Assembly: GCA_003574685.1 (NCBI GenBank)
Contig: QOCQ01000017.1
Span: 62,001 to 126,000, forward strand
Origin: Rhodospirillaceae bacterium SYSU D60007
GTDB lineage: Bacteria > Pseudomonadota > Alphaproteobacteria > Reyranellales > Reyranellaceae
Direction: 5' to 3'
Length of the DNA stretch: 64,000 nt
Positions 1 through 64,000 of the stretch are shown one piece after another. The first letter of the stretch is position 1. Every line of letters starts with the position of its first letter. The translations under genes were made by a program, and so were the position numbers. The notes under the pieces are model-generated. The model saw nothing but the letters and a program-made list of their open reading frames with translations, searched no databases and was not told the origin of the DNA.

Positions 1-46
1 CCGCACCGGCGGCCATCAGGAACGCCCGACGATCCATGGCCATCAT
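1..46 (-). CDS. Exported protein, N-terminal fragment with Tat-type signal (cut by window edge)
   Basis: Only the first ~15 codons are inside the window. They read MMAMDRRAFLMAAGA, a twin-arginine signal start (RRAFL followed by a hydrophobic Ala-rich run), so the product is probably exported folded across the inner membrane. A good ribosome site (GGGAGG) lies 5 nt before the first ATG and 8 nt before the second. The mature protein, and so its function, cannot be seen. Confidence 0.5.
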   Translation of the reverse strand, partial: MMAMDRRAFLMAAGA

Positions 47-137
47 CGCACCCTCCCATCGGGATGATCCCCGCGTCAACCCTAATGCCAAATCGTGCTA
101 TAGTCAGCGCGTCCACCGAGATGGACGGGAGGTAGTC

Positions 138-206
138 ATGGCCAAAGGTCAGAAGAGATCAGGCAGAGAGCCCAAGAAGCCGAAAAAGACGGCCAAGGGC
201 AAGTAA
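138..206 (+). CDS. 22-residue lysine-rich small protein
   Basis: A very short reading frame, MAKGQKRSGREPKKPKKTAK plus GK, with 9 Lys and 3 Arg in 22 residues. It starts 5 nt after a strong GGGAGG ribosome site, which argues that it is translated. Short proteins opening MAKGQKRS and rich in KKPKK are, from memory, found as conserved hypotheticals in related proteobacteria. The charge suggests RNA or ribosome binding, but no function is assigned. It is a single gene, convergent with the glycosylase gene across a palindromic repeat unit that may end both transcripts. Confidence 0.6.
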   Translation: MAKGQKRSGREPKKPKKTAKGK

Positions 207-220
207 CGCCAAGAAGTAGC

Positions 221-298
221 CTTCATGGTGAGCCTGTCGAACCATGAAGGCCCGCAGCACCGACGATCGCTTCATGGTTCGACAGGCTCACCATGAAG
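221..298. repeat. Composite palindromic repeat (REP/BIME-like), family A, copy 1
   Basis: Two 29-bp imperfect palindromes in opposite orientation (221-249 and 270-298) separated by 20 bp. Each has arms CTTCATGGT / ACCATGAAG around a GAGCCTGTCGA core. The base pair just outside the arms is C-G in the first copy and G-C in the second. The unit sits between two convergent gene ends, so it could act as a two-way terminator. Copies 2 and 3 are at 6774-6857 and 12012-12096. Confidence 0.85.
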
Positions 299-314
299 CG
301 ATCTTCCGCGGACA

Positions 315-1040
315 CTATTCCTCCTCGCCGCCGCCCATGCGGCGGCGCAGTGTTTCGGCATCGTAGTTCTGGCCGATCGACATCGCGCAGATGCGCGAGA
401 TGTGGGTGAGCGGCAGGCCGCTCTCTTCGGCCCAGGCGTTGAACTGATCCTGGATCTTGCGCCGGTCGCGTTTGGACGAGGCTCCCTCGGCGATGTCGAG
501 ACCGGCATCGCGCAGGCAGGCGATCACGTCGCGCGACAGCACGAAGCCATCCTTGCCGATAAAGCGCAGGAAATACTGGCCGCTATTGCCGCCCAGCCGC
601 GTGCCGCGCTTGTCCAGCAGCTCCAGCAGTCCGATCTGGTCGCGGGCCGGCCAGGCCGCGAGGAACTTGCCGAAGCTGCCATGCTCGGCCGCGGTCTCGC
701 TGACGAACCTGGCGTTCTCGCGCACGGCCATGATCTTGGCGCCGTTGCGCACGATACGTTTGTCGCGCGTCAACTCGTGCCAGAAATCCTCGGGCTGGAA
801 CAGCAGGCGGCGGGGCTCGAAGCCGAGAAAGGCCTCCTCGAAGCCGGGCCACTTGTTCTCGATCACGCTCCAGACGAAGCCGGCCGAGAAGATCCGCCGC
901 GCCATCTCCGCCAGCACGCGATCGTCCTTCATCCGCGCCAGCGTCTTCGCATCGGGCGCCGGCGGCAGCAGCGCCATCAGCGCCTTCTCACCCCCCTTGC
1001 GCTTCTCGGCGCGTATCAGGATGACCTTGAACGGCGTCAT
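315..1040 (-). CDS. DNA-3-methyladenine glycosylase I family protein (Tag-like)
   Basis: A 241-residue protein. The segment FSAGFVWSVIENKWPGFEEA (about residues 50-70) followed by a G-F-E-P element matches the helix-hairpin region of the Tag family, which removes 3-methyladenine from alkylated DNA in base-excision repair. The family's C-terminal zinc-binding Cys/His set of classical Tag is not obvious, so this is a divergent branch and the substrate is uncertain. The ATG overlaps the stop of the upstream acyl-CoA ligase (ATGA), implying translational coupling in one transcript, an odd partner for a repair enzyme. The end of the gene runs into repeat copy 1. Confidence 0.65.
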   Translation of the reverse strand: MTPFKVILIRAEKRKGGEKALMALLPPAPDAKTLARMKDDRVLAEMARRIFSAGFVWSVIENKWPGFEEAFLGFEPRRLLFQPEDFWHELTRDKRIVRNGAKIMAVRENARFVSETAAEHGSFGKFLAAWPARDQIGLLELLDKRGTRLGGNSGQYFLRFIGKDGFVLSRDVIACLRDAGLDIAEGASSKRDRRKIQDQFNAWAEESGLPLTHISRICAMSIGQNYDAETLRRRMGGGEEE

Positions 1041-2656
1041 GCGTCGCGCCGCTTCAACGCGCGCAGATCGTGTGCGTCGGGCAGTGTGCGGGGATCGCGG
1101 CCGTCGCCGAACAGCCGGTGTTTCTGGACTTTCTGTGTTCCCGTGACCGGCAGCGTATCGACGAACACCAACCATCCCGGCGCCTTGTAATAGGCCATCT
1201 GCCGGTAACAGTGGTCGAACAGTCGTCGCGCCAGAGCGGCGTCGGTCGGCGCATCCCGCGCCACCACGCAAGCCAGCACCTCCTCGTCCCGCATCTCGTC
1301 CTCGATCGCAACGACCGCCACCTGCGCCACATTCTCGTGCCCCTGCAGGCAGGCCTCGACCTCGGCCGCCGCGATGTTCTCGCCCGAGCGCCTGATGATG
1401 TTCTTCTTGCGGTCGACGAAGTACAGCATGCCCGAGTCATCCCGGGTGACGATGTCGCCCGTGTGGAACCAGCCGCCCCGCCAAGCCGCTTCGGTTGCTT
1501 CGGGCTGGTTCAGGTAGCCGGAGAACGCCGCGCGCCGCGGCTCAGCCGCCGAGTGGCGGACGAGGAGCTCGCCGGGCTCTCCGGTCGCCACGTCGCGATC
1601 ATCGCTGTCGACCACGCGCACCTGAAGCCCGGGTTGCGGGCGGCCCATGGCGCGGGTGTGCACCTGCCGCGGCTCGTGGCAGTCGGCCAGGATGCAGCAC
1701 ATCTCTGTCATTCCCCAGACCTCGACCAGAGGGAAGCCGAAGCGTTCCTCGAAGGCGGCGTGCAATGTCGGCTCGACACCGGCCCCGAGCCCCCATTTTA
1801 TCCGGTGTGCCCGGTCCTGCTCGCCAGGCGGCTCGTTCATCAGCACAGGCACGATGACGCCCAGGTAATGAATGGCTGTGGCGCCGGTCTCACGGATCTC
1901 GCGCCACCAGCCGGTCCGGCTGAACCGTTCGGGGATGACAAGGCAGTTGCCGCTCAGCACCATGCCGAAGAACGCGACGATGGCGGCGTTGATGTGGAAC
2001 AGCGGCAGCGGGCAATACACGCGTTCCCGTTCTTCCTCGATCGTGAGCCGTCCGCCGAGGTTGCGGTACCATTTGCCGATCATGAGCTCGTAGCCGTGGC
2101 TCAAGATGCAGCCCTTCGGCCGGCCGGTGGTGCCGGACGTATAGAGCAGGCTCGCCTCGGACCCCGGGTGCACGGCGCCGGACAGCGGCGCCGGACGCGG
2201 TGCTGGTGAAAACCCCGCGGCACCCGCCTCCAGCAGGTCGAGCGCGATGCTGCGGCCGCTGGCGGCAATGCCCTCGCGCAGTTGCGCCGAGCGGGCACCC
2301 ACCGTCACCGCCAGGTCGGCATTCGAGTCAAGCAGGAGATGCGCGGTTTCCGCCGTCCGGTAGTCCGGGTTGATCGGCACCCAGGAAATGCCGAGGATAT
2401 TGCAAGCCAGCTTCAGCAGCAGCATCTCCGGCCGGTTCTCCAGCAGGCAAGCGATCCGGTGCCCGTGGCCGTAGCCGGCCTTCCGCAGCGCCGATACGTA
2501 AGCAGCGACGAGACGCCCGGCCTCGGCATAGCTGACCATCCCTCCCTCGGGAAGATAGGCGCGCGCGGGATCGCGCGGCACCATGAGCAGCGGGTTGTCG
2601 CCATATCGGTCCACTGCCTCCGCGAATACCTCGCCGATCGTCCGGTCCAGGAACAT
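1037..2656 (-). CDS. AMP-forming acyl-CoA synthetase, CaiC/FadD-like
   Basis: A 539-residue adenylate-forming ligase that would activate a carboxylic acid with ATP and join it to CoA in the cytoplasm. Visible motifs: P-loop-like LLYTSGTTGRPKGCILSH, the VWGMTE A5 segment, WFHTGD and DRKKNIIRRSGENIAAAEVE hinge, and a C-terminal Lys in TGTQKVQKHRL. The overall pattern recalls crotonobetaine/carnitine-CoA ligases, but substrate cannot be read from sequence. The ATG chosen has AGGAG 8 nt upstream; a GTG three codons earlier lies inside that ribosome site. It is 22 nt downstream of the gamma-glutamyltransferase homologue, in the same direction, so probably co-transcribed. Confidence 0.85.
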   Translation of the reverse strand: MFLDRTIGEVFAEAVDRYGDNPLLMVPRDPARAYLPEGGMVSYAEAGRLVAAYVSALRKAGYGHGHRIACLLENRPEMLLLKLACNILGISWVPINPDYRTAETAHLLLDSNADLAVTVGARSAQLREGIAASGRSIALDLLEAGAAGFSPAPRPAPLSGAVHPGSEASLLYTSGTTGRPKGCILSHGYELMIGKWYRNLGGRLTIEEERERVYCPLPLFHINAAIVAFFGMVLSGNCLVIPERFSRTGWWREIRETGATAIHYLGVIVPVLMNEPPGEQDRAHRIKWGLGAGVEPTLHAAFEERFGFPLVEVWGMTEMCCILADCHEPRQVHTRAMGRPQPGLQVRVVDSDDRDVATGEPGELLVRHSAAEPRRAAFSGYLNQPEATEAAWRGGWFHTGDIVTRDDSGMLYFVDRKKNIIRRSGENIAAAEVEACLQGHENVAQVAVVAIEDEMRDEEVLACVVARDAPTDAALARRLFDHCYRQMAYYKAPGWLVFVDTLPVTGTQKVQKHRLFGDGRDPRTLPDAHDLRALKRRDA

Positions 2657-2678
2657 GACTCTCACTCCTGTCGGTCGG

Positions 2679-4304
2679 TCACGCCGTCGCTACGTAGCCG
2701 TCGCGGCGGGGATCGCAGGCGCCGGTCATGACGCCGGTGCCGGGATCGATGGCGACGGCCTGCATGCCGCCCGCGCGCATGTGCCAGGCGGGCAGCGGCA
2801 TGACGTCATGCCCGCGCTGGCGCAGCGCGTCCAGCGTCGCGGGCTCGATGCGCGATTCGGGGTGCACGGCGCGGCCGTCCATCAGCCGCGCGCGCGGCGC
2901 CTCGATGGCGTCCTGCAACGGCAGGCCGAAATCGACGTACTGCACCAGCGCCTGCGCCTGCGTCTGGAGGATGCCGTAGCTGCCAGGCGTGCCCAGCGCC
3001 AGCACCGGCCGGCCGTCGCGCGTGGCGATCGAGGGCGCCATGCAGACTGGCAGCACGCCGCCAGGTTTGGAGCGGTTGGGACTGCGGGGATTGACGTCGG
3101 CCCAGTACAGGAAGTTGTTGAGGCAGACGCCGGTGCCCGGCACCACCACGCCCGAGCCGAACACGCTACCCAGACTCTGGGTGACGCACACGACATTGCC
3201 CTCACGATCGGCGATGGAGAACGAGGTGGTGTGATGCTCGGCCATGGAAGCGGGCTCGGCCGTCGCGATCGGCGTGGCCGCTGACTCTGTCCACTGCTCC
3301 GTCGGTCCCGTGACGGGCTCGCCATCATGCAGGCGCTGCCGCAACTGGCCGACGTGTTCGTCGCCCAGCAGCCAGGCAAGCTTGTCGGGTGCCGGGGGAT
3401 TGTGCGCGATGCGCACGCCCGCGGCGATGCGGATGGCGCGCCACACCAGATCAAGATGCGCCACGCCGTTGCGCTCCAGCCGCGACAGATCCTCGCCTTC
3501 CAGCAGACGCAGGGTCAGCAGGAACTGGAAGCCCTCGCAGGGCGGCGGCAGCGTGTGCAGCAGCAGGCCGCGATAGGGCACGGCCAGCGGCTCGCACCAG
3601 ATCGCGCGCGCCGCCGCCAGGTCTTCCATCGTCAGGCAGCCGCCCAGGGCGCCGAGATGCCCGACGACGGCCCGCGCCAGCGCGCCGCGATAGAACAGCT
3701 CCGGGCCCTCTGCCGCGATCGCCTCCAGTGTGCGGGCAAGCTCGCGCTGGCGCAGCACGAAGCCCGGGCCGACGCGGCCTGTGCCGTCGGTGTAGGTGCG
3801 GGCCCAGGTCTCGAACAGGGCTGACTCGCGCCGCAGCTCGAGAGCGGCGCCGCGCATCTCCTCGACATTGAACTCGATCAGCGGAAAGCCATCCCGCGCG
3901 AGCGCGATCGCCGGCGCGAAGATCTCGCCGAGCGTGCGGCGACCATACGCGCGCACCATCTCGCACCAGCCGGCGAGATTGCCCGGCGTGCCCACCGACA
4001 GCGCACCGCGCATGACATCGTCGCGCCGCGTGAAGCGCTCCACCGGAAAGCCTTGCGGGATCGGGTTCACGAAATTCAGCGTACGAACGCGCTTTTCGGC
4101 CGCGACATAACAGGTGGCATAACCCTGGCCCGCGAGGCCGGACATGTAGGGCTCGACCACATTGAGTGCTGCCGCAGTGGCGGCCGCAGCATCGAAAGCA
4201 TTGCCGCCGCCGGCCAGCAGGCGGGCACCGGCCTGGGCGGCCAGCGGGTGGGCTGCGGCCACGACACCGTGCAGCGAGGCGATGGTCGGACGCCGGCCGT
4301 GCAT
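2679..4304 (-). CDS. Gamma-glutamyltransferase family Ntn-hydrolase
   Basis: A 541-residue member of the gamma-glutamyltransferase superfamily, proenzymes that cut themselves to expose a catalytic Thr and then hydrolyse or transfer gamma-glutamyl or related amide groups. The nucleophile motif HHTTSFSIAD places the likely Thr at residue 359, and the family patterns GGNAFDAAAAT (about 33-43) and the glycine-rich GTPGSYGILQTQ near the end are present. No signal peptide is visible, unlike classical periplasmic Ggt, so it may be cytoplasmic and act on another amide, as some cephalosporin-acylase-like members do. A strong AAAGGAGGAG ribosome site precedes the ATG. Lies between a flavodoxin-fold reductase gene and an acyl-CoA ligase gene. 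Confidence 0.85.
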   Translation of the reverse strand: MHGRRPTIASLHGVVAAAHPLAAQAGARLLAGGGNAFDAAAATAAALNVVEPYMSGLAGQGYATCYVAAEKRVRTLNFVNPIPQGFPVERFTRRDDVMRGALSVGTPGNLAGWCEMVRAYGRRTLGEIFAPAIALARDGFPLIEFNVEEMRGAALELRRESALFETWARTYTDGTGRVGPGFVLRQRELARTLEAIAAEGPELFYRGALARAVVGHLGALGGCLTMEDLAAARAIWCEPLAVPYRGLLLHTLPPPCEGFQFLLTLRLLEGEDLSRLERNGVAHLDLVWRAIRIAAGVRIAHNPPAPDKLAWLLGDEHVGQLRQRLHDGEPVTGPTEQWTESAATPIATAEPASMAEHHTTSFSIADREGNVVCVTQSLGSVFGSGVVVPGTGVCLNNFLYWADVNPRSPNRSKPGGVLPVCMAPSIATRDGRPVLALGTPGSYGILQTQAQALVQYVDFGLPLQDAIEAPRARLMDGRAVHPESRIEPATLDALRQRGHDVMPLPAWHMRAGGMQAVAIDPGTGVMTGACDPRRDGYVATA

Positions 4305-4400
4305 GATGGGCTCCTCCTTTCAAGGCATGCCATCCTGCCTTGCGGTCAGCGCCCGGCGCCACCGCTCTTTGCCGCATGCCGGAGATGCACCGGCTCGTTT

Positions 4401-4982
4401 TCACCAGCGCGCGAAGGCGGCATGCACCTTGTCGAGGAAGGCTCGTCCCCGGCGTTCATAGAGATGATCCACGTCGTAGCAGGCGTGGAAGGACACTGGC
4501 GTACGCGGTCCGACATAGGCACGCATTGTGCGGGTGAGCAGCTTGCGCGGCGGGTCGCTGGCCAGCAGCGCCTGCAGGCGCGTGCCGCCATAGGTCGAGA
4601 CGCCGGCAACACGCGCGAGATGATGCAGCGCGCCGTGCGTCTTGCCATCGACCAGCGTGAAGGCGATGCGGGGAATGAAGACCTTTTCGCAGAAGCCCTT
4701 GAGGATGGCGGGCGGCGCAAACAGCCAGGTCGGAAACACCAGCACCAGCCCTTTTGCAGCTTCCAGCCGCTCGATCCACGGCCGGGCCAGCGCGCGATTG
4801 TCCGGCACCTTGTGATAGAGCAGCCGGTCGTCGCGGCTCATGATGGCGGGGAAATTCTCGGCGTAGAGGTCACAGGCGTCCACCTCGTGGCCGCCGGTGC
4901 GCAGGCTCTCCTGGACGGTGGCGAAGATCGCGGCGTTGAAGCTGGTCTCGACCGGATGCGCATGGACAACCATCACCCGCAT
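4401..4982 (-). CDS. Flavodoxin-fold NAD(P)H:quinone oxidoreductase-like protein
   Basis: A 193-residue protein of the flavodoxin-2 (MdaB/KefF/NQO1-like) family. The N-terminal MRVMVVHAHPVETSFNAAIF is the FMN/FAD phosphate-binding loop, and LVLVFPTWLFAPPAILKGFCE (around residues 79-99) is the conserved flavin-isoalloxazine segment. Members reduce quinones or xenobiotics by two electrons from NAD(P)H. It is the first gene upstream of the gamma-glutamyltransferase homologue (96 nt apart), and could belong to the same catabolic transcript. The physiological substrate is unknown. Confidence 0.75.
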   Translation of the reverse strand: MRVMVVHAHPVETSFNAAIFATVQESLRTGGHEVDACDLYAENFPAIMSRDDRLLYHKVPDNRALARPWIERLEAAKGLVLVFPTWLFAPPAILKGFCEKVFIPRIAFTLVDGKTHGALHHLARVAGVSTYGGTRLQALLASDPPRKLLTRTMRAYVGPRTPVSFHACYDVDHLYERRGRAFLDKVHAAFARW

Positions 4983-5050
4983 CCCGGCCCTCCGCCGTGC
5001 CTGCCATCTCCGACAAAATGTCCGGTGCGCCCCGATGTTCCCTTTCTTCG

Positions 5051-6748
5051 CTACGTCGGGGTTACCATGAAATCGAAGTCGCAGCCCTGGTCGGCTTGCA
5101 GGACGCTGCGCAGGAAGAGGCCGGCGTAGCCGCGTTGCGGTTCTTCAAGCGTGGCCGGCGGTTGCCACGCGGCACGGCGCGCCTCCAGCGTCGCGGCATC
5201 GACCAGCAGCTCGATGCGCCGCGCCGGTACGTCGAGCGCGATGCGGTCGCCCGTCTGCACCAGCGCCAGCGGCCCGCCGATAGCCGCCTCGGGCGTGATG
5301 TGCAGCACGATTGTGCCGAAGGCCGTGCCACTCATGCGCGCGTCGGAAATGCGCACCATGTCTTTCACGCCCTGGCGCGCGAGCTTGCGCGGGATCGGCA
5401 GGTAGCCGGCCTCGGGCATGCCCGGCGCGCCTTTGGGTCCGGCGTTGCGCAGCACCAGCACGTCGTCTTTCGTGACGTCGAGATCGTCGTCATCGATGCG
5501 CAGCGTCATGTCCTCGACGGAATCGAACACCACGGCGCGGCCGGTGTGCTGCATCAGCGCGGGCGATGCGGCGGATTGCTTGATGACCGCGCCGCGCGGC
5601 GCAAGGTTGCCGCGCAGGATCGCCATGGCACCGGTATCGCTGAGTGCCGTGGCGCGCGTGCGGATGATGGTCTGGCCCGGTACGTCCGTGGCGGCGTCGA
5701 TGGCGTTGCCCAGCGTCTGGCCCGACACCGTCATTGCCTCCAGCGCCAGCAGGTCTTTCACCTCGCGCAGCATGCGCATGGTGCCGCCGGCCCAGTGAAA
5801 GTGCTCCAGATAGTGCGAGCCCGACGGCTTGAGGTCGGCCAGCACCGGCACGTCGCGGCCCAGCCGGTCGAGCTCGTCGAGATCGATGGCGATGCCGCAG
5901 CGTCCGGCCACGGCTGTGAGATGCACCAGCGCGTTGGTCGAGCCGCCCAGCGCCTGCATCGCCACCAGCGCGTTGCGGAATGCGTCGCGGGTCATGATCT
6001 GGCGTGGCCGCACGCCTTGCTTTGCGAGCTCGACGGCGCGCGTGCCGGTGGCCTCCGCGGCGCGCAGGCGGTCGGCGTGGGTGGCCGGGATCGAGCCGCT
6101 GCCCGGCAGCGACATGCCCAGCGCCTCGGTGACGCAGGCCATGGTGCTGGCTGTACCCATCACCATGCAGGTGCCGGTGGTCGGCGCCAGCCGGCCGCTG
6201 ACTTCCTCGATCTCGCTTTCGGAGAAGGTGCCGGCGCGGTGCTGGCCCCACAGCCGCCGGCAATCGGTGCAGGCGCCCAGCACCTCGCCTTTGTAGTGCC
6301 CCACGAGCATCGGGCCGGTGACCAGCATGATCGCGGGGATGTCGGCGCTGGCGGCGGCCATGAGCTGCGCCGGCACGGTCTTGTCGCAGCCGCCGATCAG
6401 CACCACCGCGTCCATCGGCTGGGCGCGGATCATCTCCTCGGTGTCCATCGCCATCAGGTTGCGCAGGAACATGCTTGTGGGGTTGGAGAAGGATTCGTGG
6501 ATCGACACCGTTGGGAACGACATCGGCAGGCCGCCGGACAGCATCACGCCGCGCTTCACTGCCTCGATCAGCTTGGGCACGTTGCCGTGGCAGGGATTGA
6601 AGTCGCTGAACGTGTCGGTGATGCCGACGATCGGCCGGTCCAGCGCGTCGTCGCTGTAGCCCATGGCCTTGATGAAGGCCTTGCGCAGGAACAGCGAAAA
6701 GCCGGGATCGCCGTAGCTGGTCAGCCCCTTGCGCATGCCCGTGGCCAT
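5051..6748 (-). CDS. IlvD/Edd family dehydratase, sugar-acid type
   Basis: A 565-residue iron-sulfur dehydratase. The three cluster cysteines are visible in NPCHGN, GGCDKT and TGTCMVMGTAS, the pattern of the [2Fe-2S] branch. The enzyme removes water from a 2,3-dihydroxy acid to give a 2-keto acid. The C-terminal QGCDFDF ending and overall sequence resemble L-arabinonate / D-xylonate dehydratases of non-phosphorylative pentose degradation more than the branched-chain biosynthetic IlvD, but a dihydroxy-acid dehydratase role cannot be excluded. No sugar transporter or aldolase gene is adjacent. Repeat copy 2 lies just upstream of its start. Confidence 0.8.
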   Translation of the reverse strand: MATGMRKGLTSYGDPGFSLFLRKAFIKAMGYSDDALDRPIVGITDTFSDFNPCHGNVPKLIEAVKRGVMLSGGLPMSFPTVSIHESFSNPTSMFLRNLMAMDTEEMIRAQPMDAVVLIGGCDKTVPAQLMAAASADIPAIMLVTGPMLVGHYKGEVLGACTDCRRLWGQHRAGTFSESEIEEVSGRLAPTTGTCMVMGTASTMACVTEALGMSLPGSGSIPATHADRLRAAEATGTRAVELAKQGVRPRQIMTRDAFRNALVAMQALGGSTNALVHLTAVAGRCGIAIDLDELDRLGRDVPVLADLKPSGSHYLEHFHWAGGTMRMLREVKDLLALEAMTVSGQTLGNAIDAATDVPGQTIIRTRATALSDTGAMAILRGNLAPRGAVIKQSAASPALMQHTGRAVVFDSVEDMTLRIDDDDLDVTKDDVLVLRNAGPKGAPGMPEAGYLPIPRKLARQGVKDMVRISDARMSGTAFGTIVLHITPEAAIGGPLALVQTGDRIALDVPARRIELLVDAATLEARRAAWQPPATLEEPQRGYAGLFLRSVLQADQGCDFDFMVTPT

Positions 6749-6773
6749 AGTGGTCTCCTGTTGCTGGCTAGCG

Positions 6774-6857
6774 CTTCATGGTGAGCCTGTCGAACCATGA
6801 AGCGCAACGCGCCGCCGCGATGGGGGGCCTTCATGGTTCGACAGGCTCACCATGAAG
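6774..6857. repeat. Composite palindromic repeat, family A, copy 2
   Basis: Two 29-bp palindromes (6774-6802 and 6829-6857) in opposite orientation, 26 bp apart. The outer pair is G-C in the first and C-G in the second, so this unit is the reverse complement arrangement of copies 1 and 3. It fills the gap between two genes on the minus strand and could terminate the acyl-CoA ligase transcript before ilvD. Confidence 0.85.
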
Positions 6858-6869
6858 GCTTTTTGCCAA

Positions 6870-8405
6870 CTAGATCTGCCGTCCCGCCTTTTCCCAATAG
6901 GGCGCGCGGAGCTTGCGTTTGAAGATCTTGCCCGAGTCCTCGCGCGGCAGCTCGGCGCTGAACTCCACCAGCTTCGGCACCTTGTAGCCGGCCACGCGCT
7001 CGCGCAGCCAGGCGCGTACGGCATCGGCGGTCAGCGCCGCGCCTTGCTGCGGCTGGATGAAGGCGGCCAGCGACTCGCCATACTCCTCGTCGGGGATGCC
7101 GAAGACGGCGCAGTCCTGCACGCCCGGCATGCCGATGAGCACGGCCTCGATCTCGGCGGGATAGATGTTGACGCCGCCGGAGATCACCATGTCGCGCACG
7201 CGGTCGCACAGGAAGAGATAGCCGTCCGCGTCGAGGTAGCCCACATCGCCGCAGGTGATCAGCCCCGCGCGCTCGACCTCATGGCGCTTGTCGTCCATGC
7301 CGTTGTAGGTGAAGTCGGGAAAGCCTCCGATCCTGAGATAGACCTCGCCGATCTCGCCCGGGCCGAGCTCCTTCCCGGCAGCGTCGAGGATTTTCACCAC
7401 GGCGCCGGGGATCGGCCGGCCCACGGTACCCGGCTTCTTCAGCGCCTCTTCGGCGGTATGGAACACAGCGCCGCCGGTTTCGGTGCCGCCGTAGTATTCG
7501 TTGATGATGGGTCCCCACCATTCGACCATCTGGCGCTTGACGTCGGGCGGGCAGGGCGCGGCGGCATGCACCACGAATTTCAGCGACGAGAGATCGTACT
7601 TGCGGCGGATTTCCGCCGGCAGCTTCAGCAGCCGCACGAACATGGTGGGTACCATGTGCAGATGGGTGATGCGGTGCTGCTCGATCTGGCGCAGCAGGTC
7701 CTCGGCATGGAAACGCGGCTGCAGCACCACCAGCCCGCCGTCACGCGCCGCCGACAAGGCGTAGAGGTTCGGTGCCGAGTGGTAGACCGGGCCGGTGACG
7801 ACGGTGCGGATGCCCTCGCCGGGCCGGATGTCGAAGATGCGCGACACCATGGCCATCATCGCTGCCTGCATTTCCGGCGTCGCGGGCTCGCGGCGCACGC
7901 CCTTGGGCCGGCCGGTGGTGCCGGAGGTATAGATCATGTTGGTGCGGCTGGGGCGGGGCGGTTGTGTCCACGGCGGCTGCCGCGATACCCAGTCGTCCCA
8001 GTCCGTGGCGTCCGACGGCACGGCGCACGCAGCGTGGTCAATCCCGTATGCGTCGCGGATCTCGGGTGGTGTGGGCACTACGAACACGCTGACGCCTGCA
8101 GGGATGCCATCCCGGATCCGCGGCAGCAGGTCGGCATGCACCACCACCGCCCCGGCGCCGCAATCGCGGATGATGTAGCCCGCCTCGTCGGCCGTGAAGT
8201 GCCAGTTCACCGGCACGGCATAGGCGCCGACCAGCCCTGCGCCCATGGCCGCCTCGAAGAACGCGAAATCGTTGCGCAGCACCATCGCCACCGCGCCGTT
8301 CTCGCCAATGCCCAGCGACGCGAAGCCCGACGCCGCCTGCGCCGCACGTTGCAGCAGCGCCGATTGCTTCAGCTTCCGTTCCCCGCTGAGGATGATCCCG
8401 TCCAT
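6870..8405 (-). CDS. AMP-forming acyl-CoA synthetase
   Basis: A 511-residue adenylate-forming acyl-CoA ligase. Motifs: MIYTSGTTGRPKGVRRE (ATP phosphate binding), EYYGGTETGG, LITCGDVGYLDADGYLFLCD, DRVRDMVISGGVNIYPAEIE hinge, and the acylation Lys in EDSGKIFKRKLR. It activates a fatty, aromatic or similar acid with ATP and CoA. The start chosen has GGAGG 5 nt upstream; a longer in-frame extension would read through repeat DNA and lacks such a site. It is divergent from the acyl-CoA carboxylase gene, which suggests the two act on the same CoA-ester pathway, but its substrate is not evident. Confidence 0.88.
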   Translation of the reverse strand: MDGIILSGERKLKQSALLQRAAQAASGFASLGIGENGAVAMVLRNDFAFFEAAMGAGLVGAYAVPVNWHFTADEAGYIIRDCGAGAVVVHADLLPRIRDGIPAGVSVFVVPTPPEIRDAYGIDHAACAVPSDATDWDDWVSRQPPWTQPPRPSRTNMIYTSGTTGRPKGVRREPATPEMQAAMMAMVSRIFDIRPGEGIRTVVTGPVYHSAPNLYALSAARDGGLVVLQPRFHAEDLLRQIEQHRITHLHMVPTMFVRLLKLPAEIRRKYDLSSLKFVVHAAAPCPPDVKRQMVEWWGPIINEYYGGTETGGAVFHTAEEALKKPGTVGRPIPGAVVKILDAAGKELGPGEIGEVYLRIGGFPDFTYNGMDDKRHEVERAGLITCGDVGYLDADGYLFLCDRVRDMVISGGVNIYPAEIEAVLIGMPGVQDCAVFGIPDEEYGESLAAFIQPQQGAALTADAVRAWLRERVAGYKVPKLVEFSAELPREDSGKIFKRKLRAPYWEKAGRQI

Positions 8406-8422
8406 GCGATCCTCCAACTCAT

Positions 8423-8454
8423 CGTCATTGCGAGCGTAGCGAGGAATCGAGGGG
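8423..8454. repeat. Dispersed repeat fragment with CGTCATTGCGAGCG core
   Basis: The string CGTCATTGCGAGCGTAGCGA followed by GGAATCGAGGGG resembles a dispersed intergenic repeat common in alphaproteobacterial genomes (CGTCATTGCGAGCGnAGCGAAGCAATC, from memory). Only one arm is well kept here. It lies in the 169-bp divergent promoter region between an acyl-CoA ligase and the acyl-CoA carboxylase gene. Confidence 0.45.
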
Positions 8455-8574
8455 AGCGCATAGTGCCGCATGCCTTCGCCGGGAGCGCCGCATGGCGGAA
8501 CGGACGATGCGGGATCTCCCCATCGGGGTACAGGCGTCGCATGATGCGGGCGACGATGCCGGCGCGAGGGTGCG

Positions 8575-11500
8575 ATGATCAAAAAGCTGTTGATTGCCAA
8601 CCGGGCGGAAATCGCCATCCGCATTGCGCGTACGGCGGCGGAGATGGGCATCGCCACTGTCGGCGTCTTTTCGGAGGACGATGCAGCCTCCCTGCACATC
8701 CGCAAGACGGACGAGGTGCGCCCGCTCACGGGCAGCGGCGTGGCGACCTATCTCGATATCGAGCAGATCATCCGGGTCGCGCGCGAAGCCGGGTGCGATG
8801 CCGTCCATCCCGGATACGGCTTCCTGAGCGAGAACGCAGAGTTCGCGCGCCGTTGCGAGGAGGCGGGGCTGGTGTTTGTCGGCCCGCGGCCCGAAACCCT
8901 GGCGATCTTCGGCGACAAGGCGCAGGCCCGCGCGCTTGCGACGCGTTGCAAGATTCCGGTGCCATCCGGCACGGCGGGGCCGACCACGCTGGAGGAGGCG
9001 CAGCGCTTTCTCGCGTCGCTGGGCGAGGGCGGCGCGGTGATGCTGAAGGCCGTGGCCGGCGGCGGCGGCCGGGGCATGCGGCCGGTGCACCATCCGGACG
9101 AGCTGGAGCAGGCCTTTGCGCGCTGCGCCTCGGAAGCGCAGCAGGCCTTCGGCAACGGTGCGCTCTATGTCGAGCAGCTCCTGCCGCGCGTGCGCCATAT
9201 CGAGGTGCAGGTGGCGGGTGATGGCACCGGTGCCGTGGTCCATTTATGGGACCGCGACTGCTCCTTGCAGCGCCAGCGCCAGAAGCTGGTGGAGATCGCG
9301 CCCGCCGCGCACCTGCCGCCGCAGACCCGCATGGCGCTGCTCAATGCCGCCACGACGCTGGCCGCCGCCACGCGGTATGCCGGGCTGGGCACCGTCGAGT
9401 TCCTGGTCGAGGCGACAGAGACGGCGAAGCCGCGCTTCTTCTTCGTCGAAGCCAACGCGCGGCTGCAGGTGGAGCACACCGTGACCGAGGAGGTGCTGGG
9501 GCTCGACCTCGTGCGCCTGCAACTGGCGATTGCCGGCGGCGGCACGTTGGCCGAGCTCGGCCTGGTGCAGGACAGGGTGCCTGCACCGCGCGGCACGGCC
9601 GTGCAGGTGCGCATCAACATGGAAACCATGGCGTCCGACGGCACCAGCCGGCCGGCCGGCGGCACGCTCGGCGCCTACGAGCCGCCCTCGGGGCCGGGCA
9701 TCCGGGTCGATGGCTTCGGCTATGCCGGCTATCGCACCGGCGTGCGCTTCGATTCGCTGCTGGCCAAGCTGATCGTGCACGCCGGCACTGGCGATCTGGC
9801 GGCAGCGCTCGCCAAGGCCTATCGCGCGCTCTGTGAGTTCCGCATTGCCGGGGTCGCGACTAACATCGCCTTCCTGCAAAACCTGCTGTGCCACCCCGAC
9901 GTGGTGGCCGGCCGCATTCATACGCGTTTCGTCGAGGAGCACATCGCGGCCCTGCTGGCGCCGGCCAATGGCGATCACGCGCGCCTCTATTTCGAGCCCG
10001 CTGGACCGGCGGGTGGCACCCAGCGGCTGGCCGGCGTGAAGCTGGAGAGCCGCGATCCCCTGGCCGTGCTGGCGCTGGGCAAGCAGGCGCTGCCCTCGCC
10101 ATCGGTCGCCTTCGACGAGCTGATCGCGGCCGAGGCGGGCGAGGTCGATGCGCCGGAGGGCACCACGCCGCTGCTGGCGCCCATGCAGGGCACGATCGTG
10201 AGTGTCGCCGTCCGGGTCGGCGAGGCGGTGAGGCCCGGCCAAGCTGTGCTGGTGATGGAAGCGATGAAGATGGAGCACGTGATCGGCGCGGAGATCGGCG
10301 GGATCGTGCGCGAGCTGACCGTGGCGGCGGGCGACACGGTGTTCGAAAGCCATCCGCTGGCCTTCATCGAGCCGGCCGAGATCGCCGGTGCCGCCATAAC
10401 CGGCGATGAGGACAGCGATCTCGATACCATCCGTCCCGATCTCGCCGAAGTGCTGAAGCGGCAGGCCATGACGCAGGACGCCGCGCGGCCCGATGCCGTG
10501 GCGCGCCGGCGCAAGACCGGCCAGCGCACGGCGCGGGAGAACATCGCCGATCTGTGCGATCCGGGTTCGTTTGTCGAATACGGCGCGCTGACGGTTGCGG
10601 CGCGGCGCCAGCGCAACACGCTCGAGGAGCTGGTCGAGCGCACGCCGGCAGACGGTATGGTGATGGGGCTGGGCCGCGTAAACGGCGCCCTGTTCCCCGA
10701 CGAGCAGGCGCGCGTGGCGGCCATCGCCTACGATTACACCGTGCTGGCCGGCACGCAGGGCTACAAGAACCACGAGAAGAAGGACCGGATGTTCGAGCTC
10801 GCGGGCCACTGGAAGCTGCCGATCGTGTTCTTCACCGAAGGCGGCGGCGGGCGGCCCGGCGACACCGATGCGGTCTTCGCCGGGCAGCTCCATGTGCGCG
10901 CCTTCGAGCTGTTCAACAAGCTCTCCGGTTTGGTGCCGCTGGTGGGCGTGGTGTCCGGCCGCTGCTTTGCCGGCAATGCTGTGATGCTGGGCTGCTGCGA
11001 CGTGATCATCGCCACAGCCAATTCCAATATCGGCATGGGCGGCCCGGCGATGATCGAGGGCGGCGGTCTCGGCATCTTCCGGCCCGAGGAGGTCGGACCG
11101 ATGAGCGTGCAGGTGAACAACGGCGTGGTCGACATCGCCGTCGCCGACGAGGCGGAGGCCGTGCGCGCCGCGAGGAAATATCTCTCCTACTTCCAGGGCG
11201 CGGTGCAGGACTGGGACTGCGCCGATCAGCGCAAGCTGCGCAAGCTGATCCCCGAAAACCGGCTGCGCGTCTACGACGTGCGCAAGGTGATCGAGACGCT
11301 GGCCGATACCGGCTCGGTGCTGGAGCTGCGGCCGCGCTTCGGCCGGGCGCTGGTCACGGCGTTCATCCGCATCGAGGGCCGGCCGCTGGGCGTGATCGCC
11401 AGCAACCCCATGCATATCGGCGGCGCCATCGATGCCGATGCCGCCGACAAGGCGGCGCGCTTCATGCAGCTCTGCGATGCCTTCGATATTCCGCTGCTGT

Positions 11501-11985
11501 CGCTGTGTGACACGCCCGGCAACATGGTGGGACCGGAGGCGGAGAAGGCGGCGCTGGTACGCCATTGCTGCCGCGTGTTCGTCACCGGCGCCAATCTCGG
11601 CGTGCCGCTGTTCTCGGTGGTGCTGCGCAAGGCCTACGGGCTGGGTGCGCAGGGCATGGTGGGCGGCAGCTTCCGCGCGCCGTTTTTCGCGGTGGCGTGG
11701 CCCACCGCCGAGTTCGGCCCGATGGGGCTGGAAGGCGCGGTGAAGCTCGGTTACCGCAACGAGATCGCTGCGATCACCGATCCGGCCGAGCGTCAGGCGT
11801 TCTTCGAACGCATGGTGGCGCAGATGTACGAGCAGGGCAAAGGGCTCAGCGCCGCCACGCTGTTCGAGATCGACGACGTGATCGACCCGGCCGATACGCG
11901 CCGCTGGATCATGGCCGGCCTGCGCTCCCTGCCGCCGCCCGCGAAGCGCGAGAGCAAGAAACGGCCCTGGATCGATACCTGGTGA
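8575..11985 (+). CDS. Single-chain biotin-dependent acyl-CoA carboxylase (BC-BCCP-CT fusion)
   Basis: A 1136-residue protein carrying all parts of a biotin-dependent carboxylase: biotin carboxylase (about 1-445, starting MIKKLLIANRAEIAIR, with the ATP-grasp GGGGRGM loop), a biotin carrier domain with the EAMKMEH motif (biotinyl Lys565), and a carboxyltransferase (about 620-1136) of the propionyl/methylcrotonyl-CoA beta-subunit type. Usually these are two or three proteins; a single-chain form is known for long-chain acyl-CoA carboxylases. It would use ATP and bicarbonate to carboxylate an acyl-CoA. Flanking acyl-CoA ligases fit a CoA-ester pathway. Start has GAGGG 4 nt upstream. Substrate chain length is not predictable here. 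Confidence 0.9.
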   Translation: MIKKLLIANRAEIAIRIARTAAEMGIATVGVFSEDDAASLHIRKTDEVRPLTGSGVATYLDIEQIIRVAREAGCDAVHPGYGFLSENAEFARRCEEAGLVFVGPRPETLAIFGDKAQARALATRCKIPVPSGTAGPTTLEEAQRFLASLGEGGAVMLKAVAGGGGRGMRPVHHPDELEQAFARCASEAQQAFGNGALYVEQLLPRVRHIEVQVAGDGTGAVVHLWDRDCSLQRQRQKLVEIAPAAHLPPQTRMALLNAATTLAAATRYAGLGTVEFLVEATETAKPRFFFVEANARLQVEHTVTEEVLGLDLVRLQLAIAGGGTLAELGLVQDRVPAPRGTAVQVRINMETMASDGTSRPAGGTLGAYEPPSGPGIRVDGFGYAGYRTGVRFDSLLAKLIVHAGTGDLAAALAKAYRALCEFRIAGVATNIAFLQNLLCHPDVVAGRIHTRFVEEHIAALLAPANGDHARLYFEPAGPAGGTQRLAGVKLESRDPLAVLALGKQALPSPSVAFDELIAAEAGEVDAPEGTTPLLAPMQGTIVSVAVRVGEAVRPGQAVLVMEAMKMEHVIGAEIGGIVRELTVAAGDTVFESHPLAFIEPAEIAGAAITGDEDSDLDTIRPDLAEVLKRQAMTQDAARPDAVARRRKTGQRTARENIADLCDPGSFVEYGALTVAARRQRNTLEELVERTPADGMVMGLGRVNGALFPDEQARVAAIAYDYTVLAGTQGYKNHEKKDRMFELAGHWKLPIVFFTEGGGGRPGDTDAVFAGQLHVRAFELFNKLSGLVPLVGVVSGRCFAGNAVMLGCCDVIIATANSNIGMGGPAMIEGGGLGIFRPEEVGPMSVQVNNGVVDIAVADEAEAVRAARKYLSYFQGAVQDWDCADQRKLRKLIPENRLRVYDVRKVIETLADTGSVLELRPRFGRALVTAFIRIEGRPLGVIASNPMHIGGAIDADAADKAARFMQLCDAFDIPLLSLCDTPGNMVGPEAEKAALVRHCCRVFVTGANLGVPLFSVVLRKAYGLGAQGMVGGSFRAPFFAVAWPTAEFGPMGLEGAVKLGYRNEIAAITDPAERQAFFERMVAQMYEQGKGLSAATLFEIDDVIDPADTRRWIMAGLRSLPPPAKRESKKRPWIDTW

Positions 11986-12011
11986 CCTTGCCAGCGAGGT
12001 GCCGAACTAGC

Positions 12012-12096
12012 CTTCATGGTGAGCTTTGTCGAACCATGAAGGCGTCGCACGGCTGCCCGTCAGGCCGCTTCATGGTTCGGCAAGCTCACCATGAAG
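12012..12096. repeat. Composite palindromic repeat, family A, copy 3
   Basis: Two palindromes (12012-12041, 30 bp with a one-base insertion in the core, and 12068-12096) in opposite orientation, 26 bp apart. The core reads GAGCTTTGTCGA in the first and TCGGCAAGCTC in the second, so the unit has drifted while the arms CTTCATGGT / ACCATGAAG are intact. Outer pairs are C-G then G-C, as in copy 1. It lies 26 bp after the carboxylase stop and may end that transcript. Confidence 0.85.
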
Positions 12097-12388
12097 CGCT
12101 TCTCCGGCAAACGTCGCGCGCTCCGGTGTGAGGGCGAGTTCACTTCCGGGTGTGGCCGAATGGTGCCACCACCGCCGACGGCTTGCAGGTTGGTGCAGCC
12201 TCTCATAGGCTCTCGGCGGCCCGCAAAGAGGCTGCCTCCCCGGTACCGGAAGACCGGGCGGGCGAGGCGAACGGGAGGAAACAAAAAGGTTTCGTGAGGA
12301 CAAGTGTTGCGATGGGTCGTGGCCCGGCATTGCCGGTCGCAGGCGGCTGCCTGCCGGCCATCGCGCGCGGCGTGGCGTAGGCGAGCAC

Positions 12389-12403
12389 AGGAGGAAGATG
12401 TAG
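12389..12403 (+). other. Start-stop minimal ORF (ATG-TAG) with strong ribosome site
   Basis: AGGAGG is followed after 3 nt by ATG and at once by TAG, 35 nt upstream of the binding-protein start. Minimal start-stop frames can hold or recycle ribosomes in leaders. Chance occurrence is possible, since no other leader signal supports it. Confidence 0.25.
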
Positions 12404-12437
12404 CGCGCATCAGAGACATACCAAACGGGAGGTGACG

Positions 12438-14045
12438 ATGTACGTTCGAACGGCAGCGACGTGTATTGGCCTCGGCGTGGCAGCCATCGCCATCGCTGCG
12501 GGCCCCGCGGGCGCCCAGACGCCGAAGCGCGGCGGAACCCTCACCTATATGATCCCCGCCGATTCGCCGCCGAGCTTCGACGGCCACCGCGAAACGACCT
12601 TCGCCACGGTCCATTCGGCAGCACCGTTCTACAGCGTGCTGATCCGGGTTCCGCCCGACAATCCGGCATCGACCACCGAATTCGTGTGCGATCTCTGCAC
12701 CGAAATGCCGGAGCCGACCGATGGCGGCAAGACCTACACCTTCAAAATCCGCCCCGACGTGAAGTTCCACGACGGCAGCAAGCTCACCGCGAAAGACGTG
12801 GCGGCGAGCTGGCAGAAGATCGTGTTTCCGCCCGAAGGCGTCACCAGCGCGCGCGTCAGCTACTACGCCATGGTCGACAAGATCGAGGCGCCGGACGACT
12901 CCACGGTCGTATTCCGCCTGAAGTATCCGACCACGGCCTTCCTGCCGGCGCTCGCCGACCCGTTCACCTGGATCTACAAGAAAGAGATCATCGACAAGGA
13001 TCCGCACTGGTACCAGAAGAACATCATGGGCTCCGGCCCGTTCAAGTTCGTCTCCTACGACATCGGCCAGTCGATCAAGGGCACGCGCAATCCCGACTAC
13101 TATCACAAGGGGAAACCCTACCTTGATGGATTCGTCGGCATCTATGCCGCCAAGCAATCGGTGCGGGTGGAGGCGATGCGTGCCGACCGCGCCGCGATGG
13201 AGTTCCGCGGCGTGCCCCCGTCGGCACGCGACGAGCTGGTCAAGGAAGGCGGCAAGGAAATCGTCGTCCAGGACAGCGACTGGAACTGCGGCAATATCAT
13301 CACGCCCAATCACAAGAAGAAGCCGTTCGATGACGTGCGGGTGCGCCGCGCGCTGATGCTGGCCGTCGATCAGTGGAAGGGTGCGCAGGCGCTGTCCAAG
13401 ATCGCGATCGTGCGCAGCGTCGGCGGCATCGTGTTTCCCGGTTCGCCGCTGGCCGCGACGAAGGAGGAGCTGCAGCAAATCGCCGGCTACTGGCCGGACA
13501 TCGAGAAGTCGCGCGCCGAGGCAAAGCGGCTGCTCAAGGAAGCCGGCGCCGAGGGCCTGTCGTTCGAGTTGACGAACCGCAATGTCGACCAGCCCTACAA
13601 GTTTGTCGGCACGTGGCTGATCGGCGAATGGAAGAAGATCGGCCTGAACGTCGAGCAAAAGGTTCTGCCGACCGGTCCGTGGTTCCAGGCGATGCGCTCG
13701 GGCAGCTTCGACGTGGTCGTCGATGCCAACTGCCAGAGCGTAGTCAACCCCGTACTCGATACCGGCAAGTACCTGCCGCAATCGGTCTATCCGGAGAGCT
13801 ACGGCGGCTATGAGGATCCGAAATCAGTCGAGCTCTACCAGAAGATGCTGCGCGAGACGGATCCCAAGGCGCAACGCGTGGCCATGCGGGCCTACGAGAA
13901 GCATACGCTCGACACCATGGCGCATGCGATCGTCACGCCCTACTGGTACCGCATCATTCCAATGCAGTCCTACGTGAAGGGCTGGAAGATCAGCCCGAGC
14001 CACTATCTGAACCAGGACCTGGCGAACATCTGGCTCGACAAGTAG
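12438..14045 (+). CDS. ABC transporter substrate-binding protein, family 5 (peptide/opine type)
   Basis: A 535-residue periplasmic binding protein of the SBP_bac_5 (DppA/OppA/NikA) family. A Sec signal peptide covers about residues 1-26 (VAAIAIAAGPAGA before QTPKRGG). The mature part begins with the family opening KRGGTLTYMI and contains the VKFHDGSKLTAKDVAASWQK segment (about 112-131) and the NPDYY turn. GGGAGG lies 5 nt before the ATG; a GTG two codons earlier sits inside that site. It delivers oligopeptides, opines or similar solutes to the two permeases encoded directly after it. The ligand is unknown. Confidence 0.9.
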   Translation: MYVRTAATCIGLGVAAIAIAAGPAGAQTPKRGGTLTYMIPADSPPSFDGHRETTFATVHSAAPFYSVLIRVPPDNPASTTEFVCDLCTEMPEPTDGGKTYTFKIRPDVKFHDGSKLTAKDVAASWQKIVFPPEGVTSARVSYYAMVDKIEAPDDSTVVFRLKYPTTAFLPALADPFTWIYKKEIIDKDPHWYQKNIMGSGPFKFVSYDIGQSIKGTRNPDYYHKGKPYLDGFVGIYAAKQSVRVEAMRADRAAMEFRGVPPSARDELVKEGGKEIVVQDSDWNCGNIITPNHKKKPFDDVRVRRALMLAVDQWKGAQALSKIAIVRSVGGIVFPGSPLAATKEELQQIAGYWPDIEKSRAEAKRLLKEAGAEGLSFELTNRNVDQPYKFVGTWLIGEWKKIGLNVEQKVLPTGPWFQAMRSGSFDVVVDANCQSVVNPVLDTGKYLPQSVYPESYGGYEDPKSVELYQKMLRETDPKAQRVAMRAYEKHTLDTMAHAIVTPYWYRIIPMQSYVKGWKISPSHYLNQDLANIWLDK

Positions 14046-14056
14046 CCGGCTGACCG

Positions 14057-15028
14057 ATGCACCGCTACGTCGTCAAGCGGCTGTTGCTGGCCGTCCCCAC
14101 GCTGCTGGGGGCGGCAGCCCTGGTTTTTGTCCTGCTGCGGCTGGTGCCCGGCGACGTGTGCGTCATCCGGCTGGGGTCGGGCGGCGCCCATGTCGATCCG
14201 GCAGCGGTTGCGGCCTGCCGCGAAACCCTGGGTCTGGACGATCCGTGGCCAGTCCAGTTCCTTGATTTCCTGTGGAACTATATCTCGCTCGACTTCGGCA
14301 ATTCCATGTGGTCGGGCAATCCGGTGGCGCATGAGATCGCCGTGCGTCTGCCGGTGTCGCTGCAGATCGCCATCCTGGCGACTATCATCGCCATCCTGTT
14401 TGCCATTCCGCTGGGCACAATCTCCGCGCTGCGGGAGAACACCTGGCTGGATCACGCGGTGCGCGTGATCGCGATCGCCGGCATCGCCACGCCCTCATTC
14501 TGGCTTGGCATCATGTCGCTGGTGCTGGTGCTGGACATCACCTACCTCGCCACGGGCAAGGCATGGATGCCGCCCATCGACTACGTGCCGCTGTGGCAGG
14601 ATCCGGTGCGCAATCTCTCCATGGTGTTGCTGCCGGCGCTGACCGTCGGCTACCGCTATTCGGCCGTGACCATGCGGCTGACCCGCTCGGCGATGCTCGA
14701 GGTGATGCGCGAGGACTATATCCGCACGGCACGATCGAAAGGGCTGCTGGAGCAGATCATCGTCAACCGCCACGCGCTCAAGAACGCGCTGCTGCCGGTC
14801 GTCACCCTGATCGGCATCGAATTCGCCTTCCTCATCGGCGGCCTGGTCGTGACCGAGCAGGTGTTCAATCTCAACGGTATCGGCCGGCTGCTGGTGCTGG
14901 CCGTGCAGAACCAGGACAACACGCTGACCCAGGCGCTGGTGATGCTGATTGTGGCTACGTTCGTCTTCACCAACCTCGTGGTCGACCTGCTCTACGCCTG
15001 GCTCGATCCGCGCATCCGCTTCTCCTGA
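14057..15028 (+). CDS. ABC transporter permease, DppB/OppB family
   Basis: A 323-residue inner-membrane permease with six predicted helices, starting with a typical N-terminal helix (VKRLLLAVPTLLGAAALVFV). The EAA loop that docks the ATPase is seen in REDYIRTARSKGLLEQIIV, around residues 217-235. It lies 11 nt after the binding-protein gene and 13 nt before the second permease gene, so the three form one operon. It should pair with the DppC-like subunit in an importer for peptides or similar solutes. Confidence 0.92.
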   Translation: MHRYVVKRLLLAVPTLLGAAALVFVLLRLVPGDVCVIRLGSGGAHVDPAAVAACRETLGLDDPWPVQFLDFLWNYISLDFGNSMWSGNPVAHEIAVRLPVSLQIAILATIIAILFAIPLGTISALRENTWLDHAVRVIAIAGIATPSFWLGIMSLVLVLDITYLATGKAWMPPIDYVPLWQDPVRNLSMVLLPALTVGYRYSAVTMRLTRSAMLEVMREDYIRTARSKGLLEQIIVNRHALKNALLPVVTLIGIEFAFLIGGLVVTEQVFNLNGIGRLLVLAVQNQDNTLTQALVMLIVATFVFTNLVVDLLYAWLDPRIRFS

Positions 15029-15041
15029 GGGATACCCTGGC

Positions 15042-15941
15042 ATGACGACCACCGTATCCGACGCAGCGCTCGCCGGTTCGACAGGGGAAGCGAGGCCTTC
15101 GTGGAGCCGCGCGGCGCTGACCTTCCTGCGTCGCCGTCCGCTGGGCACTGTGGGAATCGCCATCGTGCTGGTCATGTTCGTGGCCGGCGCGCTGGCCGAC
15201 GTGATCGCGCCCTACGATCCGGAGGAGAACGATTTCAGCGCCATGATGGAGGCGCCGAGCTGGGCGCATCTGCTGGGCACGGACCAGCTCGGCCGCGACA
15301 TCTTCTCCCGCCTGGTGTTCGGCGCACGCACGGCAATGATTGTGGGCTTCAGCGCGGCCTTTGTCGGCTCCGCTATCGGTCTGGTCCTGGGCGTCGCCAG
15401 CGCCTATTTCGGTGGCTGGTTCGATCTGCTGTTCCAGCGCGTGCTCGATGTCATGATGGCCTTTCCGCTGATCATTCTCGCCCTGGCCGTGGTGGCCGTG
15501 TTTGGCACCGGCGTCTTCAACGTCATCCTCGCCATCACCATTCCGCTCATCCCGCGTTGCGGACGCGTCGTGCGGGCAAGTGCGCTGGCCGTGCGCGAGA
15601 TCCCCTACGTCGATGCGGCCCGCGCGCTGGGTTTCAGCCATGCCCGCGTCGTGCTGCGGCACATGGTGCCCAACGTGGTGGCGCCCTTCCTGATCATGCT
15701 CTCGGCCTTTGTCGGCCAGGCAATCCTGGCGGAGGCTTCGCTCTCCTATCTGGGTCTGGGCGTGCAGGAGCCCGTGCCGGCATGGGGCCTGATGCTGCAG
15801 GGAGGTGCGGAGGAATATGCAACGACGGCGCCATGGATCGCCGTCTTTCCGGGGTTGGCCATCATGCTGGCCGTGCTGGGAATAAGCCTGTTCGGCGATG
15901 CGCTGCGCGACGCGCTTGATCCCAAACTGCGCGACCGCTAG
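15042..15941 (+). CDS. ABC transporter permease, DppC/OppC family
   Basis: A 299-residue partner permease. It has the OppC N-terminal extension before the first helix (FLRRRPLGTVGIAIVLVMFV), the conserved LLGTDQLGRDIFSRLVFGAR segment, and the EAA loop in YVDAARALGFSHARVVLRH. Start ATG chosen because longer in-frame versions overlap the end of the first permease out of frame; the ribosome site is weak. No oppD/oppF-type ATPase gene follows: the next gene, 8 nt away, is an unrelated hypothetical. The importer must borrow ATPases from elsewhere, or the operon has lost them. Confidence 0.9.
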   Translation: MTTTVSDAALAGSTGEARPSWSRAALTFLRRRPLGTVGIAIVLVMFVAGALADVIAPYDPEENDFSAMMEAPSWAHLLGTDQLGRDIFSRLVFGARTAMIVGFSAAFVGSAIGLVLGVASAYFGGWFDLLFQRVLDVMMAFPLIILALAVVAVFGTGVFNVILAITIPLIPRCGRVVRASALAVREIPYVDAARALGFSHARVVLRHMVPNVVAPFLIMLSAFVGQAILAEASLSYLGLGVQEPVPAWGLMLQGGAEEYATTAPWIAVFPGLAIMLAVLGISLFGDALRDALDPKLRDR

Positions 15942-15949
15942 CCAAGAGC

Positions 15950-16765
15950 ATGAACCTTGACCTTCTCATGCTGACAGACGAGCAATTGTACGCGCTGCTG
16001 ACGGACAGGCTTGACGGCACAGGCCCATGTCAGGTGCAGGAGAATGTGCCGATTGCCGCGCTCGCCGGCTCGGACGTGCTGCACAATGCGCGCATCCTGA
16101 TGGCGGAGCTGGCCAATGGCGGCGGGAGGCTCACCGCGACGGGCAACCTCACGCGCAAATTTGTTGCCACATTGATGGAGCGCTTCCGGTGCGATCCTCA
16201 AGACCTCGCGGCGATCCGTGAGGTGTGCAAGGTCGTCAATGAATCGGACTTCTTGCCGGCGCAATATCTGCACGCCCTGTTCAGGATTGCCGGGCTTGGC
16301 CGCAAGCGCAAAGCAACTCTCGGCCTCACGCGGCTGGGCCATGAGCTGATGCCTGAGGCGCAGGCCGGCCGCCTGCATGCCCTGCTGTTTCGCACCGCCT
16401 TCGCACGTTACAATCGGGTCCGTCGTGACGGCGACAGGATCGCGGAGGTTCTCGGTTCGCAAACCGGGCTGATTCTGTATCTGATCGGCCGGCGATGCGC
16501 GAATTGGCAATCCGCGGAGGACGTGATGTACGCCAGCGTGCTTCCCGCCCGCGAGCTGGTGGAGTTGTTGTCCGATTCGAGTCTGCCCGATCTCGAGTTC
16601 GAGTTTGGCGTGCTTCGCTATCTCTGCTGGTTCGGTCTGATGGAGCAGAGGCCCCAGCCAGACGATGCTGGCTGGGACGAACCGTCCTTCTATCGCAAGA
16701 CCGGTCTTTTTGACCGCATGCTGCGGTTTACGTTTACCGGCTTGCCGGCATACAGGGCCGTCTGA
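15950..16765 (+). CDS. Hypothetical protein, possible winged-helix domain
   Basis: A 271-residue cytoplasmic protein with no signal or membrane segment. The stretch GGGRLTATGNLTRKFVATLM (about 57-76) and later RKRKATLGLTRLGHELMPEA look like winged-helix elements of the kind seen beside pRiA4b ORF-3-like proteins; this is memory-based and weak. It begins 8 nt after the permease gene and may be read on the same transcript, yet nothing links it to transport. Its end is 4 nt from the end of the convergent gene. Confidence 0.6.
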   Translation: MNLDLLMLTDEQLYALLTDRLDGTGPCQVQENVPIAALAGSDVLHNARILMAELANGGGRLTATGNLTRKFVATLMERFRCDPQDLAAIREVCKVVNESDFLPAQYLHALFRIAGLGRKRKATLGLTRLGHELMPEAQAGRLHALLFRTAFARYNRVRRDGDRIAEVLGSQTGLILYLIGRRCANWQSAEDVMYASVLPARELVELLSDSSLPDLEFEFGVLRYLCWFGLMEQRPQPDDAGWDEPSFYRKTGLFDRMLRFTFTGLPAYRAV

Positions 16766-16769
16766 GCAG

Positions 16770-17075
16770 TCAGGCGGCTTCGCCGTCCGGGCCCTCGGCA
16801 CCGAGCACGATCACCACATCCGTGGGCTGCGGTTCGTGCGGCGCAAGGCTGCTGCGATTGGCATCGCTCCATGCCGCGAGCTTGATCACCTGCCCGGTGG
16901 GTGTGTTCGAGGCGGGTTCCGCCGGCTCCACGATCAGAAGGCCGCTATTGTCGACGAAGAAGGTGTGATCGCCGAAAATCTGGTTGAGCTGCGGAACGAC
17001 GGGATGGCTGTCAGGAATGGGCTGGGCCGGGAACTGGCTGATGGTGCGTTCGACACGTGCGGCTGACAATCTCAT
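16770..17075 (-). CDS. Conserved hypothetical protein (101 residues)
   Basis: A small soluble protein with an even, globular composition (MRLSAARVERTISQF... NQIFGDHTFFVDNSGLLIVE). It has no cysteine, signal peptide or membrane helix. GGAGAG 4 nt before the ATG supports the start. Similar ~100-residue proteins with HPVVPQLN and FGDHTFF appear, from memory, in other alphaproteobacteria, function unknown. Transcribed alone and convergent with the preceding gene. Confidence 0.6.
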   Translation of the reverse strand: MRLSAARVERTISQFPAQPIPDSHPVVPQLNQIFGDHTFFVDNSGLLIVEPAEPASNTPTGQVIKLAAWSDANRSSLAPHEPQPTDVVIVLGAEGPDGEAA

Positions 17076-17302
17076 CGCACTCTCCGTTTTCCGTTGGTGG
17101 GATTAGACCGTGTGGGCACTTGCCCGTTCCACGGCTCGCTACGGGGCGCCTCCCACCGGCGGTGGTCGAACGTCGGTCATCCCGCCCGGAGTCACGTAAG
17201 CCCGGCGGCAGGCTGATCAAGCGGTCGGCAGGAAGAAACTGCGACTTATCCGGCGTGCGACGCCTCGACGCAGCAGCAGCGTTGTCGAGCTCAAGCTGGC
17301 TC

Positions 17303-17812
17303 TCAGCCGGGCTTGCGGTCCTCCAGGTACTTCGCGAGGTAAGGTTCCTTGGGGATTTCGATCCAGCCCCGGAAAGTGTGTCCGTCTTCCAGCGTCAGTT
17401 CACCAATGTACCAGGCGACGGGTTGCTTGCGGATGCTCACACCCACCCGATAGGTCACGCCGCCGCGCGCCGCACTGGTCATGCTCTGGCTCTCGCGGTC
17501 ATATGCCATCGTCCAGGTTTCGAAGGACGGGATCTGCGTCTCGCGGGCGGCAGGCACGACCGTCGCCTTCAGGCGCAGACACTTTTCATGCAAGTGGGTC
17601 GCGGCCGTGGCCCGATGATAGTCCGTCTGCCCCCAGGCGCGCGACATGGCAGCCTGGGCCTTGGCCGATTGCAGGGTCGGGCAGACCGTGAACACCATCT
17701 GGCCCAGCTCGGCATTCAGCTTGACGAGACCCTCGGCCGAGGCGGTCGACAGGCACAGGGGAGACAGACCGGCGAGCAGGGCCCACCGGGCAAACGGAAG
17801 CGCAGATCGCAT
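17303..17812 (-). CDS. Exported hypothetical protein
   Basis: A 169-residue protein with a Sec signal peptide (MRSALPFARWALLAGLSPLC then LSTASAEG, cleavage after ASA). Two or three cysteines in the mature part (VCPTLQ and KCLRLK) could form a disulfide in the periplasm. The start is the ATG directly before the signal; its ribosome site is weak (GGTGA 4 nt upstream). No family is recognised. The 227-bp stretch between it and the gene at 17075 holds nothing I can identify. Confidence 0.6.
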   Translation of the reverse strand: MRSALPFARWALLAGLSPLCLSTASAEGLVKLNAELGQMVFTVCPTLQSAKAQAAMSRAWGQTDYHRATAATHLHEKCLRLKATVVPAARETQIPSFETWTMAYDRESQSMTSAARGGVTYRVGVSIRKQPVAWYIGELTLEDGHTFRGWIEIPKEPYLAKYLEDRKPG

Positions 17813-17992
17813 TACATCACCATATGTCGCGGGAAGACCCTGAATGTGCGGGAGACCAGCAAGGATCGGACCAGTAGCGAGTTCCCCCCGGCTCCCGCCC
17901 CGGCCGGCAGCAGCGGCGCAGCGCGGGCGCTTCTTACTGGATGCCCGCTCCACAGGCCACGGAAATTGCGTTCAGTATGGCTGCGCCTGCGG

Positions 17993-19417
17993 CTAGACAG
18001 GCAGGCGAAGGCGTGCACGCAGACCGCCGATGGGCGCGTCCTCCAGATGCAGTTCGCCGCCGTGGCTGCGCACCACATCGCGGGCGATGGTAAGGCCCAG
18101 GCCCACGCCGCCCGTACGCGGATTGCGCGACGCATCGAGCCGGAAGAACGGACGGAACGCATCCTCGCGGCGATCAGCGGGGATGCCGGGTCCGTCGTCA
18201 TCGACTGTGATCTCGATGGCGGTCTTGCGCCTTCGTGCGCGCAATTCCACGCGGCTGGCGTGGCGCAAGGCGTTGCCCACCAAATTGCTCAGGCACCGCT
18301 TCATCGCGACCGGCCGCAGCTTGATGGAAAGATCGCCGCTGAGGTCGACCCTGACGGCGCGGCCATCGCGCCGGGCACCATCCGCCACTTCTTCAAGAAG
18401 CTCGCCGACATCGACGAGCACCGGCTCCTCGTCGCCTTCGCCGCGCGCGAAGGCGAGATAGCCCTCGATCATGCGCTCCATGTCCAGCACGTCGGCTTCC
18501 AGCTCGCGTCGCTCGGGCCCTTCTTCCAGCATCGCCAGCCCCAGCTTCATGCGGGTAAGCGGCGTGCGAAGGTCGTGGCTGACGCCGGCCAGCATCTCGG
18601 TGCGCTGCTGGATCTGCCGGCGCAGGCGCTCGCGCATGGTGAGGAAAGCCCGGCCAGCCTGGCGCGCCTCCAGCGAACCCTCCGGCTCGAAATCGGCCAC
18701 GTCACGGCCCTTGCCCAGCGCATCGGCGATTCTGGCCAGCTTCCGGATCGGCTGCAGCTCGCGTCGCACAAAGAGGGTTGCCAGCCCGAAGAGTACCAGC
18801 GCCGAGCCCACCATGGCCGTCACGAACGCCCAGCTTGAGGTGGTATAGAGCCGGCCCAGCGGCGCCGTGAACTCGATGACCCCGTCAGACACCTGCACGG
18901 CGATCAGTACGCGCCGGTCTGTCGGCGCGGGATCGAGATAATAGGGCAGTCCGAGATAGTTATCGAGCGCGCTCGTGAGCTCGCGTTCGAGGATGCTGTA
19001 GAACGCAGCCGGACGCGATTGTTCAGGCAGCTTGGCATCCGGCTTGAATTCGACGGCCATGCGCACGTCGGCACGCGCGCGCTGCACGATCCACGCGAAA
19101 TTGGCTTCGCCGGGGAATTCGCTGTGCAGGGCCACGACCAGCTTGATGTCGCCCACCACCGAGCGCGACAGGCGACGGGTGACGTTGTCCCACAGGGCTT
19201 CGTAGAAGACGAAAGTGGCAATCAGCTGGAGAAGGATCGCGGGCACCACGATGGCAAGCGTGGCGCGCACGAAGAGCGTGCGTGGTGCCAGCTTGCCGAG
19301 CTTGCGGCCCAGCCGCAGCCGTCTCCATCCTACCAGCAGGCGCGCACTCCAGGTGGCAGGTCGCACAGCCGGGCGCGCCTCGGCCAGGGACGGCTCGTGG
19401 CTCCGCTCCACGCTCAT
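17993..19417 (-). CDS. Sensor histidine kinase, EnvZ-like
   Basis: A 474-residue membrane kinase. Order: cytoplasmic N-terminus, helix 1 (TLAIVVPAILLQLIATFVFY), a ~110-residue periplasmic sensor part, helix 2 (FVTAMVGSALVLFGLATLFV), a HAMP linker, the H-box AGVSHDLRTPLTRMKLGLAM with phospho-accepting His281, and an HATPase domain with N (NLVGNALRH), DDDGPGIP and GGVGLGLTIA boxes. It overlaps the response-regulator stop by ATGA, so the pair is translationally coupled. The signal sensed is unknown. Confidence 0.92.
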   Translation of the reverse strand: MSVERSHEPSLAEARPAVRPATWSARLLVGWRRLRLGRKLGKLAPRTLFVRATLAIVVPAILLQLIATFVFYEALWDNVTRRLSRSVVGDIKLVVALHSEFPGEANFAWIVQRARADVRMAVEFKPDAKLPEQSRPAAFYSILERELTSALDNYLGLPYYLDPAPTDRRVLIAVQVSDGVIEFTAPLGRLYTTSSWAFVTAMVGSALVLFGLATLFVRRELQPIRKLARIADALGKGRDVADFEPEGSLEARQAGRAFLTMRERLRRQIQQRTEMLAGVSHDLRTPLTRMKLGLAMLEEGPERRELEADVLDMERMIEGYLAFARGEGDEEPVLVDVGELLEEVADGARRDGRAVRVDLSGDLSIKLRPVAMKRCLSNLVGNALRHASRVELRARRRKTAIEITVDDDGPGIPADRREDAFRPFFRLDASRNPRTGGVGLGLTIARDVVRSHGGELHLEDAPIGGLRARLRLPV

Positions 19418-20112
19418 GTGCCTACCAGCCTGTAGCCCGTACCGCGCACCGTCTGCAGATATCGCGGAAACTTGGGATCATCCTCGATCTTGCGCCGCAA
19501 ACGGGTGACTTGCACGTCAATCGTGCGGGCGTTGACGTCACCGCCGACCAGATTCGCAAGCGCGTCGCGACTCATGTCCTGTCCCAGATTGAGCGCGAAA
19601 ACCCTGAGCAGGGCGCGTTCCGCGTCGGTCAGCTTGATCCGCTTGTCCCCGGCCGTCAGTTCGCCGTCACGAGGATCAAAGATGAGCGTCCCCATACGGA
19701 CGACGCCGTCCGCCGGGGCTGTTGCGGGCGCAGTGGTCTGGCTGGCGGCGCGCCGCAGGATGCTGCTGATCCTCAGGAGGAGCTCGCGGGGTTCGAACGG
19801 CTTGGGCAGGTAATCGTCGGCACCACGCTCCAGCCCGGCAATGCGGTCCCTGGGCTCGCCCATCGCCGTCAGCATCAGGATGGGGATCGGCTTTTTCTGT
19901 TGCCGCAGCGCCGCCGCGAGATCGAGGCCGCTTTCGCCGGGCATCATGACGTCGAGCACCATCAGGTCGAAATCCATGCTGGTGAGCCGGTCGCGCGCCT
20001 CGGCCGCATCGGCCGCGCCGGTGACCCGAAATCCGTTGCGCGAGAGGAAGCTGCGCAGCAGCTCGCGCAAACGGTGATCGTCATCGACCACAAGAATGTG
20101 GGCCTTGTCCAT
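19414..20112 (-). CDS. OmpR-family response regulator (PetR-like)
   Basis: A 232-residue two-domain regulator: receiver (1-120, acidic pocket DDD at 10-12, phospho-Asp54 in LMVLDVMMPGE, Lys in YLPKPFEP) and a winged-helix DNA-binding domain ending in YLQTVRGTGYRLVGT. It takes phosphate from the adjacent kinase. The order MarR-type gene, OmpR-type gene matches the petP-petR pair described in Rhodobacter capsulatus, where they lie near cytochrome bc1 genes; here no bc1 genes are present, so targets are not known. Confidence 0.9.
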   Translation of the reverse strand: MDKAHILVVDDDHRLRELLRSFLSRNGFRVTGAADAAEARDRLTSMDFDLMVLDVMMPGESGLDLAAALRQQKKPIPILMLTAMGEPRDRIAGLERGADDYLPKPFEPRELLLRISSILRRAASQTTAPATAPADGVVRMGTLIFDPRDGELTAGDKRIKLTDAERALLRVFALNLGQDMSRDALANLVGGDVNARTIDVQVTRLRRKIEDDPKFPRYLQTVRGTGYRLVGT

Positions 20113-20130
20113 GCCGCGCTCCGGCGCAGG

Positions 20131-20631
20131 TCAGCGGGCGCGCGTCAATTGCCGCTCGATCTCCGGCCGTTCCTCGGGATCGAGCATGCCCAGCAGCACA
20201 CGGTGAAAGGCTTCCATCGCGGGGGCCCCTGACTCGCTGAAGGCACGGGCAAAGCGTGCCTGCTGGCGTGCGGTCAGCTCGCGTTCGAGGGCTTCGCCTC
20301 TAGGCGTCAGTGCCAGCAGCCGCTGCCGGCGGTCGCGTGCGCCGGTGTCCTGATGCACATAGCCGCCGTCGATCAGCTCGCGCAGCACGCGGGACAGCGA
20401 CTGCTTCGTGATCTTCAGAATCCGCAGCAATCCGCCCACTGTGATGCCCGGATGCCGCCCGATGAAATAGATGGCGCGATGATGCGCCCGCCCGAAGCCG
20501 GCATCTGCCAGCATCGCATCGGCCTCGCCGGTGAAGTCGCGGTAGGCAAAGAACATCAGCTCGATGCTGCGCCGCAGATCCTCGTCACGCACGAAGGTCG
20601 GCAATGCGGTCATCGCTCGGGCGTCAGCCAT
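20131..20631 (-). CDS. MarR-family transcription regulator (PetP-like)
   Basis: A 166-residue winged-helix regulator: helical dimerisation ends around HPGITVGGLLRILKITKQSL and the DRRQRLLALTPRG wing typical of MarR. AGGA 8 nt before the chosen ATG supports this start; an ATG three codons earlier is also possible. It is the first gene of the MarR-OmpR-kinase operon (18 nt to the next) and is divergent from the aminotransferase gene. A perfect 15-bp palindrome in the shared promoter region is a plausible operator for it. Confidence 0.85.
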   Translation of the reverse strand: MADARAMTALPTFVRDEDLRRSIELMFFAYRDFTGEADAMLADAGFGRAHHRAIYFIGRHPGITVGGLLRILKITKQSLSRVLRELIDGGYVHQDTGARDRRQRLLALTPRGEALERELTARQQARFARAFSESGAPAMEAFHRVLLGMLDPEERPEIERQLTRAR

Positions 20632-20725
20632 CGGCAGCATCCTGAAATCGTATGGGTGCTTTTTAGCGATCTGCCCGCTTTCCGAAAAGTCCCGTTTCGG
20701 GATGTTTATCCCGTACTGTCCGGAA

Positions 20726-20755
20726 TTGACAAGGACAATATGACTGTCATATCGT
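20726..20755 (+). promoter_or_regulatory. Promoter of the aminotransferase gene with overlapping palindrome
   Basis: TTGACA (20726-20731) is followed after 17-18 bp by a weak -10 (ATATCG/TATCGT). A perfect palindrome ATATGAC-T-GTCATAT (20738-20752) fills the spacer and touches the -10. That is where a repressor would sit, and MarR proteins bind palindromes of this size. The regulator encoded in the opposite direction is the obvious candidate. Confidence 0.5.
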
Positions 20756-20781
20756 TTTTTTATTACTGGTGGAGGGCGATA

Positions 20782-21719
20782 ATGGCAACTTCAGGTCCTA
20801 TGGACGACCGTGATGGAATGATCTGGCTCGATGGCCAGCTCGTGCCATGGCGCGATGCCCGTACTCACGTGCTGAGCCATGCGTTGCACTACGGATCCGC
20901 CGTGTTCGAGGGTGAGCGCATTTATGGGGGCCGTGTCTTCCGGCTGGCGGCGCACAGTGCGCGTCTGATCCGCTCGGCACGGCTGATGGATTTCGAGCTG
21001 CCATGGACGCGCGCCGAGATCGACGCGGCGACACGGGCCGTGGTCGCGGCCGATCGGCTGACCAGCGGCTATGTGCGGCCGATTGCCTGGCGCGGTGCCG
21101 AGACGCTGGGCGTGTCGGCGCTTGGTACGCGCGTGCATCTGGCAATCGCACCATGGCAATGGACGCACTACTTCTCGCGCGAGGCACGGCTTCGTGGCAT
21201 CCGGCTGACGCTGGCCGGCTTCCGCCGCCCGCCGCCGGAGAGCGCGCCCGGCGAGAGCAAGGCCTGCGGGCTCTATGTCATCTGCACGCTGGAGAAGGAC
21301 CGCGCGATCAAGGCAGGCTTCGATGATGCCCTGATGCTGGACTGGCAGGGGCGCGTCGCCGAAGCGACAGGCGCCAACATCTTCTCGTGATAGACGGCCG
21401 ACTGGTGACGCCCTCACCGCAGAACTTCCTCGACGGGATCACGCGCCGCGCCGTGATGGCGCTGGCGCAAGCCCGTGGCATCGCCGTGGAGGAGCGCGAG
21501 GTGTGGCCCCAGGACCTCGAGCGTGCCAGCGAGGTCTTCCTGACCGGCACGGCGGCCGAGATCACGCCCGTCCGCGAAATCGACGGCCAGCACTACCAGG
21601 TGGGTCCGCTGACGCCAAAGCTCATCGACGATTTCGCCGTACTGGTGGCGCAACCGGATTGCGAAGGCTTCGGCGAATCAGTTCACTTGGGATCCGTCGA
21701 AGTGGAACGGGCCGCGTAA
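20782..21719 (+). pseudogene. ilvE: Branched-chain-amino-acid aminotransferase (class IV), frameshifted
   Basis: A PLP-dependent class IV aminotransferase of about 312 residues broken by one missing base. The first 202 codons run to EATGANIFS and then TGA-TAG; the next frame continues without loss as VIDGRLVTPSPQNFLDGITR. Adding one C at 21384-21386 (CTTCTCG to CTTCCTCG) restores ANIFLVIDGRL, the usual family sequence. The PLP Lys lies in GESKACGLY. It would transfer amino groups between Leu/Ile/Val and 2-oxoglutarate. GGAGG lies 6 nt before the ATG. Conservation on both sides suggests a recent lesion or a sequencing error. Confidence 0.85.
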
Positions 21720-21722
21720 CGC

Positions 21723-22193
21723 TCAGTCCTTCTCCCATTTCCGGGCCGCCGCATCGTCAGCGGCGTGTGCGGCGACCCAGGCATCGCCTGCCGGCGTTTC
21801 TTCCAGCTTCCAGAACGGTGCTTTGGTCTTGAGCCAGTCGATCAGAAACCGGCACGCATCAAACGCGGCGTCACGGTGCGGGGACGCGGCGAGGACAAGG
21901 ACGATTCGCTCACCCGGCTCCAGCCGTCCGTAGCGGTGAACGATCAGCGAAGCATCGAGTAGCCAGCGGCGATGGGCCTCGGCCTCGATGTCGGCCAGTG
22001 CCTTCTCGGTCACGCCGGGCCAATGCTCCAGCGTCATCGCCTTCACCGCATCGCGATGATAGCCCTCGCGCACATGCAGATCGCGCACGAGGCCCACAAA
22101 GCTGACGATCGCGCCAATGCGTGGATTGCCGCGGACCAGCGCCTCGGTTTCGGCGCCGACATCGAAATCCTCGCGCTGGAGACGCACAGCCAT
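21723..22193 (-). CDS. moaE: Molybdopterin synthase catalytic subunit
   Basis: A 156-residue MoaE. Together with the thiocarboxylated MoaD it inserts two sulfurs into cyclic pyranopterin monophosphate to make molybdopterin. Visible family blocks: IGAIVSFVGLVRD, the AMTLEHWPGVTEKAL segment, RYGRLEPGE and the KAPFWKLEE region with the active-site Lys. It starts 10 nt after the moaD stop. The start ATG has GAGG 8 nt upstream; a longer frame would overlap moaD. Confidence 0.93.
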   Translation of the reverse strand: MAVRLQREDFDVGAETEALVRGNPRIGAIVSFVGLVRDLHVREGYHRDAVKAMTLEHWPGVTEKALADIEAEAHRRWLLDASLIVHRYGRLEPGERIVLVLAASPHRDAAFDACRFLIDWLKTKAPFWKLEETPAGDAWVAAHAADDAAARKWEKD

Positions 22194-22203
22194 CCGGTAT
22201 GCC

Positions 22204-22455
22204 TCAGCCGCCGGTGAAGGGCGGAAAGAATGCAACCTCGCGCGCGCCGGCGACCGGCGCATCGAGCTTCACTACCTGCTGGTCGATGGCTGCACCGAAT
22301 ACCTTTGCCTCGCTGAAAGCCTCGGCATGTCGGGGGCTGCGCCGGGCCAGCCAGTCGATCAGATCCTGAACGGTACGCACATCGTCGGGCGGCGTCACGT
22401 CCTCCTCGGCAACGCCGGCCTTCTGTCGCATCCAGGCAAAGTACTTGATCTTCAC
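22204..22455 (-). CDS. moaD: Molybdopterin synthase sulfur-carrier subunit
   Basis: An 83-residue ubiquitin-fold sulfur carrier ending in the required Gly-Gly (FFPPFTGG); the terminal Gly is adenylated and turned into a thiocarboxylate that supplies sulfur to MoaE. It starts with GTG (GTG-AAG-ATC-AAG), 6 nt after GGGGAG, and that GTG overlaps the pgsA stop as GTGA, so translation is coupled. Longer frames would run through pgsA. Confidence 0.92.
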   Translation of the reverse strand: MKIKYFAWMRQKAGVAEEDVTPPDDVRTVQDLIDWLARRSPRHAEAFSEAKVFGAAIDQQVVKLDAPVAGAREVAFFPPFTGG

Positions 22456-23105
22456 GCCGATCTCCCCTTTGCGCGGCGGCGGTCTTCCTCCGGACGCTGT
22501 GCCGCTCCGATAGGGCGGGGCGGCGGCAGGGCCGCAGGATCCTCCATCATGTGCTTCAGGCCCGCACGCAGGTAGTCGTAGCCGGTCCACAGCGTCAGTG
22601 CCGCCGAAGCCCAGAGCAGCGCCAGCCCGAGCGGCATCACCCAGGGCGGGCCGGCGTCTCCGACCAGCAGGACTGCGAGCGCCAGCATCTGGATCGCGGT
22701 CTTCCACTTGGCCGCGCTGCTCACCGGCAGCCCCACGCGCAGTTCCGCGAGAAATTCGCGCAGGCCGGACACCATGATCTCGCGGCACAGGATGACGAGC
22801 GCGGCCACGATATGCACGCCCTGAAGCGTGCCGAACGCGCACATCAGCAGCAGCACCGATCCGACCAGCAGCTTGTCGGCGATGGGATCGAGAAACCGCC
22901 CCAGTCGGGACACCTGCTGCCATCGGCGCGCCAGCCAGCCGTCGAAGTAATCGGTCACGCTGGCAGCGATGAACAGCAAGGCCGCGATCCAGTGCGACCA
23001 GCCGCTGTCGAGCAGGCCGCCGGACCCGGCCGCCATCGAGGCGAGAACCAGAGGAATCGCCGCAATGCGCGCCAGAGTCAGAAGGTTGGGCAGGTTGAAC
23101 AGCAT
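22452..23105 (-). CDS. pgsA: CDP-diacylglycerol-glycerol-3-phosphate 3-phosphatidyltransferase
   Basis: A 217-residue inner-membrane enzyme that joins CDP-diacylglycerol and glycerol-3-phosphate, the committed step to phosphatidylglycerol. The CDP-alcohol phosphatidyltransferase signature is complete: D52, D55-G56, A59-R60, G69, D73, D77 in TDYFDGWLARRWQQVSRLGR and after. Helices surround it. An alternative ATG 20 codons upstream (inside the end of uvrC) is possible, but MLFNLPNLLTLARI is the usual N-terminus. The gene lies between uvrC and moaD, an order common in alphaproteobacteria. Confidence 0.93.
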   Translation of the reverse strand: MLFNLPNLLTLARIAAIPLVLASMAAGSGGLLDSGWSHWIAALLFIAASVTDYFDGWLARRWQQVSRLGRFLDPIADKLLVGSVLLLMCAFGTLQGVHIVAALVILCREIMVSGLREFLAELRVGLPVSSAAKWKTAIQMLALAVLLVGDAGPPWVMPLGLALLWASAALTLWTGYDYLRAGLKHMMEDPAALPPPRPIGAAQRPEEDRRRAKGRSA

Positions 23106-23139
23106 CGATCGGCGGCGAGCGGCGGCTTGCTCGCCGACT

Positions 23140-25173
23140 CTACCCGCCGCTTCGGAAGTGGTCATAGATTTTCTTCGCCATGGTGCGGGATACGCCGGGA
23201 ACGGCTTGCAGATCCTCCAGTGTCGCCGTGGCAACGGCACGCGCCGAGCCGAAATGATGCAGCAGGGCGCGCTTGCGGCTGGCACCAATGCCCGGCACCT
23301 CGTCGAGCCCTGAACGCGATATGCCCATCGACCGGCGCGTACGGTGCGTGCCGATCGCGAAACGGTGCGCCTCGTCGCGCAGGCGCTGCAGGAAGTAGAG
23401 AACAGGCGCGCGCGGCTCGAGGGTGAAGGGCGCGCGGCCGGGCATGAAGAACCGCTCGCGCCCGGCATCGCGGTCGGGCCCCTTGGCGATCGAAACCAGC
23501 GCCACATCATCGATGGCCAGCTCGGCGAACACTTCCAGCGCCGCATTGAGCTGGCCCAGCCCGCCGTCGATCAGGACCAGATCGGGCCACAGGCCCTTGC
23601 CGCGTTCCGGATCTTCCTTGAGGGCGCGCCGGAAGCGCCGCATCAGGACCTCGCGCATCATGCCGTAATCATCGCCGGCGCTGATGGTTCCGTCAGCATT
23701 GCCGGCAGGCACAGGATCGGCACCCGGTGTCGCAGCCGTACGGATGTTGAACTTGCGGTACTGGTTCTTGAGGAAGCCTTCGGGGCCAGCGACGATCATG
23801 GCGCCGACCGCATCGCTGCCCTGGATATGGCTGTTGTCGTAGACCTCGATGCGCTGCGGCGCCGCTTCCAGACCGAAGACCTCGGCAACACCCTCCAGCA
23901 GCTTGCGCTGGGATGCGCTCTCGGCCGTTCGCCGGCCCAACGCTTCGCGCGCATTGGCCAGCGCATGTTCCATCAGGTCCCGGCGTGGGCCGCGCTGCGG
24001 GCTGATGATCTCCACCCGCCGATTGCCGGCAGCCAGCGACAGCGCTGCGGCGACCAGATCAGATTCCGGCAACGCATGGCTGACCAGGATTTCCCGGGCC
24101 ACCGGTCGGCCGCTGTAGAACTGGCCGATGAATGACGACAGCACCTCGCCCACTTCCAGCTCGCGGCCGTGACTGGGAAAGTAGGCCTTGTTGCCGAGGT
24201 TGTTGCCGGCGCGCACGAAGAACACCTGCACGCAGATCTGGCCGCCTTCCTCGTAGGCGGCAAAAACGTCGGCTTCCTCGATGCCGGAGATCTCGATCGA
24301 CTGATGCGCCTGGATGGCTGTCAGCGCGCGGATGCGGTCGCGCAGCACGGCCGCACGCTCGAATTCCAGATTGGCGCTGGCCACCTCCATGCGCTGCGAG
24401 AGCTGTTCCTGGACCTCGCGGCTCTTGCCGCCCAGGAAGTTGCGCACGTCGTCGACGATCGAGGCGTACTCCTCCGCCGTCACGCGCGCCACGCAGGGTG
24501 CCACGCATCGCTTGATCTGGTACTGCAGACAGGGCCGCGTTCTGTTGGCGAAGATCGAGTCCGAGCACGAGCGCAGCGGAAAGGCGCGCTGGAGCGTATA
24601 GAGCGTCCGGTTGACAGCTCCGGCCGAGGCGAAGGGGCCGAAATATTCGTCAGTCTGGTTGCGTGCGCCGCGGTGCTTGGCAAGCTGGGCCCAGGGATGA
24701 TCGCGGCGGATGACGATGTATGGAAAGGACTTGTCGTCGCGCAGCAGGACGTTGAAGCGGGGTTTGAAGCGCTTGATGAGGTTGTTTTCCAGCAGCAACG
24801 CTTCGGCTTCGCTGTCGGTGACGACGAACTCCATGGCCGCCGTTGCCGACACCATCCGCATCAGCCGTGTCGAAAGGCGTATCGGCTGCGTGTAGGCCGC
24901 CACACGGCTCCTGAGCTGGCGCGCCTTGCCCACGTAGAGCACGTCGCCCCTGGCGTCGATCATCCGGTAGACGCCGGGCTTGCGCGGCAGCGTCCTGACA
25001 TAGGACGCAATGACCGCCGCACCCGAAGCCATCGTGCCTTCGGCCAGGACCGGATCGCGGGCGCTCTCGACGGCAGCCCCTTCCGGCGGCGGCCCTGACG
25101 GTGCCGCCGGTTGGGTTACCGGAGCTTCGGTCGGCGCAATGGCCGACGCATTGTCTTCGATCTTGCCGGACAT
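23140..25173 (-). CDS. uvrC: Excinuclease ABC subunit C
   Basis: A 677-residue nuclease that makes both cuts around bulky DNA lesions after UvrB loading. Order: a Pro/Ala-rich leader of ~47 residues, GIY-YIG domain (KPGVYRMIDARGDVLYVGKA), Cys segment, UVR motif (LEFERAAVLRDRIRALTA), the RNase H-like endonuclease (RIEVYDNSHIQG, DLVLIDGGLGQL) and two helix-hairpin-helix motifs (LDEVPGIGASRKRALL, LQAVPGVSRTMAKKIY). The leader is longer than usual and an internal ATG at 25032 (MASGAAVIASYV) is close to the standard start. The ribosome site before 25173 is weak. Confidence 0.95.
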   Translation of the reverse strand: MSGKIEDNASAIAPTEAPVTQPAAPSGPPPEGAAVESARDPVLAEGTMASGAAVIASYVRTLPRKPGVYRMIDARGDVLYVGKARQLRSRVAAYTQPIRLSTRLMRMVSATAAMEFVVTDSEAEALLLENNLIKRFKPRFNVLLRDDKSFPYIVIRRDHPWAQLAKHRGARNQTDEYFGPFASAGAVNRTLYTLQRAFPLRSCSDSIFANRTRPCLQYQIKRCVAPCVARVTAEEYASIVDDVRNFLGGKSREVQEQLSQRMEVASANLEFERAAVLRDRIRALTAIQAHQSIEISGIEEADVFAAYEEGGQICVQVFFVRAGNNLGNKAYFPSHGRELEVGEVLSSFIGQFYSGRPVAREILVSHALPESDLVAAALSLAAGNRRVEIISPQRGPRRDLMEHALANAREALGRRTAESASQRKLLEGVAEVFGLEAAPQRIEVYDNSHIQGSDAVGAMIVAGPEGFLKNQYRKFNIRTAATPGADPVPAGNADGTISAGDDYGMMREVLMRRFRRALKEDPERGKGLWPDLVLIDGGLGQLNAALEVFAELAIDDVALVSIAKGPDRDAGRERFFMPGRAPFTLEPRAPVLYFLQRLRDEAHRFAIGTHRTRRSMGISRSGLDEVPGIGASRKRALLHHFGSARAVATATLEDLQAVPGVSRTMAKKIYDHFRSGG

Positions 25174-25596
25174 GATCCGCAACTAACGTCTCGCCCCCTT
25201 CTTCGGCCGTTCGGTCCGCCCTGGCCAGCAGAAATCGTTGCCCTTTCGCTGCGTAGCGCACCTGCAAAGCGGGTCAGACATTCATGTGGATAAGCCTGTG
25301 GGCTGACGCAACGGCGCGCCGGTCGCAGCTTGCGTCACGCGCGCGGGCGAAATCGTCCGGCGGGTCAGCGGTCACCCATTCCCTTGGCACCAAGGCATTG
25401 ATATACGGAGGAAATATCGGCTTTCACGTTTCCGCAGACAATCTGTCAAACGGCAGATTGCCTGCCATACAACCATAACAATGTCCGCAGATGCCCTGTG
25501 TACAGATGCCGCGGGCATTTGTCTCGCGACGTGGTGAATTGACCGGATGACCCATGCCGCTGACGATGACTGCGATCCCCGACAGCTTGGGAATTG
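25174..25596. other. 423-bp intergenic region upstream of the DsbD-alpha-like gene
   Basis: No gene is supported. It contains an inverted repeat CAATCTG / CAGATTG with an 8-nt loop (25439-25460), two direct CAGATGCC copies 25 nt beyond it, and a lone ribosome-site-like GGAGGAAAT (25417-25425) without a start codon at the right distance. It must hold the divergent promoters of uvrC and the redox gene, but I cannot place hexamers with confidence. Confidence 0.5.
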
Positions 25597-26451
25597 GTGA
25601 ACGTTTTGCTGAGCAAGGTCGCGTTCCGAGCCGCAACATCTCTGCTCGCTACAGCCCTGTGCCCGCTGGCGGCCATCGCTGAAACCAGTTCGGCACCGGT
25701 GGTTACCGAACGCACGCGGGCCACGCTTGTGGTCGGCGCAGATGCCGCGGCACCGGGCGCACCGATCGCGGTCGCACTGCGCCTGCAGCTCAAGCCGGGA
25801 TGGCACACCTATTGGCGCAATCCCGGCGATTCCGGCGAACCCGCAGTGGTGACGCTGCGCGTGGGTGAACGCGAATACAAGGGTCCGGACATGTGGCCGG
25901 TCCCGGAACGCATCGACCTCGCCGGTATCGTCAGCTACGGCTACCATGGCGACGTGTTCCTGCCGACGCGCGTGGTTGCGCCGGCAGGGGTAGTGCCGGG
26001 TGCTACCCTGCCGATCGAGGCGAAGGCAACCTGGCTGGTGTGCGAAAAGGTCTGCGTGCCCGAGCACGGCCGCTTCACGGTAAGCCTGCCGATGGCGGTC
26101 GACGTTCCGGCGACGACAAGCGGCAGCCCGTTCAATCCGGAGCCGTTGCAGCCGCTGCCAGCCCAATTCTCCAAAACGGCGGGCGGCTGGAACCTGCGTG
26201 TGCCGGCCGCCAGCGCCGATGCTGGCGGCGCCATCGTTGCGGCCTATTTCTTTCCCGAGCGTGGCGATCTGATCGACCATTCCGCGCCCCAGTCTCTGGA
26301 TCGCTCCGGCAGCGGAATTGTCCTCGGCATGGATGCGGCGCCCGCGATGGCCGAGGCACCGTCGGAGCTGCGGGGCATTCTGGCCATCACGCAGCAGCGC
26401 GCCGACGGCACGCGCCAGACACGGTACTTCCGGATCGCGGCGCAACCCTGA
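25597..26451 (+). CDS. Stand-alone DsbD N-terminal (alpha-like) exported protein
   Basis: A 284-residue protein with a Sec signal (about 1-29, LLATALCPLAAIAE). The mature part is the periplasmic immunoglobulin-like domain of DsbD/ScsB: LKPGWHTYWRNPGDSGEPA, IVSYGYHGDVFLPTRV and the redox pair in WLVCEKVCVPEHG, a CxxxC. In DsbD this domain passes electrons to periplasmic partners, but here there is no membrane or thioredoxin domain on the same chain. The full DsbD gene lies 3.6 kb downstream with a similar N-domain. Start is a GTG 4 nt after GGGA; a TTG one codon earlier is possible. Likely co-transcribed with the redoxin gene, 24 nt on. Confidence 0.8.
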   Translation: MNVLLSKVAFRAATSLLATALCPLAAIAETSSAPVVTERTRATLVVGADAAAPGAPIAVALRLQLKPGWHTYWRNPGDSGEPAVVTLRVGEREYKGPDMWPVPERIDLAGIVSYGYHGDVFLPTRVVAPAGVVPGATLPIEAKATWLVCEKVCVPEHGRFTVSLPMAVDVPATTSGSPFNPEPLQPLPAQFSKTAGGWNLRVPAASADAGGAIVAAYFFPERGDLIDHSAPQSLDRSGSGIVLGMDAAPAMAEAPSELRGILAITQQRADGTRQTRYFRIAAQP

Positions 26452-26475
26452 TCGTACCAGCAGGAGACGAGTGAC

Positions 26476-27117
26476 ATGACTGGTTCCGTGCTTCTGACCC
26501 GGCGCACATCGCTGTTCGTATTGGGCGGTGCGGGTGCGCTTGCCCTGCCCGGGACTGCCATGGCCAAACCGCAGGTCGGCAGCCCGGCCCCGACCTTCAG
26601 CGGCGTGGGCAGCGACGGCAAGAGCTACAAGCTGGCCGACTACCGCGGCCGCACCGTCGTGCTGGAGTGGACGAACCACGAATGTCCGTATGTGGGCAAG
26701 CACTACCGGTCCGGCAACATGCAGGCCTTGCAGCACGATGCGGCAGCCAAGGGCTTTGTCTGGCTGAGCGTCATCTCCTCCATGCCGGACTCGCAAGGTC
26801 ATGTGGGCGCTGCGGAAGCCAACGACCTGACAAAGGCCCGCAACGCCGCGCCGGCGGCTGTCATCCTCGATCCGGACGGCGTGATCGGCCGCGCCTACGA
26901 TGCACGCGTAACGCCGCACATGTTCATCATCGATCCGCGCGGCACCCTGGTCTACATGGGTGGCATCGACAGCATCCGCTCAACCAGCCTGGGCGACGTG
27001 ACCAAGGCCACGCCTTATGTGCGCGACGCCATGCAGCAGCTTGCCGACGGAAAGCCCGTTGCGCAGCCGGTGACGCAAGCCTACGGATGCACCATCAAAT
27101 ACAAACCGACGGCCTGA
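26476..27117 (+). CDS. Tat-exported redoxin-domain protein (AhpC/TSA-like thiol oxidoreductase)
   Basis: A 213-residue thioredoxin-fold protein. The N-terminus LTRRTSLFVLGGAGALALPG carries a twin-arginine signal, cleaved after AMA (residue 30). The active region ECPYVGKHY has a single Cys70 with a Lys four residues on, a pattern of one-Cys redoxins, not CxxC; a second Cys is near the C-terminus (AYGCTIKY). cis-Pro region is VTPHMFIID. It probably reduces peroxides or disulfides in the periplasm. The neighbouring DsbD-alpha-like protein is a candidate electron donor. Confidence 0.8.
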   Translation: MTGSVLLTRRTSLFVLGGAGALALPGTAMAKPQVGSPAPTFSGVGSDGKSYKLADYRGRTVVLEWTNHECPYVGKHYRSGNMQALQHDAAAKGFVWLSVISSMPDSQGHVGAAEANDLTKARNAAPAAVILDPDGVIGRAYDARVTPHMFIIDPRGTLVYMGGIDSIRSTSLGDVTKATPYVRDAMQQLADGKPVAQPVTQAYGCTIKYKPTA

Positions 27118-27139
27118 AGCCGGCACCGCCAGGTGCGCC

Positions 27140-28216
27140 ATGCCGCATGATGGAGCGATTGGTCCGCATGCCCACGACCATCCGCATCAGTGCGGCGAGT
27201 CACACGGTCCAGCGGCGACTCGTCGGCGTCTCCTTGCCGCCGGCGCAGGGCTGCTGATGCCGTTGACGCCCGGCCCGGCGGCGGCGCAGGTCGCCGAGCG
27301 CATGGCACGTGCCGCGCTGGACTGGCTGGCGGCGCTCGATGCCAGGCAGCGGGAGGGGGCGGCCCTCGCATTCGACGGCGGCGAGCGCGAGAACTGGCAC
27401 TATGTTCCGCGCTCGCGTCGCGGCCTTGCGCTGCGTGACATGTCGCAGGCGCAACGGGTACGCGTCATGGCGCTGCTGGAAAGCGCCCTTGGTGCCACCG
27501 GTGTCGATCGCGTACAGGGCGTACGCCATCTCGAGGGCCTCCTGCGGCAGCGCGAGGGCACCTGGCGCGACCCGGACAACTATGCGCTGGCGGTGTTCGG
27601 TTCGCCCGGCGGCTGGCCATGGGGCTGGCGTTTTGAAGGCCATCACCTGTCGCTGAACGTCACGATCAGCGCGCCGGACAAGATAGCCGTCACACCGGCA
27701 TTCTGGGGCGCCAATCCCGCACGCACCGCTGATGGTCTTCGCCTGATGGGCCCTGCCGAGGATCTGGGCCGCGAGCTGATCCGCGATCTGTCCGAGACAC
27801 AGCGCCGCTCTGCGATCATCGGCAACCGCAGCCTGGGCGACATCGTGGCCGGTCCAGGACGCGAACGGGATCTGGGTGCGCCTCGCGGGGTGGCGATCGC
27901 CACCATGGAGGAGCCGGCCCGCAATCGCGCGCTCGCCATCATTGATTACTTCCTTCGGGCGCTGACGCCGGAGCTGGCGGCCCTACAGCGCCGGCGCGTC
28001 TTTGAAACCGGTGCATCAAATTTGCGCTTTGCCTGGGCAGGGCCGCTCGACGACGGGGAGCCGTACTACTTCCGTCTTCATGGTGCGGTGACGCTGGTCG
28101 AGCTGGACAACACCCAGAACGACGCCAACCACGTTCATTCGGTTTGGCGCGACCTCGCCGCGGATTTCGGCCGCGATGCGCTGGCCGACCACTACCGCCG
28201 CCAGCGCCATAGGTGA
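27140..28216 (+). CDS. DUF3500 family exported protein
   Basis: A 358-residue member of DUF3500, exported proteins of unknown biochemical role. A His-rich opening (HDGAIGPHAHDHPHQCGESH) precedes a twin-arginine-like signal TRRRLLAAGAGLL ending PAAAQ at about residue 50. Family blocks are clear: LAFDGGERENWHYVPRSRRG, FGSPGGWPWGWRFEGHHLSL, FWGANPA and, at the end, ELDNTQNDANHVHSVWRD. AGGTG 5 nt before the ATG supports the start. It is 22 nt after the redoxin gene, the third of a run of three exported proteins. Confidence 0.85.
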   Translation: MPHDGAIGPHAHDHPHQCGESHGPAATRRRLLAAGAGLLMPLTPGPAAAQVAERMARAALDWLAALDARQREGAALAFDGGERENWHYVPRSRRGLALRDMSQAQRVRVMALLESALGATGVDRVQGVRHLEGLLRQREGTWRDPDNYALAVFGSPGGWPWGWRFEGHHLSLNVTISAPDKIAVTPAFWGANPARTADGLRLMGPAEDLGRELIRDLSETQRRSAIIGNRSLGDIVAGPGRERDLGAPRGVAIATMEEPARNRALAIIDYFLRALTPELAALQRRRVFETGASNLRFAWAGPLDDGEPYYFRLHGAVTLVELDNTQNDANHVHSVWRDLAADFGRDALADHYRRQRHR

Positions 28217-28229
28217 AAGCGGAACCGCG

Positions 28230-28973
28230 TTACAGTACCCCGAGCATGCGCCCGACCAGGGGGTGCCGCACGACATCCGCCTGGGTCAGCCGCATGACGG
28301 CGATGTCGTCCTGGCTCTCAAGCCTGCGGGCGATCTCGCTGAGGCCGGAGAGCTCCGGCAGCAGGTCCGTCTGGTCGGGATCGCCCGTCAGTACCATGGT
28401 CGAGTGCCATCCCAGGCGGGTCAGCAGCATCTTGAGCTGCCCGTAGGTGCAATTCTGCGCCTCGTCGATCAATACGAAGGCGTTGTTCAGCGTTCGGCCC
28501 CGCATGAAAGCAACGGGTGCGATCTCGATGCTGCCGTCATCCAGGCAGGCGCGCAGGCGCTTGGGGCCGAGCCGGTCGTTGAGCGCATCGAACAGGGGCC
28601 GCAGGTAGGGGTCGAGCTTGTCGCGCATGTCGCCTGGCAGATAGCCGAGGCTTTCGCCTGCCTCCACCGCTGGCCGCGACAGCACGATGCGCCCGATGCG
28701 CTTGCGCTCCAGCGCCTCGACCGCGGCCGCGATGGCAAGGTAAGTCTTGCCGGTACCGGCCGGTCCCAAGGCGATAGTGAGCGGCGTCCTGTCGATGGCC
28801 TCCATCAGGAGTCGCTGATTATCGCTGCGCGGCCGGACATGGCGGATGTAGCTCTGCTCCCTCTCCTGCGCCTCGAAGGGCACGACCGTTCGGGGTGACT
28901 CGAAGAAAAGGCTATGGACCTTGCCTGTCTCCGTTGACTCGAGGCGGGCACGACGCGTGGCGCGCTTGGCCAT
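28230..28973 (-). CDS. phoH: PhoH-like ATPase
   Basis: A 247-residue P-loop ATPase of the PhoH family, linked in other bacteria to phosphate starvation and RNA metabolism. Walker A is LGPAGTGKT, Walker B is FVLIDEAQN, and the sensor segment is MVLTGDPDQTDLL. It is the short single-domain form without PIN or KH domains. GGAG 6 nt before the ATG fixes the start; a longer frame through the N-terminus lacks conservation. It is convergent with the DUF3500 gene (13 nt between ends). Unlike E. coli ybeZ it is not beside ybeY. Confidence 0.9.
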   Translation of the reverse strand: MAKRATRRARLESTETGKVHSLFFESPRTVVPFEAQEREQSYIRHVRPRSDNQRLLMEAIDRTPLTIALGPAGTGKTYLAIAAAVEALERKRIGRIVLSRPAVEAGESLGYLPGDMRDKLDPYLRPLFDALNDRLGPKRLRACLDDGSIEIAPVAFMRGRTLNNAFVLIDEAQNCTYGQLKMLLTRLGWHSTMVLTGDPDQTDLLPELSGLSEIARRLESQDDIAVMRLTQADVVRHPLVGRMLGVL

Positions 28974-29275
28974 GAACCACTCCGCTACTGGTTTGGGCTG
29001 AGGTGCGCCGGGCCGCTCCAGGCACAAGCGCCACCGCGGGCGGAGGCGTGACAGGGCGAGACCGGACGGTGGCGAAGGTTGCGGGGCCGCATCCGGACCG
29101 GGCGGCATTGTTGCCGTCGCCGGTGGAAAGGAGAGGGGCCGGAACCCGCTGGAGGATTGTCTGCCTCCTTCGCAACGCTTGGAGGCTACGCCGTCCAGGA
29201 CGGGCTGTCACCCTGTTTTGGGAGTGTGACGAAAATTTAATACAAGATATTGATCCGGCCGCCCATGAGCGCCGG
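28974..29275. other. 302-bp intergenic region between phoH and the YqgE-family gene
   Basis: No gene is seen. The segment near 29228-29256 (GAAAATTTAATACAAGATAT) is distinctly AT-rich against the GC-rich surroundings and is the best candidate for a promoter driving phoH on the minus strand. Confidence 0.4.
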
Positions 29276-29866
29276 TCAGGCCCGGCCGGAGGTCGATGAG
29301 AACATCCCCGGGTCGTTGCCCAGCTTGCCACCGATCTTGGCCAGCGAGCGGGCCCATTTGCCCTCGTAGTCGCCATCGAAGATCAGACCGTCATCGGGCG
29401 GTACCACGAACCAGCCATTGTCCTGCAATTCGCGGTCAAGCTGTCCCGGGCCCCAGCCGCTGTGACCCAGTGCCAGGATGGCCTTTTCCGGGCCGGCGCC
29501 GCGGGCCATATCCCGCAGGATTTCCAGCGAGGCGGTGAGGCCCAGCTTCTCGCCGCCAACCGTTGCCGTGTCATCGCGCTTGTAGTCGAGGCTGTGCAGC
29601 ACGAACCCGCGCTCCGGCTCGACAGGGCCACCCCAGACGGTGAATCGCAGGTCGCCTTCGGTAGGTGGATCGATGTCGAGCTGCTGGAACAGCTCCGCCG
29701 GCGTCGGCGAGGCCAGCGCCTTGTTGAGCACCAGACCCAGCGCACCATCCTCGTTGTGCAGACACATATAGATAACGGTCTGCTTGAACCGCGAATCGGG
29801 CATGGCGGGCGTCGCAACCAGTAACTGCCCGCTGATGTAGCCCGAGGAGGCTTCGGCCCTGGCCAT
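29276..29866 (-). CDS. YqgE/AlgH family protein (UPF0301)
   Basis: A 196-residue soluble protein of the YqgE/AlgH family. Blocks: GQLLVATPAMPDSRFKQTVI, NEDGALGLVLNKALASP, the VWGGPVEPERGFVLHS segment and LALGHSGWGPGQLDRELQDN, followed by the FDGDYEGKWARSLAKIG tail. Function is not established; AlgH was named for alginate regulation in Pseudomonas. The start ATG (MARAEASSGYISGQ) fits the family; the ribosome site is weak. Divergent from dsbD, with which it shares a promoter region of about 150 bp. Confidence 0.9.
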   Translation of the reverse strand: MARAEASSGYISGQLLVATPAMPDSRFKQTVIYMCLHNEDGALGLVLNKALASPTPAELFQQLDIDPPTEGDLRFTVWGGPVEPERGFVLHSLDYKRDDTATVGGEKLGLTASLEILRDMARGAGPEKAILALGHSGWGPGQLDRELQDNGWFVVPPDDGLIFDGDYEGKWARSLAKIGGKLGNDPGMFSSTSGRA

Positions 29867-30019
29867 AGAGACTTCGCTACCGCGATTGGGAGCGCAGCGC
29901 AATGGCGCTGACGACACGCGCTTGTGAAACCCTGCGACCATCCCATGGCCGTATCTACCGGCCTGCACCGGCTTTCCTTTCTCCCGTCAGGCGGGCAGAA
30001 GGGGTGCAGAGGCGAAGGG

Positions 30020-32170
30020 GTGACTTTGTTGGCACTGATGCTGCGCATAGCGTTGCGCGTAGCCCTCACGGCTATGGCGATGTCTATTTCATCGGGGTTC
30101 GCCGTTGCCGCCGGCTCCGACTGGGTGCGTACAGAGCAAACGCAGGTGCGCCTCATTTCGGCGGTCGACGGTGTCGGCGACTCGCGCAGCGTGACGCTTG
30201 GTCTCGAATTCCGCATGAAGCCGGGCTGGAAGATCTACTGGCGCTCGCCGGGCGATGCGGGCTTTCCGCCGCAGATCGACTGGGGCGGCTCGACAAATCT
30301 GGACCGCACGCAGATGCTCTGGCCCGCGCCGCACCGCTTCGAGGTGCTCGGCCTGTCGACTATCGGCTACAAGGGCGCGATCGTTCTGCCGGTACAGGCA
30401 ACGTTGACCCAGGCGGGCAAGCCCGTCTCCCTCAAGGCCAAAGTGGACTATCTGACGTGTGACGACGTCTGCATTCCCTACACCGCCACCTTTGCACTGG
30501 ATCTTCCGGACACCGCGGCCACGCCTGGCGGCGAAGCGTCGCTGATTGCCGACGCCATGTCGGCGCTGCCGCGCGCTGCCAGTGCGGTCGGCATCACCTT
30601 CGGAACACCCGCCGTCAGCGAGATCGACGCGCCAGGCGGCAGGGTCGGGGAACAGGCGGTGCTGCTGTCCGTCGAGGTCCGCTCGGAACGGCCTCTCACG
30701 AATCCCGATCTCTTCGTCGAGCACCCGAACGTCCTTGTTGCCGAACAGCCCTCCGTGCGGCTGGAAGATGGTGGCCGGCGAGCGCAGATCACCGCAGTGC
30801 TGATCGGGGACAAGCTGAAAGCCGCCGATCTGACTGCCACCGACATGACGGTGACGCTGGCCGATGATGGCGAGGCGGTCGAGGCCACGCTGCGTGCTGC
30901 GGCGGGCGCCCCGCAGCCTGCGCCGGCTCCGACGGCGGGTGGCGGGTTGTGGTCGATCCTGCTGGTCGCGGCACTGGGTGGTCTGATCCTGAACCTGATG
31001 CCGTGCGTGCTGCCGGTCCTGTCGCTCAAGGTGATCGGGGCCGTTGGCCACGGCGGATCAGTGCCGACCCGGGTCCGCGCCAGCTTTCTTGCTTCCGCCA
31101 GCGGCGTTATCGCATCGTTCGCGGTGCTGGCTGCCGTGGCCATTGGCCTCAAGCAGGCGGGGCTGGCGATCGGCTGGGGCATCCAGTTCCAGCAGCCCGC
31201 CTTTCTGGCGTTCATGCTGGTGGTGATTCTGCTGTTTGCGCTCAATCTGCTGGGCGTGTTCGAGATTCCATTGCCGGGATGGCTCGCCGAGCAGGCGGTC
31301 GCGGGCGAGGCGCGCGCCGGTCGCTCGCACCTTGCGGGCCATTTCGTGACCGGAGCCTTTGCGACCCTGATGGCGACCCCGTGCTCGGCGCCGTTTGTCG
31401 GGACCGCCTTGTCCTTCGCGCTGTCGCGCGGGGCACCGGAAATTCTCGCGGTGTTCCTCGCCATGGGCATCGGGCTCGCGGCGCCCTACCTGCTGCTGGC
31501 GGTCTTTCCGCGCTGGGCCACGCGGTTGCCGAAGCCCGGCCGCTGGATGGTCATTCTCAAGAAGTTGCTGGCACTGGCGTTGTTTGCAACGGCGTTATGG
31601 CTGTTGTCGGTTCTGATGGCGGCAGCCGGCGCGGATGCAGTCATTGCCGCTGCGATAGGCGCGGTGGTCATGTCGGGGCTGCTTCTGGCGCGGCGGCGGA
31701 TCGGTTTCGTTGCAGTGCCCGGCGCGCTGGCGGCGGGCTTGGCGGCTGTGATCCTGCCGGCGGTGCTCGCCTCCACCGCAGGCACTGCTGCAGCGTCCGT
31801 GGACGGCCGCTGGGTGCGGCTGGACACGTCCCGCGAAATTGCCGCGCAGGTACGGCAGGCTGCCGCCGGCGGCAAGGTGGTGCTGGTCGATGTCACGGCC
31901 GACTGGTGCGTCACCTGCCAGGTCAACAAGCGGCTGGTGCTGAATGCCGATACGGTCGTTCGCCGGCTCGCGGACGCCGGCGCCTTGTCGCTCAAGGTCG
32001 ACTGGACCCGCCCCAGCGACCATGTCGCGCAATACCTGGCGGCCCACGGCCGTTACGGCATTCCCTTCAACGTCGTCTACGGCCCCGGCGCGCCGCAGGG
32101 CATCGCCTTGCCCGAGCTCCTCACTGTTGATCTGGTCACCGAAGCCATCGACCGCGCCGCCGGCCGCTAG
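30020..32170 (+). CDS. dsbD: Thiol:disulfide interchange protein DsbD
   Basis: A 716-residue inner-membrane electron carrier: signal peptide (LMLRIALRVALTAMAM...), periplasmic alpha domain with redox pair CDDVC (CxxxC), a beta domain of eight helices with the paired cysteines NLMPCVLPVLSLK and MATPCSAPFVGTA, and a C-terminal thioredoxin domain with DWCVTCQVNK (CxxC). It brings electrons from cytoplasmic thioredoxin to the periplasm. The alpha-domain CxxxC is like ScsB. Start is uncertain: GTG 7 nt after AGAGG is chosen, TTG at 30026 and ATG at 30038 are alternatives. Probably reduces the exported redoxins encoded nearby. Confidence 0.92.
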   Translation: MTLLALMLRIALRVALTAMAMSISSGFAVAAGSDWVRTEQTQVRLISAVDGVGDSRSVTLGLEFRMKPGWKIYWRSPGDAGFPPQIDWGGSTNLDRTQMLWPAPHRFEVLGLSTIGYKGAIVLPVQATLTQAGKPVSLKAKVDYLTCDDVCIPYTATFALDLPDTAATPGGEASLIADAMSALPRAASAVGITFGTPAVSEIDAPGGRVGEQAVLLSVEVRSERPLTNPDLFVEHPNVLVAEQPSVRLEDGGRRAQITAVLIGDKLKAADLTATDMTVTLADDGEAVEATLRAAAGAPQPAPAPTAGGGLWSILLVAALGGLILNLMPCVLPVLSLKVIGAVGHGGSVPTRVRASFLASASGVIASFAVLAAVAIGLKQAGLAIGWGIQFQQPAFLAFMLVVILLFALNLLGVFEIPLPGWLAEQAVAGEARAGRSHLAGHFVTGAFATLMATPCSAPFVGTALSFALSRGAPEILAVFLAMGIGLAAPYLLLAVFPRWATRLPKPGRWMVILKKLLALALFATALWLLSVLMAAAGADAVIAAAIGAVVMSGLLLARRRIGFVAVPGALAAGLAAVILPAVLASTAGTAAASVDGRWVRLDTSREIAAQVRQAAAGGKVVLVDVTADWCVTCQVNKRLVLNADTVVRRLADAGALSLKVDWTRPSDHVAQYLAAHGRYGIPFNVVYGPGAPQGIALPELLTVDLVTEAIDRAAGR

Positions 32171-32276
32171 CCGGCAAGCATGGCAGGGACGCAGTGCGGC
32201 GATGGCATTGCCGCAGGCTCGAAGCTAGCCTTCCCGACGGACAACGAAAAAATCCCGCGGATGGGAGGAAGCGATC

Positions 32277-33629
32277 ATGCTCAGCCGCCAGGACAATGAG
32301 CTGCTGACCCGCACCGGCGCCGGCACGCCGATGGGTGACTATTTCCGCCGCTTCTGGCAGCCCGTGTTGCTGTCGCGCGAGTTGCCGGAACCGGACGGAC
32401 CGCCCAAGCGCGTGCAGGTCATGGGCGAGAAGCTGCTCGCGTTCCGCGACAGCAAGGGCAGGGTCGGCCTGGTGGAGCCACGCTGTCCCCATCGTGGCGC
32501 CGATCTCTATTTCGGTCGCAACGGCGAGTGCGGGCTGCGCTGCGTCTTCCATGGATGGAAATTCGACGTCGACGGCAAGTGCCTGGAGATTCCTACGCTG
32601 CCGGCCGACTCGAATTTCCGCGAGAAGGTATCGATCAAGGCGTATCCGACGCGCGAATGGGGTGAACTGATCTGGGCCTGGATGGGGCCGGCGGAGCGCA
32701 TGCCCGAGCTGCCGCATATGGAGTTCGCGCTTTTACCGGCCTCGCACCGGTACGTCAGCAAAAAGCTGCAGGAATGCAACTGGGCCCAGTCGGTCGAGGG
32801 CGGCATAGATACGGCGCACTTCTCGTTTCTGCACATGGTGATCCCGCAGGCGGCGGGGCACGCCGAGACCTTCATGAAAGGCGCCGCCATGGGAGACCAG
32901 GCGGTGAAGAACGATCGCGTGCGCTGGGTGCGCGACGATCCGATGCCGCGCTTCGAAGTCGTGCAGCATCCCGGTGGCCTGCTGATCGGCGCCGCGCGCA
33001 CGGCCGATGCCGGCCAGCTCTACTGGCGCATCACGCAGTTCCTGGTGCCCAATCATTCCTTTGCGCCCGCAGCCTTTCCGGGCGAGGTGCACTACGGCCA
33101 GACCTGGGTGCCGATCGATGACACGAGCTGCTGGATCTACACCTACTCATGGCACCCGGATCGGCCGCTTTCCGAGCAGGAGCGAGCCCAGTTCGTCGCC
33201 GGCCACGGCGTGCATTCGGCTGTCGATGAGAACTTCGTGCCGCTGCGCAACCGCGCCAACGAATACCTCATCGACCGCGCCGAGCAGCGCTACCGCAGCT
33301 ATAGCGGCATCCAGGGCGTATCGGAGCAGGATGCCTGCATTCAGGACAGCCAGGGGCTGATCCACGACCGCACCCGGGAAATCCTGGGGCCTACGGATCT
33401 GGCCATCATGCGCTTCCGGCGCCTGATGCTGGAGGGCGCCAAGGGCCTGCTGGCAGGGCGTGAACCGCCGGAAGCCGCTCGGCCCGAGGCATATACCGTG
33501 CAGTCCGGTGGCTGGGTGACTCAGGGAGACAAAAAACTGGCCGAAGTCATGGTCGAACGGTTCGGGCACCCCTCGGGCAATGTCCATGCCAGATATGCGG
33601 ACACTTCGCAGTTGCGGCGGACCGGCTGA
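32277..33629 (+). CDS. Rieske non-heme iron oxygenase, large (alpha) subunit
   Basis: A 450-residue ring-hydroxylating or demethylating oxygenase. The Rieske [2Fe-2S] ligands are [13 protein letters not shown] and CVFHGWKFD (CxH...CxxH). The mononuclear iron site follows in [16 protein letters not shown], with two His, and a later Asp not placed. The sequence resembles phthalate 4,5-dioxygenase-type enzymes. No reductase or ferredoxin gene is adjacent, so the electron donor is elsewhere. GGGAGG 8 nt before the ATG supports the start. Substrate is unknown, likely an aromatic acid or ether. Confidence 0.9.
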
Positions 33630-33727
33630 CACAGCGTTGCCGGCGGGCGTGGACAAGGACGAAGCCCGTTACTAGGTTTGGTAGGCCGCCTGCCGCTGGT
33701 GCGGGCAAGCATGGAGGATCGAGCGAC

Positions 33728-34210
33728 ATGGCGAATGTGGGAGACAAGGTCCCATCCGCGACGCTGCGATACCTGGGCCCGGATGGTCCCAGGACGATCG
33801 GCACGGAGGAGTTGTTCGCGCCGGGCAAGAAGGTTGTGGCCTTCGCGCTGCCGGGCGCGTTTACGCCTACTTGAAGCGCCAAGCATGTGCCAGGTTTTCT
33901 GGCCAATCACGATGCGATCAGGGCCAAGGGAATCGATACGATCGCCTGCATTTCGGTGAATGATCCCTTTGTCATGGGCGCCTGGGCGAAGAACCAGGGG
34001 ACCGGTGACAAGGTGATGATGCTGGCCGATGGCAACTGCGAGTTCACGGAAGCGATGGGCCTGACGCTCGATGCCAGCCGCAACGGCCTGGGCAAGCGCT
34101 CGCAGCGCTATGCCATGGTCGTCGAGGACGGAACCATCAAGGCGCTCTATGTCGAGAAGCCGGGAGCCTTCGATGTGTCGTCGGCCGAGGCAGTCCTCAA
34201 GGGACTGTGA
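33728..34210 (+). CDS. Prx5-type peroxiredoxin, probable selenoprotein (Sec49 by in-frame TGA)
   Basis: A 160-residue peroxiredoxin reading ATG to the final TGA, with one internal TGA at 33872-33874. That codon aligns exactly with the peroxidatic Cys49 of the next gene: PGAFTPT-U-SAKHVP against PGAFTPTCSAKHVP. The frame after it is open for 111 codons and stays conserved; by ungapped hand alignment about 117 of 160 residues match the neighbour. A hairpin with a G-starting loop sits 15 nt past the TGA. The enzyme would reduce H2O2 or organic peroxides with a selenolate. It has an extra Cys104. GGAGG lies 10 nt before the ATG. Without Sec machinery in the genome it would be a truncated pseudogene. 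Confidence 0.8.
33889..33903 (+). promoter_or_regulatory. Candidate bacterial SECIS hairpin
   Basis: GCCAG (33889-33893) pairs fully with CTGGC (33899-33903) around a loop GTTTT. The first loop base, G, is 20 nt after the TGA. Bacterial SECIS elements are hairpins just after the UGA with a G in the first loop positions, so spacing and loop fit. Caution: the cysteine paralogue can form a similar stem here because the protein sequence (VPxFL) is shared, but its loop is CTTC. Confidence 0.6.
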
Positions 34211-34235
34211 ACGGTCCCACGCCCGGAGGCGTTGG

Positions 34236-34276
34236 AAAGCGAGGGCGGGATCATGGTGATCCCGCCTTTCGCTTTG
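34236..34276 (+). terminator. Rho-independent terminator after the Sec peroxiredoxin gene
   Basis: GGCGGGATCA (34244-34253) pairs perfectly with TGATCCCGCC (34257-34266) across a 3-nt loop, with outer AAAGCGA / TCGCTTT pairing and a T-rich tail. It separates this gene from the cysteine paralogue, so the two are not one operon. Confidence 0.75.
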
Positions 34277-34336
34277 CGCCGATCCGTGCTGAGTTGGTTG
34301 CGCAGACGATCCGGCCCCCGGACGAAGGAGAGAGCC

Positions 34337-34819
34337 ATGGTGAAGGTAGGCGACAAGGTCCCCAGTGCCACGCTGATGCACAAGAGTCCCGACGGCATCA
34401 AGCCGATGCCGACAGACGAGCTGTTTGCTTCCGGCAAGAAGGTGGTGGCCTTCGCCGTGCCGGGCGCCTTCACGCCGACATGTTCCGCCAAGCACGTGCC
34501 GAGCTTCCTTGGCAACTACGATGCGCTGAAGGCGAAGGGCGTCGACGCCATCGCCTGCATCTCCGTCAACGATGCCTTCGTCATGGACGCATGGGCAAAG
34601 GAGCAGAAGAGCGAAGGCAAGGTGATGATGCTGGCCGACGGCAACGGCGAGTTCACCGAAAAGATGGGCCTGGTGATGGACGGCTCGAAGTTCGGCCTGG
34701 GCAAGCGCTCGCAGCGCTATGCCATGGTGGTCGAGGACGGAGTCATCAAGGCGCTGAATGTCGAGGCGCCCGGCGCCTTCGAGGTGTCGAGCGGTGAGGC
34801 GATCCTGAAGGCGCTGTAG
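34337..34819 (+). CDS. Prx5-type peroxiredoxin, cysteine form
   Basis: A 160-residue peroxiredoxin of the Prx5/redoxin family, same length as its neighbour. Peroxidatic Cys49 is in PGAFTPTCSAKHVPSF with the family Thr46; a second conserved Cys74 is in IACISVND. It lacks the Cys104 of the selenium form. It reduces peroxides in the cytoplasm using glutathione/glutaredoxin or thioredoxin. GGAGAG lies about 3-5 nt before the ATG. Flanked by its own terminators on both sides, it is a single-gene unit, so it can be expressed when selenium is short. Confidence 0.93.
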   Translation: MVKVGDKVPSATLMHKSPDGIKPMPTDELFASGKKVVAFAVPGAFTPTCSAKHVPSFLGNYDALKAKGVDAIACISVNDAFVMDAWAKEQKSEGKVMMLADGNGEFTEKMGLVMDGSKFGLGKRSQRYAMVVEDGVIKALNVEAPGAFEVSSGEAILKAL

Positions 34820-34840
34820 CCCGTCGCATCACATGCAGGA

Positions 34841-34868
34841 AAGGGGCGGCCGCGGGCCGCCCCTTTTT
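34841..34868 (+). terminator. Rho-independent terminator after the Cys peroxiredoxin gene
   Basis: An 11-bp stem AAGGGGCGGCC / GGCCGCCCCTT-type with a 3-nt loop, followed by a run of five T. It is the strongest intrinsic terminator in the window. Confidence 0.9.
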
Positions 34869-34891
34869 GTTGGCTGTGCTAGGCTGCGGCC

Positions 34892-35782
34892 ATGGCTGCC
34901 GCTCTCGATCCTGCCATCAAGTCGCGCATCGCGGCGTTGCCGTGCTGGCGTGGTCCGATCGAAGTAGCGCCGCTGCCCGGCGGCATGACCAACCGGAACC
35001 TGCTGGTGCGCGACGGCGGCGGGAACTATGTCGCGCGGCTGGGCGAGGATATTCCCGTTCACGGCGTGTTGCGCTTCAACGAGCTCGCGGCCAGCCGCGC
35101 CGCGCACCAGGCCGGCCTGTCGCCCGAGGTCATATATGCCGGCGCCGGCGTGATGATCCTGCGCTATATCGATGGCCAGACGCTGTCGCCCGAGGAGATA
35201 CGCGACCCGGCCCGGCTCGATGCGCTGATCGAGCTCCTGCACCGCTGCCATCGCGAGGTGCCGCGCTTGCTGCGTGGGCCGGTGCTGGCGTTCAATGTCT
35301 TCCATGTGGTGCGCGATTACGCGGCCACTTTGCGCGAGCGGGCCAGCCGGCATGTACCGATCCTTGACGATCTGTTGCGCCGGCTTGTCTTGCTTGAAGA
35401 GCAGGTTGGTGCTGTCGACATCGTGTTCGGCCATAACGATCTGCTGGCTTCCAACCTGATCGATGATGGCCGCAGGCTGTGGCTTATCGACTGGGACTAT
35501 GCGGGCTTCGGGGCAGCGCTGTTCGATCTCGGCGGTCTGGCGTCCAACAACGGATTTTCGCCCGAGCATGAACACGTGATGCTGGAACGCTATTTCGGGC
35601 GGGCGCCGGATGCGGATTTATGCCGCCGCTTTGCTGCAATGAAGTGCGCCTCGCTGTTGCGCGAGGCAACCTGGAGCATGGTTTCGGAGATCACCTCCCG
35701 GGTCGAAGGCGTCGATTTCGCCGCCTATACGCAGGAAAACCTGCAGCGCTTCGAAGCCGCCTGGATCGTGCTCGATGACTGA
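34892..35782 (+). CDS. Choline/ethanolamine kinase-like phosphotransferase
   Basis: A 296-residue protein of the aminoglycoside phosphotransferase/choline kinase fold. The Brenner catalytic motif is GHNDLLASNLIDD and the metal-binding motif is LIDWDYAGFGAALFDLGGLA; the N-lobe has PLPGGMTNRNLLVR. LicA-like members phosphorylate choline or similar alcohols, sometimes for lipopolysaccharide decoration. It is transcribed alone, just after a terminator; its end runs into the family B repeat. Substrate not certain. Confidence 0.8.
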   Translation: MAAALDPAIKSRIAALPCWRGPIEVAPLPGGMTNRNLLVRDGGGNYVARLGEDIPVHGVLRFNELAASRAAHQAGLSPEVIYAGAGVMILRYIDGQTLSPEEIRDPARLDALIELLHRCHREVPRLLRGPVLAFNVFHVVRDYAATLRERASRHVPILDDLLRRLVLLEEQVGAVDIVFGHNDLLASNLIDDGRRLWLIDWDYAGFGAALFDLGGLASNNGFSPEHEHVMLERYFGRAPDADLCRRFAAMKCASLLREATWSMVSEITSRVEGVDFAAYTQENLQRFEAAWIVLDD

Positions 35783-35797
35783 GGAAGCAGGTTGGGG

Positions 35798-35951
35798 CCT
35801 TCTCCCCGCGAAGGCGGGGAGAAGGTGGCGCGAAGCGCCGGAGGAGGGGCTTTGCCGGCGTTGCAAGAGGCGCGATTGATGGATGAGGAGAAGCCGCGAA
35901 GCCCCTCATCCGCCCTTCGGGCACCTTCTCCCCGCCTTCGCGGGGAGAAGG
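35798..35951. repeat. Composite palindromic repeat, family B
   Basis: Two perfect 12-bp-stem hairpins, CCTTCTCCCCGC / GCGGGGAGAAGG, at 35798-35825 (loop GAAG) and 35924-35951 (loop CTTC), in inverted arrangement about 98 bp apart. Between them are further small inverted repeats (GGCGC-GAA-GCGCC and GCCCTTCGGGC). The right part overlaps the end of rnhA and supplies its last codons and stop. Confidence 0.88.
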
Positions 35952-36406
35952 CCAGAAGACCGGACTTTGCGGATCTCGTCGCGCGCCAGCTTGTCGACGC
36001 GCACGTTCTCGGGATGGCCGGCGTGACCTTTGACCCAGTGCCACTCGATGTCATGCCTGCCGAGCGCAGCATCCAGGCGCTGCCACAGATCGGCATTCTT
36101 GACCGGCTTGCGTTCGGCGGTCCGCCATCCGTTGCGCTTCCAGCCGTGAATCCATCTGGTGATGCCATCGCGCAGATACATGCTGTCGGTGAACAACCGC
36201 ACGGTAGAGGGACGCTTCAGCGCCTCCAGCGCCATGATGGCGGCTGTCATCTCCATGCGGTTGTTGGTGGTGACGGCTTCGCCGCCCGACAGCTCGCGCT
36301 CTACGTCGCGATAGCGCAGCAGTGCCGCCCAGCCGCCCGGACCGGGGTTACCGCTGCAGGCGCCGTCCGTGAAGATCTCGACCGCGGGCAGCGACGGCGC
36401 GGTCAT
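35906..36406 (-). CDS. rnhA: Ribonuclease HI
   Basis: A 166-residue enzyme that cuts the RNA of RNA-DNA hybrids. Catalytic acids D14 ([15 protein letters not shown]), E52 (NNRMEMTAA), D74 (LFTDSMYL) and a late Asp in RVDKLAR are present, with the GHAGHPEN loop His. The last ~14 residues ([14 protein letters not shown]) are encoded by the family B palindromic repeat, so the original stop has been replaced. The ATG overlaps the thrB stop (ATGA): ispH, thrB and rnhA form one coupled operon. Confidence 0.95.
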
Positions 36407-37362
36407 ATGCCATAGTCGCCGGGACCAGCGACGCTGCGATGGAAGCGGAGCTTCGCAAGATACTCGAGCGGATTCTTGCGCCTGACCAGCGCGCCATCCG
36501 GCGTGTGCAGCCAGTCATAAAGGCGGGTCAGCAGGAAGCGCATCGCCGCCCCGCGCGCCAGCAGCGGCATGGATTCGCGCTCTTGCACCGTTAACGGCCG
36601 CACCCGCTGATAGGCACCAGCCAGGGCGCGTGCCTTGGTGACGTTGAAGCTGCGGTCCGCTTCGAAGCACCAGGCGTTGAGACAGATCGCCACGTCGTAG
36701 GCCAGCAGATCGTTGCAGGCGAAGTAGAAGTCGATCAGGCCGCTGAGCTTCTCGTGGAGGAAGAAAACGTTGTCCTGGAACAGGTCGGCATGGATCACGC
36801 CGGCCGGCAGGTCCTGTGGCCAGCCGCGCTCCAGCACGTCAAGCTCGGCGGCCAGCTCTTCCGCCAGCCCGGGCGTGACCTCGCTGGCCCGCTCCTTCGA
36901 GCCGTCGAACAGCGGCCGCCATCCGCTCACCGACAGGGCGTTCGGCCGCTTCAGCGTGAAGCCGGCAGAGGCCTGATGCAGGCGGGCCAGCGCCTCGCCG
37001 ACAGGACCGCAATGCTCGACCGTGATGCGGCGCGGCCACATGCCGGGCAGAAACGTGGTGATCGCCGCCGGCCGACCTGCGAGCGTGCGAAGCGCACTGC
37101 CGTCGCGCCCGTGGACCGGCGTCGGGCAGGGGATGCCGCGCGCCGCGAGATGGTCCATCAACCCGAGGAAGAACGGCAGGTCGCGCGGATCCACGCGCTT
37201 CTCGTAGAGCGTCAGGATGTACGTGCCGCGCGACGTCGCCAGCAGATAGTTGGAGTTCTCGACACCTTCGGCGATGCCCTTGCACGAGATCGGCTCGCCG
37301 ATGTCGTATTCGGCCAGGAACGCATCGAGCTGATCGTCGGCGACCTCGGTGTAGACGGCCAT
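36403..37362 (-). CDS. thrB: Homoserine kinase, ThrB2 (phosphotransferase-fold) type
   Basis: A 319-residue kinase that phosphorylates homoserine in threonine synthesis; this is the choline-kinase-fold form used by many alphaproteobacteria rather than the GHMP form of E. coli. Motifs: [20 protein letters not shown], the catalytic [13 protein letters not shown] and metal-binding [19 protein letters not shown]. Start ATG shares one base with the ispH stop (TGATG). The order ispH-thrB-rnhA is common in this class. Confidence 0.93.
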
Positions 37363-38312
37363 CAGGCAACCAGTGCGCGTGGCAGCTTGAAGACGGTGTT
37401 TTCGTCCGTCACCCGCACTTCCTCGATGGCGACCGTGTAGCGCTCCTGACACGCGGCGATCAGCTCGTCGACCAGCAGCTCCGGCGCCGAGGCGCCCGCC
37501 GTAATGCCCAGCCGTGCCATGCCGTCAAGCCAGCGCCAATCCATCTCGGTGGCCCGCTGCAAGAGGATGGCCTTCGGGCAGCCATAGTTCCGGGCCACCT
37601 CGACCAGCCGCATGGAATTGGAGGAGTTGGGCGCGCCGATCACCACCAGCCCGTCGCACTGCGGCGCGATCGCCTTGACTGCCGCCTGGCGGTTGGTCGT
37701 GGCATAGCAGATGTCCTCGCGTTTCGGACCCTGCATGCCGGGGAAGCGGCGCTGAAGGACCGCCACGATCTGTGCCGTATCGTCCACCGACAGCGTGGTC
37801 TGCGTCGCGAAGGCGAGATTGTCCGGATTGGCCACCTGTAGGTGCTCGGCCTGCTCGACATCTTCGACCAGCAGCACGGCTCCCTCCGGAAGCTGGCCCA
37901 TGGTGCCCACCACTTCCGGATGGCCGCGATGGCCGATCAGGATCACCGTACGGCCGACGTTGTGATGCCGTTCGGCTTCGCGGTGTACCTTCGAAACCAG
38001 AGGGCAGGTCGCATCGACATAGAGGAGGTTCCGCCGGGCCGCTTCCCGTGGAACGACTTTGGGCACGCCGTGCGCGCTGAACACCACGGGCCGGTCATCG
38101 GGCACCTGATCCAGTTCATCGACGAACACCGCGCCCTTCGCCTCGAGGTTCTCCACCACGAAGCGGTTGTGTACGATCTCATGGCGTACGTAGACCGGCG
38201 CACCAAAGCGCTCCAGCGCCCGTTCGACGATCTGGATTGCGCGGTCCACGCCGGCGCAGAAGCCGCGCGGGCTGGCGAGCAGGATGGTGAGGGACGGTCT
38301 GGTGGCGGACAT
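37362..38312 (-). CDS. ispH: 4-hydroxy-3-methylbut-2-enyl diphosphate reductase
   Basis: A 316-residue iron-sulfur enzyme for the last step of the methylerythritol phosphate pathway, giving IPP and DMAPP. The three cluster cysteines are C19 ([10 protein letters not shown]), C103 ([11 protein letters not shown]) and C202 ([11 protein letters not shown]). Other conserved blocks are VFSAHGVP, the [14 protein letters not shown] segment and [15 protein letters not shown]. The start is the ATG of MSATRPSLT; the ribosome site is weak. First gene of the ispH-thrB-rnhA operon. Confidence 0.96.
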
Positions 38313-38419
38313 CGGCGGAAGGTTCGCTTGTACCGGCCTCGAACGATCTTCTAGGATCGTCCTTGGACCGGTAGCGCGGCGGCAGCCTACCAGAGCGGAC
38401 ATATGCGAGGAAGCGGACC

Positions 38420-38659
38420 ATGAGCAGCCCTGTTGTCGCGGCCAAGGCCCCGATCAAGCTGACAGTCGAGGCCGGCAAGGACTATTGGTGGTGCGCCTGT
38501 GGCAAGAGCACCAGGCAGCCGTTCTGCGACGGCAGCCACAAGGGCTCGGAATTTTCTCCCGTCAAGTTCACTCCGACTCAGTCGGGCGATGTCTGGTTCT
38601 GTGCCTGCAAGCACAGCGCGAAAAAGCCGATGTGTGACGGCACCCACAAGACCGTGTAA
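38420..38659 (+). CDS. Double CDGSH-type iron-sulfur protein
   Basis: A 79-residue protein made of two CDGSH modules: [16 protein letters not shown] (25-40) and [16 protein letters not shown] (61-76). Each would hold a [2Fe-2S] cluster by three Cys and one His. Two-module bacterial members resemble the mitochondrial MiNT/CISD3 form and are thought to take part in redox or cluster transfer. Divergent from ispH, an iron-sulfur enzyme, across about 107 bp. Partner unknown. Confidence 0.9.
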
Positions 38660-38708
38660 GAAAGCCAGCCGGGTGTCCTCCCGCTCACGGTCTTGGAAAG
38701 GATCATCG

Positions 38709-39248
38709 ATGCGTTTGCGCCTGCGCCTGCTGTTGGCGCCTGGAGTTGTTGCGGCCGGTCTGTCGGGTTGCGGCCCCTCGCTGGAGGAGCGGTCGGAATT
38801 GCGTGCGGCGTGTCCGCAGGCAATGCGTGTCCAGGACGCGTCCACGCTGACCAGGTTCCGGCCGGGAGCAGGGCGCGATCGCACGGACGTCCTGTTCGAG
38901 GCCGAGCTCGGCAAGGTCAACGTCGCCTGCAGCGCACGCAAGAATGAAGTCAATGTCGATCTCACCATGCAGATCCTGGTGGCCCAGGGACCGGCCAACC
39001 GCGAGCGTGTCGCCAATGTGGGCTACTTCGTGCGGCTGCTCGACCCTGGCGGACGCATCGTGCAGGGGCGCAATTTTGCCGCGGATTACCGGTTCGAGGG
39101 CAACCGCACGCGGCAAGGCTCGTCGGAACAGATCGCGCTCAACATCCCGCTGGCCGAAGGCGTGAGCGGTGGCGCCTACACAATCGCAGTCGGCCTGCTG
39201 CCGACCCCCGAAGAGCTGGAGTACAATCGCCGCGGCGGAGGCCAATAG
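38709..39248 (+). CDS. Hypothetical lipoprotein
   Basis: A 179-residue protein with a lipoprotein signal: MRLRLRLLLAPGVVAAGLSG followed by Cys21, a good lipobox (GLSGC). The mature part is beta-rich (VDLTMQILVAQGPANRERVA, GYFVRLLDPGGRIVQGRNFA) and lacks known motifs. AAAGGA 8 nt upstream supports the ATG; a longer frame overlaps the CDGSH gene in another frame. Probably co-transcribed with the CDGSH gene, 49 nt before it. Function unknown. Confidence 0.7.
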   Translation: MRLRLRLLLAPGVVAAGLSGCGPSLEERSELRAACPQAMRVQDASTLTRFRPGAGRDRTDVLFEAELGKVNVACSARKNEVNVDLTMQILVAQGPANRERVANVGYFVRLLDPGGRIVQGRNFAADYRFEGNRTRQGSSEQIALNIPLAEGVSGGAYTIAVGLLPTPEELEYNRRGGGQ

Positions 39249-39261
39249 GCGCAGCCGCGCG

Positions 39262-39837
39262 TCAGCCGGGCTTGGCGTTGAGGACCGCCCATGCCGCCTC
39301 GACGAATGTCGGGGCGTGGTCGGTGAGGGGACCGGTGATGCGGCCATAGACCTTGAACGTGGCCGCTTGCAGTACGACTCCCACGACGGACGCGGTCAGG
39401 GCGTCGATATCCCGCTTGGGGATCTCGCCGGCGGCGATGGCCTGCGCGATGACATCACGGACCACGTCGACCGGATTGGGCAGGTCTTCCGAGAGGCTGG
39501 CGAGGAAATGATGCTGCGTCAGCAGATGGTAGGCAAAGGTCGTCCAGTCGCGATCCGCCCAGTCACAATAACAGCGCACGATCGCCTCGGCTTTCGGCCG
39601 CAGCTTCTTGTGCGGCCGGTGGGCTTCCATGAGCGCTTCAGCCAGGGCCACGTGATGACGCGTGAATAGCTCAAGCGCGAGCGCGTCCTTGCTGGGAAAG
39701 TACCGGTAGATCGTTCCCTCGGCGACGGACGCCGCCATGGCGATCTCGCGCGTGGTCGTCTCGGCGACGCCGCGCGCCATGAACAACGTCAGGGCAGCGC
39801 GCTCCACGCGCTTCTTGGTGTCGTCAGCCTTACCCAT
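39262..39837 (-). CDS. TetR-family transcription regulator
   Basis: A 191-residue repressor. The helix-turn-helix is GVAETTTREIAMAASVAEGT followed by IYRYFPSKDAL, as in TetR/AcrR proteins; the rest is an all-helical ligand and dimer domain. The ATG at MGKADDTKK is preferred; a TTG 18 codons upstream is in frame. An inverted repeat TGAGTG-N14-CACTCA lies 18 bp upstream and fits an autoregulatory operator. No efflux or target gene is adjacent. Convergent with the lipoprotein gene, 13 nt between ends. Confidence 0.88.
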   Translation of the reverse strand: MGKADDTKKRVERAALTLFMARGVAETTTREIAMAASVAEGTIYRYFPSKDALALELFTRHHVALAEALMEAHRPHKKLRPKAEAIVRCYCDWADRDWTTFAYHLLTQHHFLASLSEDLPNPVDVVRDVIAQAIAAGEIPKRDIDALTASVVGVVLQAATFKVYGRITGPLTDHAPTFVEAAWAVLNAKPG

Positions 39838-39854
39838 GGCAAGATTATTACTGG

Positions 39855-39880
39855 TGAGTGGCCGCTTAGGGAAGCACTCA
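39855..39880. promoter_or_regulatory. Candidate TetR operator
   Basis: TGAGTG and CACTCA are exact inverted halves separated by 14 bp, just upstream of the regulator's start. Similar GAGTG-type dyads occur at other TetR-controlled promoters. Binding is inferred from position only. Confidence 0.4.
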
Positions 39881-40117
39881 TTTTGAGCCAACCCATGGAT
39901 ATTGCACCAGTTTTATCTCAGTCCCGGTGCTGTGATCCTCGAATTTGCACGCTCTTTACTTGGACTGCTTCTTGTAAGAACGTGTAAGTGCTCGCAGTGT
40001 GCACAACCACAGGATGCACATGCCGCTTTTCCACGCTTTTGTCTGGGCAGCCGGCCGGGGCAGCCATTGCGCGGTCGCAGGGCGGCGTCTATGGTCCTGC
40101 CGCCAGACGATCCCCGT

Positions 40118-40310
40118 GGGAGAGTGTGTGCCAACTGGCACACCGCCGAAGGAGCAACCGCCCCGGAAACTCTCAGGCCACCGGACCGCGGGGGGATGGC
40201 ACTCTGGAAAGCGGTCGTGACCGGCAGACCCGGCGCGATCCACCGAAGAGGTAAGTCGCGCGCAGCAACGCGGGCGACCAATCTTTCAGGTCACCGGACA
40301 GAGGGGGCGC
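40118..40310 (+). promoter_or_regulatory. Tandem glycine riboswitch
   Basis: Two glycine aptamers in series. The first has GGGAGAGTGTG, CGCCGAAGGAGCAACCGCC, GGAAACTCTCAGGC, the CCGGACCG stem and GCACTCTGGAAAG. The second has CACCGAAGAGGTAAG, CAATCTTTCAGGTC and ACCGGACAGAGGGG. These are the hallmark conserved strings of the class. The switch ends about 50 nt before the gcvT start. Glycine binding would turn on the cleavage operon, as known for this riboswitch family. The 280 bp before it (39838-40117) carry the TetR operator and, presumably, the promoter. Confidence 0.95.
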
Positions 40311-40358
40311 CACCGGCAGCTATTGATGCCGGAGCGTCCGTCTTTGTCGAGGTGGCTG

Positions 40359-41486
40359 GTGGGCGAAACGACTGCATCCGCTTCCCTTAAACGCACGCCG
40401 CTCCACGGCCTGCATGTGGCCCTGGGCGGCAAGATCGTGCCCTTCGCCGGCTACGAGATGCCCGTGCAGTTTCCGGCGGGCATTCTGAACGAGCATCTCC
40501 ACACCCGGCGCGCGGCGGGCCTGTTCGACGTCTCGCATATGGGCCAGATCAGACTCACCGCAAAGCCCGGCCGCAATGCGGCCGCTGCGCTGGAGCGGCT
40601 GGTGCCGGGCGACATCACCGGCCTGAAGCCGGGCCAGATGCGCTATACGCAGTTCACCAACGCCCAGGGTGGCATCCTCGACGACCTGATGGTGACCAGC
40701 ACCGGCGACCATCTCCTGCTGGTGGTCAATGCCGCCTGCAAGGAAGCCGACCTGGCGCATATCCGCGAACATTTGTCGCAAGACCTGGAGATCGAGCCAA
40801 TGTTCGCGCGCGGCCTGATGGCACTGCAGGGGCCAGCCGCTGCCGATGTGCTGGGTCAGCACGCCGCCCGGGTGCGCGGCATGGCCTTCATGACCGGCAG
40901 CTTCGTTATGATCGACGATGCCGAATGCTATGTCACGCGGTCGGGCTATACCGGCTGCGACGGCTACGAGATTTCCACCCCGGCGGATGCCTGCGAGCGC
41001 ATCGCGAAGCTGCTGTTGGCGGACGAGCGGGTGAAACCCGTCGGTCTGGGTGCGCGTGATTCGCTGCGGCTGGAGGCCGGGCTTTGCCTCTATGGTCATG
41101 ACATCGACACCACGACGACGCCGGTCGAGGCCGGCCTGGTGTGGAGCATCGGCAAGGAGCGCCGCACCAAGGGCGGCTTTCCGGGCGATCACATCATTAT
41201 CCGGCAGATTGCCGACGGTCCGCCGCGCCGGCGTGTCGGCCTGCGGCCCGAAGGCCGCACGATCGCGCGCGAGGGCACGGACATCGCCACCCCAGACGGC
41301 GCGGTGATCGGCAAGGTGACCAGCGGCGGCTTCGGGCCGTCGCTCAATGGACCGCTGGCGATGGGCTATGTCGATCGCAATCATGCGGCAACGGGTACGA
41401 AGCTGGCATTGATGGTCCGCGGCAAGCCGGTGCCGGCCGAAGTGGTCCCCATGCCCTTCGTCAAGCACACCTACTGGCGAGGCTAG
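40359..41486 (+). CDS. gcvT: Glycine cleavage system T protein (aminomethyltransferase)
   Basis: A 375-residue enzyme that moves the methylene group from aminomethyl-lipoyl GcvH to tetrahydrofolate and frees ammonia. Blocks: MVPFAGYEM-like [61 protein letters not shown] and the C-terminal barrel with [20 protein letters not shown]. The GTG start is chosen because GAGGT lies 5 nt upstream and the protein then opens [16 protein letters not shown]; an ATG 11 codons earlier lacks a site. First gene of the riboswitch-controlled operon. Confidence 0.95.
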
Positions 41487-41490
41487 TTCC

Positions 41491-41868
41491 ATGGCGAAAG
41501 TGAAGTACACCGAGGAACACGAGTGGATCAGTGTCGACAATGGCGTCGGCACGGTCGGCATTACCGACTACGCCCAGGAACAGCTCGGCGACGTGGTGTT
41601 CGTCGAGGTGCCGGAGGTCGGCCGCACCATCGCCCGCGGCGAGGCGGTCGCCGTGGTCGAGTCGGTAAAGGCTGCCAGCGACATCTACGCCCCCGTCTCG
41701 GGCGAGGTGGTGGAGGCTAATGGCACGCTGGCCGATGCGCCGGGCAATGTGAACCTCGAGCCGATGGGCAATGGCTGGTTCTTCAAGGTCAGGCTGTCCA
41801 ACCCCGGCGAACTCGACGGGCTTATGGATGAAGCCAGATACGAAGCCTTTGTGAAGAGCCTGGGGTGA
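41491..41868 (+). CDS. gcvH: Glycine cleavage system H protein
   Basis: A 125-residue lipoyl carrier that shuttles the aminomethyl group between the P, T and L proteins. The lipoylated Lys60 is in [14 protein letters not shown]; the family opening KYTEEHEWI and the [13 protein letters not shown] region are standard. It begins 4 nt after gcvT and ends 6 nt before gcvPA. Confidence 0.97.
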
Positions 41869-41874
41869 GCCGCG

Positions 41875-43221
41875 ATGCGTTACCTACCTCTGACGGAGAG
41901 CGACCGCCGCGCCATGCTGGCGACCATCGGCGTGCGCTCGATCGACGAGCTGTTCCGCGATGTACCGCAGGCGGCGCGGCTGGCCGGACCTATCGAGGGC
42001 CTCAGCGCCCATATGGGCGAGCTGGAGGTCGAGCGCCTGCTGGGCCGCATGGCGGCGAAGAATGTTCCCGCCGCCGACGTGCCGTTCTTCGTGGGCGCCG
42101 GTGCCTACAAGCACCATGTCCCGGCCAGCGTGGATCACCTGATCCAGCGCGGCGAGTTCCTGACGTCCTACACGCCGTATCAGCCGGAAATCACCCAGGG
42201 CACGCTGCAATACCTGTTCGAGTTCCAGACCCAGATTACCATGCTGACCGGCATGGAGGTGGCCAACGCCTCGATGTACGACGGCAGCACGGGCGCCTCC
42301 GAAGCCGTGCTGATGGCCAACCGCGTGACACGGCGCTCGAAGGCGATCCTGTCGGGCGGCCTGCATCCGCATTACCGTGGCGTCATCGAGACGACGGCAC
42401 GCTGGCAGGGCTTCCGGACCGTCGGCGCACCGGCTGATGCAAGCGGAACGGAGGACCTGGCCGGGCTGGTAGACAAGGAAACTTCCTGCGTCGTGGTCCA
42501 GAACCCCAGCGTCTTTGGCCATGTCCGCGACCTTGCACCGCTGGCCAGCGCCTGCCAGGCGGCGGGCGCGTTGCTGGTCGTGGTGGTGACGGAAGTGGTG
42601 TCGCTGGGGCTGCTCACGCCGCCCGGCGACATGGGTGCCGATATCGTGGTTTGCGAGGGCCAGTCGCTGGGCGTCGGCCTAAACTTCGGCGGCCCGTATG
42701 TCGGGTTGTTCGCGACCCGCGACAAGCTGATGCGCCAGATGCCCGGCCGGCTGGTCGGCGAAACCGTCGATGCCGACGGCAAGCGCGGCTTCGTGCTGAC
42801 CCTGAGCACGCGCGAACAGCATATCCGCCGCGAGAAGGCGACGTCGAACATCTGCACTAATTCCGGCCTGTGCGCGCTGGCCTTCACCATCCACCTGACC
42901 CTGCTGGGCGAAGCCGGCTTTACGCGGCTGGCGGAGCTCAATCATGCGGTGGCGGTGCGCACGGCCGAACGCCTGGCGGGCGTGCCCGGCGTGAAGGTGC
43001 TCAACGACACCTTCTTTAATGAGTTCACGGTGAAGCTGCCCCGGCCGGCAGCGCCAGTGGTCGAGGCGCTGGCCGCAAAACGCATCCTTGCCGGTGTGCC
43101 GGTGTCGCGGCTGCTGCCCGATGATCCCTCTGTCGCCGACCTGCTGCTGGTCGCCGCTACCGAAACCGTCACCGACGGGGATATCGACGCGCTCGCAGCG
43201 GGCCTGAAGGAGGTGTTGTGA
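41875..43221 (+). CDS. gcvPA: Glycine decarboxylase P protein, subunit 1
   Basis: A 448-residue N-terminal half of the split glycine decarboxylase. It lacks the PLP lysine and forms an alpha2-beta2 enzyme with GcvPB. Marks: [20 protein letters not shown] at the start, [40 protein letters not shown], and [10 protein letters not shown] with [20 protein letters not shown] later. It overlaps gcvPB by one base (TGATG). Confidence 0.96.
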
Positions 43222-44816
43222 TGGTCCAGTCGATCGACCGTTCGCAGGGCCGCCACGGCGGGGTCGTGCCTTCTCCGGCGGTGTCGGAGACTTCCACCGG
43301 CAATCGCGGGCTGCAGCTCGAAGAGCGGCTGATCTTCGAGTACGCGCACGCCGATCGCAGCGGCGTCGATCTGCCTCCGCCGCCCAGGGTCAAGGATCGG
43401 CTTGGCGGCTTGCGCCGGCGTGGGGCGATCGGCCTGCCGGGCCTGGCGGAACCGCAGGTGGTGCAGCACTACACGCGGCTGAGCCAGAAGAATTACGCGA
43501 TCGACAGCGGACTCTATCCACTGGGCTCGTGCACCATGAAGCATAACCCGCGCCTGAACGAACGCATGGCGCGCCTGCCCGGCTTTGCTGACGTGCATCC
43601 GCTGCAGCCGCAATCGACCGTGCAGGGTGCGATCGAGCTGATTGCCACGCTGGCAGACTGGCTGACGACCCTGACGGGCATGCCGGCGGTAGCGATGTCG
43701 CCTGCGGCCGGTGCGCATGGCGAGATGTGCGGCATGATGGCGATCGCCGCGGCGCTGGCTGCGGCCGGCGAGGGCCATCGCAAGATCGTACTGGTGCCGG
43801 AGTCGGCGCACGGCACCAATCCGGCAACGGCAGCGGCGCTGGGCTTCACCGTCAAGCCGATTCCCGCCACGACGGACGGGCATGTCGATGTCGCAGCGTT
43901 CAAGGCGGCGCTGGGGCCGGATGTTGCCGCGATCATGCTGACCAACCCCAACACCTGCGGGCTGTTCGAGCGCGATATCCGCGAGGTGGCTGATGCGGTT
44001 CGCGCCGCCGGCGCCTATTTCTACTGCGACGGCGCCAACTACAACGCCATCGTCGGGCGAGTGCGGCCGGGCGATCTGGGCGTCGATTGCATGCACATCA
44101 ACCTGCACAAGACGTTCTCGACGCCGCATGGCGGTGGCGGGCCCGGCTCGGGACCGGTGGTGCTGTCGGAACGCCTGGCACCCTTCGCGCCGCGGCCCTG
44201 GGTCGTGCGCGACGGCGACGCCTGGCGGCTGGCCGAGGAAGACGGCGCGGTGGCGGATACGTCGCTGGGGCGGCTCAAGGCCTTCCACGGCCAGATGGGC
44301 ATGTTCGTGCGGGCGCTGGCCTACATGCTGAGCCACGGCGCCGACGGGTTGCGGCAGGTGGCCGAGGACGCGGTGCTGAACGCCAACTATGTGATGGCGC
44401 GCCTGAAGGCTGAGCTGACCCCGGCCTTCGAGGGTCCGTGCATGCACGAATGCCTGTTCGACGATGGATTCCTCAAGGATACCGGGGTCACCACGCTGGA
44501 CTTCGCCAAGGCAATGATCGACGAGGGCTATCACCCCATGACCATGTACTTTCCGCTGGTAGTGCATGGCGCCATGCTGATCGAGCCCACGGAAACGCAG
44601 GGCAAGCACGCGCTCGACGAGTTCTGTGACGCCATGCTGCATCTGGCGCGCAAGGCGAAGTCAGGTGCCACGGCCGACGAATTCAGGGCGGCGCCGCGTT
44701 TTGCACCGCGCCGCCGCCTTGACGAGACGCAGGCCGCACGCAAGCCCGTGCTGCGCTGGCGCCCCACCAATCGCGGTCCGGGCGACGACGGCCCGCTGCG
44801 CCAGGCCGCGGAGTAG
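43221..44816 (+). CDS. gcvPB: Glycine decarboxylase P protein, subunit 2
   Basis: A 531-residue PLP-bearing half of glycine decarboxylase, which releases CO2 from glycine and passes the aminomethyl group to GcvH. The PLP lysine is K297 in MHINLHKTFSTPHGGGGPGS. Other blocks: YPLGSCTMKHNPRLNE, SPAAGAHGEMCGM and VPESAHGTNPATAA. AAGGAGG 7 nt before the ATG is a strong ribosome site inside the end of gcvPA. The last gene of the operon; its end is 4 nt from that of the convergent thioredoxin-fold gene. The L protein (dihydrolipoamide dehydrogenase) is not here. Confidence 0.96.
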   Translation: MVQSIDRSQGRHGGVVPSPAVSETSTGNRGLQLEERLIFEYAHADRSGVDLPPPPRVKDRLGGLRRRGAIGLPGLAEPQVVQHYTRLSQKNYAIDSGLYPLGSCTMKHNPRLNERMARLPGFADVHPLQPQSTVQGAIELIATLADWLTTLTGMPAVAMSPAAGAHGEMCGMMAIAAALAAAGEGHRKIVLVPESAHGTNPATAAALGFTVKPIPATTDGHVDVAAFKAALGPDVAAIMLTNPNTCGLFERDIREVADAVRAAGAYFYCDGANYNAIVGRVRPGDLGVDCMHINLHKTFSTPHGGGGPGSGPVVLSERLAPFAPRPWVVRDGDAWRLAEEDGAVADTSLGRLKAFHGQMGMFVRALAYMLSHGADGLRQVAEDAVLNANYVMARLKAELTPAFEGPCMHECLFDDGFLKDTGVTTLDFAKAMIDEGYHPMTMYFPLVVHGAMLIEPTETQGKHALDEFCDAMLHLARKAKSGATADEFRAAPRFAPRRRLDETQAARKPVLRWRPTNRGPGDDGPLRQAAE

Positions 44817-44820
44817 CGCA

Positions 44821-45288
44821 CTACGTCTCGCGGATCAGGGCCATGATTTCGGCGCCCAGGGCAAGGTCGGGGACGTGGCCGAAAGACTGGCGCCGCAGGC
44901 GGCCCGCCCGGTCGATCAGCAGCAGCGTGGGCGTGCCGCGCATGCCGTAGGCGCGCATGGTCAGCGGCAGCGGGTCGCCGTCCTCGTGTGCATCGATGCC
45001 GACCGGAAACTTCAGGCGGTTCTCATGGACAAACGCCTTCAGTGAGACCTCGCGCATGGCGTCGTGGTGCTCGAATACCGTGTGCAAGCCGATGGTGGCC
45101 ACGATATTGCCGTCGAAGGTTTCATGCACGCGCCGGGCCTGCGGAATCGATTCGTGAACGCAGCCCGGGCACAGCATCTGGAAGGCAAACGCCACCACCA
45201 CCTTGCCGCGCAACGCCGCCAGCGACAGCGGCACCTCGCTATTGAGCCAGGCGCTGGTACGCCATTCCGACGCCGGCTTGCCGATCAT
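44821..45288 (-). CDS. Thioredoxin-fold protein (TlpA/redoxin type) with CPGC site
   Basis: A 155-residue redoxin. The active site CPGC (residues 40-43, in FQMLCPGCVHESIPQA) and a cis-Pro loop in MRGTPTLLLIDRAGRL mark a thiol oxidoreductase. No signal peptide is visible with this start, so it may be cytoplasmic. The ATG shares a base with the stop of the upstream gene (TGATG), so the two are coupled. Role and partner unknown; the upstream gene product is exported. Confidence 0.75.
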   Translation of the reverse strand: MIGKPASEWRTSAWLNSEVPLSLAALRGKVVVAFAFQMLCPGCVHESIPQARRVHETFDGNIVATIGLHTVFEHHDAMREVSLKAFVHENRLKFPVGIDAHEDGDPLPLTMRAYGMRGTPTLLLIDRAGRLRRQSFGHVPDLALGAEIMALIRET

Positions 45289-46013
45289 CAGCGCGTCACC
45301 CGGCCGGGCATGCCGAGATTCCCCGATATGACCTTGAAGACGTTCTCGACGCACAGCAGCGGGTCATGCAGGTTGGCGTTGACCCGCAGGCCGGCGGTGA
45401 CGCCGTCATATTTGATCTCGCGCGGGGCGCCGATGTCCTTCAACGGCACACGCACCTCGACCTTCTCGGTCGCGAAGGCAGGCGGATAGTCGGGGCTGTC
45501 AATCAGCAGCGGCAGGCCGGGCCATGTCTTCGGCAGCCGGGGCTGGGCGCCCTTGGGAATATCCCTGACTTTCAGGCCGGCGGTGCCGCAGGCGGCATCC
45601 TTGACCAGCACAACCCAATGGCTGTGCCACTTGCTGCCGTCGTTCTTGAGGTTGCCATCGCCGTTCTCGTCATAGAGCGGTGTATCGTCGAAATCCGGAT
45701 GAACCGTGACAGCCAGCGCCACGATACCCTGTCCGGAATCGAAGCCAATGGCGGCGCTGTCCAGCGAGGTCGGCCAGACGTAGCTGTAGACCGGCGCGCC
45801 GGCGAGCTTGCCGTTGCGGTCGGGGATCAGCGCACCCGGCATGCCGGCCGTGGTGTGGGCGAAGATCAGGCTGTCCCCCTCGACGCGAAGCTCGGTGCGG
45901 ACCAGGTCGAAGGTCGGGGCGACCTTCGGGCTTGGTGCGGCCGTGATCGGTTCGTGTGCGAGAGCCGGCGCGGCAAAGGCGGCGGCGGCCAGCAAGGCGG
46001 CGAGCTTTGTCAT
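45288..46013 (-). CDS. Exported hypothetical protein
   Basis: A 241-residue protein with a clear Sec signal (MTKLAALLAAAAFAAPALA, cleaved before HEP). The mature part is beta-rich with two cysteines (DAACGTAGL and LLCVENV) that could make a disulfide. The DENGDGNLKNDG stretch is an EF-hand-like calcium loop (DxNGDGN), possibly metal binding. GGGGA 6 nt before the ATG supports the start. Coupled to the thioredoxin-fold gene and divergent from the MarR gene. No family recognised. Confidence 0.7.
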   Translation of the reverse strand: MTKLAALLAAAAFAAPALAHEPITAAPSPKVAPTFDLVRTELRVEGDSLIFAHTTAGMPGALIPDRNGKLAGAPVYSYVWPTSLDSAAIGFDSGQGIVALAVTVHPDFDDTPLYDENGDGNLKNDGSKWHSHWVVLVKDAACGTAGLKVRDIPKGAQPRLPKTWPGLPLLIDSPDYPPAFATEKVEVRVPLKDIGAPREIKYDGVTAGLRVNANLHDPLLCVENVFKVISGNLGMPGRVTR

Positions 46014-46028
46014 GGCGTTTCCCCAAGT

Positions 46029-46045
46029 GGTATTGCAGCGATACC
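46029..46045. promoter_or_regulatory. Candidate operator GGTAT-N7-ATACC
   Basis: A 17-bp dyad GGTATTGCAGCGATACC in the 88-bp space between divergent genes. A related string ATTGGCGATAC recurs at 46081-46091 with its own small dyad CGAT-ACTA-ATCG on the -10 of the regulator gene. Both are placed for control by the divergent MarR protein. Confidence 0.45.
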
Positions 46046-46065
46046 ATCTGTCGGCCTGTCGTGGA

Positions 46066-46095
46066 TTGTCAAGATAGTTTATTGGCGATACTAAT
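46066..46095 (+). promoter_or_regulatory. Sigma70-type promoter of the MarR gene
   Basis: TTGTCA (46066-46071), a 17-bp spacer, then TACTAAT (46089-46095). Transcription would begin at about 46101-46103, at the GTG start codon itself. The minus-strand TTGACA (46072-46067) overlaps this -35 and may serve the exported-protein gene. Confidence 0.55.
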
Positions 46096-46101
46096 CGTGC
46101 C

Positions 46102-46662
46102 GTGGTCCAGGACGGCACCTTTCACCTCATCGAGCGTCTCGGCAGCCTGCTGCGCAGCGAGCAGCGAAGGCTGGGAGCGCCGCATGACCTCGAACCGGTG
46201 CATCTTCAGGCACTGGCCTATCTCTCGCGTGCCAACCGCTACAGCGACACGCCGATTGCCGTCGCCGAGTTCCTTGGCCTGACCAAGGGCAACGTCTCGC
46301 AACGCCTGATGGCGCTGGAGCGGGCCGGGCTCCTCACGCGCCGGCCTGACGGTACCGACGGCCGCGTCGTCCATCTCGCGCCGACGGCGCGGGCGCGGAC
46401 CTTGCTGCGTGCGCTGACACCGCCGCCGGGCTGGCGGGCGGCGCTGCAAACGGCCGGCATCGACGAGGCTGCCATGGTCAGTGCGCTCACGGCGCTGCTG
46501 GCCGGCCTGCAACGGGCCAATGCGCAGCGCACCTTCGGCCAGTGCCAGACCTGTCGTTTTCTGCGGCGCGAGAAGGGCGGCTTTGTCTGCGGCCTGACGC
46601 TGGAGCCGCTGACGCCGGCAGACACCCAACTGCTGTGCCGCGAGCATGAATCCGCAGCCTGA
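46102..46662 (+). CDS. MarR-family regulator with C-terminal cysteine cluster, probably leaderless
   Basis: A 186-residue winged-helix regulator (YSDTPIAVAEFLGLTKGNVS is the recognition region). Its tail has four cysteines, C148-x2-C151, C163 and C179, in CQTCRFLRREKGGFVCGLTL and LLCREHE, a pattern that could bind zinc or an iron-sulfur cluster. The start is GTG with no ribosome site; the mapped promoter predicts that RNA begins at or next to this codon. Divergent from a thioredoxin-fold gene pair, which suggests redox or metal control of those genes. Confidence 0.75.
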   Translation: MVQDGTFHLIERLGSLLRSEQRRLGAPHDLEPVHLQALAYLSRANRYSDTPIAVAEFLGLTKGNVSQRLMALERAGLLTRRPDGTDGRVVHLAPTARARTLLRALTPPPGWRAALQTAGIDEAAMVSALTALLAGLQRANAQRTFGQCQTCRFLRREKGGFVCGLTLEPLTPADTQLLCREHESAA

Positions 46663-46670
46663 ACGGCGAG

Positions 46671-47171
46671 CTACCCCGGCGACGTGTCGCTCGCCTGCCG
46701 GTCGAGACGCTCGATCAGCCACGTCAGCAGCATGCCGAGAAACGTCGAGGCGGCGAACAGGTAAATGCCGATCTCCGGCCTCAGCCTGACCAGCAGGCCG
46801 CCCTGCATCGAGGCCACCAGGATCGCAACGACCATCACATCGAGCATCGACCATTTGCCTGCCCCGGCTGCCAACACCGGCAGCAGGCCGCGCCGGGCCC
46901 GGGGTGCGAGCCACCACCATGCTGCGACGGCCAGCTTGGCGGCTGGAAAGAGCACGGAAAAAACCGCCACCACGATCGCCAGCAACCACGATCCGTCTTG
47001 CCAGAGCGCGGCGATGCCCTCCAGCACCGACAGTGTTTCGTCGATCAGCCGCAGCCGCGTGATGCGCACCGCCGGCAGGAGAAGGCCGCCCGCGAGCGTC
47101 AGCACCGCGATCGCCCACAACGCGGTGAGCGCGACAGTGTAGCGCGGGAAGCGCGCCGCCAGCGAGGTCAT
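46671..47171 (-). CDS. Paraquat-inducible protein A (PqiA) family membrane protein
   Basis: A 166-residue inner-membrane protein with four predicted helices. It matches one PqiA module: ALTALWAIAVLTLAGGLLLP, the SVLEGIAALWQDGSWLLAIV segment, VLFPAAKLAVAAWWWL and KWSMLDVMVVAILVASMQ. E. coli PqiA has two such modules and works with MCE lipid-transport proteins; this single-module form has no MCE gene beside it. An intrinsic terminator lies just upstream, so it is not part of the ATP synthase transcript. Confidence 0.78.
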   Translation of the reverse strand: MTSLAARFPRYTVALTALWAIAVLTLAGGLLLPAVRITRLRLIDETLSVLEGIAALWQDGSWLLAIVVAVFSVLFPAAKLAVAAWWWLAPRARRGLLPVLAAGAGKWSMLDVMVVAILVASMQGGLLVRLRPEIGIYLFAASTFLGMLLTWLIERLDRQASDTSPG

Positions 47172-47186
47172 CGGCCGATCATATGC

Positions 47187-47218
47187 AAACAAAAAGCCCC
47201 GTGCCGCGGGCACGGGGC
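47187..47218 (-). terminator. Rho-independent terminator of the F0 ATP synthase operon
   Basis: A perfect 10-bp stem GCCCCGTGCC / GGCACGGGGC with a 3-nt loop, followed on the minus strand by TTTTTGTTTG. It stands 25 nt past the atpF stop. Confidence 0.88.
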
Positions 47219-47242
47219 CGGATGCTTCGCCAGCACGGTCCC

Positions 47243-47782
47243 TCAGTGCAGGCGCCTGGGCAGTTCGGCGATGGCCTGGTCAACCAGTTCGCCGCCCTGA
47301 CCGGCAGCGAGCCGCTCCCGCAGCAGGGTCTGCGTGGCGCCGATCGCGGCTTCGACCGCCGCATTGCGTACATCCGCAGCCGCCTGCGCCTCGGCATGGG
47401 CAATGCGGTCCAGGGCCTGGCGTTCGCGCAGCTTGATGGCCGTCTCAAGCTCGGCATGGGCCTTGACCTTCATGCGCTCCGCCTCGGCCCTGGCCTGGGC
47501 GATAATGCCTTCAGCCTCCTTGTAGGCCTCGGACTGCCGCCGCTGATAGTCGGCCAGCATGTCCTGCGCCTCGCGCCGCAGCTTCTCGGCCTCGTCGATC
47601 TGCCGGCGAATCGTCTCGGCGCGCTGGTCGAGCATGTCCGTGAACACCTTGCGTGCCTTCCAGATCATCAAGGCGACGAAGATGACGAACGCGATGGCGA
47701 CCCAGAATTCCGGCTCGACGTAGAACGGTCCGTGGTGCGCCGCATCGCTGGCGGGATCGGCCGCCCAGGCTGTGCCGAACAT
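47243..47782 (-). CDS. atpF: ATP synthase F0 subunit b
   Basis: A 179-residue stator subunit: one N-terminal membrane helix (FWVAIAFVIFVALMIW), then a long charged helix (about 50-150) that forms the peripheral stalk with b' and holds F1 through delta. Its ATG shares a base with the b' stop (TGATG). Last gene of the operon, before the terminator. Confidence 0.92.
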   Translation of the reverse strand: MFGTAWAADPASDAAHHGPFYVEPEFWVAIAFVIFVALMIWKARKVFTDMLDQRAETIRRQIDEAEKLRREAQDMLADYQRRQSEAYKEAEGIIAQARAEAERMKVKAHAELETAIKLRERQALDRIAHAEAQAAADVRNAAVEAAIGATQTLLRERLAAGQGGELVDQAIAELPRRLH

Positions 47783-48273
47783 CAGCTCCCTCCCTTGAGG
47801 GCGGCGTCAACGGCGACCTTGACCCTGCCGGCATCGGCAGGGCTGCCGGTGAGCCTGGCGAAGGCCGACTGCGCCACCTCGGCGGCCATCACCCGCACAT
47901 TGGCCATGGCCTCGCTGCGTGCAGCGGCGATGCGCTTCTCGGCCTCGGCCAGCTCGCGGGCGATCCGGTCGCTGACCTCCTGCTGGCGCTGTGCCGATTC
48001 GGCGTTGGCCGCGTCGGAGGTCTGCCGCGCCAGCGCTTGCGCCTCACCGCGTGCGTCGGCCAGAGCCTTTTCGTAGGCGGCGATCACTGATTTGGTTTCT
48101 TCCTTCAGCCGCTGCGCCGTCTCCAGGTCGCCCTGGATCTTGTCCTCGCGCTGCTTCAGCACGCCACCGATACGCGGAATAGCCAGCCGCGACATCAGCA
48201 GGTAGAGAACGATGAACGAAACCGCCAGCCAGAAGAGCTGCGTGCCGAAAAAGGTCGGATCAAGTTGCGGCAT
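47782..48273 (-). CDS. atpF': ATP synthase F0 subunit b'
   Basis: A 163-residue second stator subunit, the b' form of phototrophs and alphaproteobacteria. It opens MPQLDPTFFGTQLFWLAVSF, one membrane helix, and continues as a charged coiled coil. The start at MPQLDP is the usual one. Together with b it makes the heterodimeric stalk. Confidence 0.92.
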   Translation of the reverse strand: MPQLDPTFFGTQLFWLAVSFIVLYLLMSRLAIPRIGGVLKQREDKIQGDLETAQRLKEETKSVIAAYEKALADARGEAQALARQTSDAANAESAQRQQEVSDRIARELAEAEKRIAAARSEAMANVRVMAAEVAQSAFARLTGSPADAGRVKVAVDAALKGGS

Positions 48274-48328
48274 GGCTGTTCCCGTCAAAGGCCGTCGCAC
48301 GGGCTGGCCGCCCGCGCAGCGTCCGCGC

Positions 48329-48553
48329 TCAGGTGAACAGGATCAGGAACGAGACGAGCAGCGCGAACAGCGCCACAGCTTCCGTCAGCGCGAAGCCCAG
48401 CATGCCCAGGCCGAATACCTGGCCGCGGGCAGCGGGGTTGCGGCCGATGGCGCCGATCAGCGAGGCGAAAATGTTGCCAATGCCGGCGCCGACGCCCGCA
48501 AGGGCGATCACGGCAAGGCCGGCGCCGATCATCTTTGCGCTAGCGAGATCCAT
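48329..48553 (-). CDS. atpE: ATP synthase F0 subunit c
   Basis: A 74-residue proteolipid: two helices joined by the polar loop RNPA (38-41). The ion-binding carboxylate is E58 in ALTEAVALF. The helix-1 GxGxGxG-type packing motif appears as GVGAGIG (20-26). It builds the rotor ring that turns as protons pass subunit a. No sodium-site Gln is visible in helix 1, so protons are the likely ion. Confidence 0.95.
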
Positions 48554-48637
48554 AGTCCTTGTCCTTTCCCGTTATCCTGGTCTCTTGTTCGCGCGACGGC
48601 ACCCGACCGCGGCGCCGTGCGAAGGTTGTGGTTTCTC

Positions 48638-49369
48638 TCAGTGCTCCATGTGGAGCGCGTCGTTGAGGTAGATGCAGGTCAGTACCGCGAATACATAGGT
48701 CTGCAAGAGGGCGACCAGTATCTCGAAACCTGTCAGCACCACGTTCAGCGCCAGCGGCGCCCAGCCACCCAGCACGCCCAGCCCGACCACGAAGCCCGCA
48801 AACACCTTCAGCATGGTGTGGCCCGCCATCATGTTGGCGAACAAGCGGATCGACAGGCTCACCGGCCGGATCAGGTATGACAGGATCTCGATCGGCACCA
48901 GCAGGATCAGCATCACCGCCGGCACGCCCTTGGGCACGAAGAACGAGAGGAAGTGGGCGCCGTGCCTGATGAAGCCGATGATCGTCACACCGATGAAGAC
49001 GACGAACGCCAGACCAAAAGTGACGATGATATGGCTGGTAAAGGTGAAGCTGTAGGGCACCATGCCCAGCAGGTTGCCGGCCAGGATGAACATGAACAGC
49101 GTGAAGACAAAGGGGAAGAATGGCTTGCCGCCGCTGCCGGCCTGGTCGGTCAGCATGTTGTTGACAAACTCGTAGGTCATCTCCGCCATGGATTGCCATC
49201 GGCCCGGCACCAGGGCGCGCTGGCGGGTGCCCAGCATCAGGAACAGCATGACGACCACGACGGCAATGGTCATCCACAGGGCGGAGTTGGTGTAGGAGAT
49301 GTCGATACCGCCGATCGACGGAAGCTCGATCAGCGGCTTGATCTTGAACTGCTCGAGCGGGCCTGCCAC
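48638..49369 (-). CDS. atpB: ATP synthase F0 subunit a
   Basis: A 243-residue membrane subunit that forms the proton half-channels. The essential Arg is in SLSIRLFANMMAGH; other blocks are VFTLFMFILAGNLLGMVPYS and LQTYVFAVLTCIYLNDALH. The GTG start (VAGPLEQFKIKPL) is chosen since GGGGGA lies 4 nt upstream and orthologues open MA-PLEQF; a TTG four codons earlier is also open. Confidence 0.95.
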   Translation of the reverse strand: MAGPLEQFKIKPLIELPSIGGIDISYTNSALWMTIAVVVVMLFLMLGTRQRALVPGRWQSMAEMTYEFVNNMLTDQAGSGGKPFFPFVFTLFMFILAGNLLGMVPYSFTFTSHIIVTFGLAFVVFIGVTIIGFIRHGAHFLSFFVPKGVPAVMLILLVPIEILSYLIRPVSLSIRLFANMMAGHTMLKVFAGFVVGLGVLGGWAPLALNVVLTGFEILVALLQTYVFAVLTCIYLNDALHMEH

Positions 49370-49402
49370 GCCATCCCCCAACCTGATCCGCGCCGATGCC
49401 TG

Positions 49403-49738
49403 TCAGGCCCCGTCGCTGCCGTCGCGCCGCCCCATGAAGGCGGTGGCGCGATAGACGTTCAACATGCCGGCGGCGCTGCCCAGGAAGAAGAACACCACCA
49501 TCAGCCAGGGCTTCGTGCCGAGCCACATGTCGAGCACGTAGCCGACGCCGACGCCGACCGCAATCGCCGCCACCAGCTCGGTGCCGATCCGCATGGCGAG
49601 GCCAAAGCCCGTCATGGGCGGCTTGCCACCCGGCGGACCCGAGCCGCGATTGCCAGACCGTTGCCTGTTGGCTGCCCGCGCCGCGGTAACCCGCGCGTCG
49701 AGATCCTCAAGCGACGTCGGCTTGTGCTCATCGGCCAT
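49403..49738 (-). CDS. atpI: ATP synthase assembly protein AtpI/AtpZ-like
   Basis: A 111-residue protein with a charged N-terminus and two helices (GLAMRIGTELVAAIAVGVGV and WLMVVFFFLGSAAGMLNVY). Family members help c-ring assembly or magnesium supply. First gene of the operon atpI-B-E-F'-F; GGAAG lies 9 nt before the ATG. The F1 genes are elsewhere, as usual in alphaproteobacteria. Confidence 0.88.
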   Translation of the reverse strand: MADEHKPTSLEDLDARVTAARAANRQRSGNRGSGPPGGKPPMTGFGLAMRIGTELVAAIAVGVGVGYVLDMWLGTKPWLMVVFFFLGSAAGMLNVYRATAFMGRRDGSDGA

Positions 49739-49949
49739 GTCGGAAGGCTTCCGAACGACAACGCCATGCTTCGCGACCACCCGCTGCGATCGCCCTCGGG
49801 CCGGCGCAAAGCCGCGCGGAACCTAGGGAAAGGGTCGGGGGGTGTCAAGCGTGATTGCGGCTGGTCTAACGCTTTGAAAACGCCGCAGGAACAGGTAATT
49901 TTCGGGCATCGGTCGGTGATGCTCCGAACCCGGCGAAAGGGGGAGAGCC

Positions 49950-50552
49950 ATGGCAATATCACTGGACGCCGCGGCCCAGGTCTTCCGCGAGGCCATGCGG
50001 GAAACCGTCAAGCGCTACTCCCTCTGGTATCTGGTGCAGGGCGGGCTTCTGGTTCTGGCCGGATTGCTGGCGATCATCTACCCGGTGATTTCGTCCGTGG
50101 CGGCGATCGTCCTGCTTGGCTGGCTGCTGATCGTCAGCGGCATCATCCAGGGTATCAGCCTGCTGGGCGCCAGGCACGTACCGCACTTCTGGTTGCAGCT
50201 CATCTCCGTGATCCTTGCCGTCCTGATCGGCTTTTTGTTCCTGCGCGATCCCGGACAGGGGATGCTGACGATCACTCTTCTGCTGATCGTCTTCTTCATG
50301 ATCGAAGGAATTTCCAAGGTTGTGTTTGCGCTGACGATCCGGCCGTTTCCCAACTGGGGATGGGTACTGGCGAGTGGATGTGTGGGCGTCCTGCTATCGG
50401 CGATGTTGTGGGCAAGCTTGCCGGCAACGGCGTTGTGGCTGATCGGCCTGCTGCTTGGCATCGAGCTGATCAGCGTCGGCATGGCGATGGGCTACCTCGG
50501 CTGGCACGCAAGGCGCGCAGCGCGTGAAGCCCCGCCGCCGACATCCGCCTGA
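49950..50552 (+). CDS. HdeD family membrane protein (DUF308)
   Basis: A 200-residue inner-membrane protein with six predicted helices, such as YLVQGGLLVLAGLLAIIYPV and AAIVLLGWLLIVSGIIQGIS. The pattern of three helix pairs is that of HdeD, tied to acid resistance in E. coli but of unknown mechanism. GGGGGAGAG 2-8 nt before the ATG fixes the start. Divergent from the ATP synthase operon across 211 bp, which hold both promoters. Confidence 0.88.
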   Translation: MAISLDAAAQVFREAMRETVKRYSLWYLVQGGLLVLAGLLAIIYPVISSVAAIVLLGWLLIVSGIIQGISLLGARHVPHFWLQLISVILAVLIGFLFLRDPGQGMLTITLLLIVFFMIEGISKVVFALTIRPFPNWGWVLASGCVGVLLSAMLWASLPATALWLIGLLLGIELISVGMAMGYLGWHARRAAREAPPPTSA

Positions 50553-50570
50553 GTGACCTTCACCTCTGGG

Positions 50571-50593
50571 AGCGCGGGCGTATGCCGCGCTTT
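50571..50593 (+). terminator. Possible weak terminator after the HdeD-type gene
   Basis: AGCGCGG pairs with CCGCGCT around a 7-nt spacer, then only three T. Position 18 nt after the stop fits, strength is low. Confidence 0.35.
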
Positions 50594-50660
50594 CAGGGGA
50601 CATGACCGGCCATCTGCATCATGATGCGACGTAAGACGCGGGGGCGCGGCGGGGAGGTGC

Positions 50661-52559
50661 ATGCATCCGGTTCGGTATGAGAATCCCGATGCGCTGGCGG
50701 ATGCCATCATCGGTGAGGTCGGCAAGAACATCGTTCTGGCGCTGCCCCTGGGTCTCGGCAAGGCCAACCACGTTGCCAATGTGCTCTTCATGCGGGCGAT
50801 GGAGGACTCGTCCGTTCAGCTCCGCATCTTCACCGCGCTCACGCTGGAGAAGCCGCGCGGCGGAAGCGACCTGGAGCGGCGCTTTGTCGGTCCCATGGCC
50901 GAGCGCCTGTTCGGCGGCTGGCCCGATCTGGCTTATGCGCTGGCGCGGCGTGCCGGCGTGCTGCCAGCCAACATCGCGATCAACGAGTTCTTCCTGCTCG
51001 CCGGCCGGTTCCTCTCCTTGCCGACGGCTCAACAGGATTACATCTGCGCCAACTACACGCATGCGGCGGGCTATGTGCTGGACCGCGGCGTCAATGTGGT
51101 GGCGCAGCTTGTCGCGAAGCGCATGGATGCCAGCGCGCCGCGCTACAGCCTGAGCTGCAATCCCGATCTGACGCTCGATCTTCTGGCGGCACGGCAGAGG
51201 GGCCGGGCCAAATTCCTGCTGGTCGGCCAGGTCAACGACGAGCTGCCCTTCATGCCCGGCGACGGTGATCTGCCCGGCGATGCCTTCAGCCATGTGCTTG
51301 AGAGTCCAGCGACCCAGTTTTCGCTGTTCGCGCCACCCAAGCCGCCGGTCAGTCCGGCCGAGTACGCCACCGGTTTTCATGTCGCGCGTCTGGTGCGCGA
51401 CGGCGGCACGCTGCAGATCGGTATCGGCTCGGTGGGCGATGCGGTCTGCCAGGCACTGATCCTGCGCCAGCAGCAGAACGACCTCTTCAGGGAGACGGTG
51501 TCGCGCCTCTCGCCCTTGCCGCCCGAGCCGTTCGAGTCGGCCCCCTTTTCGACGGGCCTGTATGCCGCCACAGAAATGTTGGTGGACGGTTTTCTGGAGC
51601 TGATGAAGGAAGGAGTCCTGAAGCGGGAAGTGGACGGTGCCATCGTGCACGCCGCCTTCTTCCTCGGGCCGCGGGCATTCTACCGTACGCTGCGCGAGAT
51701 GCCGGAAAGCGAACGGGCGCGCATCCGCATGACGCCGGTCGGCTTCGTCAACGAGCTGTTCGGCGACGAGATGGCCAAGCGCCGCGCCCGCATCGATGCG
51801 CGCTTCGTCAACAATGCGATGATGGCCACGTTGCTGGGAGCCGTCGTTTCGGACGGCCTGGCGGATGGCCGGGTCGTGAGCGGCGTGGGCGGTCAGTACA
51901 ATTTCGTCGCCCAGGCCCTCGCGCTGGAAGGCGCGCGCTCCATCATCACGCTGAATGCCACCCGTCGCGAGGGCGGGCGGCTGCGCTCCAACATCCGCTG
52001 GAACTATGGTCACATCACCATTCCGCGGCATTTGCGCGATATCATCGTTACCGAGTATGGCGTTGCCGACCTGCGGGGCCGCAGCGACGCGGAATGCGTG
52101 GCGGCCATGCTGGCCGTGACCGACTCCCGCTTCCAAAACTCGCTGCTGCGCGAGGCGAAGGAAGCCGGCAAGATTGCGCGCGGCTACGAGATCCCAGCGG
52201 CCTGCCGCGACAACACACCCGAGCGGATCGAGCGCGCCTTGCAGCCGCTCCGCGCCCGGGGTCTGGTCCCGTTGTTTCCCTTCGGAACGGACTTCACCGC
52301 CGTCGAGCAGCGGCTGATGCCGGCGCTGGGCATGCTCAGGTCGGCGGCCAAGAGCATCGCACCGCTGGTCAGTCTCTTCTGGCGTGGCCTTTCGGCCGGC
52401 GCGGTTTCGGAGGAGGATGCCGCCTGCCTGGAGCGGCTCGATCTCGCGTCAACCACAGGCATACGTCAGCGTATTCTGCGGATGCTGGTTCGCGGGGGGC
52501 TGGCCGCGACAAAAGAGGACGTGCCTTGCACTGGAACAGGCAGCCCATTGGCAAGTTGA
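50661..52559 (+). CDS. Acetyl-CoA hydrolase/transferase family protein
   Basis: A 632-residue member of the acetyl-CoA hydrolase/CoA-transferase superfamily. The catalytic Glu is in DIIVTEYGVADLRGRSD, preceded by VSGVGGQYNFVAQALALEGA, both typical of the C-terminal domain; the N-terminal domain has LPLGLGKANHVANVLF. The usual length is about 500-520 residues, so there are extra segments in the middle. It moves CoA between acids or hydrolyses acyl-CoA. GGGGAGG lies 6 nt before the ATG. Alone with the Usp gene 30 nt downstream, likely co-transcribed. Confidence 0.82.
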   Translation: MHPVRYENPDALADAIIGEVGKNIVLALPLGLGKANHVANVLFMRAMEDSSVQLRIFTALTLEKPRGGSDLERRFVGPMAERLFGGWPDLAYALARRAGVLPANIAINEFFLLAGRFLSLPTAQQDYICANYTHAAGYVLDRGVNVVAQLVAKRMDASAPRYSLSCNPDLTLDLLAARQRGRAKFLLVGQVNDELPFMPGDGDLPGDAFSHVLESPATQFSLFAPPKPPVSPAEYATGFHVARLVRDGGTLQIGIGSVGDAVCQALILRQQQNDLFRETVSRLSPLPPEPFESAPFSTGLYAATEMLVDGFLELMKEGVLKREVDGAIVHAAFFLGPRAFYRTLREMPESERARIRMTPVGFVNELFGDEMAKRRARIDARFVNNAMMATLLGAVVSDGLADGRVVSGVGGQYNFVAQALALEGARSIITLNATRREGGRLRSNIRWNYGHITIPRHLRDIIVTEYGVADLRGRSDAECVAAMLAVTDSRFQNSLLREAKEAGKIARGYEIPAACRDNTPERIERALQPLRARGLVPLFPFGTDFTAVEQRLMPALGMLRSAAKSIAPLVSLFWRGLSAGAVSEEDAACLERLDLASTTGIRQRILRMLVRGGLAATKEDVPCTGTGSPLAS

Positions 52560-52589
52560 TGGTCTGTACAGGCCGAGCTGGAGGTCACC

Positions 52590-53402
52590 ATGCGACTGCG
52601 CACTTTGCTGGTCCACGCCGATACGGACGAACGCCTGCCGCAACGCTTGGCACTCAGCGTCTCTATCGCCCGGGAACATCAGGCGCGCCTTGTGGTGCTA
52701 TATGTGCTCAAGGCGCCGATGTCGCTCAGCCTCTATGGCGAGCCGATGGGCGCGCCGGCAGCCGACCTGATCCAGCAGGAAATGAATGCGGAGCAGGGGC
52801 GCGCCGAGGAGCTGCGCCGGTCGGTTGACGGGCAGTTAAGCGCAGCCGGCGTGCCCTGGGAGTGGCGCAGCGTGCAGGGTATCACCAGCGAGCAGGTGGC
52901 TGCGACTGGCGGCAGCGCCGACCTCATCGTCATGGGTCAGCCGCAGGAGTCGGTTGCGCCTGTCGCGCAGGTGGCCCTTTCAGCGGGACGTCCTGTCCTC
53001 TGCGTCCCTCATGCCGGCAATTTCGCGACGGCGGGACGGCGCGTGCTGGTGGCATGGCACGGCACCCGCGAGGCAGCACGTGCGCTGCACGATGCCCTGC
53101 CGTTCCTGCTGCGCGCCGACTATGTCAGCCTGTTCACGGCCGGCGACGGCACCGAGGACGACACGCGAATCGACGATGCGCAGCGGCAACTCATCAGCCA
53201 CGGGGTCAAGGCGGAGCTGCGGCGCGCCACGCTGAAGGACATCGACGCAGGCACGGCCATCCTGAATGCCGTCGCCGACAGCGCTTCCGATCTGCTGGTG
53301 ATGGGCGCCTATGGCCATAGCCGCCTGCGCGAGCTGGTCTTCGGCGGCGCCACCCGCACCATCCTGCGCTCGATGCCCGTACCGACCCTCATCTCCCACT
53401 GA
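52590..53402 (+). CDS. Tandem universal stress protein (two UspA domains)
   Basis: A 270-residue protein with two Usp folds (about 1-140 and 145-270). Ends of each domain are the usual ADLIVMGQPQES and SDLLVMGAYGHSRLRELVFG followed by GGATRTILRSMPVPTLISH. The second has the complete G-x2-G-x9-G(S/T) ATP-binding style tail, the first does not, so only one half may bind ATP. Such proteins respond to starvation or oxidative stress. Confidence 0.88.
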   Translation: MRLRTLLVHADTDERLPQRLALSVSIAREHQARLVVLYVLKAPMSLSLYGEPMGAPAADLIQQEMNAEQGRAEELRRSVDGQLSAAGVPWEWRSVQGITSEQVAATGGSADLIVMGQPQESVAPVAQVALSAGRPVLCVPHAGNFATAGRRVLVAWHGTREAARALHDALPFLLRADYVSLFTAGDGTEDDTRIDDAQRQLISHGVKAELRRATLKDIDAGTAILNAVADSASDLLVMGAYGHSRLRELVFGGATRTILRSMPVPTLISH

Positions 53403-53414
53403 CGCGGGGCAGCG

Positions 53415-56400
53415 CTATGCTGCGACCGCGCTTTCCAGGACGCGGTCGGCCTGTTCGAGGTCGACGGAAACCAGCATGGAGACGCCGCGCTCGGCCATGG
53501 TGACGCCGTAGAGGCGGTGCATCTTGGCCATGGTCACCCTGTGATGGGTGATGATCAGGAACCGCGTGTCGGAGTGGCTGGAGATATCGGCCACCAGATC
53601 GCAGAAGCGCTCCACGTTGGCATCGTCAAGCGGTGCATCGACCTCGTCCAGCACGCAGATCGGCGCCGGGTTGGTCATGAACACGGCGAACAGCAGCGCC
53701 AGCGCCGTCAGTGCCTGCTCGCCGCCGGAGAGCAGGGACATCACCTGCAGCTTCTTGCCCGGCGGCGAGGCGACGATCTCCAGCCCCGCCTCGAGCGGGT
53801 CTTCCGATTCGGTCAGCCGCAATTCAGCGCGGCCGCCGCCGAACAGCCGGGTGAACAGCTCCTGGAAGTGACGGTTGACATTCTCGAACGCCGCAAGGAA
53901 GCGCTCGCGGCCTTCGCGGTTGAGGCTGGCAATGCCTTGCCGCAGGCGGCCGATGGCAGCCGACAGGTCGTCCCGCTCGCCGGTCATGGCGACGATCTGC
54001 TGGTCGAGCTCTGCCGCCTCTTCCTCAGCCCGCAGGTTGACCGCGCCCATGCCCTCGCGCTCACTGACCAGCCGCTCCAGCCGGCGTTCGGCCTGGGGCA
54101 GATCGGGCAGCTCCTCCAGGCTTTGCACCTCGGCAAGTTCGAGGATCCCTGCCGGGGCAATGCGCAGGCGCTCCTCGATACGGTCGATGATGGCGCGGCG
54201 TTCGCGGTCGGCCTGCTCCAGCAGCCCTTCGCGCCGCACACGCTGCTCGCGCGCCTCGGCCAGATCGTGCTCGACCTGCTTCAGCGCCTTTTCGGCGGCC
54301 TGCAACCGGTTCTCGCCCTCGGCAAGACGGTCGGCAGCGGCCTTGCGTGTTTCCTCGGCGGCCGCGATCTGGTCCTCCAGCGCCGCGCGCTGTTCCATGA
54401 GCTGCGCCGGCCGCGCATCCAGCTCGGCGAGGCGTTGCACCAGCATCTCGCGCCGTTCATTCAGGGCAGCGATCTGCTGCGTGGCGTCGGCCAGCCGGTT
54501 CTGCCAGCCCTGGCTTTCCGCCTCGATCTGGCGCAGGCGTTGCGCGCGCAGTCCGGCTTCCCGCGCCAGCGTATCGCAGGCGGTCTGCTTCTCGACGAGC
54601 GCGCTGCGCAGCTCGGCGAGCTGCGCGCGCAGCCCTGCGGCCGCGGTTCGGTCGGCAGATGGATCAGCGATCCACGACCGGCGTGCTTCGCGGAAGGTCC
54701 GGCGCATCTCCAGATCGGCGATCTCACCGCCGACCTGCCGCGCCGTATCGTCCAGCGCCGCAAGACGCGAGCCGAGAGCGGCCGTTTGCTGCGCTACCCC
54801 GGCCGCGTGGTCGCGCGCGGCCGCGGCGGCCCGTTCGGCGTCGGCGATCCGCGCCGCCATTGTCTTGCGCGTGTCGGCCAGCGTGGCGCGCGCGTGCTGT
54901 TCATCGGCCTGTGCGCGCGCCACAATCTCCTGCTCGCGCTGGCGCGCCTGCAGCGTGATGGCCTGCTCGTCCTGCCGGGCTGCCTCGACCAGTTGCCGTT
55001 CGCTCTCACGCGCGCGTGCCACCAGCGCCGCGCCGAATTGCTGCGAGCGCTCCACGACCAGGCGTTCGGCCTGCCGCGCGGCATCCACGGCAGTGCGCGC
55101 GGCGAGATGTTTTGCGTCAGCAGTCGCCAGTTCCGCCTGCGCCTCATCAAGCTGCGCGCGAATTTCGACCAGCTTGTTGCGCTGGCTCAGCCGGTTCGTC
55201 GCTGCTGTCGGTGCACCAGCCTTGATGGTGAATCCATCCCACCGCCACACGGCGCCGTCGCGGGTCACAAGCTGCTGGCCCGGCTTCAGCAGCGGCTGCA
55301 GCCGGCGTCCGGTTTCCTCGTCGGCGACGATGCCGATGAACTGCAGCCGCCGCTCCAGCTCGGGTGGCGCCTTGACATGCGCGGCCAGCGGCTCAGCCTC
55401 GCCCGGCAGCGGGGGCGCGTCGCCCAGCGGCCCCAGCGCCTGCCAGTAGAGCGGCGCGCCGGCGTCGTACGATGCTTCCAGGTCCTCGCCAAACGCCGCA
55501 CCCAGCGCCGCCTCGTAGCCGGACGCCACCGTCAGCGCATCGATCAGCGGCGGCCAGAGGCTGCCTGCGGCCGCGCGCAGGGCTGCGGCAATGCCCGACT
55601 CCTCTGCCTTCAGCCTCGTCACGCGGGCCGATGCCTTGTGCACGATGTCGGCAACCTTCGCGGCGGCGTTTTCGGCCGCCAGCCGCTCGGCGGTGCGGGC
55701 CCGCTCGCATTCGAGACGATCGGCTTCGGCGCGGGCCAGCGCCTCGCGCACCAGCGCGGCACCCTGTCCCTGTGCGGCACGGACCGCCTCTGCGGCCTGC
55801 GCAAGCGCCGCGCGTGCCGCTTCGGCCGCCGTGGCCTGCGCCTCGCGCGCGCGCTCGACGGCTGCCTGCTCATTAGCCTGCGCGGCCTCAAGCGCGGCGG
55901 CGCTTTCTCCACGGATGCGCTCCAGCGCCTCGCGGGCGGCGTTCGCGGCCGCCTCGACATCCGCCAGCGCCGGCAGGGCAGCAAGCTTGCCGCCCAGCTC
56001 CTGCCGCTGGGAATCAGTTTCTTCGCGGCGCGCCTTGAGGCGGATCAGCCGCTCGTTCAGCTCGGCGATCTCGCGCTGGACGCTCTGCATCAGCGTTTCG
56101 TCGGCGGCGATCTGGCGGGTGAGCCGGTCAAGCTCGGCTTCGGCGACATCGGTGGCTTGCCGGGCCGCATCGCGCGCGGCATCCGCTGCCGCCTGCCGTT
56201 CCGCTTCGCCGGCGCGTTCGTCAGTCAGCCGGCCGGACTCCGTGCCCAGCTCCGCCAGCGCTGCCTCGGCATCGCGCCGGCGTTCGCCTTCGCGGCTGGT
56301 GTCGGCTTCGATCTGAGTGAGCCGTATACGGCCTTCCTCGCGCGCCGCCTCGATGCGGCGCAGCTCGTCAGCGAGGGTTTCATGCGCCACCCGCAGGCGC

Positions 56401-57281
56401 TGCAACCCGGCTGCCGCGGCCGCCTCCTTCTGCCTCAGTCCCGGCATGCTGGCTGCGGCATCGGCCTGGGCGGTGGTGGCTGTGGCAGCCAGCCGGGTGA
56501 GGTCGGTCACCGCGGCCGTCGCCTCGTCAAGGCGTGCGCCCGCCTGCGCCATGCCGTGATCGGCCTCGGCCAGCTTCAATGCCAGCACGGCGGCCTCGGC
56601 CCGGCGGATGTGGTCGGTGAGGTTGCGGTAGCGGCTCGCCTGGCGGGCCTGACGCTTGAGCTGCCGGTGCTGCTCCTCCAGCGCCGCCAGCACGTCCTGC
56701 ACGCGCAGCAGGTTAGCTTCGGCCGCCTTCAGGCGCAGCTCGGCCTCATGCCGCCGCGAATAGAGACCGGTGATCCCCGCGGCCTCGTCGATGATGCCGC
56801 GCCGGTCCTGCGGCCTTGCGTTGATGATGGCGCCGATGCGGCCCTGGCTGACCATGGCCGTTGAGCGGGCGCCGGAGGCGGCGTCGGCGAACATCACCTG
56901 CACGTCGCGCGCCCGCGTTTCGCGGCCATTCACCTTGTAGAGCGAGCCATGGCCGCGCTCGATGCGGCGCACCACCTCGAGATCGTCGCTGTCATTGAAC
57001 TGCGCCGGTGCTATGCGCTTGCGGTTGTCGAGCTTCAGCAGCACCTCGGCGATGTTGCGCGCCGGCCGCTGGCCGGTGCCGCCGAAGATCACGTCCTCCA
57101 TCTCTGAGCCGCGCATCTGCTTGGCCGAGGTTTCGCCCATGACCCATTTCAGCGCTTCGACAAGGTTTGACTTGCCACAGCCATTGGGCCCGACAATGCC
57201 GGTCAAACCGGGTTCGATGCTGAGTTCGGTCGGATCGACGAACGACTTGAAGCCGGACAGGCGAAGCTTGTGAAACTGCAC
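53415..57281 (-). CDS. smc: Chromosome segregation SMC ATPase
   Basis: A 1288-residue SMC protein, longer than the usual ~1150. Walker A is GPNGCGKSN (31-39); the ABC signature LLSGGEQALTALALLFA and Walker B PICVLDEVDAPLDD close the head at the C-terminus. Between them are two coiled coils and a hinge around 520-680 (VASGYEAALGAAFGEDLEAS...). It forms a ring with ScpA/ScpB that compacts and separates the chromosome. Extra length is in Ala/Arg/Glu-rich coil. It follows the DsbA-like gene by 19 nt in the same direction; convergent with the Usp gene. Confidence 0.96.
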   Translation of the reverse strand: MQFHKLRLSGFKSFVDPTELSIEPGLTGIVGPNGCGKSNLVEALKWVMGETSAKQMRGSEMEDVIFGGTGQRPARNIAEVLLKLDNRKRIAPAQFNDSDDLEVVRRIERGHGSLYKVNGRETRARDVQVMFADAASGARSTAMVSQGRIGAIINARPQDRRGIIDEAAGITGLYSRRHEAELRLKAAEANLLRVQDVLAALEEQHRQLKRQARQASRYRNLTDHIRRAEAAVLALKLAEADHGMAQAGARLDEATAAVTDLTRLAATATTAQADAAASMPGLRQKEAAAAAGLQRLRVAHETLADELRRIEAAREEGRIRLTQIEADTSREGERRRDAEAALAELGTESGRLTDERAGEAERQAAADAARDAARQATDVAEAELDRLTRQIAADETLMQSVQREIAELNERLIRLKARREETDSQRQELGGKLAALPALADVEAAANAAREALERIRGESAAALEAAQANEQAAVERAREAQATAAEAARAALAQAAEAVRAAQGQGAALVREALARAEADRLECERARTAERLAAENAAAKVADIVHKASARVTRLKAEESGIAAALRAAAGSLWPPLIDALTVASGYEAALGAAFGEDLEASYDAGAPLYWQALGPLGDAPPLPGEAEPLAAHVKAPPELERRLQFIGIVADEETGRRLQPLLKPGQQLVTRDGAVWRWDGFTIKAGAPTAATNRLSQRNKLVEIRAQLDEAQAELATADAKHLAARTAVDAARQAERLVVERSQQFGAALVARARESERQLVEAARQDEQAITLQARQREQEIVARAQADEQHARATLADTRKTMAARIADAERAAAAARDHAAGVAQQTAALGSRLAALDDTARQVGGEIADLEMRRTFREARRSWIADPSADRTAAAGLRAQLAELRSALVEKQTACDTLAREAGLRAQRLRQIEAESQGWQNRLADATQQIAALNERREMLVQRLAELDARPAQLMEQRAALEDQIAAAEETRKAAADRLAEGENRLQAAEKALKQVEHDLAEAREQRVRREGLLEQADRERRAIIDRIEERLRIAPAGILELAEVQSLEELPDLPQAERRLERLVSEREGMGAVNLRAEEEAAELDQQIVAMTGERDDLSAAIGRLRQGIASLNREGRERFLAAFENVNRHFQELFTRLFGGGRAELRLTESEDPLEAGLEIVASPPGKKLQVMSLLSGGEQALTALALLFAVFMTNPAPICVLDEVDAPLDDANVERFCDLVADISSHSDTRFLIITHHRVTMAKMHRLYGVTMAERGVSMLVSVDLEQADRVLESAVAA

Positions 57282-57300
57282 GTCGGACCCTGGGTTGCTA

Positions 57301-57939
57301 CTACTTCAATACCTTGGCGAGCGCGTCATCGAGCGCGGCAATGGTGCGCGCCCCGGTCCAGCGCTCGCCGTTGATGAACAGCGTCGGCGTCGCACTCACG
57401 CCCAGCTTCTCGCCCGCCTGACGTTCGGCCACGATCGCGGTCGCGATCTTGTCGTTCGCCAGACACGTCTTGATGTCGGCTTCGGTGATGCCGCCGATGC
57501 GCAGCGATTTGGCCAGATCGGCCATCGGATCCTTGGCCGCTGCCCACTGCGATTGCGTCTGGAAGATCAGGTCGAGCACCGCAAAGTAGCGCTCGCTGCC
57601 GGCACATTCCGCGATCTGTGCGGCCTGCAAGGCCACCGCGTCGAGCGGAAAGTCGCGGTAGACGTACCGGACCTTGCCCGTGTCGATGTACTTCTTCTTC
57701 AGTTCCGGCAACACCTCGTTATGGAACGAGGCGCAATGCGGGCAGGTCATTGACGCGTATTCGACGATGACCACCGGCGCGTCCTGCTTACCCAGCACAT
57801 GGTCCGTCGGCGCGGGCTGCAATTCGGCCGGGGGCGACTGGGCCAGCAGCACGGCACCCCCTGGCGGAGCGGCAAGGACGCTCCCCGGAACCAGGGCCGC
57901 CGACAGGATGCCTCCAACCAGGATCAATATCTTACGCAT
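57301..57939 (-). CDS. DsbA-family exported thiol:disulfide protein
   Basis: A 212-residue protein with a signal peptide (MRKILILVGGILSAALVPGS, cleaved near LAA) and a thioredoxin fold with inserted helices. Active site CPHC at 66-69 in EYASMTCPHCASFHNEVLPE, cis-Pro in SATPTLFINGERW. This is the DsbA/BdbD/ScsC-like branch that forms or shuffles disulfides in the periplasm. AAGGGAG 5 nt before the ATG supports the start. Part of the dciA-dsbA-smc run. Confidence 0.9.
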   Translation of the reverse strand: MRKILILVGGILSAALVPGSVLAAPPGGAVLLAQSPPAELQPAPTDHVLGKQDAPVVIVEYASMTCPHCASFHNEVLPELKKKYIDTGKVRYVYRDFPLDAVALQAAQIAECAGSERYFAVLDLIFQTQSQWAAAKDPMADLAKSLRIGGITEADIKTCLANDKIATAIVAERQAGEKLGVSATPTLFINGERWTGARTIAALDDALAKVLK

Positions 57940-58078
57940 CGAACTCCCTTCAGCCCCTACATCTTGGGCGCCAGGCGCGTAAAAAGTCAACGAAACCGGT
58001 CCTGCGATTGTCCACAAATACTGCTGGCCAAATGTGGCCCGTAGCAGGCGTCGTTGGACGGGTCAAAACACGTGCCGA

Positions 58079-58612
58079 TTACCCTTTCCGACGGGACAGG
58101 ATGGCCTGGCCCAGCCGCTCCAGCGCCTGGCGCAGGGCGTCGTCAGCCACCGGGGCTAACCGCTCGTGCAGGTCCTGCCGGCGGTGGGGGTCCAGTGGCG
58201 CGCTTCCCAGGACCGGCGGTACCCTGCGGGGCAAAGGCCCCTGAACGATCCGCAGCCGTCCGACGGCGGCATAGCCGAAATAGCCGTTGATGCGCTCGAT
58301 GATTTGCGGGGCGAGGTGCTGGAGTTCCAGCGACAGGGGCCCCTCGACGCGCAGCCGCAGGGTCCCGCCGGTGGCCGGGGCGGCGGCGCGGCGTGGCGAG
58401 CTGGCAGGGCGGCCATGCCCGCCCCCCAGCCGTTCCGGCAGGCTATGGCGTGCGATCTCGGGGCCGACAATGGCCGGCCATTCCGCCGCCAGCCGTGCCG
58501 TTGCGGTGCCGCGCTGCCGGGCCAGGGGTCGCATCAGCCTCGCCGCGTGGGCGCCCGCCGATTTCAGGCTTCCGCGCCGGTCCAGCTCGATCTCGCGCTC
58601 GTCATCGGCCAT
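58079..58612 (-). CDS. DciA/DUF721 family protein
   Basis: A 177-residue protein of DUF721. The N-terminal part has LAAEWPAIVGPEIARHSLPE, the KH-like W-x-x-IVG block, and the middle GGTLRLRVEGPLSLELQHLA with QIIERINGYFGYAAVGRLRI completes the domain. DUF721 proteins include DciA, which loads the replicative helicase DnaB where DnaC is absent. Alphaproteobacterial members are often next to mutY and dsbA, as here. The ~45-residue C-terminal tail is not conserved. 139 bp separate it from the dsbA-like gene. Confidence 0.8.
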   Translation of the reverse strand: MADDEREIELDRRGSLKSAGAHAARLMRPLARQRGTATARLAAEWPAIVGPEIARHSLPERLGGGHGRPASSPRRAAAPATGGTLRLRVEGPLSLELQHLAPQIIERINGYFGYAAVGRLRIVQGPLPRRVPPVLGSAPLDPHRRQDLHERLAPVADDALRQALERLGQAILSRRKG

Positions 58613-58682
58613 GCCGGCAGAATAATGGAACAGGGTACCCGCTCCAGCCGTTTATCAGGTGTACGCAGGCGGGAGGCCGGCC

Positions 58683-59072
58683 ATGTCCGACACGCTGTCG
58701 CAGTTGCATCAGTTCAGCCTCGGATTGAGTGACGACGGGCGTCTCTGCCGAATGGTGTTCGTTGATGACCAGTCACGCTCGGTCGAGTGCCTGGCCGATT
58801 TCAATGAGTTCACGCAATTTGTCTCGCGCCTGTGCGATGCGGCGACGGAGATGGCCAAGCGCCAGTCACCGGACTCGGCGCTGGCGCCGGAAAGCTGCCC
58901 GGGCATTCCGGTGGCCGCAGCGTCCTTCGAGACCGATCCGCGGACCGGCCAGATCAACGGCAATATGGTGACGGACACGGGCGATGCCTTCACGCTCCAG
59001 CTTGGCCCGCAGGTCGCCGCGCACATGGCGCGTGATCTCGTGCTGGCGCTGCCCGCCCAGGCGGCAAGCTAA
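58683..59072 (+). CDS. Hypothetical protein (129 residues)
   Basis: A soluble, acidic protein with no signal or membrane part (MSDTLSQLHQFSLGLSDDGR...). It has an even composition, three Cys, and a possible beta-sheet layout (CRMVFVDDQSRSVECLADFN). GGGAGG 6 nt before the ATG is a good ribosome site. It lies between dciA and mutY and is transcribed in the mutY direction. No family recognised. Confidence 0.65.
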   Translation: MSDTLSQLHQFSLGLSDDGRLCRMVFVDDQSRSVECLADFNEFTQFVSRLCDAATEMAKRQSPDSALAPESCPGIPVAAASFETDPRTGQINGNMVTDTGDAFTLQLGPQVAAHMARDLVLALPAQAAS

Positions 59073-59156
59073 GTCATCCACCACGGCGGCGAAGTTCGCG
59101 TGCCTGCTTTCTGAAACGGCGGCCTAGTATGGGTGCGGTCCAACCGACGCGCCCGC

Positions 59157-60278
59157 ATGCTCGATTCCGAAACATTCACCCCTGAAGACGCCCGCGCCGA
59201 TCCAGGACCGCTGCCGGACGCCTGCGCTGCGCGCGTGCTGGCCTGGTACGATCGTCACCGCCGCAGCCTGCCCTGGCGCGCGCCGCCGGGTGCGCGGGCC
59301 GATCCCTACCGCGTATGGCTGAGCGAGATCATGCTGCAGCAGACCACAGTGGCGGCCGTCGGCAGCTATTTCTTGGCCTTCCTCGAACGCTGGCCGACGG
59401 TCCGCGATCTGGCGCAGGCATCGCTGGACGAGGTGCTGCATGCCTGGCAGGGGCTGGGTTACTACGCACGGGCGCGCCATCTGCATGCCTGCGCGCGGGC
59501 CGTCGTCGAGCGACACGGTGGCGCGTTTCCCGATAGCGAAGAGGCACTACGCGCCCTGCCGGGCGTGGGGTCCTACACCGCCGCGGCCATTGCCGCGATT
59601 GCCTTCGACAAGCCGGCCAGCGCTGTTGACGGCAATGTGGAACGCGTCATCGCCCGGCTTCATGCGCTGGAGACGCCCTTGCCGGACGTCAAGCCGGCGA
59701 TCCGGAGACTCGCCGAAAGGCTGGTGCCGACGCGGCGCGCCGGGGACTACGCCCAAGCGATGATGGACCTCGGCGCCACGGTGTGTACGCCGCGTGCGCC
59801 CCGTTGCGTGCTGTGCCCGGTGATTGATCTCTGCGCCGGCCGGCGGTTGGGCATTGGCGAGACCCTGCCGCGGCGCCGTGAAAAAGTGGCGCGGCCGGTG
59901 CGCCACGGCATCGCCTTCCTGCTGGTGCGGCGTGACGGCGCGGTGCTGCTGCGCCGCCGGCCGCCCGAGGGATTGCTGGGCGGGATGATGGAGGTGCCGT
60001 CCAGCGACTGGCAACCGGGCGAGCTGGACCGGAACTCCTGCATGGCCGCAGCGCCAGTTGCCGCCGGATGGCGCGTGCTGCCTGGTATCGTCCGCCACGT
60101 GTTTACGCATTTCGAATTGCGTCTCGAAGTCGCCGCCGCCCATGCCCCGACCGCCCGCATGGCGGACGGGGTAGCGGACTCACGTTGGTGCCCGGTGGAC
60201 CGGCTGGACGAGATGGCGCTGCCGACCGTGATGAAGAAGATTCTGACACACGGGCTGAAGGGCCTTGCTGACCGTTGA
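59157..60278 (+). CDS. mutY: A/G-specific adenine DNA glycosylase
   Basis: A 373-residue glycosylase that removes A paired with 8-oxoguanine. Catalytic Glu57 (WLSEIMLQQTTV) and Asp158 (SAVDGNVERV) are present, the helix-hairpin-helix is LRALPGVGSYTAAAIAAIAF, and the [4Fe-4S] ligands form CTPRAPRCVLCPVIDLC (C-x6-C-x2-C-x5-C). The C-terminal Nudix-like domain recognises oxoG. The ATG is assumed; a GTG eight codons upstream is in frame and neither has a clear ribosome site. Confidence 0.96.
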   Translation: MLDSETFTPEDARADPGPLPDACAARVLAWYDRHRRSLPWRAPPGARADPYRVWLSEIMLQQTTVAAVGSYFLAFLERWPTVRDLAQASLDEVLHAWQGLGYYARARHLHACARAVVERHGGAFPDSEEALRALPGVGSYTAAAIAAIAFDKPASAVDGNVERVIARLHALETPLPDVKPAIRRLAERLVPTRRAGDYAQAMMDLGATVCTPRAPRCVLCPVIDLCAGRRLGIGETLPRRREKVARPVRHGIAFLLVRRDGAVLLRRRPPEGLLGGMMEVPSSDWQPGELDRNSCMAAAPVAAGWRVLPGIVRHVFTHFELRLEVAAAHAPTARMADGVADSRWCPVDRLDEMALPTVMKKILTHGLKGLADR

Positions 60279-60337
60279 ATTTTGGCCGCGCTCGCGCCAC
60301 GTCCGACCCTGTATTTGTGGCCAGCCATGAGGATGCG

Positions 60338-60493
60338 ATGACCGTCGCCGAGTTGATCGCCTTGCTGGAGAACGAGGATGCCGACGCGACGATCCTGGTC
60401 AATGTCGAGGGAACGCCGCGCGAGATCTCACATCTCGAAGCCCTGCCGCAGGAGGACGGCGAGCTTGAGGTTCACATCATGCTGCCGGACTAG
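60338..60493 (+). CDS. 51-residue acidic small protein
   Basis: MTVAELIALLENEDADATIL opens a 51-residue protein that ends VHIMLPD; it is strongly acidic (12 Asp or Glu) and looks like a beta-alpha-beta mini-fold. GAGG 5 nt before the ATG supports translation. It may be read from the mutY transcript, 59 nt downstream of it. Function unknown. Confidence 0.55.
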   Translation: MTVAELIALLENEDADATILVNVEGTPREISHLEALPQEDGELEVHIMLPD

Positions 60494-60499
60494 CGCGTG

Positions 60500-60931
60500 T
60501 CAGCCGGCCGGCGCCAGGTGCCAGACGATGACCAGGGCGAGCATGCCGAAAGCCACCGCCGCAGGTATTAGAATGACGTCGATGGCCGCATGCGAGCCCC
60601 GCTGGTGACCGCTGCCGACCTCGATCTCGCGCGATTTCCACTCATAGAACGACTGCCGGCTCGGCTCCTCGCCCTCCCGTCGCGCCGGATCGGGGCTGCG
60701 GCGCGCCAGCCGGACCATCATCCAGCCCAGGCCGAGCGCGATGACGCAGAAGTAGCTCACCATCGCCAGCACCAGCCCGGTGTAGGACTCCGCCGGATCA
60801 TCGCTCCAGGTCGCGGTGAAGCCCCAGGCCGCAACAATCATCAGCAGCACCAGGCCGGCCACGGCCTTGAACACCCAGGGATGGAATCGCACCGTCGTGC
60901 GGTCGCGGTCCTGCGGGGCTGACATCGCCAT
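60500..60931 (-). CDS. Small inner-membrane hypothetical protein
   Basis: A 143-residue protein with three predicted helices: AVAGLVLLMIVAAWGF, LVLAMVSYFCVIALGLGWMM, and a last VILIPAAVAFGMLALVIVWH. The central part (SRQSFYEWKSREIEVGSGHQ) is charged and cytoplasmic or periplasmic. GGAGG 5 nt before the ATG decides the start. Convergent with the 51-residue gene. No family recognised. Confidence 0.6.
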   Translation of the reverse strand: MAMSAPQDRDRTTVRFHPWVFKAVAGLVLLMIVAAWGFTATWSDDPAESYTGLVLAMVSYFCVIALGLGWMMVRLARRSPDPARREGEEPSRQSFYEWKSREIEVGSGHQRGSHAAIDVILIPAAVAFGMLALVIVWHLAPAG

Positions 60932-61003
60932 GCTGGCCTCCATTGGAACTCGGAAGGCCAACGGGGCGCTGGATTCGGAGTTGCGGCCCCCGCGTGCGAC
61001 GCC

Positions 61004-61543
61004 TCAACGCATGCGGGTTCTGGACCGTGGCCGTCTGGCCCGCCCGGCCTGCGGATCGTCGTCGATCAGGCGGTCAAGCGCCTCGCCGAACAGCGCATGG
61101 GCCACGACAGTTTCCGACGCCGCGCCGAGGCTGCGATAAAACGCGAGCGCGTCCGTATTCCACTGCTTGGCCGTCCACCAGAAGAAGATGCAGCCTGCGT
61201 CGCGCGCCTCGCGTGCGACGGCCGCCATGAGCGCGCGTCCGGTGCCCCGCCGGCGCTCGTCGTCGCAGACGTACAGATCCTGCAGGTAGAGTCCGCGGGC
61301 GGCATGCGGCGCATCGTAGGCGGGATGGAACATCGCATAGCCGACCGGCTGGCCATCGCGCTCGGCAATGAGTGCTGTCCAGCACGGCGCCACGCCGAAG
61401 CCGTCGCGGCGCACCACCGACGGGCTGAAATTGCCCACGGGATCGCCCTGGTGCGTGCCGAGGCCGCGCGCCAGCGCAGCCAGCGCCTCGGCATCCTCGA
61501 TCGTGGCGCGGCGAATCGAAAGACCGCCGGTTGAACCATTCAT
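61004..61543 (-). CDS. GNAT-family N-acetyltransferase
   Basis: A 179-residue GNAT protein. Motif A (acetyl-CoA binding) is LYLQDLYVCDDERRRGTGRA followed by LMAAVAREARDAGC; the late segment NTDALAFYRSLGA is motif B. It opens LSIRRATIEDAEALAALARG, as usual in this fold, and transfers an acetyl group to an amine such as a diamine, antibiotic or protein. Begins 10 nt after the rnhB stop and so follows it in one transcript. The C-terminal Arg-rich tail is unusual. Confidence 0.85.
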   Translation of the reverse strand: MNGSTGGLSIRRATIEDAEALAALARGLGTHQGDPVGNFSPSVVRRDGFGVAPCWTALIAERDGQPVGYAMFHPAYDAPHAARGLYLQDLYVCDDERRRGTGRALMAAVAREARDAGCIFFWWTAKQWNTDALAFYRSLGAASETVVAHALFGEALDRLIDDDPQAGRARRPRSRTRMR

Positions 61544-61553
61544 GAAGGCAAGC

Positions 61554-62159
61554 CTACAACAGGCGGCCCAGCGGTGCGAAGCTGAAGCGGTGGTGCGGTG
61601 TCGGCCCGAGCGCCTCAAGGGCGGCCAGATGTTCCGGAACGGAATAGCCCACGTTCGTGGCCCAGCCGTAACCGGGATGGCGCACGTCGAGCAGGCGCAT
61701 GATGCGATCGCGCGTGACCTTGGCCACGATCGAGGCGGCCGCGATCGAGTAGCTGAGCGAGTCGCCGCTGACCACGATTTCAACCGTGCAGGGCAGCCGC
61801 GGCGGCCGGTTGCCGTCAACCAGGGCAAGGTTGGGCGGCGCGGGCAAGGCCGCGACGGCGCGGCGCATCGCGAGGAAGCTGGCCTGGAGGATGTTGAAGC
61901 GGTCGATCTCGCGCGCGCTGGCGGCGCCGACGCCGATCAGCACCGCTTCGCTGCGGCGCAATGCGCGGTAGGCCCGTTCGCGTTCCTCGGGCTCGAGCTT
62001 TTTAGAATCATCCAGCAGCCGCAGCAGGCTGCGCTTGGCGCGCGTGCGGTCGAGGATCACCGCGGCGGCCAGTACCGGCCCGGCCAGCGGCCCGCGCCCG
62101 GCCTCGTCGATCCCGGCGACAGGTCCTTCATGGCGCGATTCGATCCGGAAACTCGGCAT
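61554..62159 (-). CDS. rnhB: Ribonuclease HII
   Basis: A 201-residue enzyme that cuts at single ribonucleotides in DNA and at RNA-DNA hybrids. Catalytic Asp18/Glu19 are in AGIDEAGRGPLAGPV, a third acid in ALVDGNRPP, and the SIVAKVTRDRIM segment carries the rest of the site. The start ATG (MPSFRIESRH) is the best placed; a longer frame is open to 62189. It works with RNase HI (rnhA at 36 kb) in hybrid removal. Followed by the GNAT gene. Confidence 0.95.
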   Translation of the reverse strand: MPSFRIESRHEGPVAGIDEAGRGPLAGPVLAAAVILDRTRAKRSLLRLLDDSKKLEPEERERAYRALRRSEAVLIGVGAASAREIDRFNILQASFLAMRRAVAALPAPPNLALVDGNRPPRLPCTVEIVVSGDSLSYSIAAASIVAKVTRDRIMRLLDVRHPGYGWATNVGYSVPEHLAALEALGPTPHHRFSFAPLGRLL

Positions 62160-62256
62160 GGCATGCGGCTGTTGCAACGGCCGAAACATCGCCGCCCGCC
62201 GCGCCGAACGAAAGCCCCAATTTTCAACACCCTTGTGGAGAAACAGAAAGGCGAAC

Positions 62257-62312
62257 CACAGAGAGCTATTGCGACGTCATACTCTGCTGAACCCGCCTTT
62301 GTGCTCTCTGTG
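62257..62312. repeat. Inverted repeat CACAGAGAGC / GCTCTCTGTG
   Basis: A perfect 10-bp inverted pair with 36 bp between arms, in the space between rnhB and the radical SAM gene. Strings like AACCACAGAGAGC are, from memory, dispersed intergenic repeats in several genomes; it may also serve as a loose terminator for the radical SAM gene. Confidence 0.5.
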
Positions 62313-62333
62313 ATTTCCCGTGTTTTCGGCTCG

Positions 62334-63479
62334 TCAGAGCAGGGAGAGCTGGCGGTCGGGGGATGATCCGGAGGCGGCGGGCGGGACGCGGAACTGGGTG
62401 GTGTCGAGCGTGTAGCGGAAGCGGTTGAACGCGAACTTCTTCGCCGCCAGCGCAAAGCGCGTGCGCAGCAGCTCGGCATAGGGGCCGGTGCCGGTCATGC
62501 GCTGGCCCCAGTCGGAATCGTACAGCTTGCCGCCGCGGGTCTGGCGCACCAGCGACAGCACGTGCTCGGCCCGTCCCGGGAAATGCTCGCGAAGCCACTC
62601 CTCGAACAGCGGTCCGATCTCCAGCGGCAGGCGCAGCACGGTGTAGCCGGCGCGCGTGGCACCGGCGGCGGCGCAGGCCTCCAGAATCAACTCCATCTCG
62701 TGATCGTTGATGGCCGGGATCATAGGCGCCGTCATCACGCCGGTGGGAATGCCGGCCTCGCTCAGCTGCCGGATCGCCGCAATGCGCCGGGCGGGCGTGG
62801 AGGCGCGCGGCTCCATGACATTGGCGAGATGCCGGTCCAGCGTGGTCACTGACACGAACACCTCGGCGAGCTGCCGCTTCGCCATCGGCGCCAGAATGTC
62901 GATGTCGCGCGTGATCAGGTGGTTCTTGGTGACAATGCCGACGGGATGGTTGAACTCGGCCAGCACCTGGAGGATCGAGCGTGTGATCTTGAGCTCGCGT
63001 TCGACCGGCTGATAGGGATCGGTGTTGGTGCCCATCGCCATGACGTTGCAGCGATAGGCCTTGCGCGACAGCTCCTGGCGCAGCAACTGCGCTGCGTCGG
63101 GCTTGAACAGCAGCTTCGTCTCGAAATCGAGTCCCGGCGACAGGCCGAGATAGGCGTGGCTGGGGCGCGCGAAACAATAGATGCAACCGTGCTCGCAACC
63201 GCGATACGGATTGATCGAGCGGTCGAACGGTACGTCGGGCGACGTGTTGCGCGCGATGATGGTGCGGCTGGCGTCGCGCGTCAGTGTTGTGGCGAGCCGC
63301 GGCGGATCGTCGTCCTCGGGATGCGCGTTGACCTTGGACGCATCGCGGTCGTCGGCCGATCCCCAGCCGTCATCCACCGTGACAGTCGTCTGACTGTCGT
63401 AGCGGTTGGCAGGATTGCCGATCGCGCCGCGGCCCTTGCGGGCACGGGCCGGCACGGGCGCGTCGTGGCCGGGTTTCAT
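62334..63479 (-). CDS. PA0069-family radical SAM protein (SplB-like)
   Basis: A 381-residue radical SAM protein. The [4Fe-4S] ligands are in YRGCEHGCIYCFARP (C-x3-C-x2-C), followed by the MGTNTDPYQPVE and VTKNHLITRDIDIL strands of the barrel. The family is related to spore photolyase SplB but is found in bacteria without spores; its substrate is unknown, DNA being one candidate. The N-terminal ~90 residues are basic and variable (KPGHDAPVPARARKGRGAIG). Alone between moaB and rnhB. Confidence 0.88.
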   Translation of the reverse strand: MKPGHDAPVPARARKGRGAIGNPANRYDSQTTVTVDDGWGSADDRDASKVNAHPEDDDPPRLATTLTRDASRTIIARNTSPDVPFDRSINPYRGCEHGCIYCFARPSHAYLGLSPGLDFETKLLFKPDAAQLLRQELSRKAYRCNVMAMGTNTDPYQPVERELKITRSILQVLAEFNHPVGIVTKNHLITRDIDILAPMAKRQLAEVFVSVTTLDRHLANVMEPRASTPARRIAAIRQLSEAGIPTGVMTAPMIPAINDHEMELILEACAAAGATRAGYTVLRLPLEIGPLFEEWLREHFPGRAEHVLSLVRQTRGGKLYDSDWGQRMTGTGPYAELLRTRFALAAKKFAFNRFRYTLDTTQFRVPPAASGSSPDRQLSLL

Positions 63480-63545
63480 GCGGCACCGTTGTGGAACAAA
63501 AATAGAACATAGCGATGTCGGAGAGGGCCGTCAAGCGCCCGGACT

Positions 63546-64000
63546 TTATCCGCTGCGCGGCGGCTTGCCCTCGTTGAGGCGAGGCATCAGCTCGGCGAAG
63601 TTGCAGGGGCGGTAGCGGATATCGAGTTGATATTTCAGGATTTCGTCCCAGCCGTCGCGGCAAGCGCCGGGCGAGCCCGGCAGGCCGAAGATGTAGGTGC
63701 CACCGGCGACGCCGGCGATGGCGCGGCTCTGCATGGTCGAGGTGCCGATCTTCTGGAAGCTGATCCAGCGGAACACCTCGCCGAAGCCTTCGATCTCCTT
63801 CTCGAACAGGCCCTTCAGCGCCTCCGGCGTCACGTCGCGGCCGGTGACGCCGGTGCCGCCGGTGGTGATCACGACCTCCACGGCGGGATCCCCGATCCAC
63901 GCCCGCACGCGCGCCCGGATCTTTTCGACGTCGTCGGCCACGATGTCGCGGCCTGCGAGATGGTGCCCGGCGGCCGTGAGCCGCTCCACCAAGGTGTCGC
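63546..64000 (-). CDS. moaB: Molybdenum cofactor biosynthesis protein B (5' end outside window)
   Basis: C-terminal ~150 residues of MoaB, which adenylates molybdopterin before metal insertion. Blocks: VEVVITTGGTGVTGRDVTPE, KEIEGFGEVFRWISFQKIGT, and AGGTYIFGLPGSPGACRDGW. The frame is open to the window edge and continues as DTLVERLTAAGHHLAG, so about 25-30 N-terminal residues are missing. Note that moaD and moaE are 41 kb away. Confidence 0.93.
   Translation of the reverse strand, partial: DTLVERLTAAGHHLAGRDIVADDVEKIRARVRAWIGDPAVEVVITTGGTGVTGRDVTPEALKGLFEKEIEGFGEVFRWISFQKIGTSTMQSRAIAGVAGGTYIFGLPGSPGACRDGWDEILKYQLDIRYRPCNFAELMPRLNEGKPPRSG

Follow-up and report, generated by a model that had tools for sequence, protein, structure and literature searches.

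A predicted selenocysteine-containing Prx5-type peroxiredoxin in Reyranellaceae, encoded with an in-frame TGA at the peroxidatic codon

The window analyzed here is a stretch of 64,000 nucleotides from Rhodospirillaceae bacterium SYSU D60007, the genome of which comprises 5.34 Mb in 58 contigs with 99.8% completeness. The locus holds a tandem pair of peroxiredoxin genes, prxU and, 126 bp downstream of it, prxC (Table 1). Translation of prxU gave a frame of 160 codons with a single internal TGA. The preliminary description had placed this TGA at codon 49, exactly where the paralogue has its peroxidatic Cys49, and translation and alignment confirmed this placement. It had also noted that the codons after the TGA stay open and estimated that about 117 of 160 positions match the paralogue; the measured identity was 74% over 160 positions. 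Under standard annotation, the prxU protein would end at codon 48 or begin late at codon 54. A scan for promoters and terminators found none.

Table 1. Features of the prxU-prxC locus (positions in the window)
Feature	Position	Strand	Basis or detail
prxU, Prx5-type (Redoxin family) peroxiredoxin gene, predicted selenoprotein	33728..34210	+	160 codons, in-frame TGA; PF08534; PDB relatives; orthologues
TGA, codon 49 of prxU, predicted Sec codon	33872..33874	+	Peroxidatic position of the PGAFTPT(C/U) motif
Predicted bacterial SECIS hairpin, UG-U-GCCAG[GUUUU]CUGGC-CA	33886..33905	+	Fold, model test, frozen codons 50-60; bulged U at 33888, apical loop 33894-33898
Cys74 codon of prxU, candidate resolving residue	33947..33949	+	Alignment: invariant, 25 residues past Sec49
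Ordinary TGA terminator of prxU	34208..34210	+	UGA without hairpin still a stop
prxC, intact Cys paralogue, tandem duplicate	34337..34819	+	Cys49 codon TGT at 34481-34483; open frame

The read-through prxU product matched the Redoxin family in Pfam (PF08534, E = 2.9e-34). Its solved relatives were Prx5/type-II proteins, namely 3uma (1.4e-47), 1tp9 (6.4e-44), and human PRDX5 1h4o (7.1e-31). Together with the Redoxin match, the PxxxTxxC/U motif and an invariant arginine (Arg127) place prxU in this class, and the family match and the solved relatives bore out the Prx5 type proposed earlier. The predicted structure, a model built on the alignment of relatives, had a mean pLDDT of 89.5 and a pTM of 0.87, with the lowest confidence around residues 41-50, which form the active-site loop. 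Among the NCBIfam models, no equivalog was found above its cut-off. For the peroxi_PrxU model (NF040737, cut-off 270), the TGA protein of prxU was not among the matches at E values up to 0.001, and prxC scored 33 bits, below that cut-off.

Conservation of the TGA was examined among relatives. A prxU orthologue with exactly one TGA was found in 24 of 75 Reyranellaceae genomes, spread over five genera, and all full-length copies that were read had the TGA at codon 49. Several genomes had no close match besides the TGA copy, and some members of the family had the Cys form only. TGA-bearing relatives within the genus of the window include Vineibacter terrae CC-CFT640 (G074) and Reyranella sp. CPCC 100927 (G072). 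Homologues had been proposed as a check of the selenoprotein claim; close relatives keep the TGA at codon 49 without other inactivating changes.

About 85,000 species genomes were also scanned for the PGAFTPT-TGA pattern, a scan that misses Sec-Prx5 genes with another active-site motif. It returned 33 stretches, and the matches in a peroxiredoxin frame came mostly from Reyranellaceae, with three elsewhere. Since these matches fall mostly in one family and 24 of its 75 genomes carry the gene with one TGA, the TGA of prxU is not a chance occurrence. Reading of the frames showed that ten other matches (L102, L103, L105, L109-L112, L120, L122, and L133) lie in unrelated frames and are due to chance.

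Outside Reyranellaceae, Prx5 genes with a TGA at the peroxidatic codon were seen in a member of Rokuibacteriota (L116, near 4205), a deltaproteobacterial MAG (L126, near 1607), and a Rhodospirillaceae MAG (L130, minus strand). A tRNA-Sec scoring 70 bits was found in the Rokuibacteriota genome, and none above the threshold in either of the two MAGs. A further MAG labelled Caenispirillum bisanense (L127; G001 contig C206) has a Reyranellaceae-type gene and groups within the family of the window, and its label looks wrong.

Directly downstream of the TGA, prxU can form a hairpin with an apical loop that begins 19 nt past the TGA. In the published bSECIS model, the loop has 3-9 nt, the stem 4-16 bp, and a G lies in the first two loop positions; the spacing is 16-37 nt and the MFE at most -7.5 kcal/mol (PMC13188914). 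The prxU hairpin passes this model with the loop GUUUU, 5 bp plus 2 bp across the bulge, a spacing of 19, and -7.8 kcal/mol. Of the 22 Sec (TGA) copies, 20 passed the model, as against 5 of the 31 Cys copies; the pass rate of random synonymous recodings was 3.2%. The folding energy of the wider 54-nt region was not unusual compared with shuffles (z 0.15), and the case for a SECIS element is one of conservation and register, not of raw stability.

The codons after the TGA were frozen as AGC GCC AAG CAT GTG CCA GGT TTT CTG GCC in the 20 Sec copies. Over codons 50-60, mean synonymous codon diversity was 0.05 in these copies versus 0.38 in the rest of the gene (p ~1e-5; none of 100,000 random draws of the same number of codons gave so low a value), and in the 31 Cys copies it was 0.32 over the same codons. 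Hardly any variation occurred in the base-paired part of the hairpin. Some of the frozen codons are unusual for these genes, as CCA makes up 5% of Pro codons and TTT 6% of Phe codons. The serine after the TGA was encoded by AGC/AGT in all 20 canonical Sec copies versus TCN in all 31 Cys copies; the Sec and Cys classes therefore differ by more than one codon. The diversity calculation covered the 20 canonical Sec copies and left out two (L053 in G033 and L060 in G057). These two copies have a TGA at codon 49 in a downstream context of Cys type or mixed type and failed the SECIS model, and both genomes have a tRNA-Sec. Their context may reflect a recent change, another SECIS type, or an error.

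The register of the hairpin was compared with that of E. coli fdhF, using an fdhF sequence checked against E. coli genomes. U17, G23, and U24, counted from the U of UGA as 1, are the positions reported to matter in the fdhF SECIS (PMC8659212), and the prxU hairpin has its bulged U at 17 and its loop start G and U at 23 and 24. The Sec-FdoG genes of relatives share this register, with the bulged U at +14, G at +20, and U at +21. From this common register, one SelB could plausibly serve both the Prx and the FdoG hairpins.

The genome of the window was searched for the selenocysteine machinery, and selA, selB, selD, and tRNA-Sec (selC, anticodon UCA) were all present, so that an absence of selB or selC does not stand against the claim. 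On contig C7, fdhE, selA, selB, and tRNA-Sec lie in a row, and selD (286.9 bits) lies a few kilobases away on the same contig. We read selD as fused to an NADH-dehydrogenase-like part. SelB scored 449.7 bits, above its cut-off, and SelA and SelB contained their diagnostic Pfam domains, including the winged helices of SelB. The tRNA-Sec scored 75.6 bits and was called tRNA-SeC(tca) by ARAGORN. Across the family, a tRNA-Sec above the Rfam threshold was found in 71 of 75 genomes.

Selection was estimated by comparing prxU of the window with nine relatives. For codons 61-160, dN/dS was 0.10-0.22 in eight of the nine comparisons and 0.48 in one; for codons 1-48, it was 0.08-0.22. The part beyond the TGA therefore behaves as translated sequence.

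These results support the earlier suggestion of a probable selenoprotein, through the machinery, the conserved TGA, the frozen codons 50-60, and the predicted SECIS in fdhF register. On this sequence evidence, prxU almost certainly encodes a selenocysteine-containing Prx5-type peroxiredoxin. Other readings of the TGA were considered and rejected. An intact Cys paralogue lies close downstream, and UGA otherwise serves as a normal stop, as at the end of prxU itself; both would suit a pseudogene in which a nonsense mutation killed one tandem copy and the paralogue does the work. However, the TGA is kept in 24 genomes of five genera, in several of which the TGA copy has no close companion, the downstream codons are under purifying selection with dN/dS mostly 0.10-0.22, and synonymous freezing is limited to the SECIS region. 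TGA conservation and constraint refute the pseudogene for practical purposes, and we consider it very improbable.

A frame that is open and constrained past the UGA could be explained by any readthrough, including a programmed one in which a near-cognate tRNA inserts a standard amino acid (Trp, Cys, or Arg) instead of Sec. Such unspecific decoding appears slightly less probable still: the TGA sits exactly at the peroxidatic Cys, the hairpin that is conserved is of SelB type and follows the fdhF register, and selABCD with tRNA-Sec were kept despite the loss of fdoG. The downstream part might also be a separate short protein started internally, and an open GTG-initiated ORF of 107 aa is present at 33887-34210. 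Its product would contain neither the catalytic residue nor the initial part of the thioredoxin fold, and codons 1-48 are constrained too (dN/dS 0.08-0.22), which leaves this reading a negligible chance.

Several elements of the selenoprotein reading are seen directly in the sequences: the reading frame with its conserved TGA, the genes for the machinery, a hairpin that is frozen, and purifying selection past the TGA. The following mechanism can be proposed. When the ribosome reaches the UGA at codon 49, the downstream hairpin in the coding sequence (loop GUUUU, bulged U, 19 nt past the UGA) would bind SelB with Sec-tRNA-Sec, which would be made by SelA with selenophosphate supplied by SelD. 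Sec would then be inserted in place of termination. The selenolate of Sec49 would be the peroxidatic residue that attacks hydroperoxides, giving a presumed peroxidase activity. The resulting selenenic acid would probably be resolved by Cys74 and/or by glutathione, glutaredoxin, or thioredoxin, and a Sec49-Cys74 selenenylsulfide is a possible intermediate.

The history of the Sec and Cys forms was approached with a tree of the peroxiredoxins that excluded the SECIS columns; it requires three Sec/Cys changes and gives no direction for them. The Cys tandem copies of Vineibacter and of genus g3 were placed beside their own Sec copies. A second tandem pair occurred in part of genus g4, and there was also a large Cys-only clade. 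In our preferred reading, Sec would be old in this gene family of Reyranellaceae, and the Cys tandem copies and Cys-only replacements would have arisen later. The prxC copy may serve as a selenium-independent backup for prxU.

Prx-type selenoproteins with Sec at this site were already known, as the preliminary description had stated. Sec-peroxiredoxins of the TxxU type are known from Eubacterium acidaminophilum and are numerous in the Sargasso Sea and GOS data. PrxU of E. acidaminophilum and the bacterial Prx (TxxU) family resemble prxU in the Sec at the peroxidatic position and in the PxxxTxxU motif (PMC13188914; PMC9312934). However, they belong to COG1225/PF00578, whereas prxU is of the Prx5/type-II class, with PF08534 as its best family and only Prx5-type proteins as its best solved relatives. 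The host of prxU is also an alphaproteobacterium, and even the Cys copy prxC scores far below the cut-off of the PrxU model. The Prx5/type-II Cys peroxiredoxins, such as poplar 1tp9 and human PRDX5, share the fold, the PGAFTPTC/U motif, and the invariant Arg127 with prxU, and poplar 1tp9 has a second Cys 25 residues past the peroxidatic position, aligned with Cys74. Unlike prxU with its UGA/Sec, they have a peroxidatic Cys. The alphaproteobacterial Sec-FdoG shares the SelB-dependent type of UGA recoding, and its hairpin matches in the positions of the bulged U and the G-U, but it is an unrelated enzyme and is lost from the genome of the window.

In the open-licence full texts, no description of Prx5-type selenoproteins or of selenoproteins in Reyranella was found. 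The available selenoprotein lists place the TxxU Prx in COG1225/PF00578 and name no Prx5-type member and none from Reyranellaceae. Metagenomic sets may contain Prx5-type Sec-peroxiredoxins. Since TxxU selenoperoxiredoxins have long been known, the new elements here are the Prx5 subclass and the lineage. A 2006 paper described no selenoprotein other than formate dehydrogenase in the Sec-decoding alpha- and betaproteobacteria sequenced by then (PMC1794560). The predicted Prx5-class selenoperoxiredoxin is spread through one alphaproteobacterial family, often accompanied by a Cys twin within the genome, and some of the genomes that have it are without formate dehydrogenase. Such natural Sec/Cys pairs would allow a test of what a peroxiredoxin gains from selenium, and the family offers a clean setting in which to ask why a genome retains the Sec trait.

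Sec-FdoG gave no match over the family cut-off in the genome of the window. An fdoG gene with a single TGA is present in the congeners G072 and G074. At the corresponding site on contig C7 (L019, about 10644-11870; G000 contig C7, about 28.6-29.9 kb), neither fdoG nor the N-terminal half of fdoH is present. The site keeps the C-terminal half of FdoH, fdoI, fdhE, selA, selB, and selC, and crcB-like genes are joined upstream. This gap reflects either a deletion that took fdoG and the start of fdoH or a loss in assembly. A second TGA-containing family of Reyranellaceae, of CMD/AhpD-like proteins, was not found in the genome of the window either. Of the three selenoprotein families checked, only the Prx is present, and it may be the one that sustains the Sec system here. 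The fuller version, to which we give a little under an even chance, is that fdoG was deleted from this Vineibacter-type genome, the Prx5 selenoperoxiredoxin is the sole selenoprotein left and alone maintains selA, selB, selC, and selD, and the tandem Cys copy is its selenium-independent backup.

Eleven other Reyranellaceae genomes had a tRNA-Sec, and no FdoG, Prx-TGA, or CMD-TGA was found in them (G007, G008, G009, G020, G031, G038, G039, G053, G055, G058, and G064). They have either further selenoproteins or assembly gaps.

The CMD/AhpD-like family consists of proteins of about 355 aa with a C-terminal CMD/AhpD-like domain (PF02627), encoded at L179:7950-9035 (minus strand), L185-L205, and L207-L214. 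In 21 of 75 genomes the gene has exactly one TGA; in the copy that was read, it forms part of the motif C-T-Y-TGA. CMD/AhpD-like CxxU selenoproteins are already a known kind. In genome G049, the TGA gene of this family adjoins selB and tRNA-Sec.
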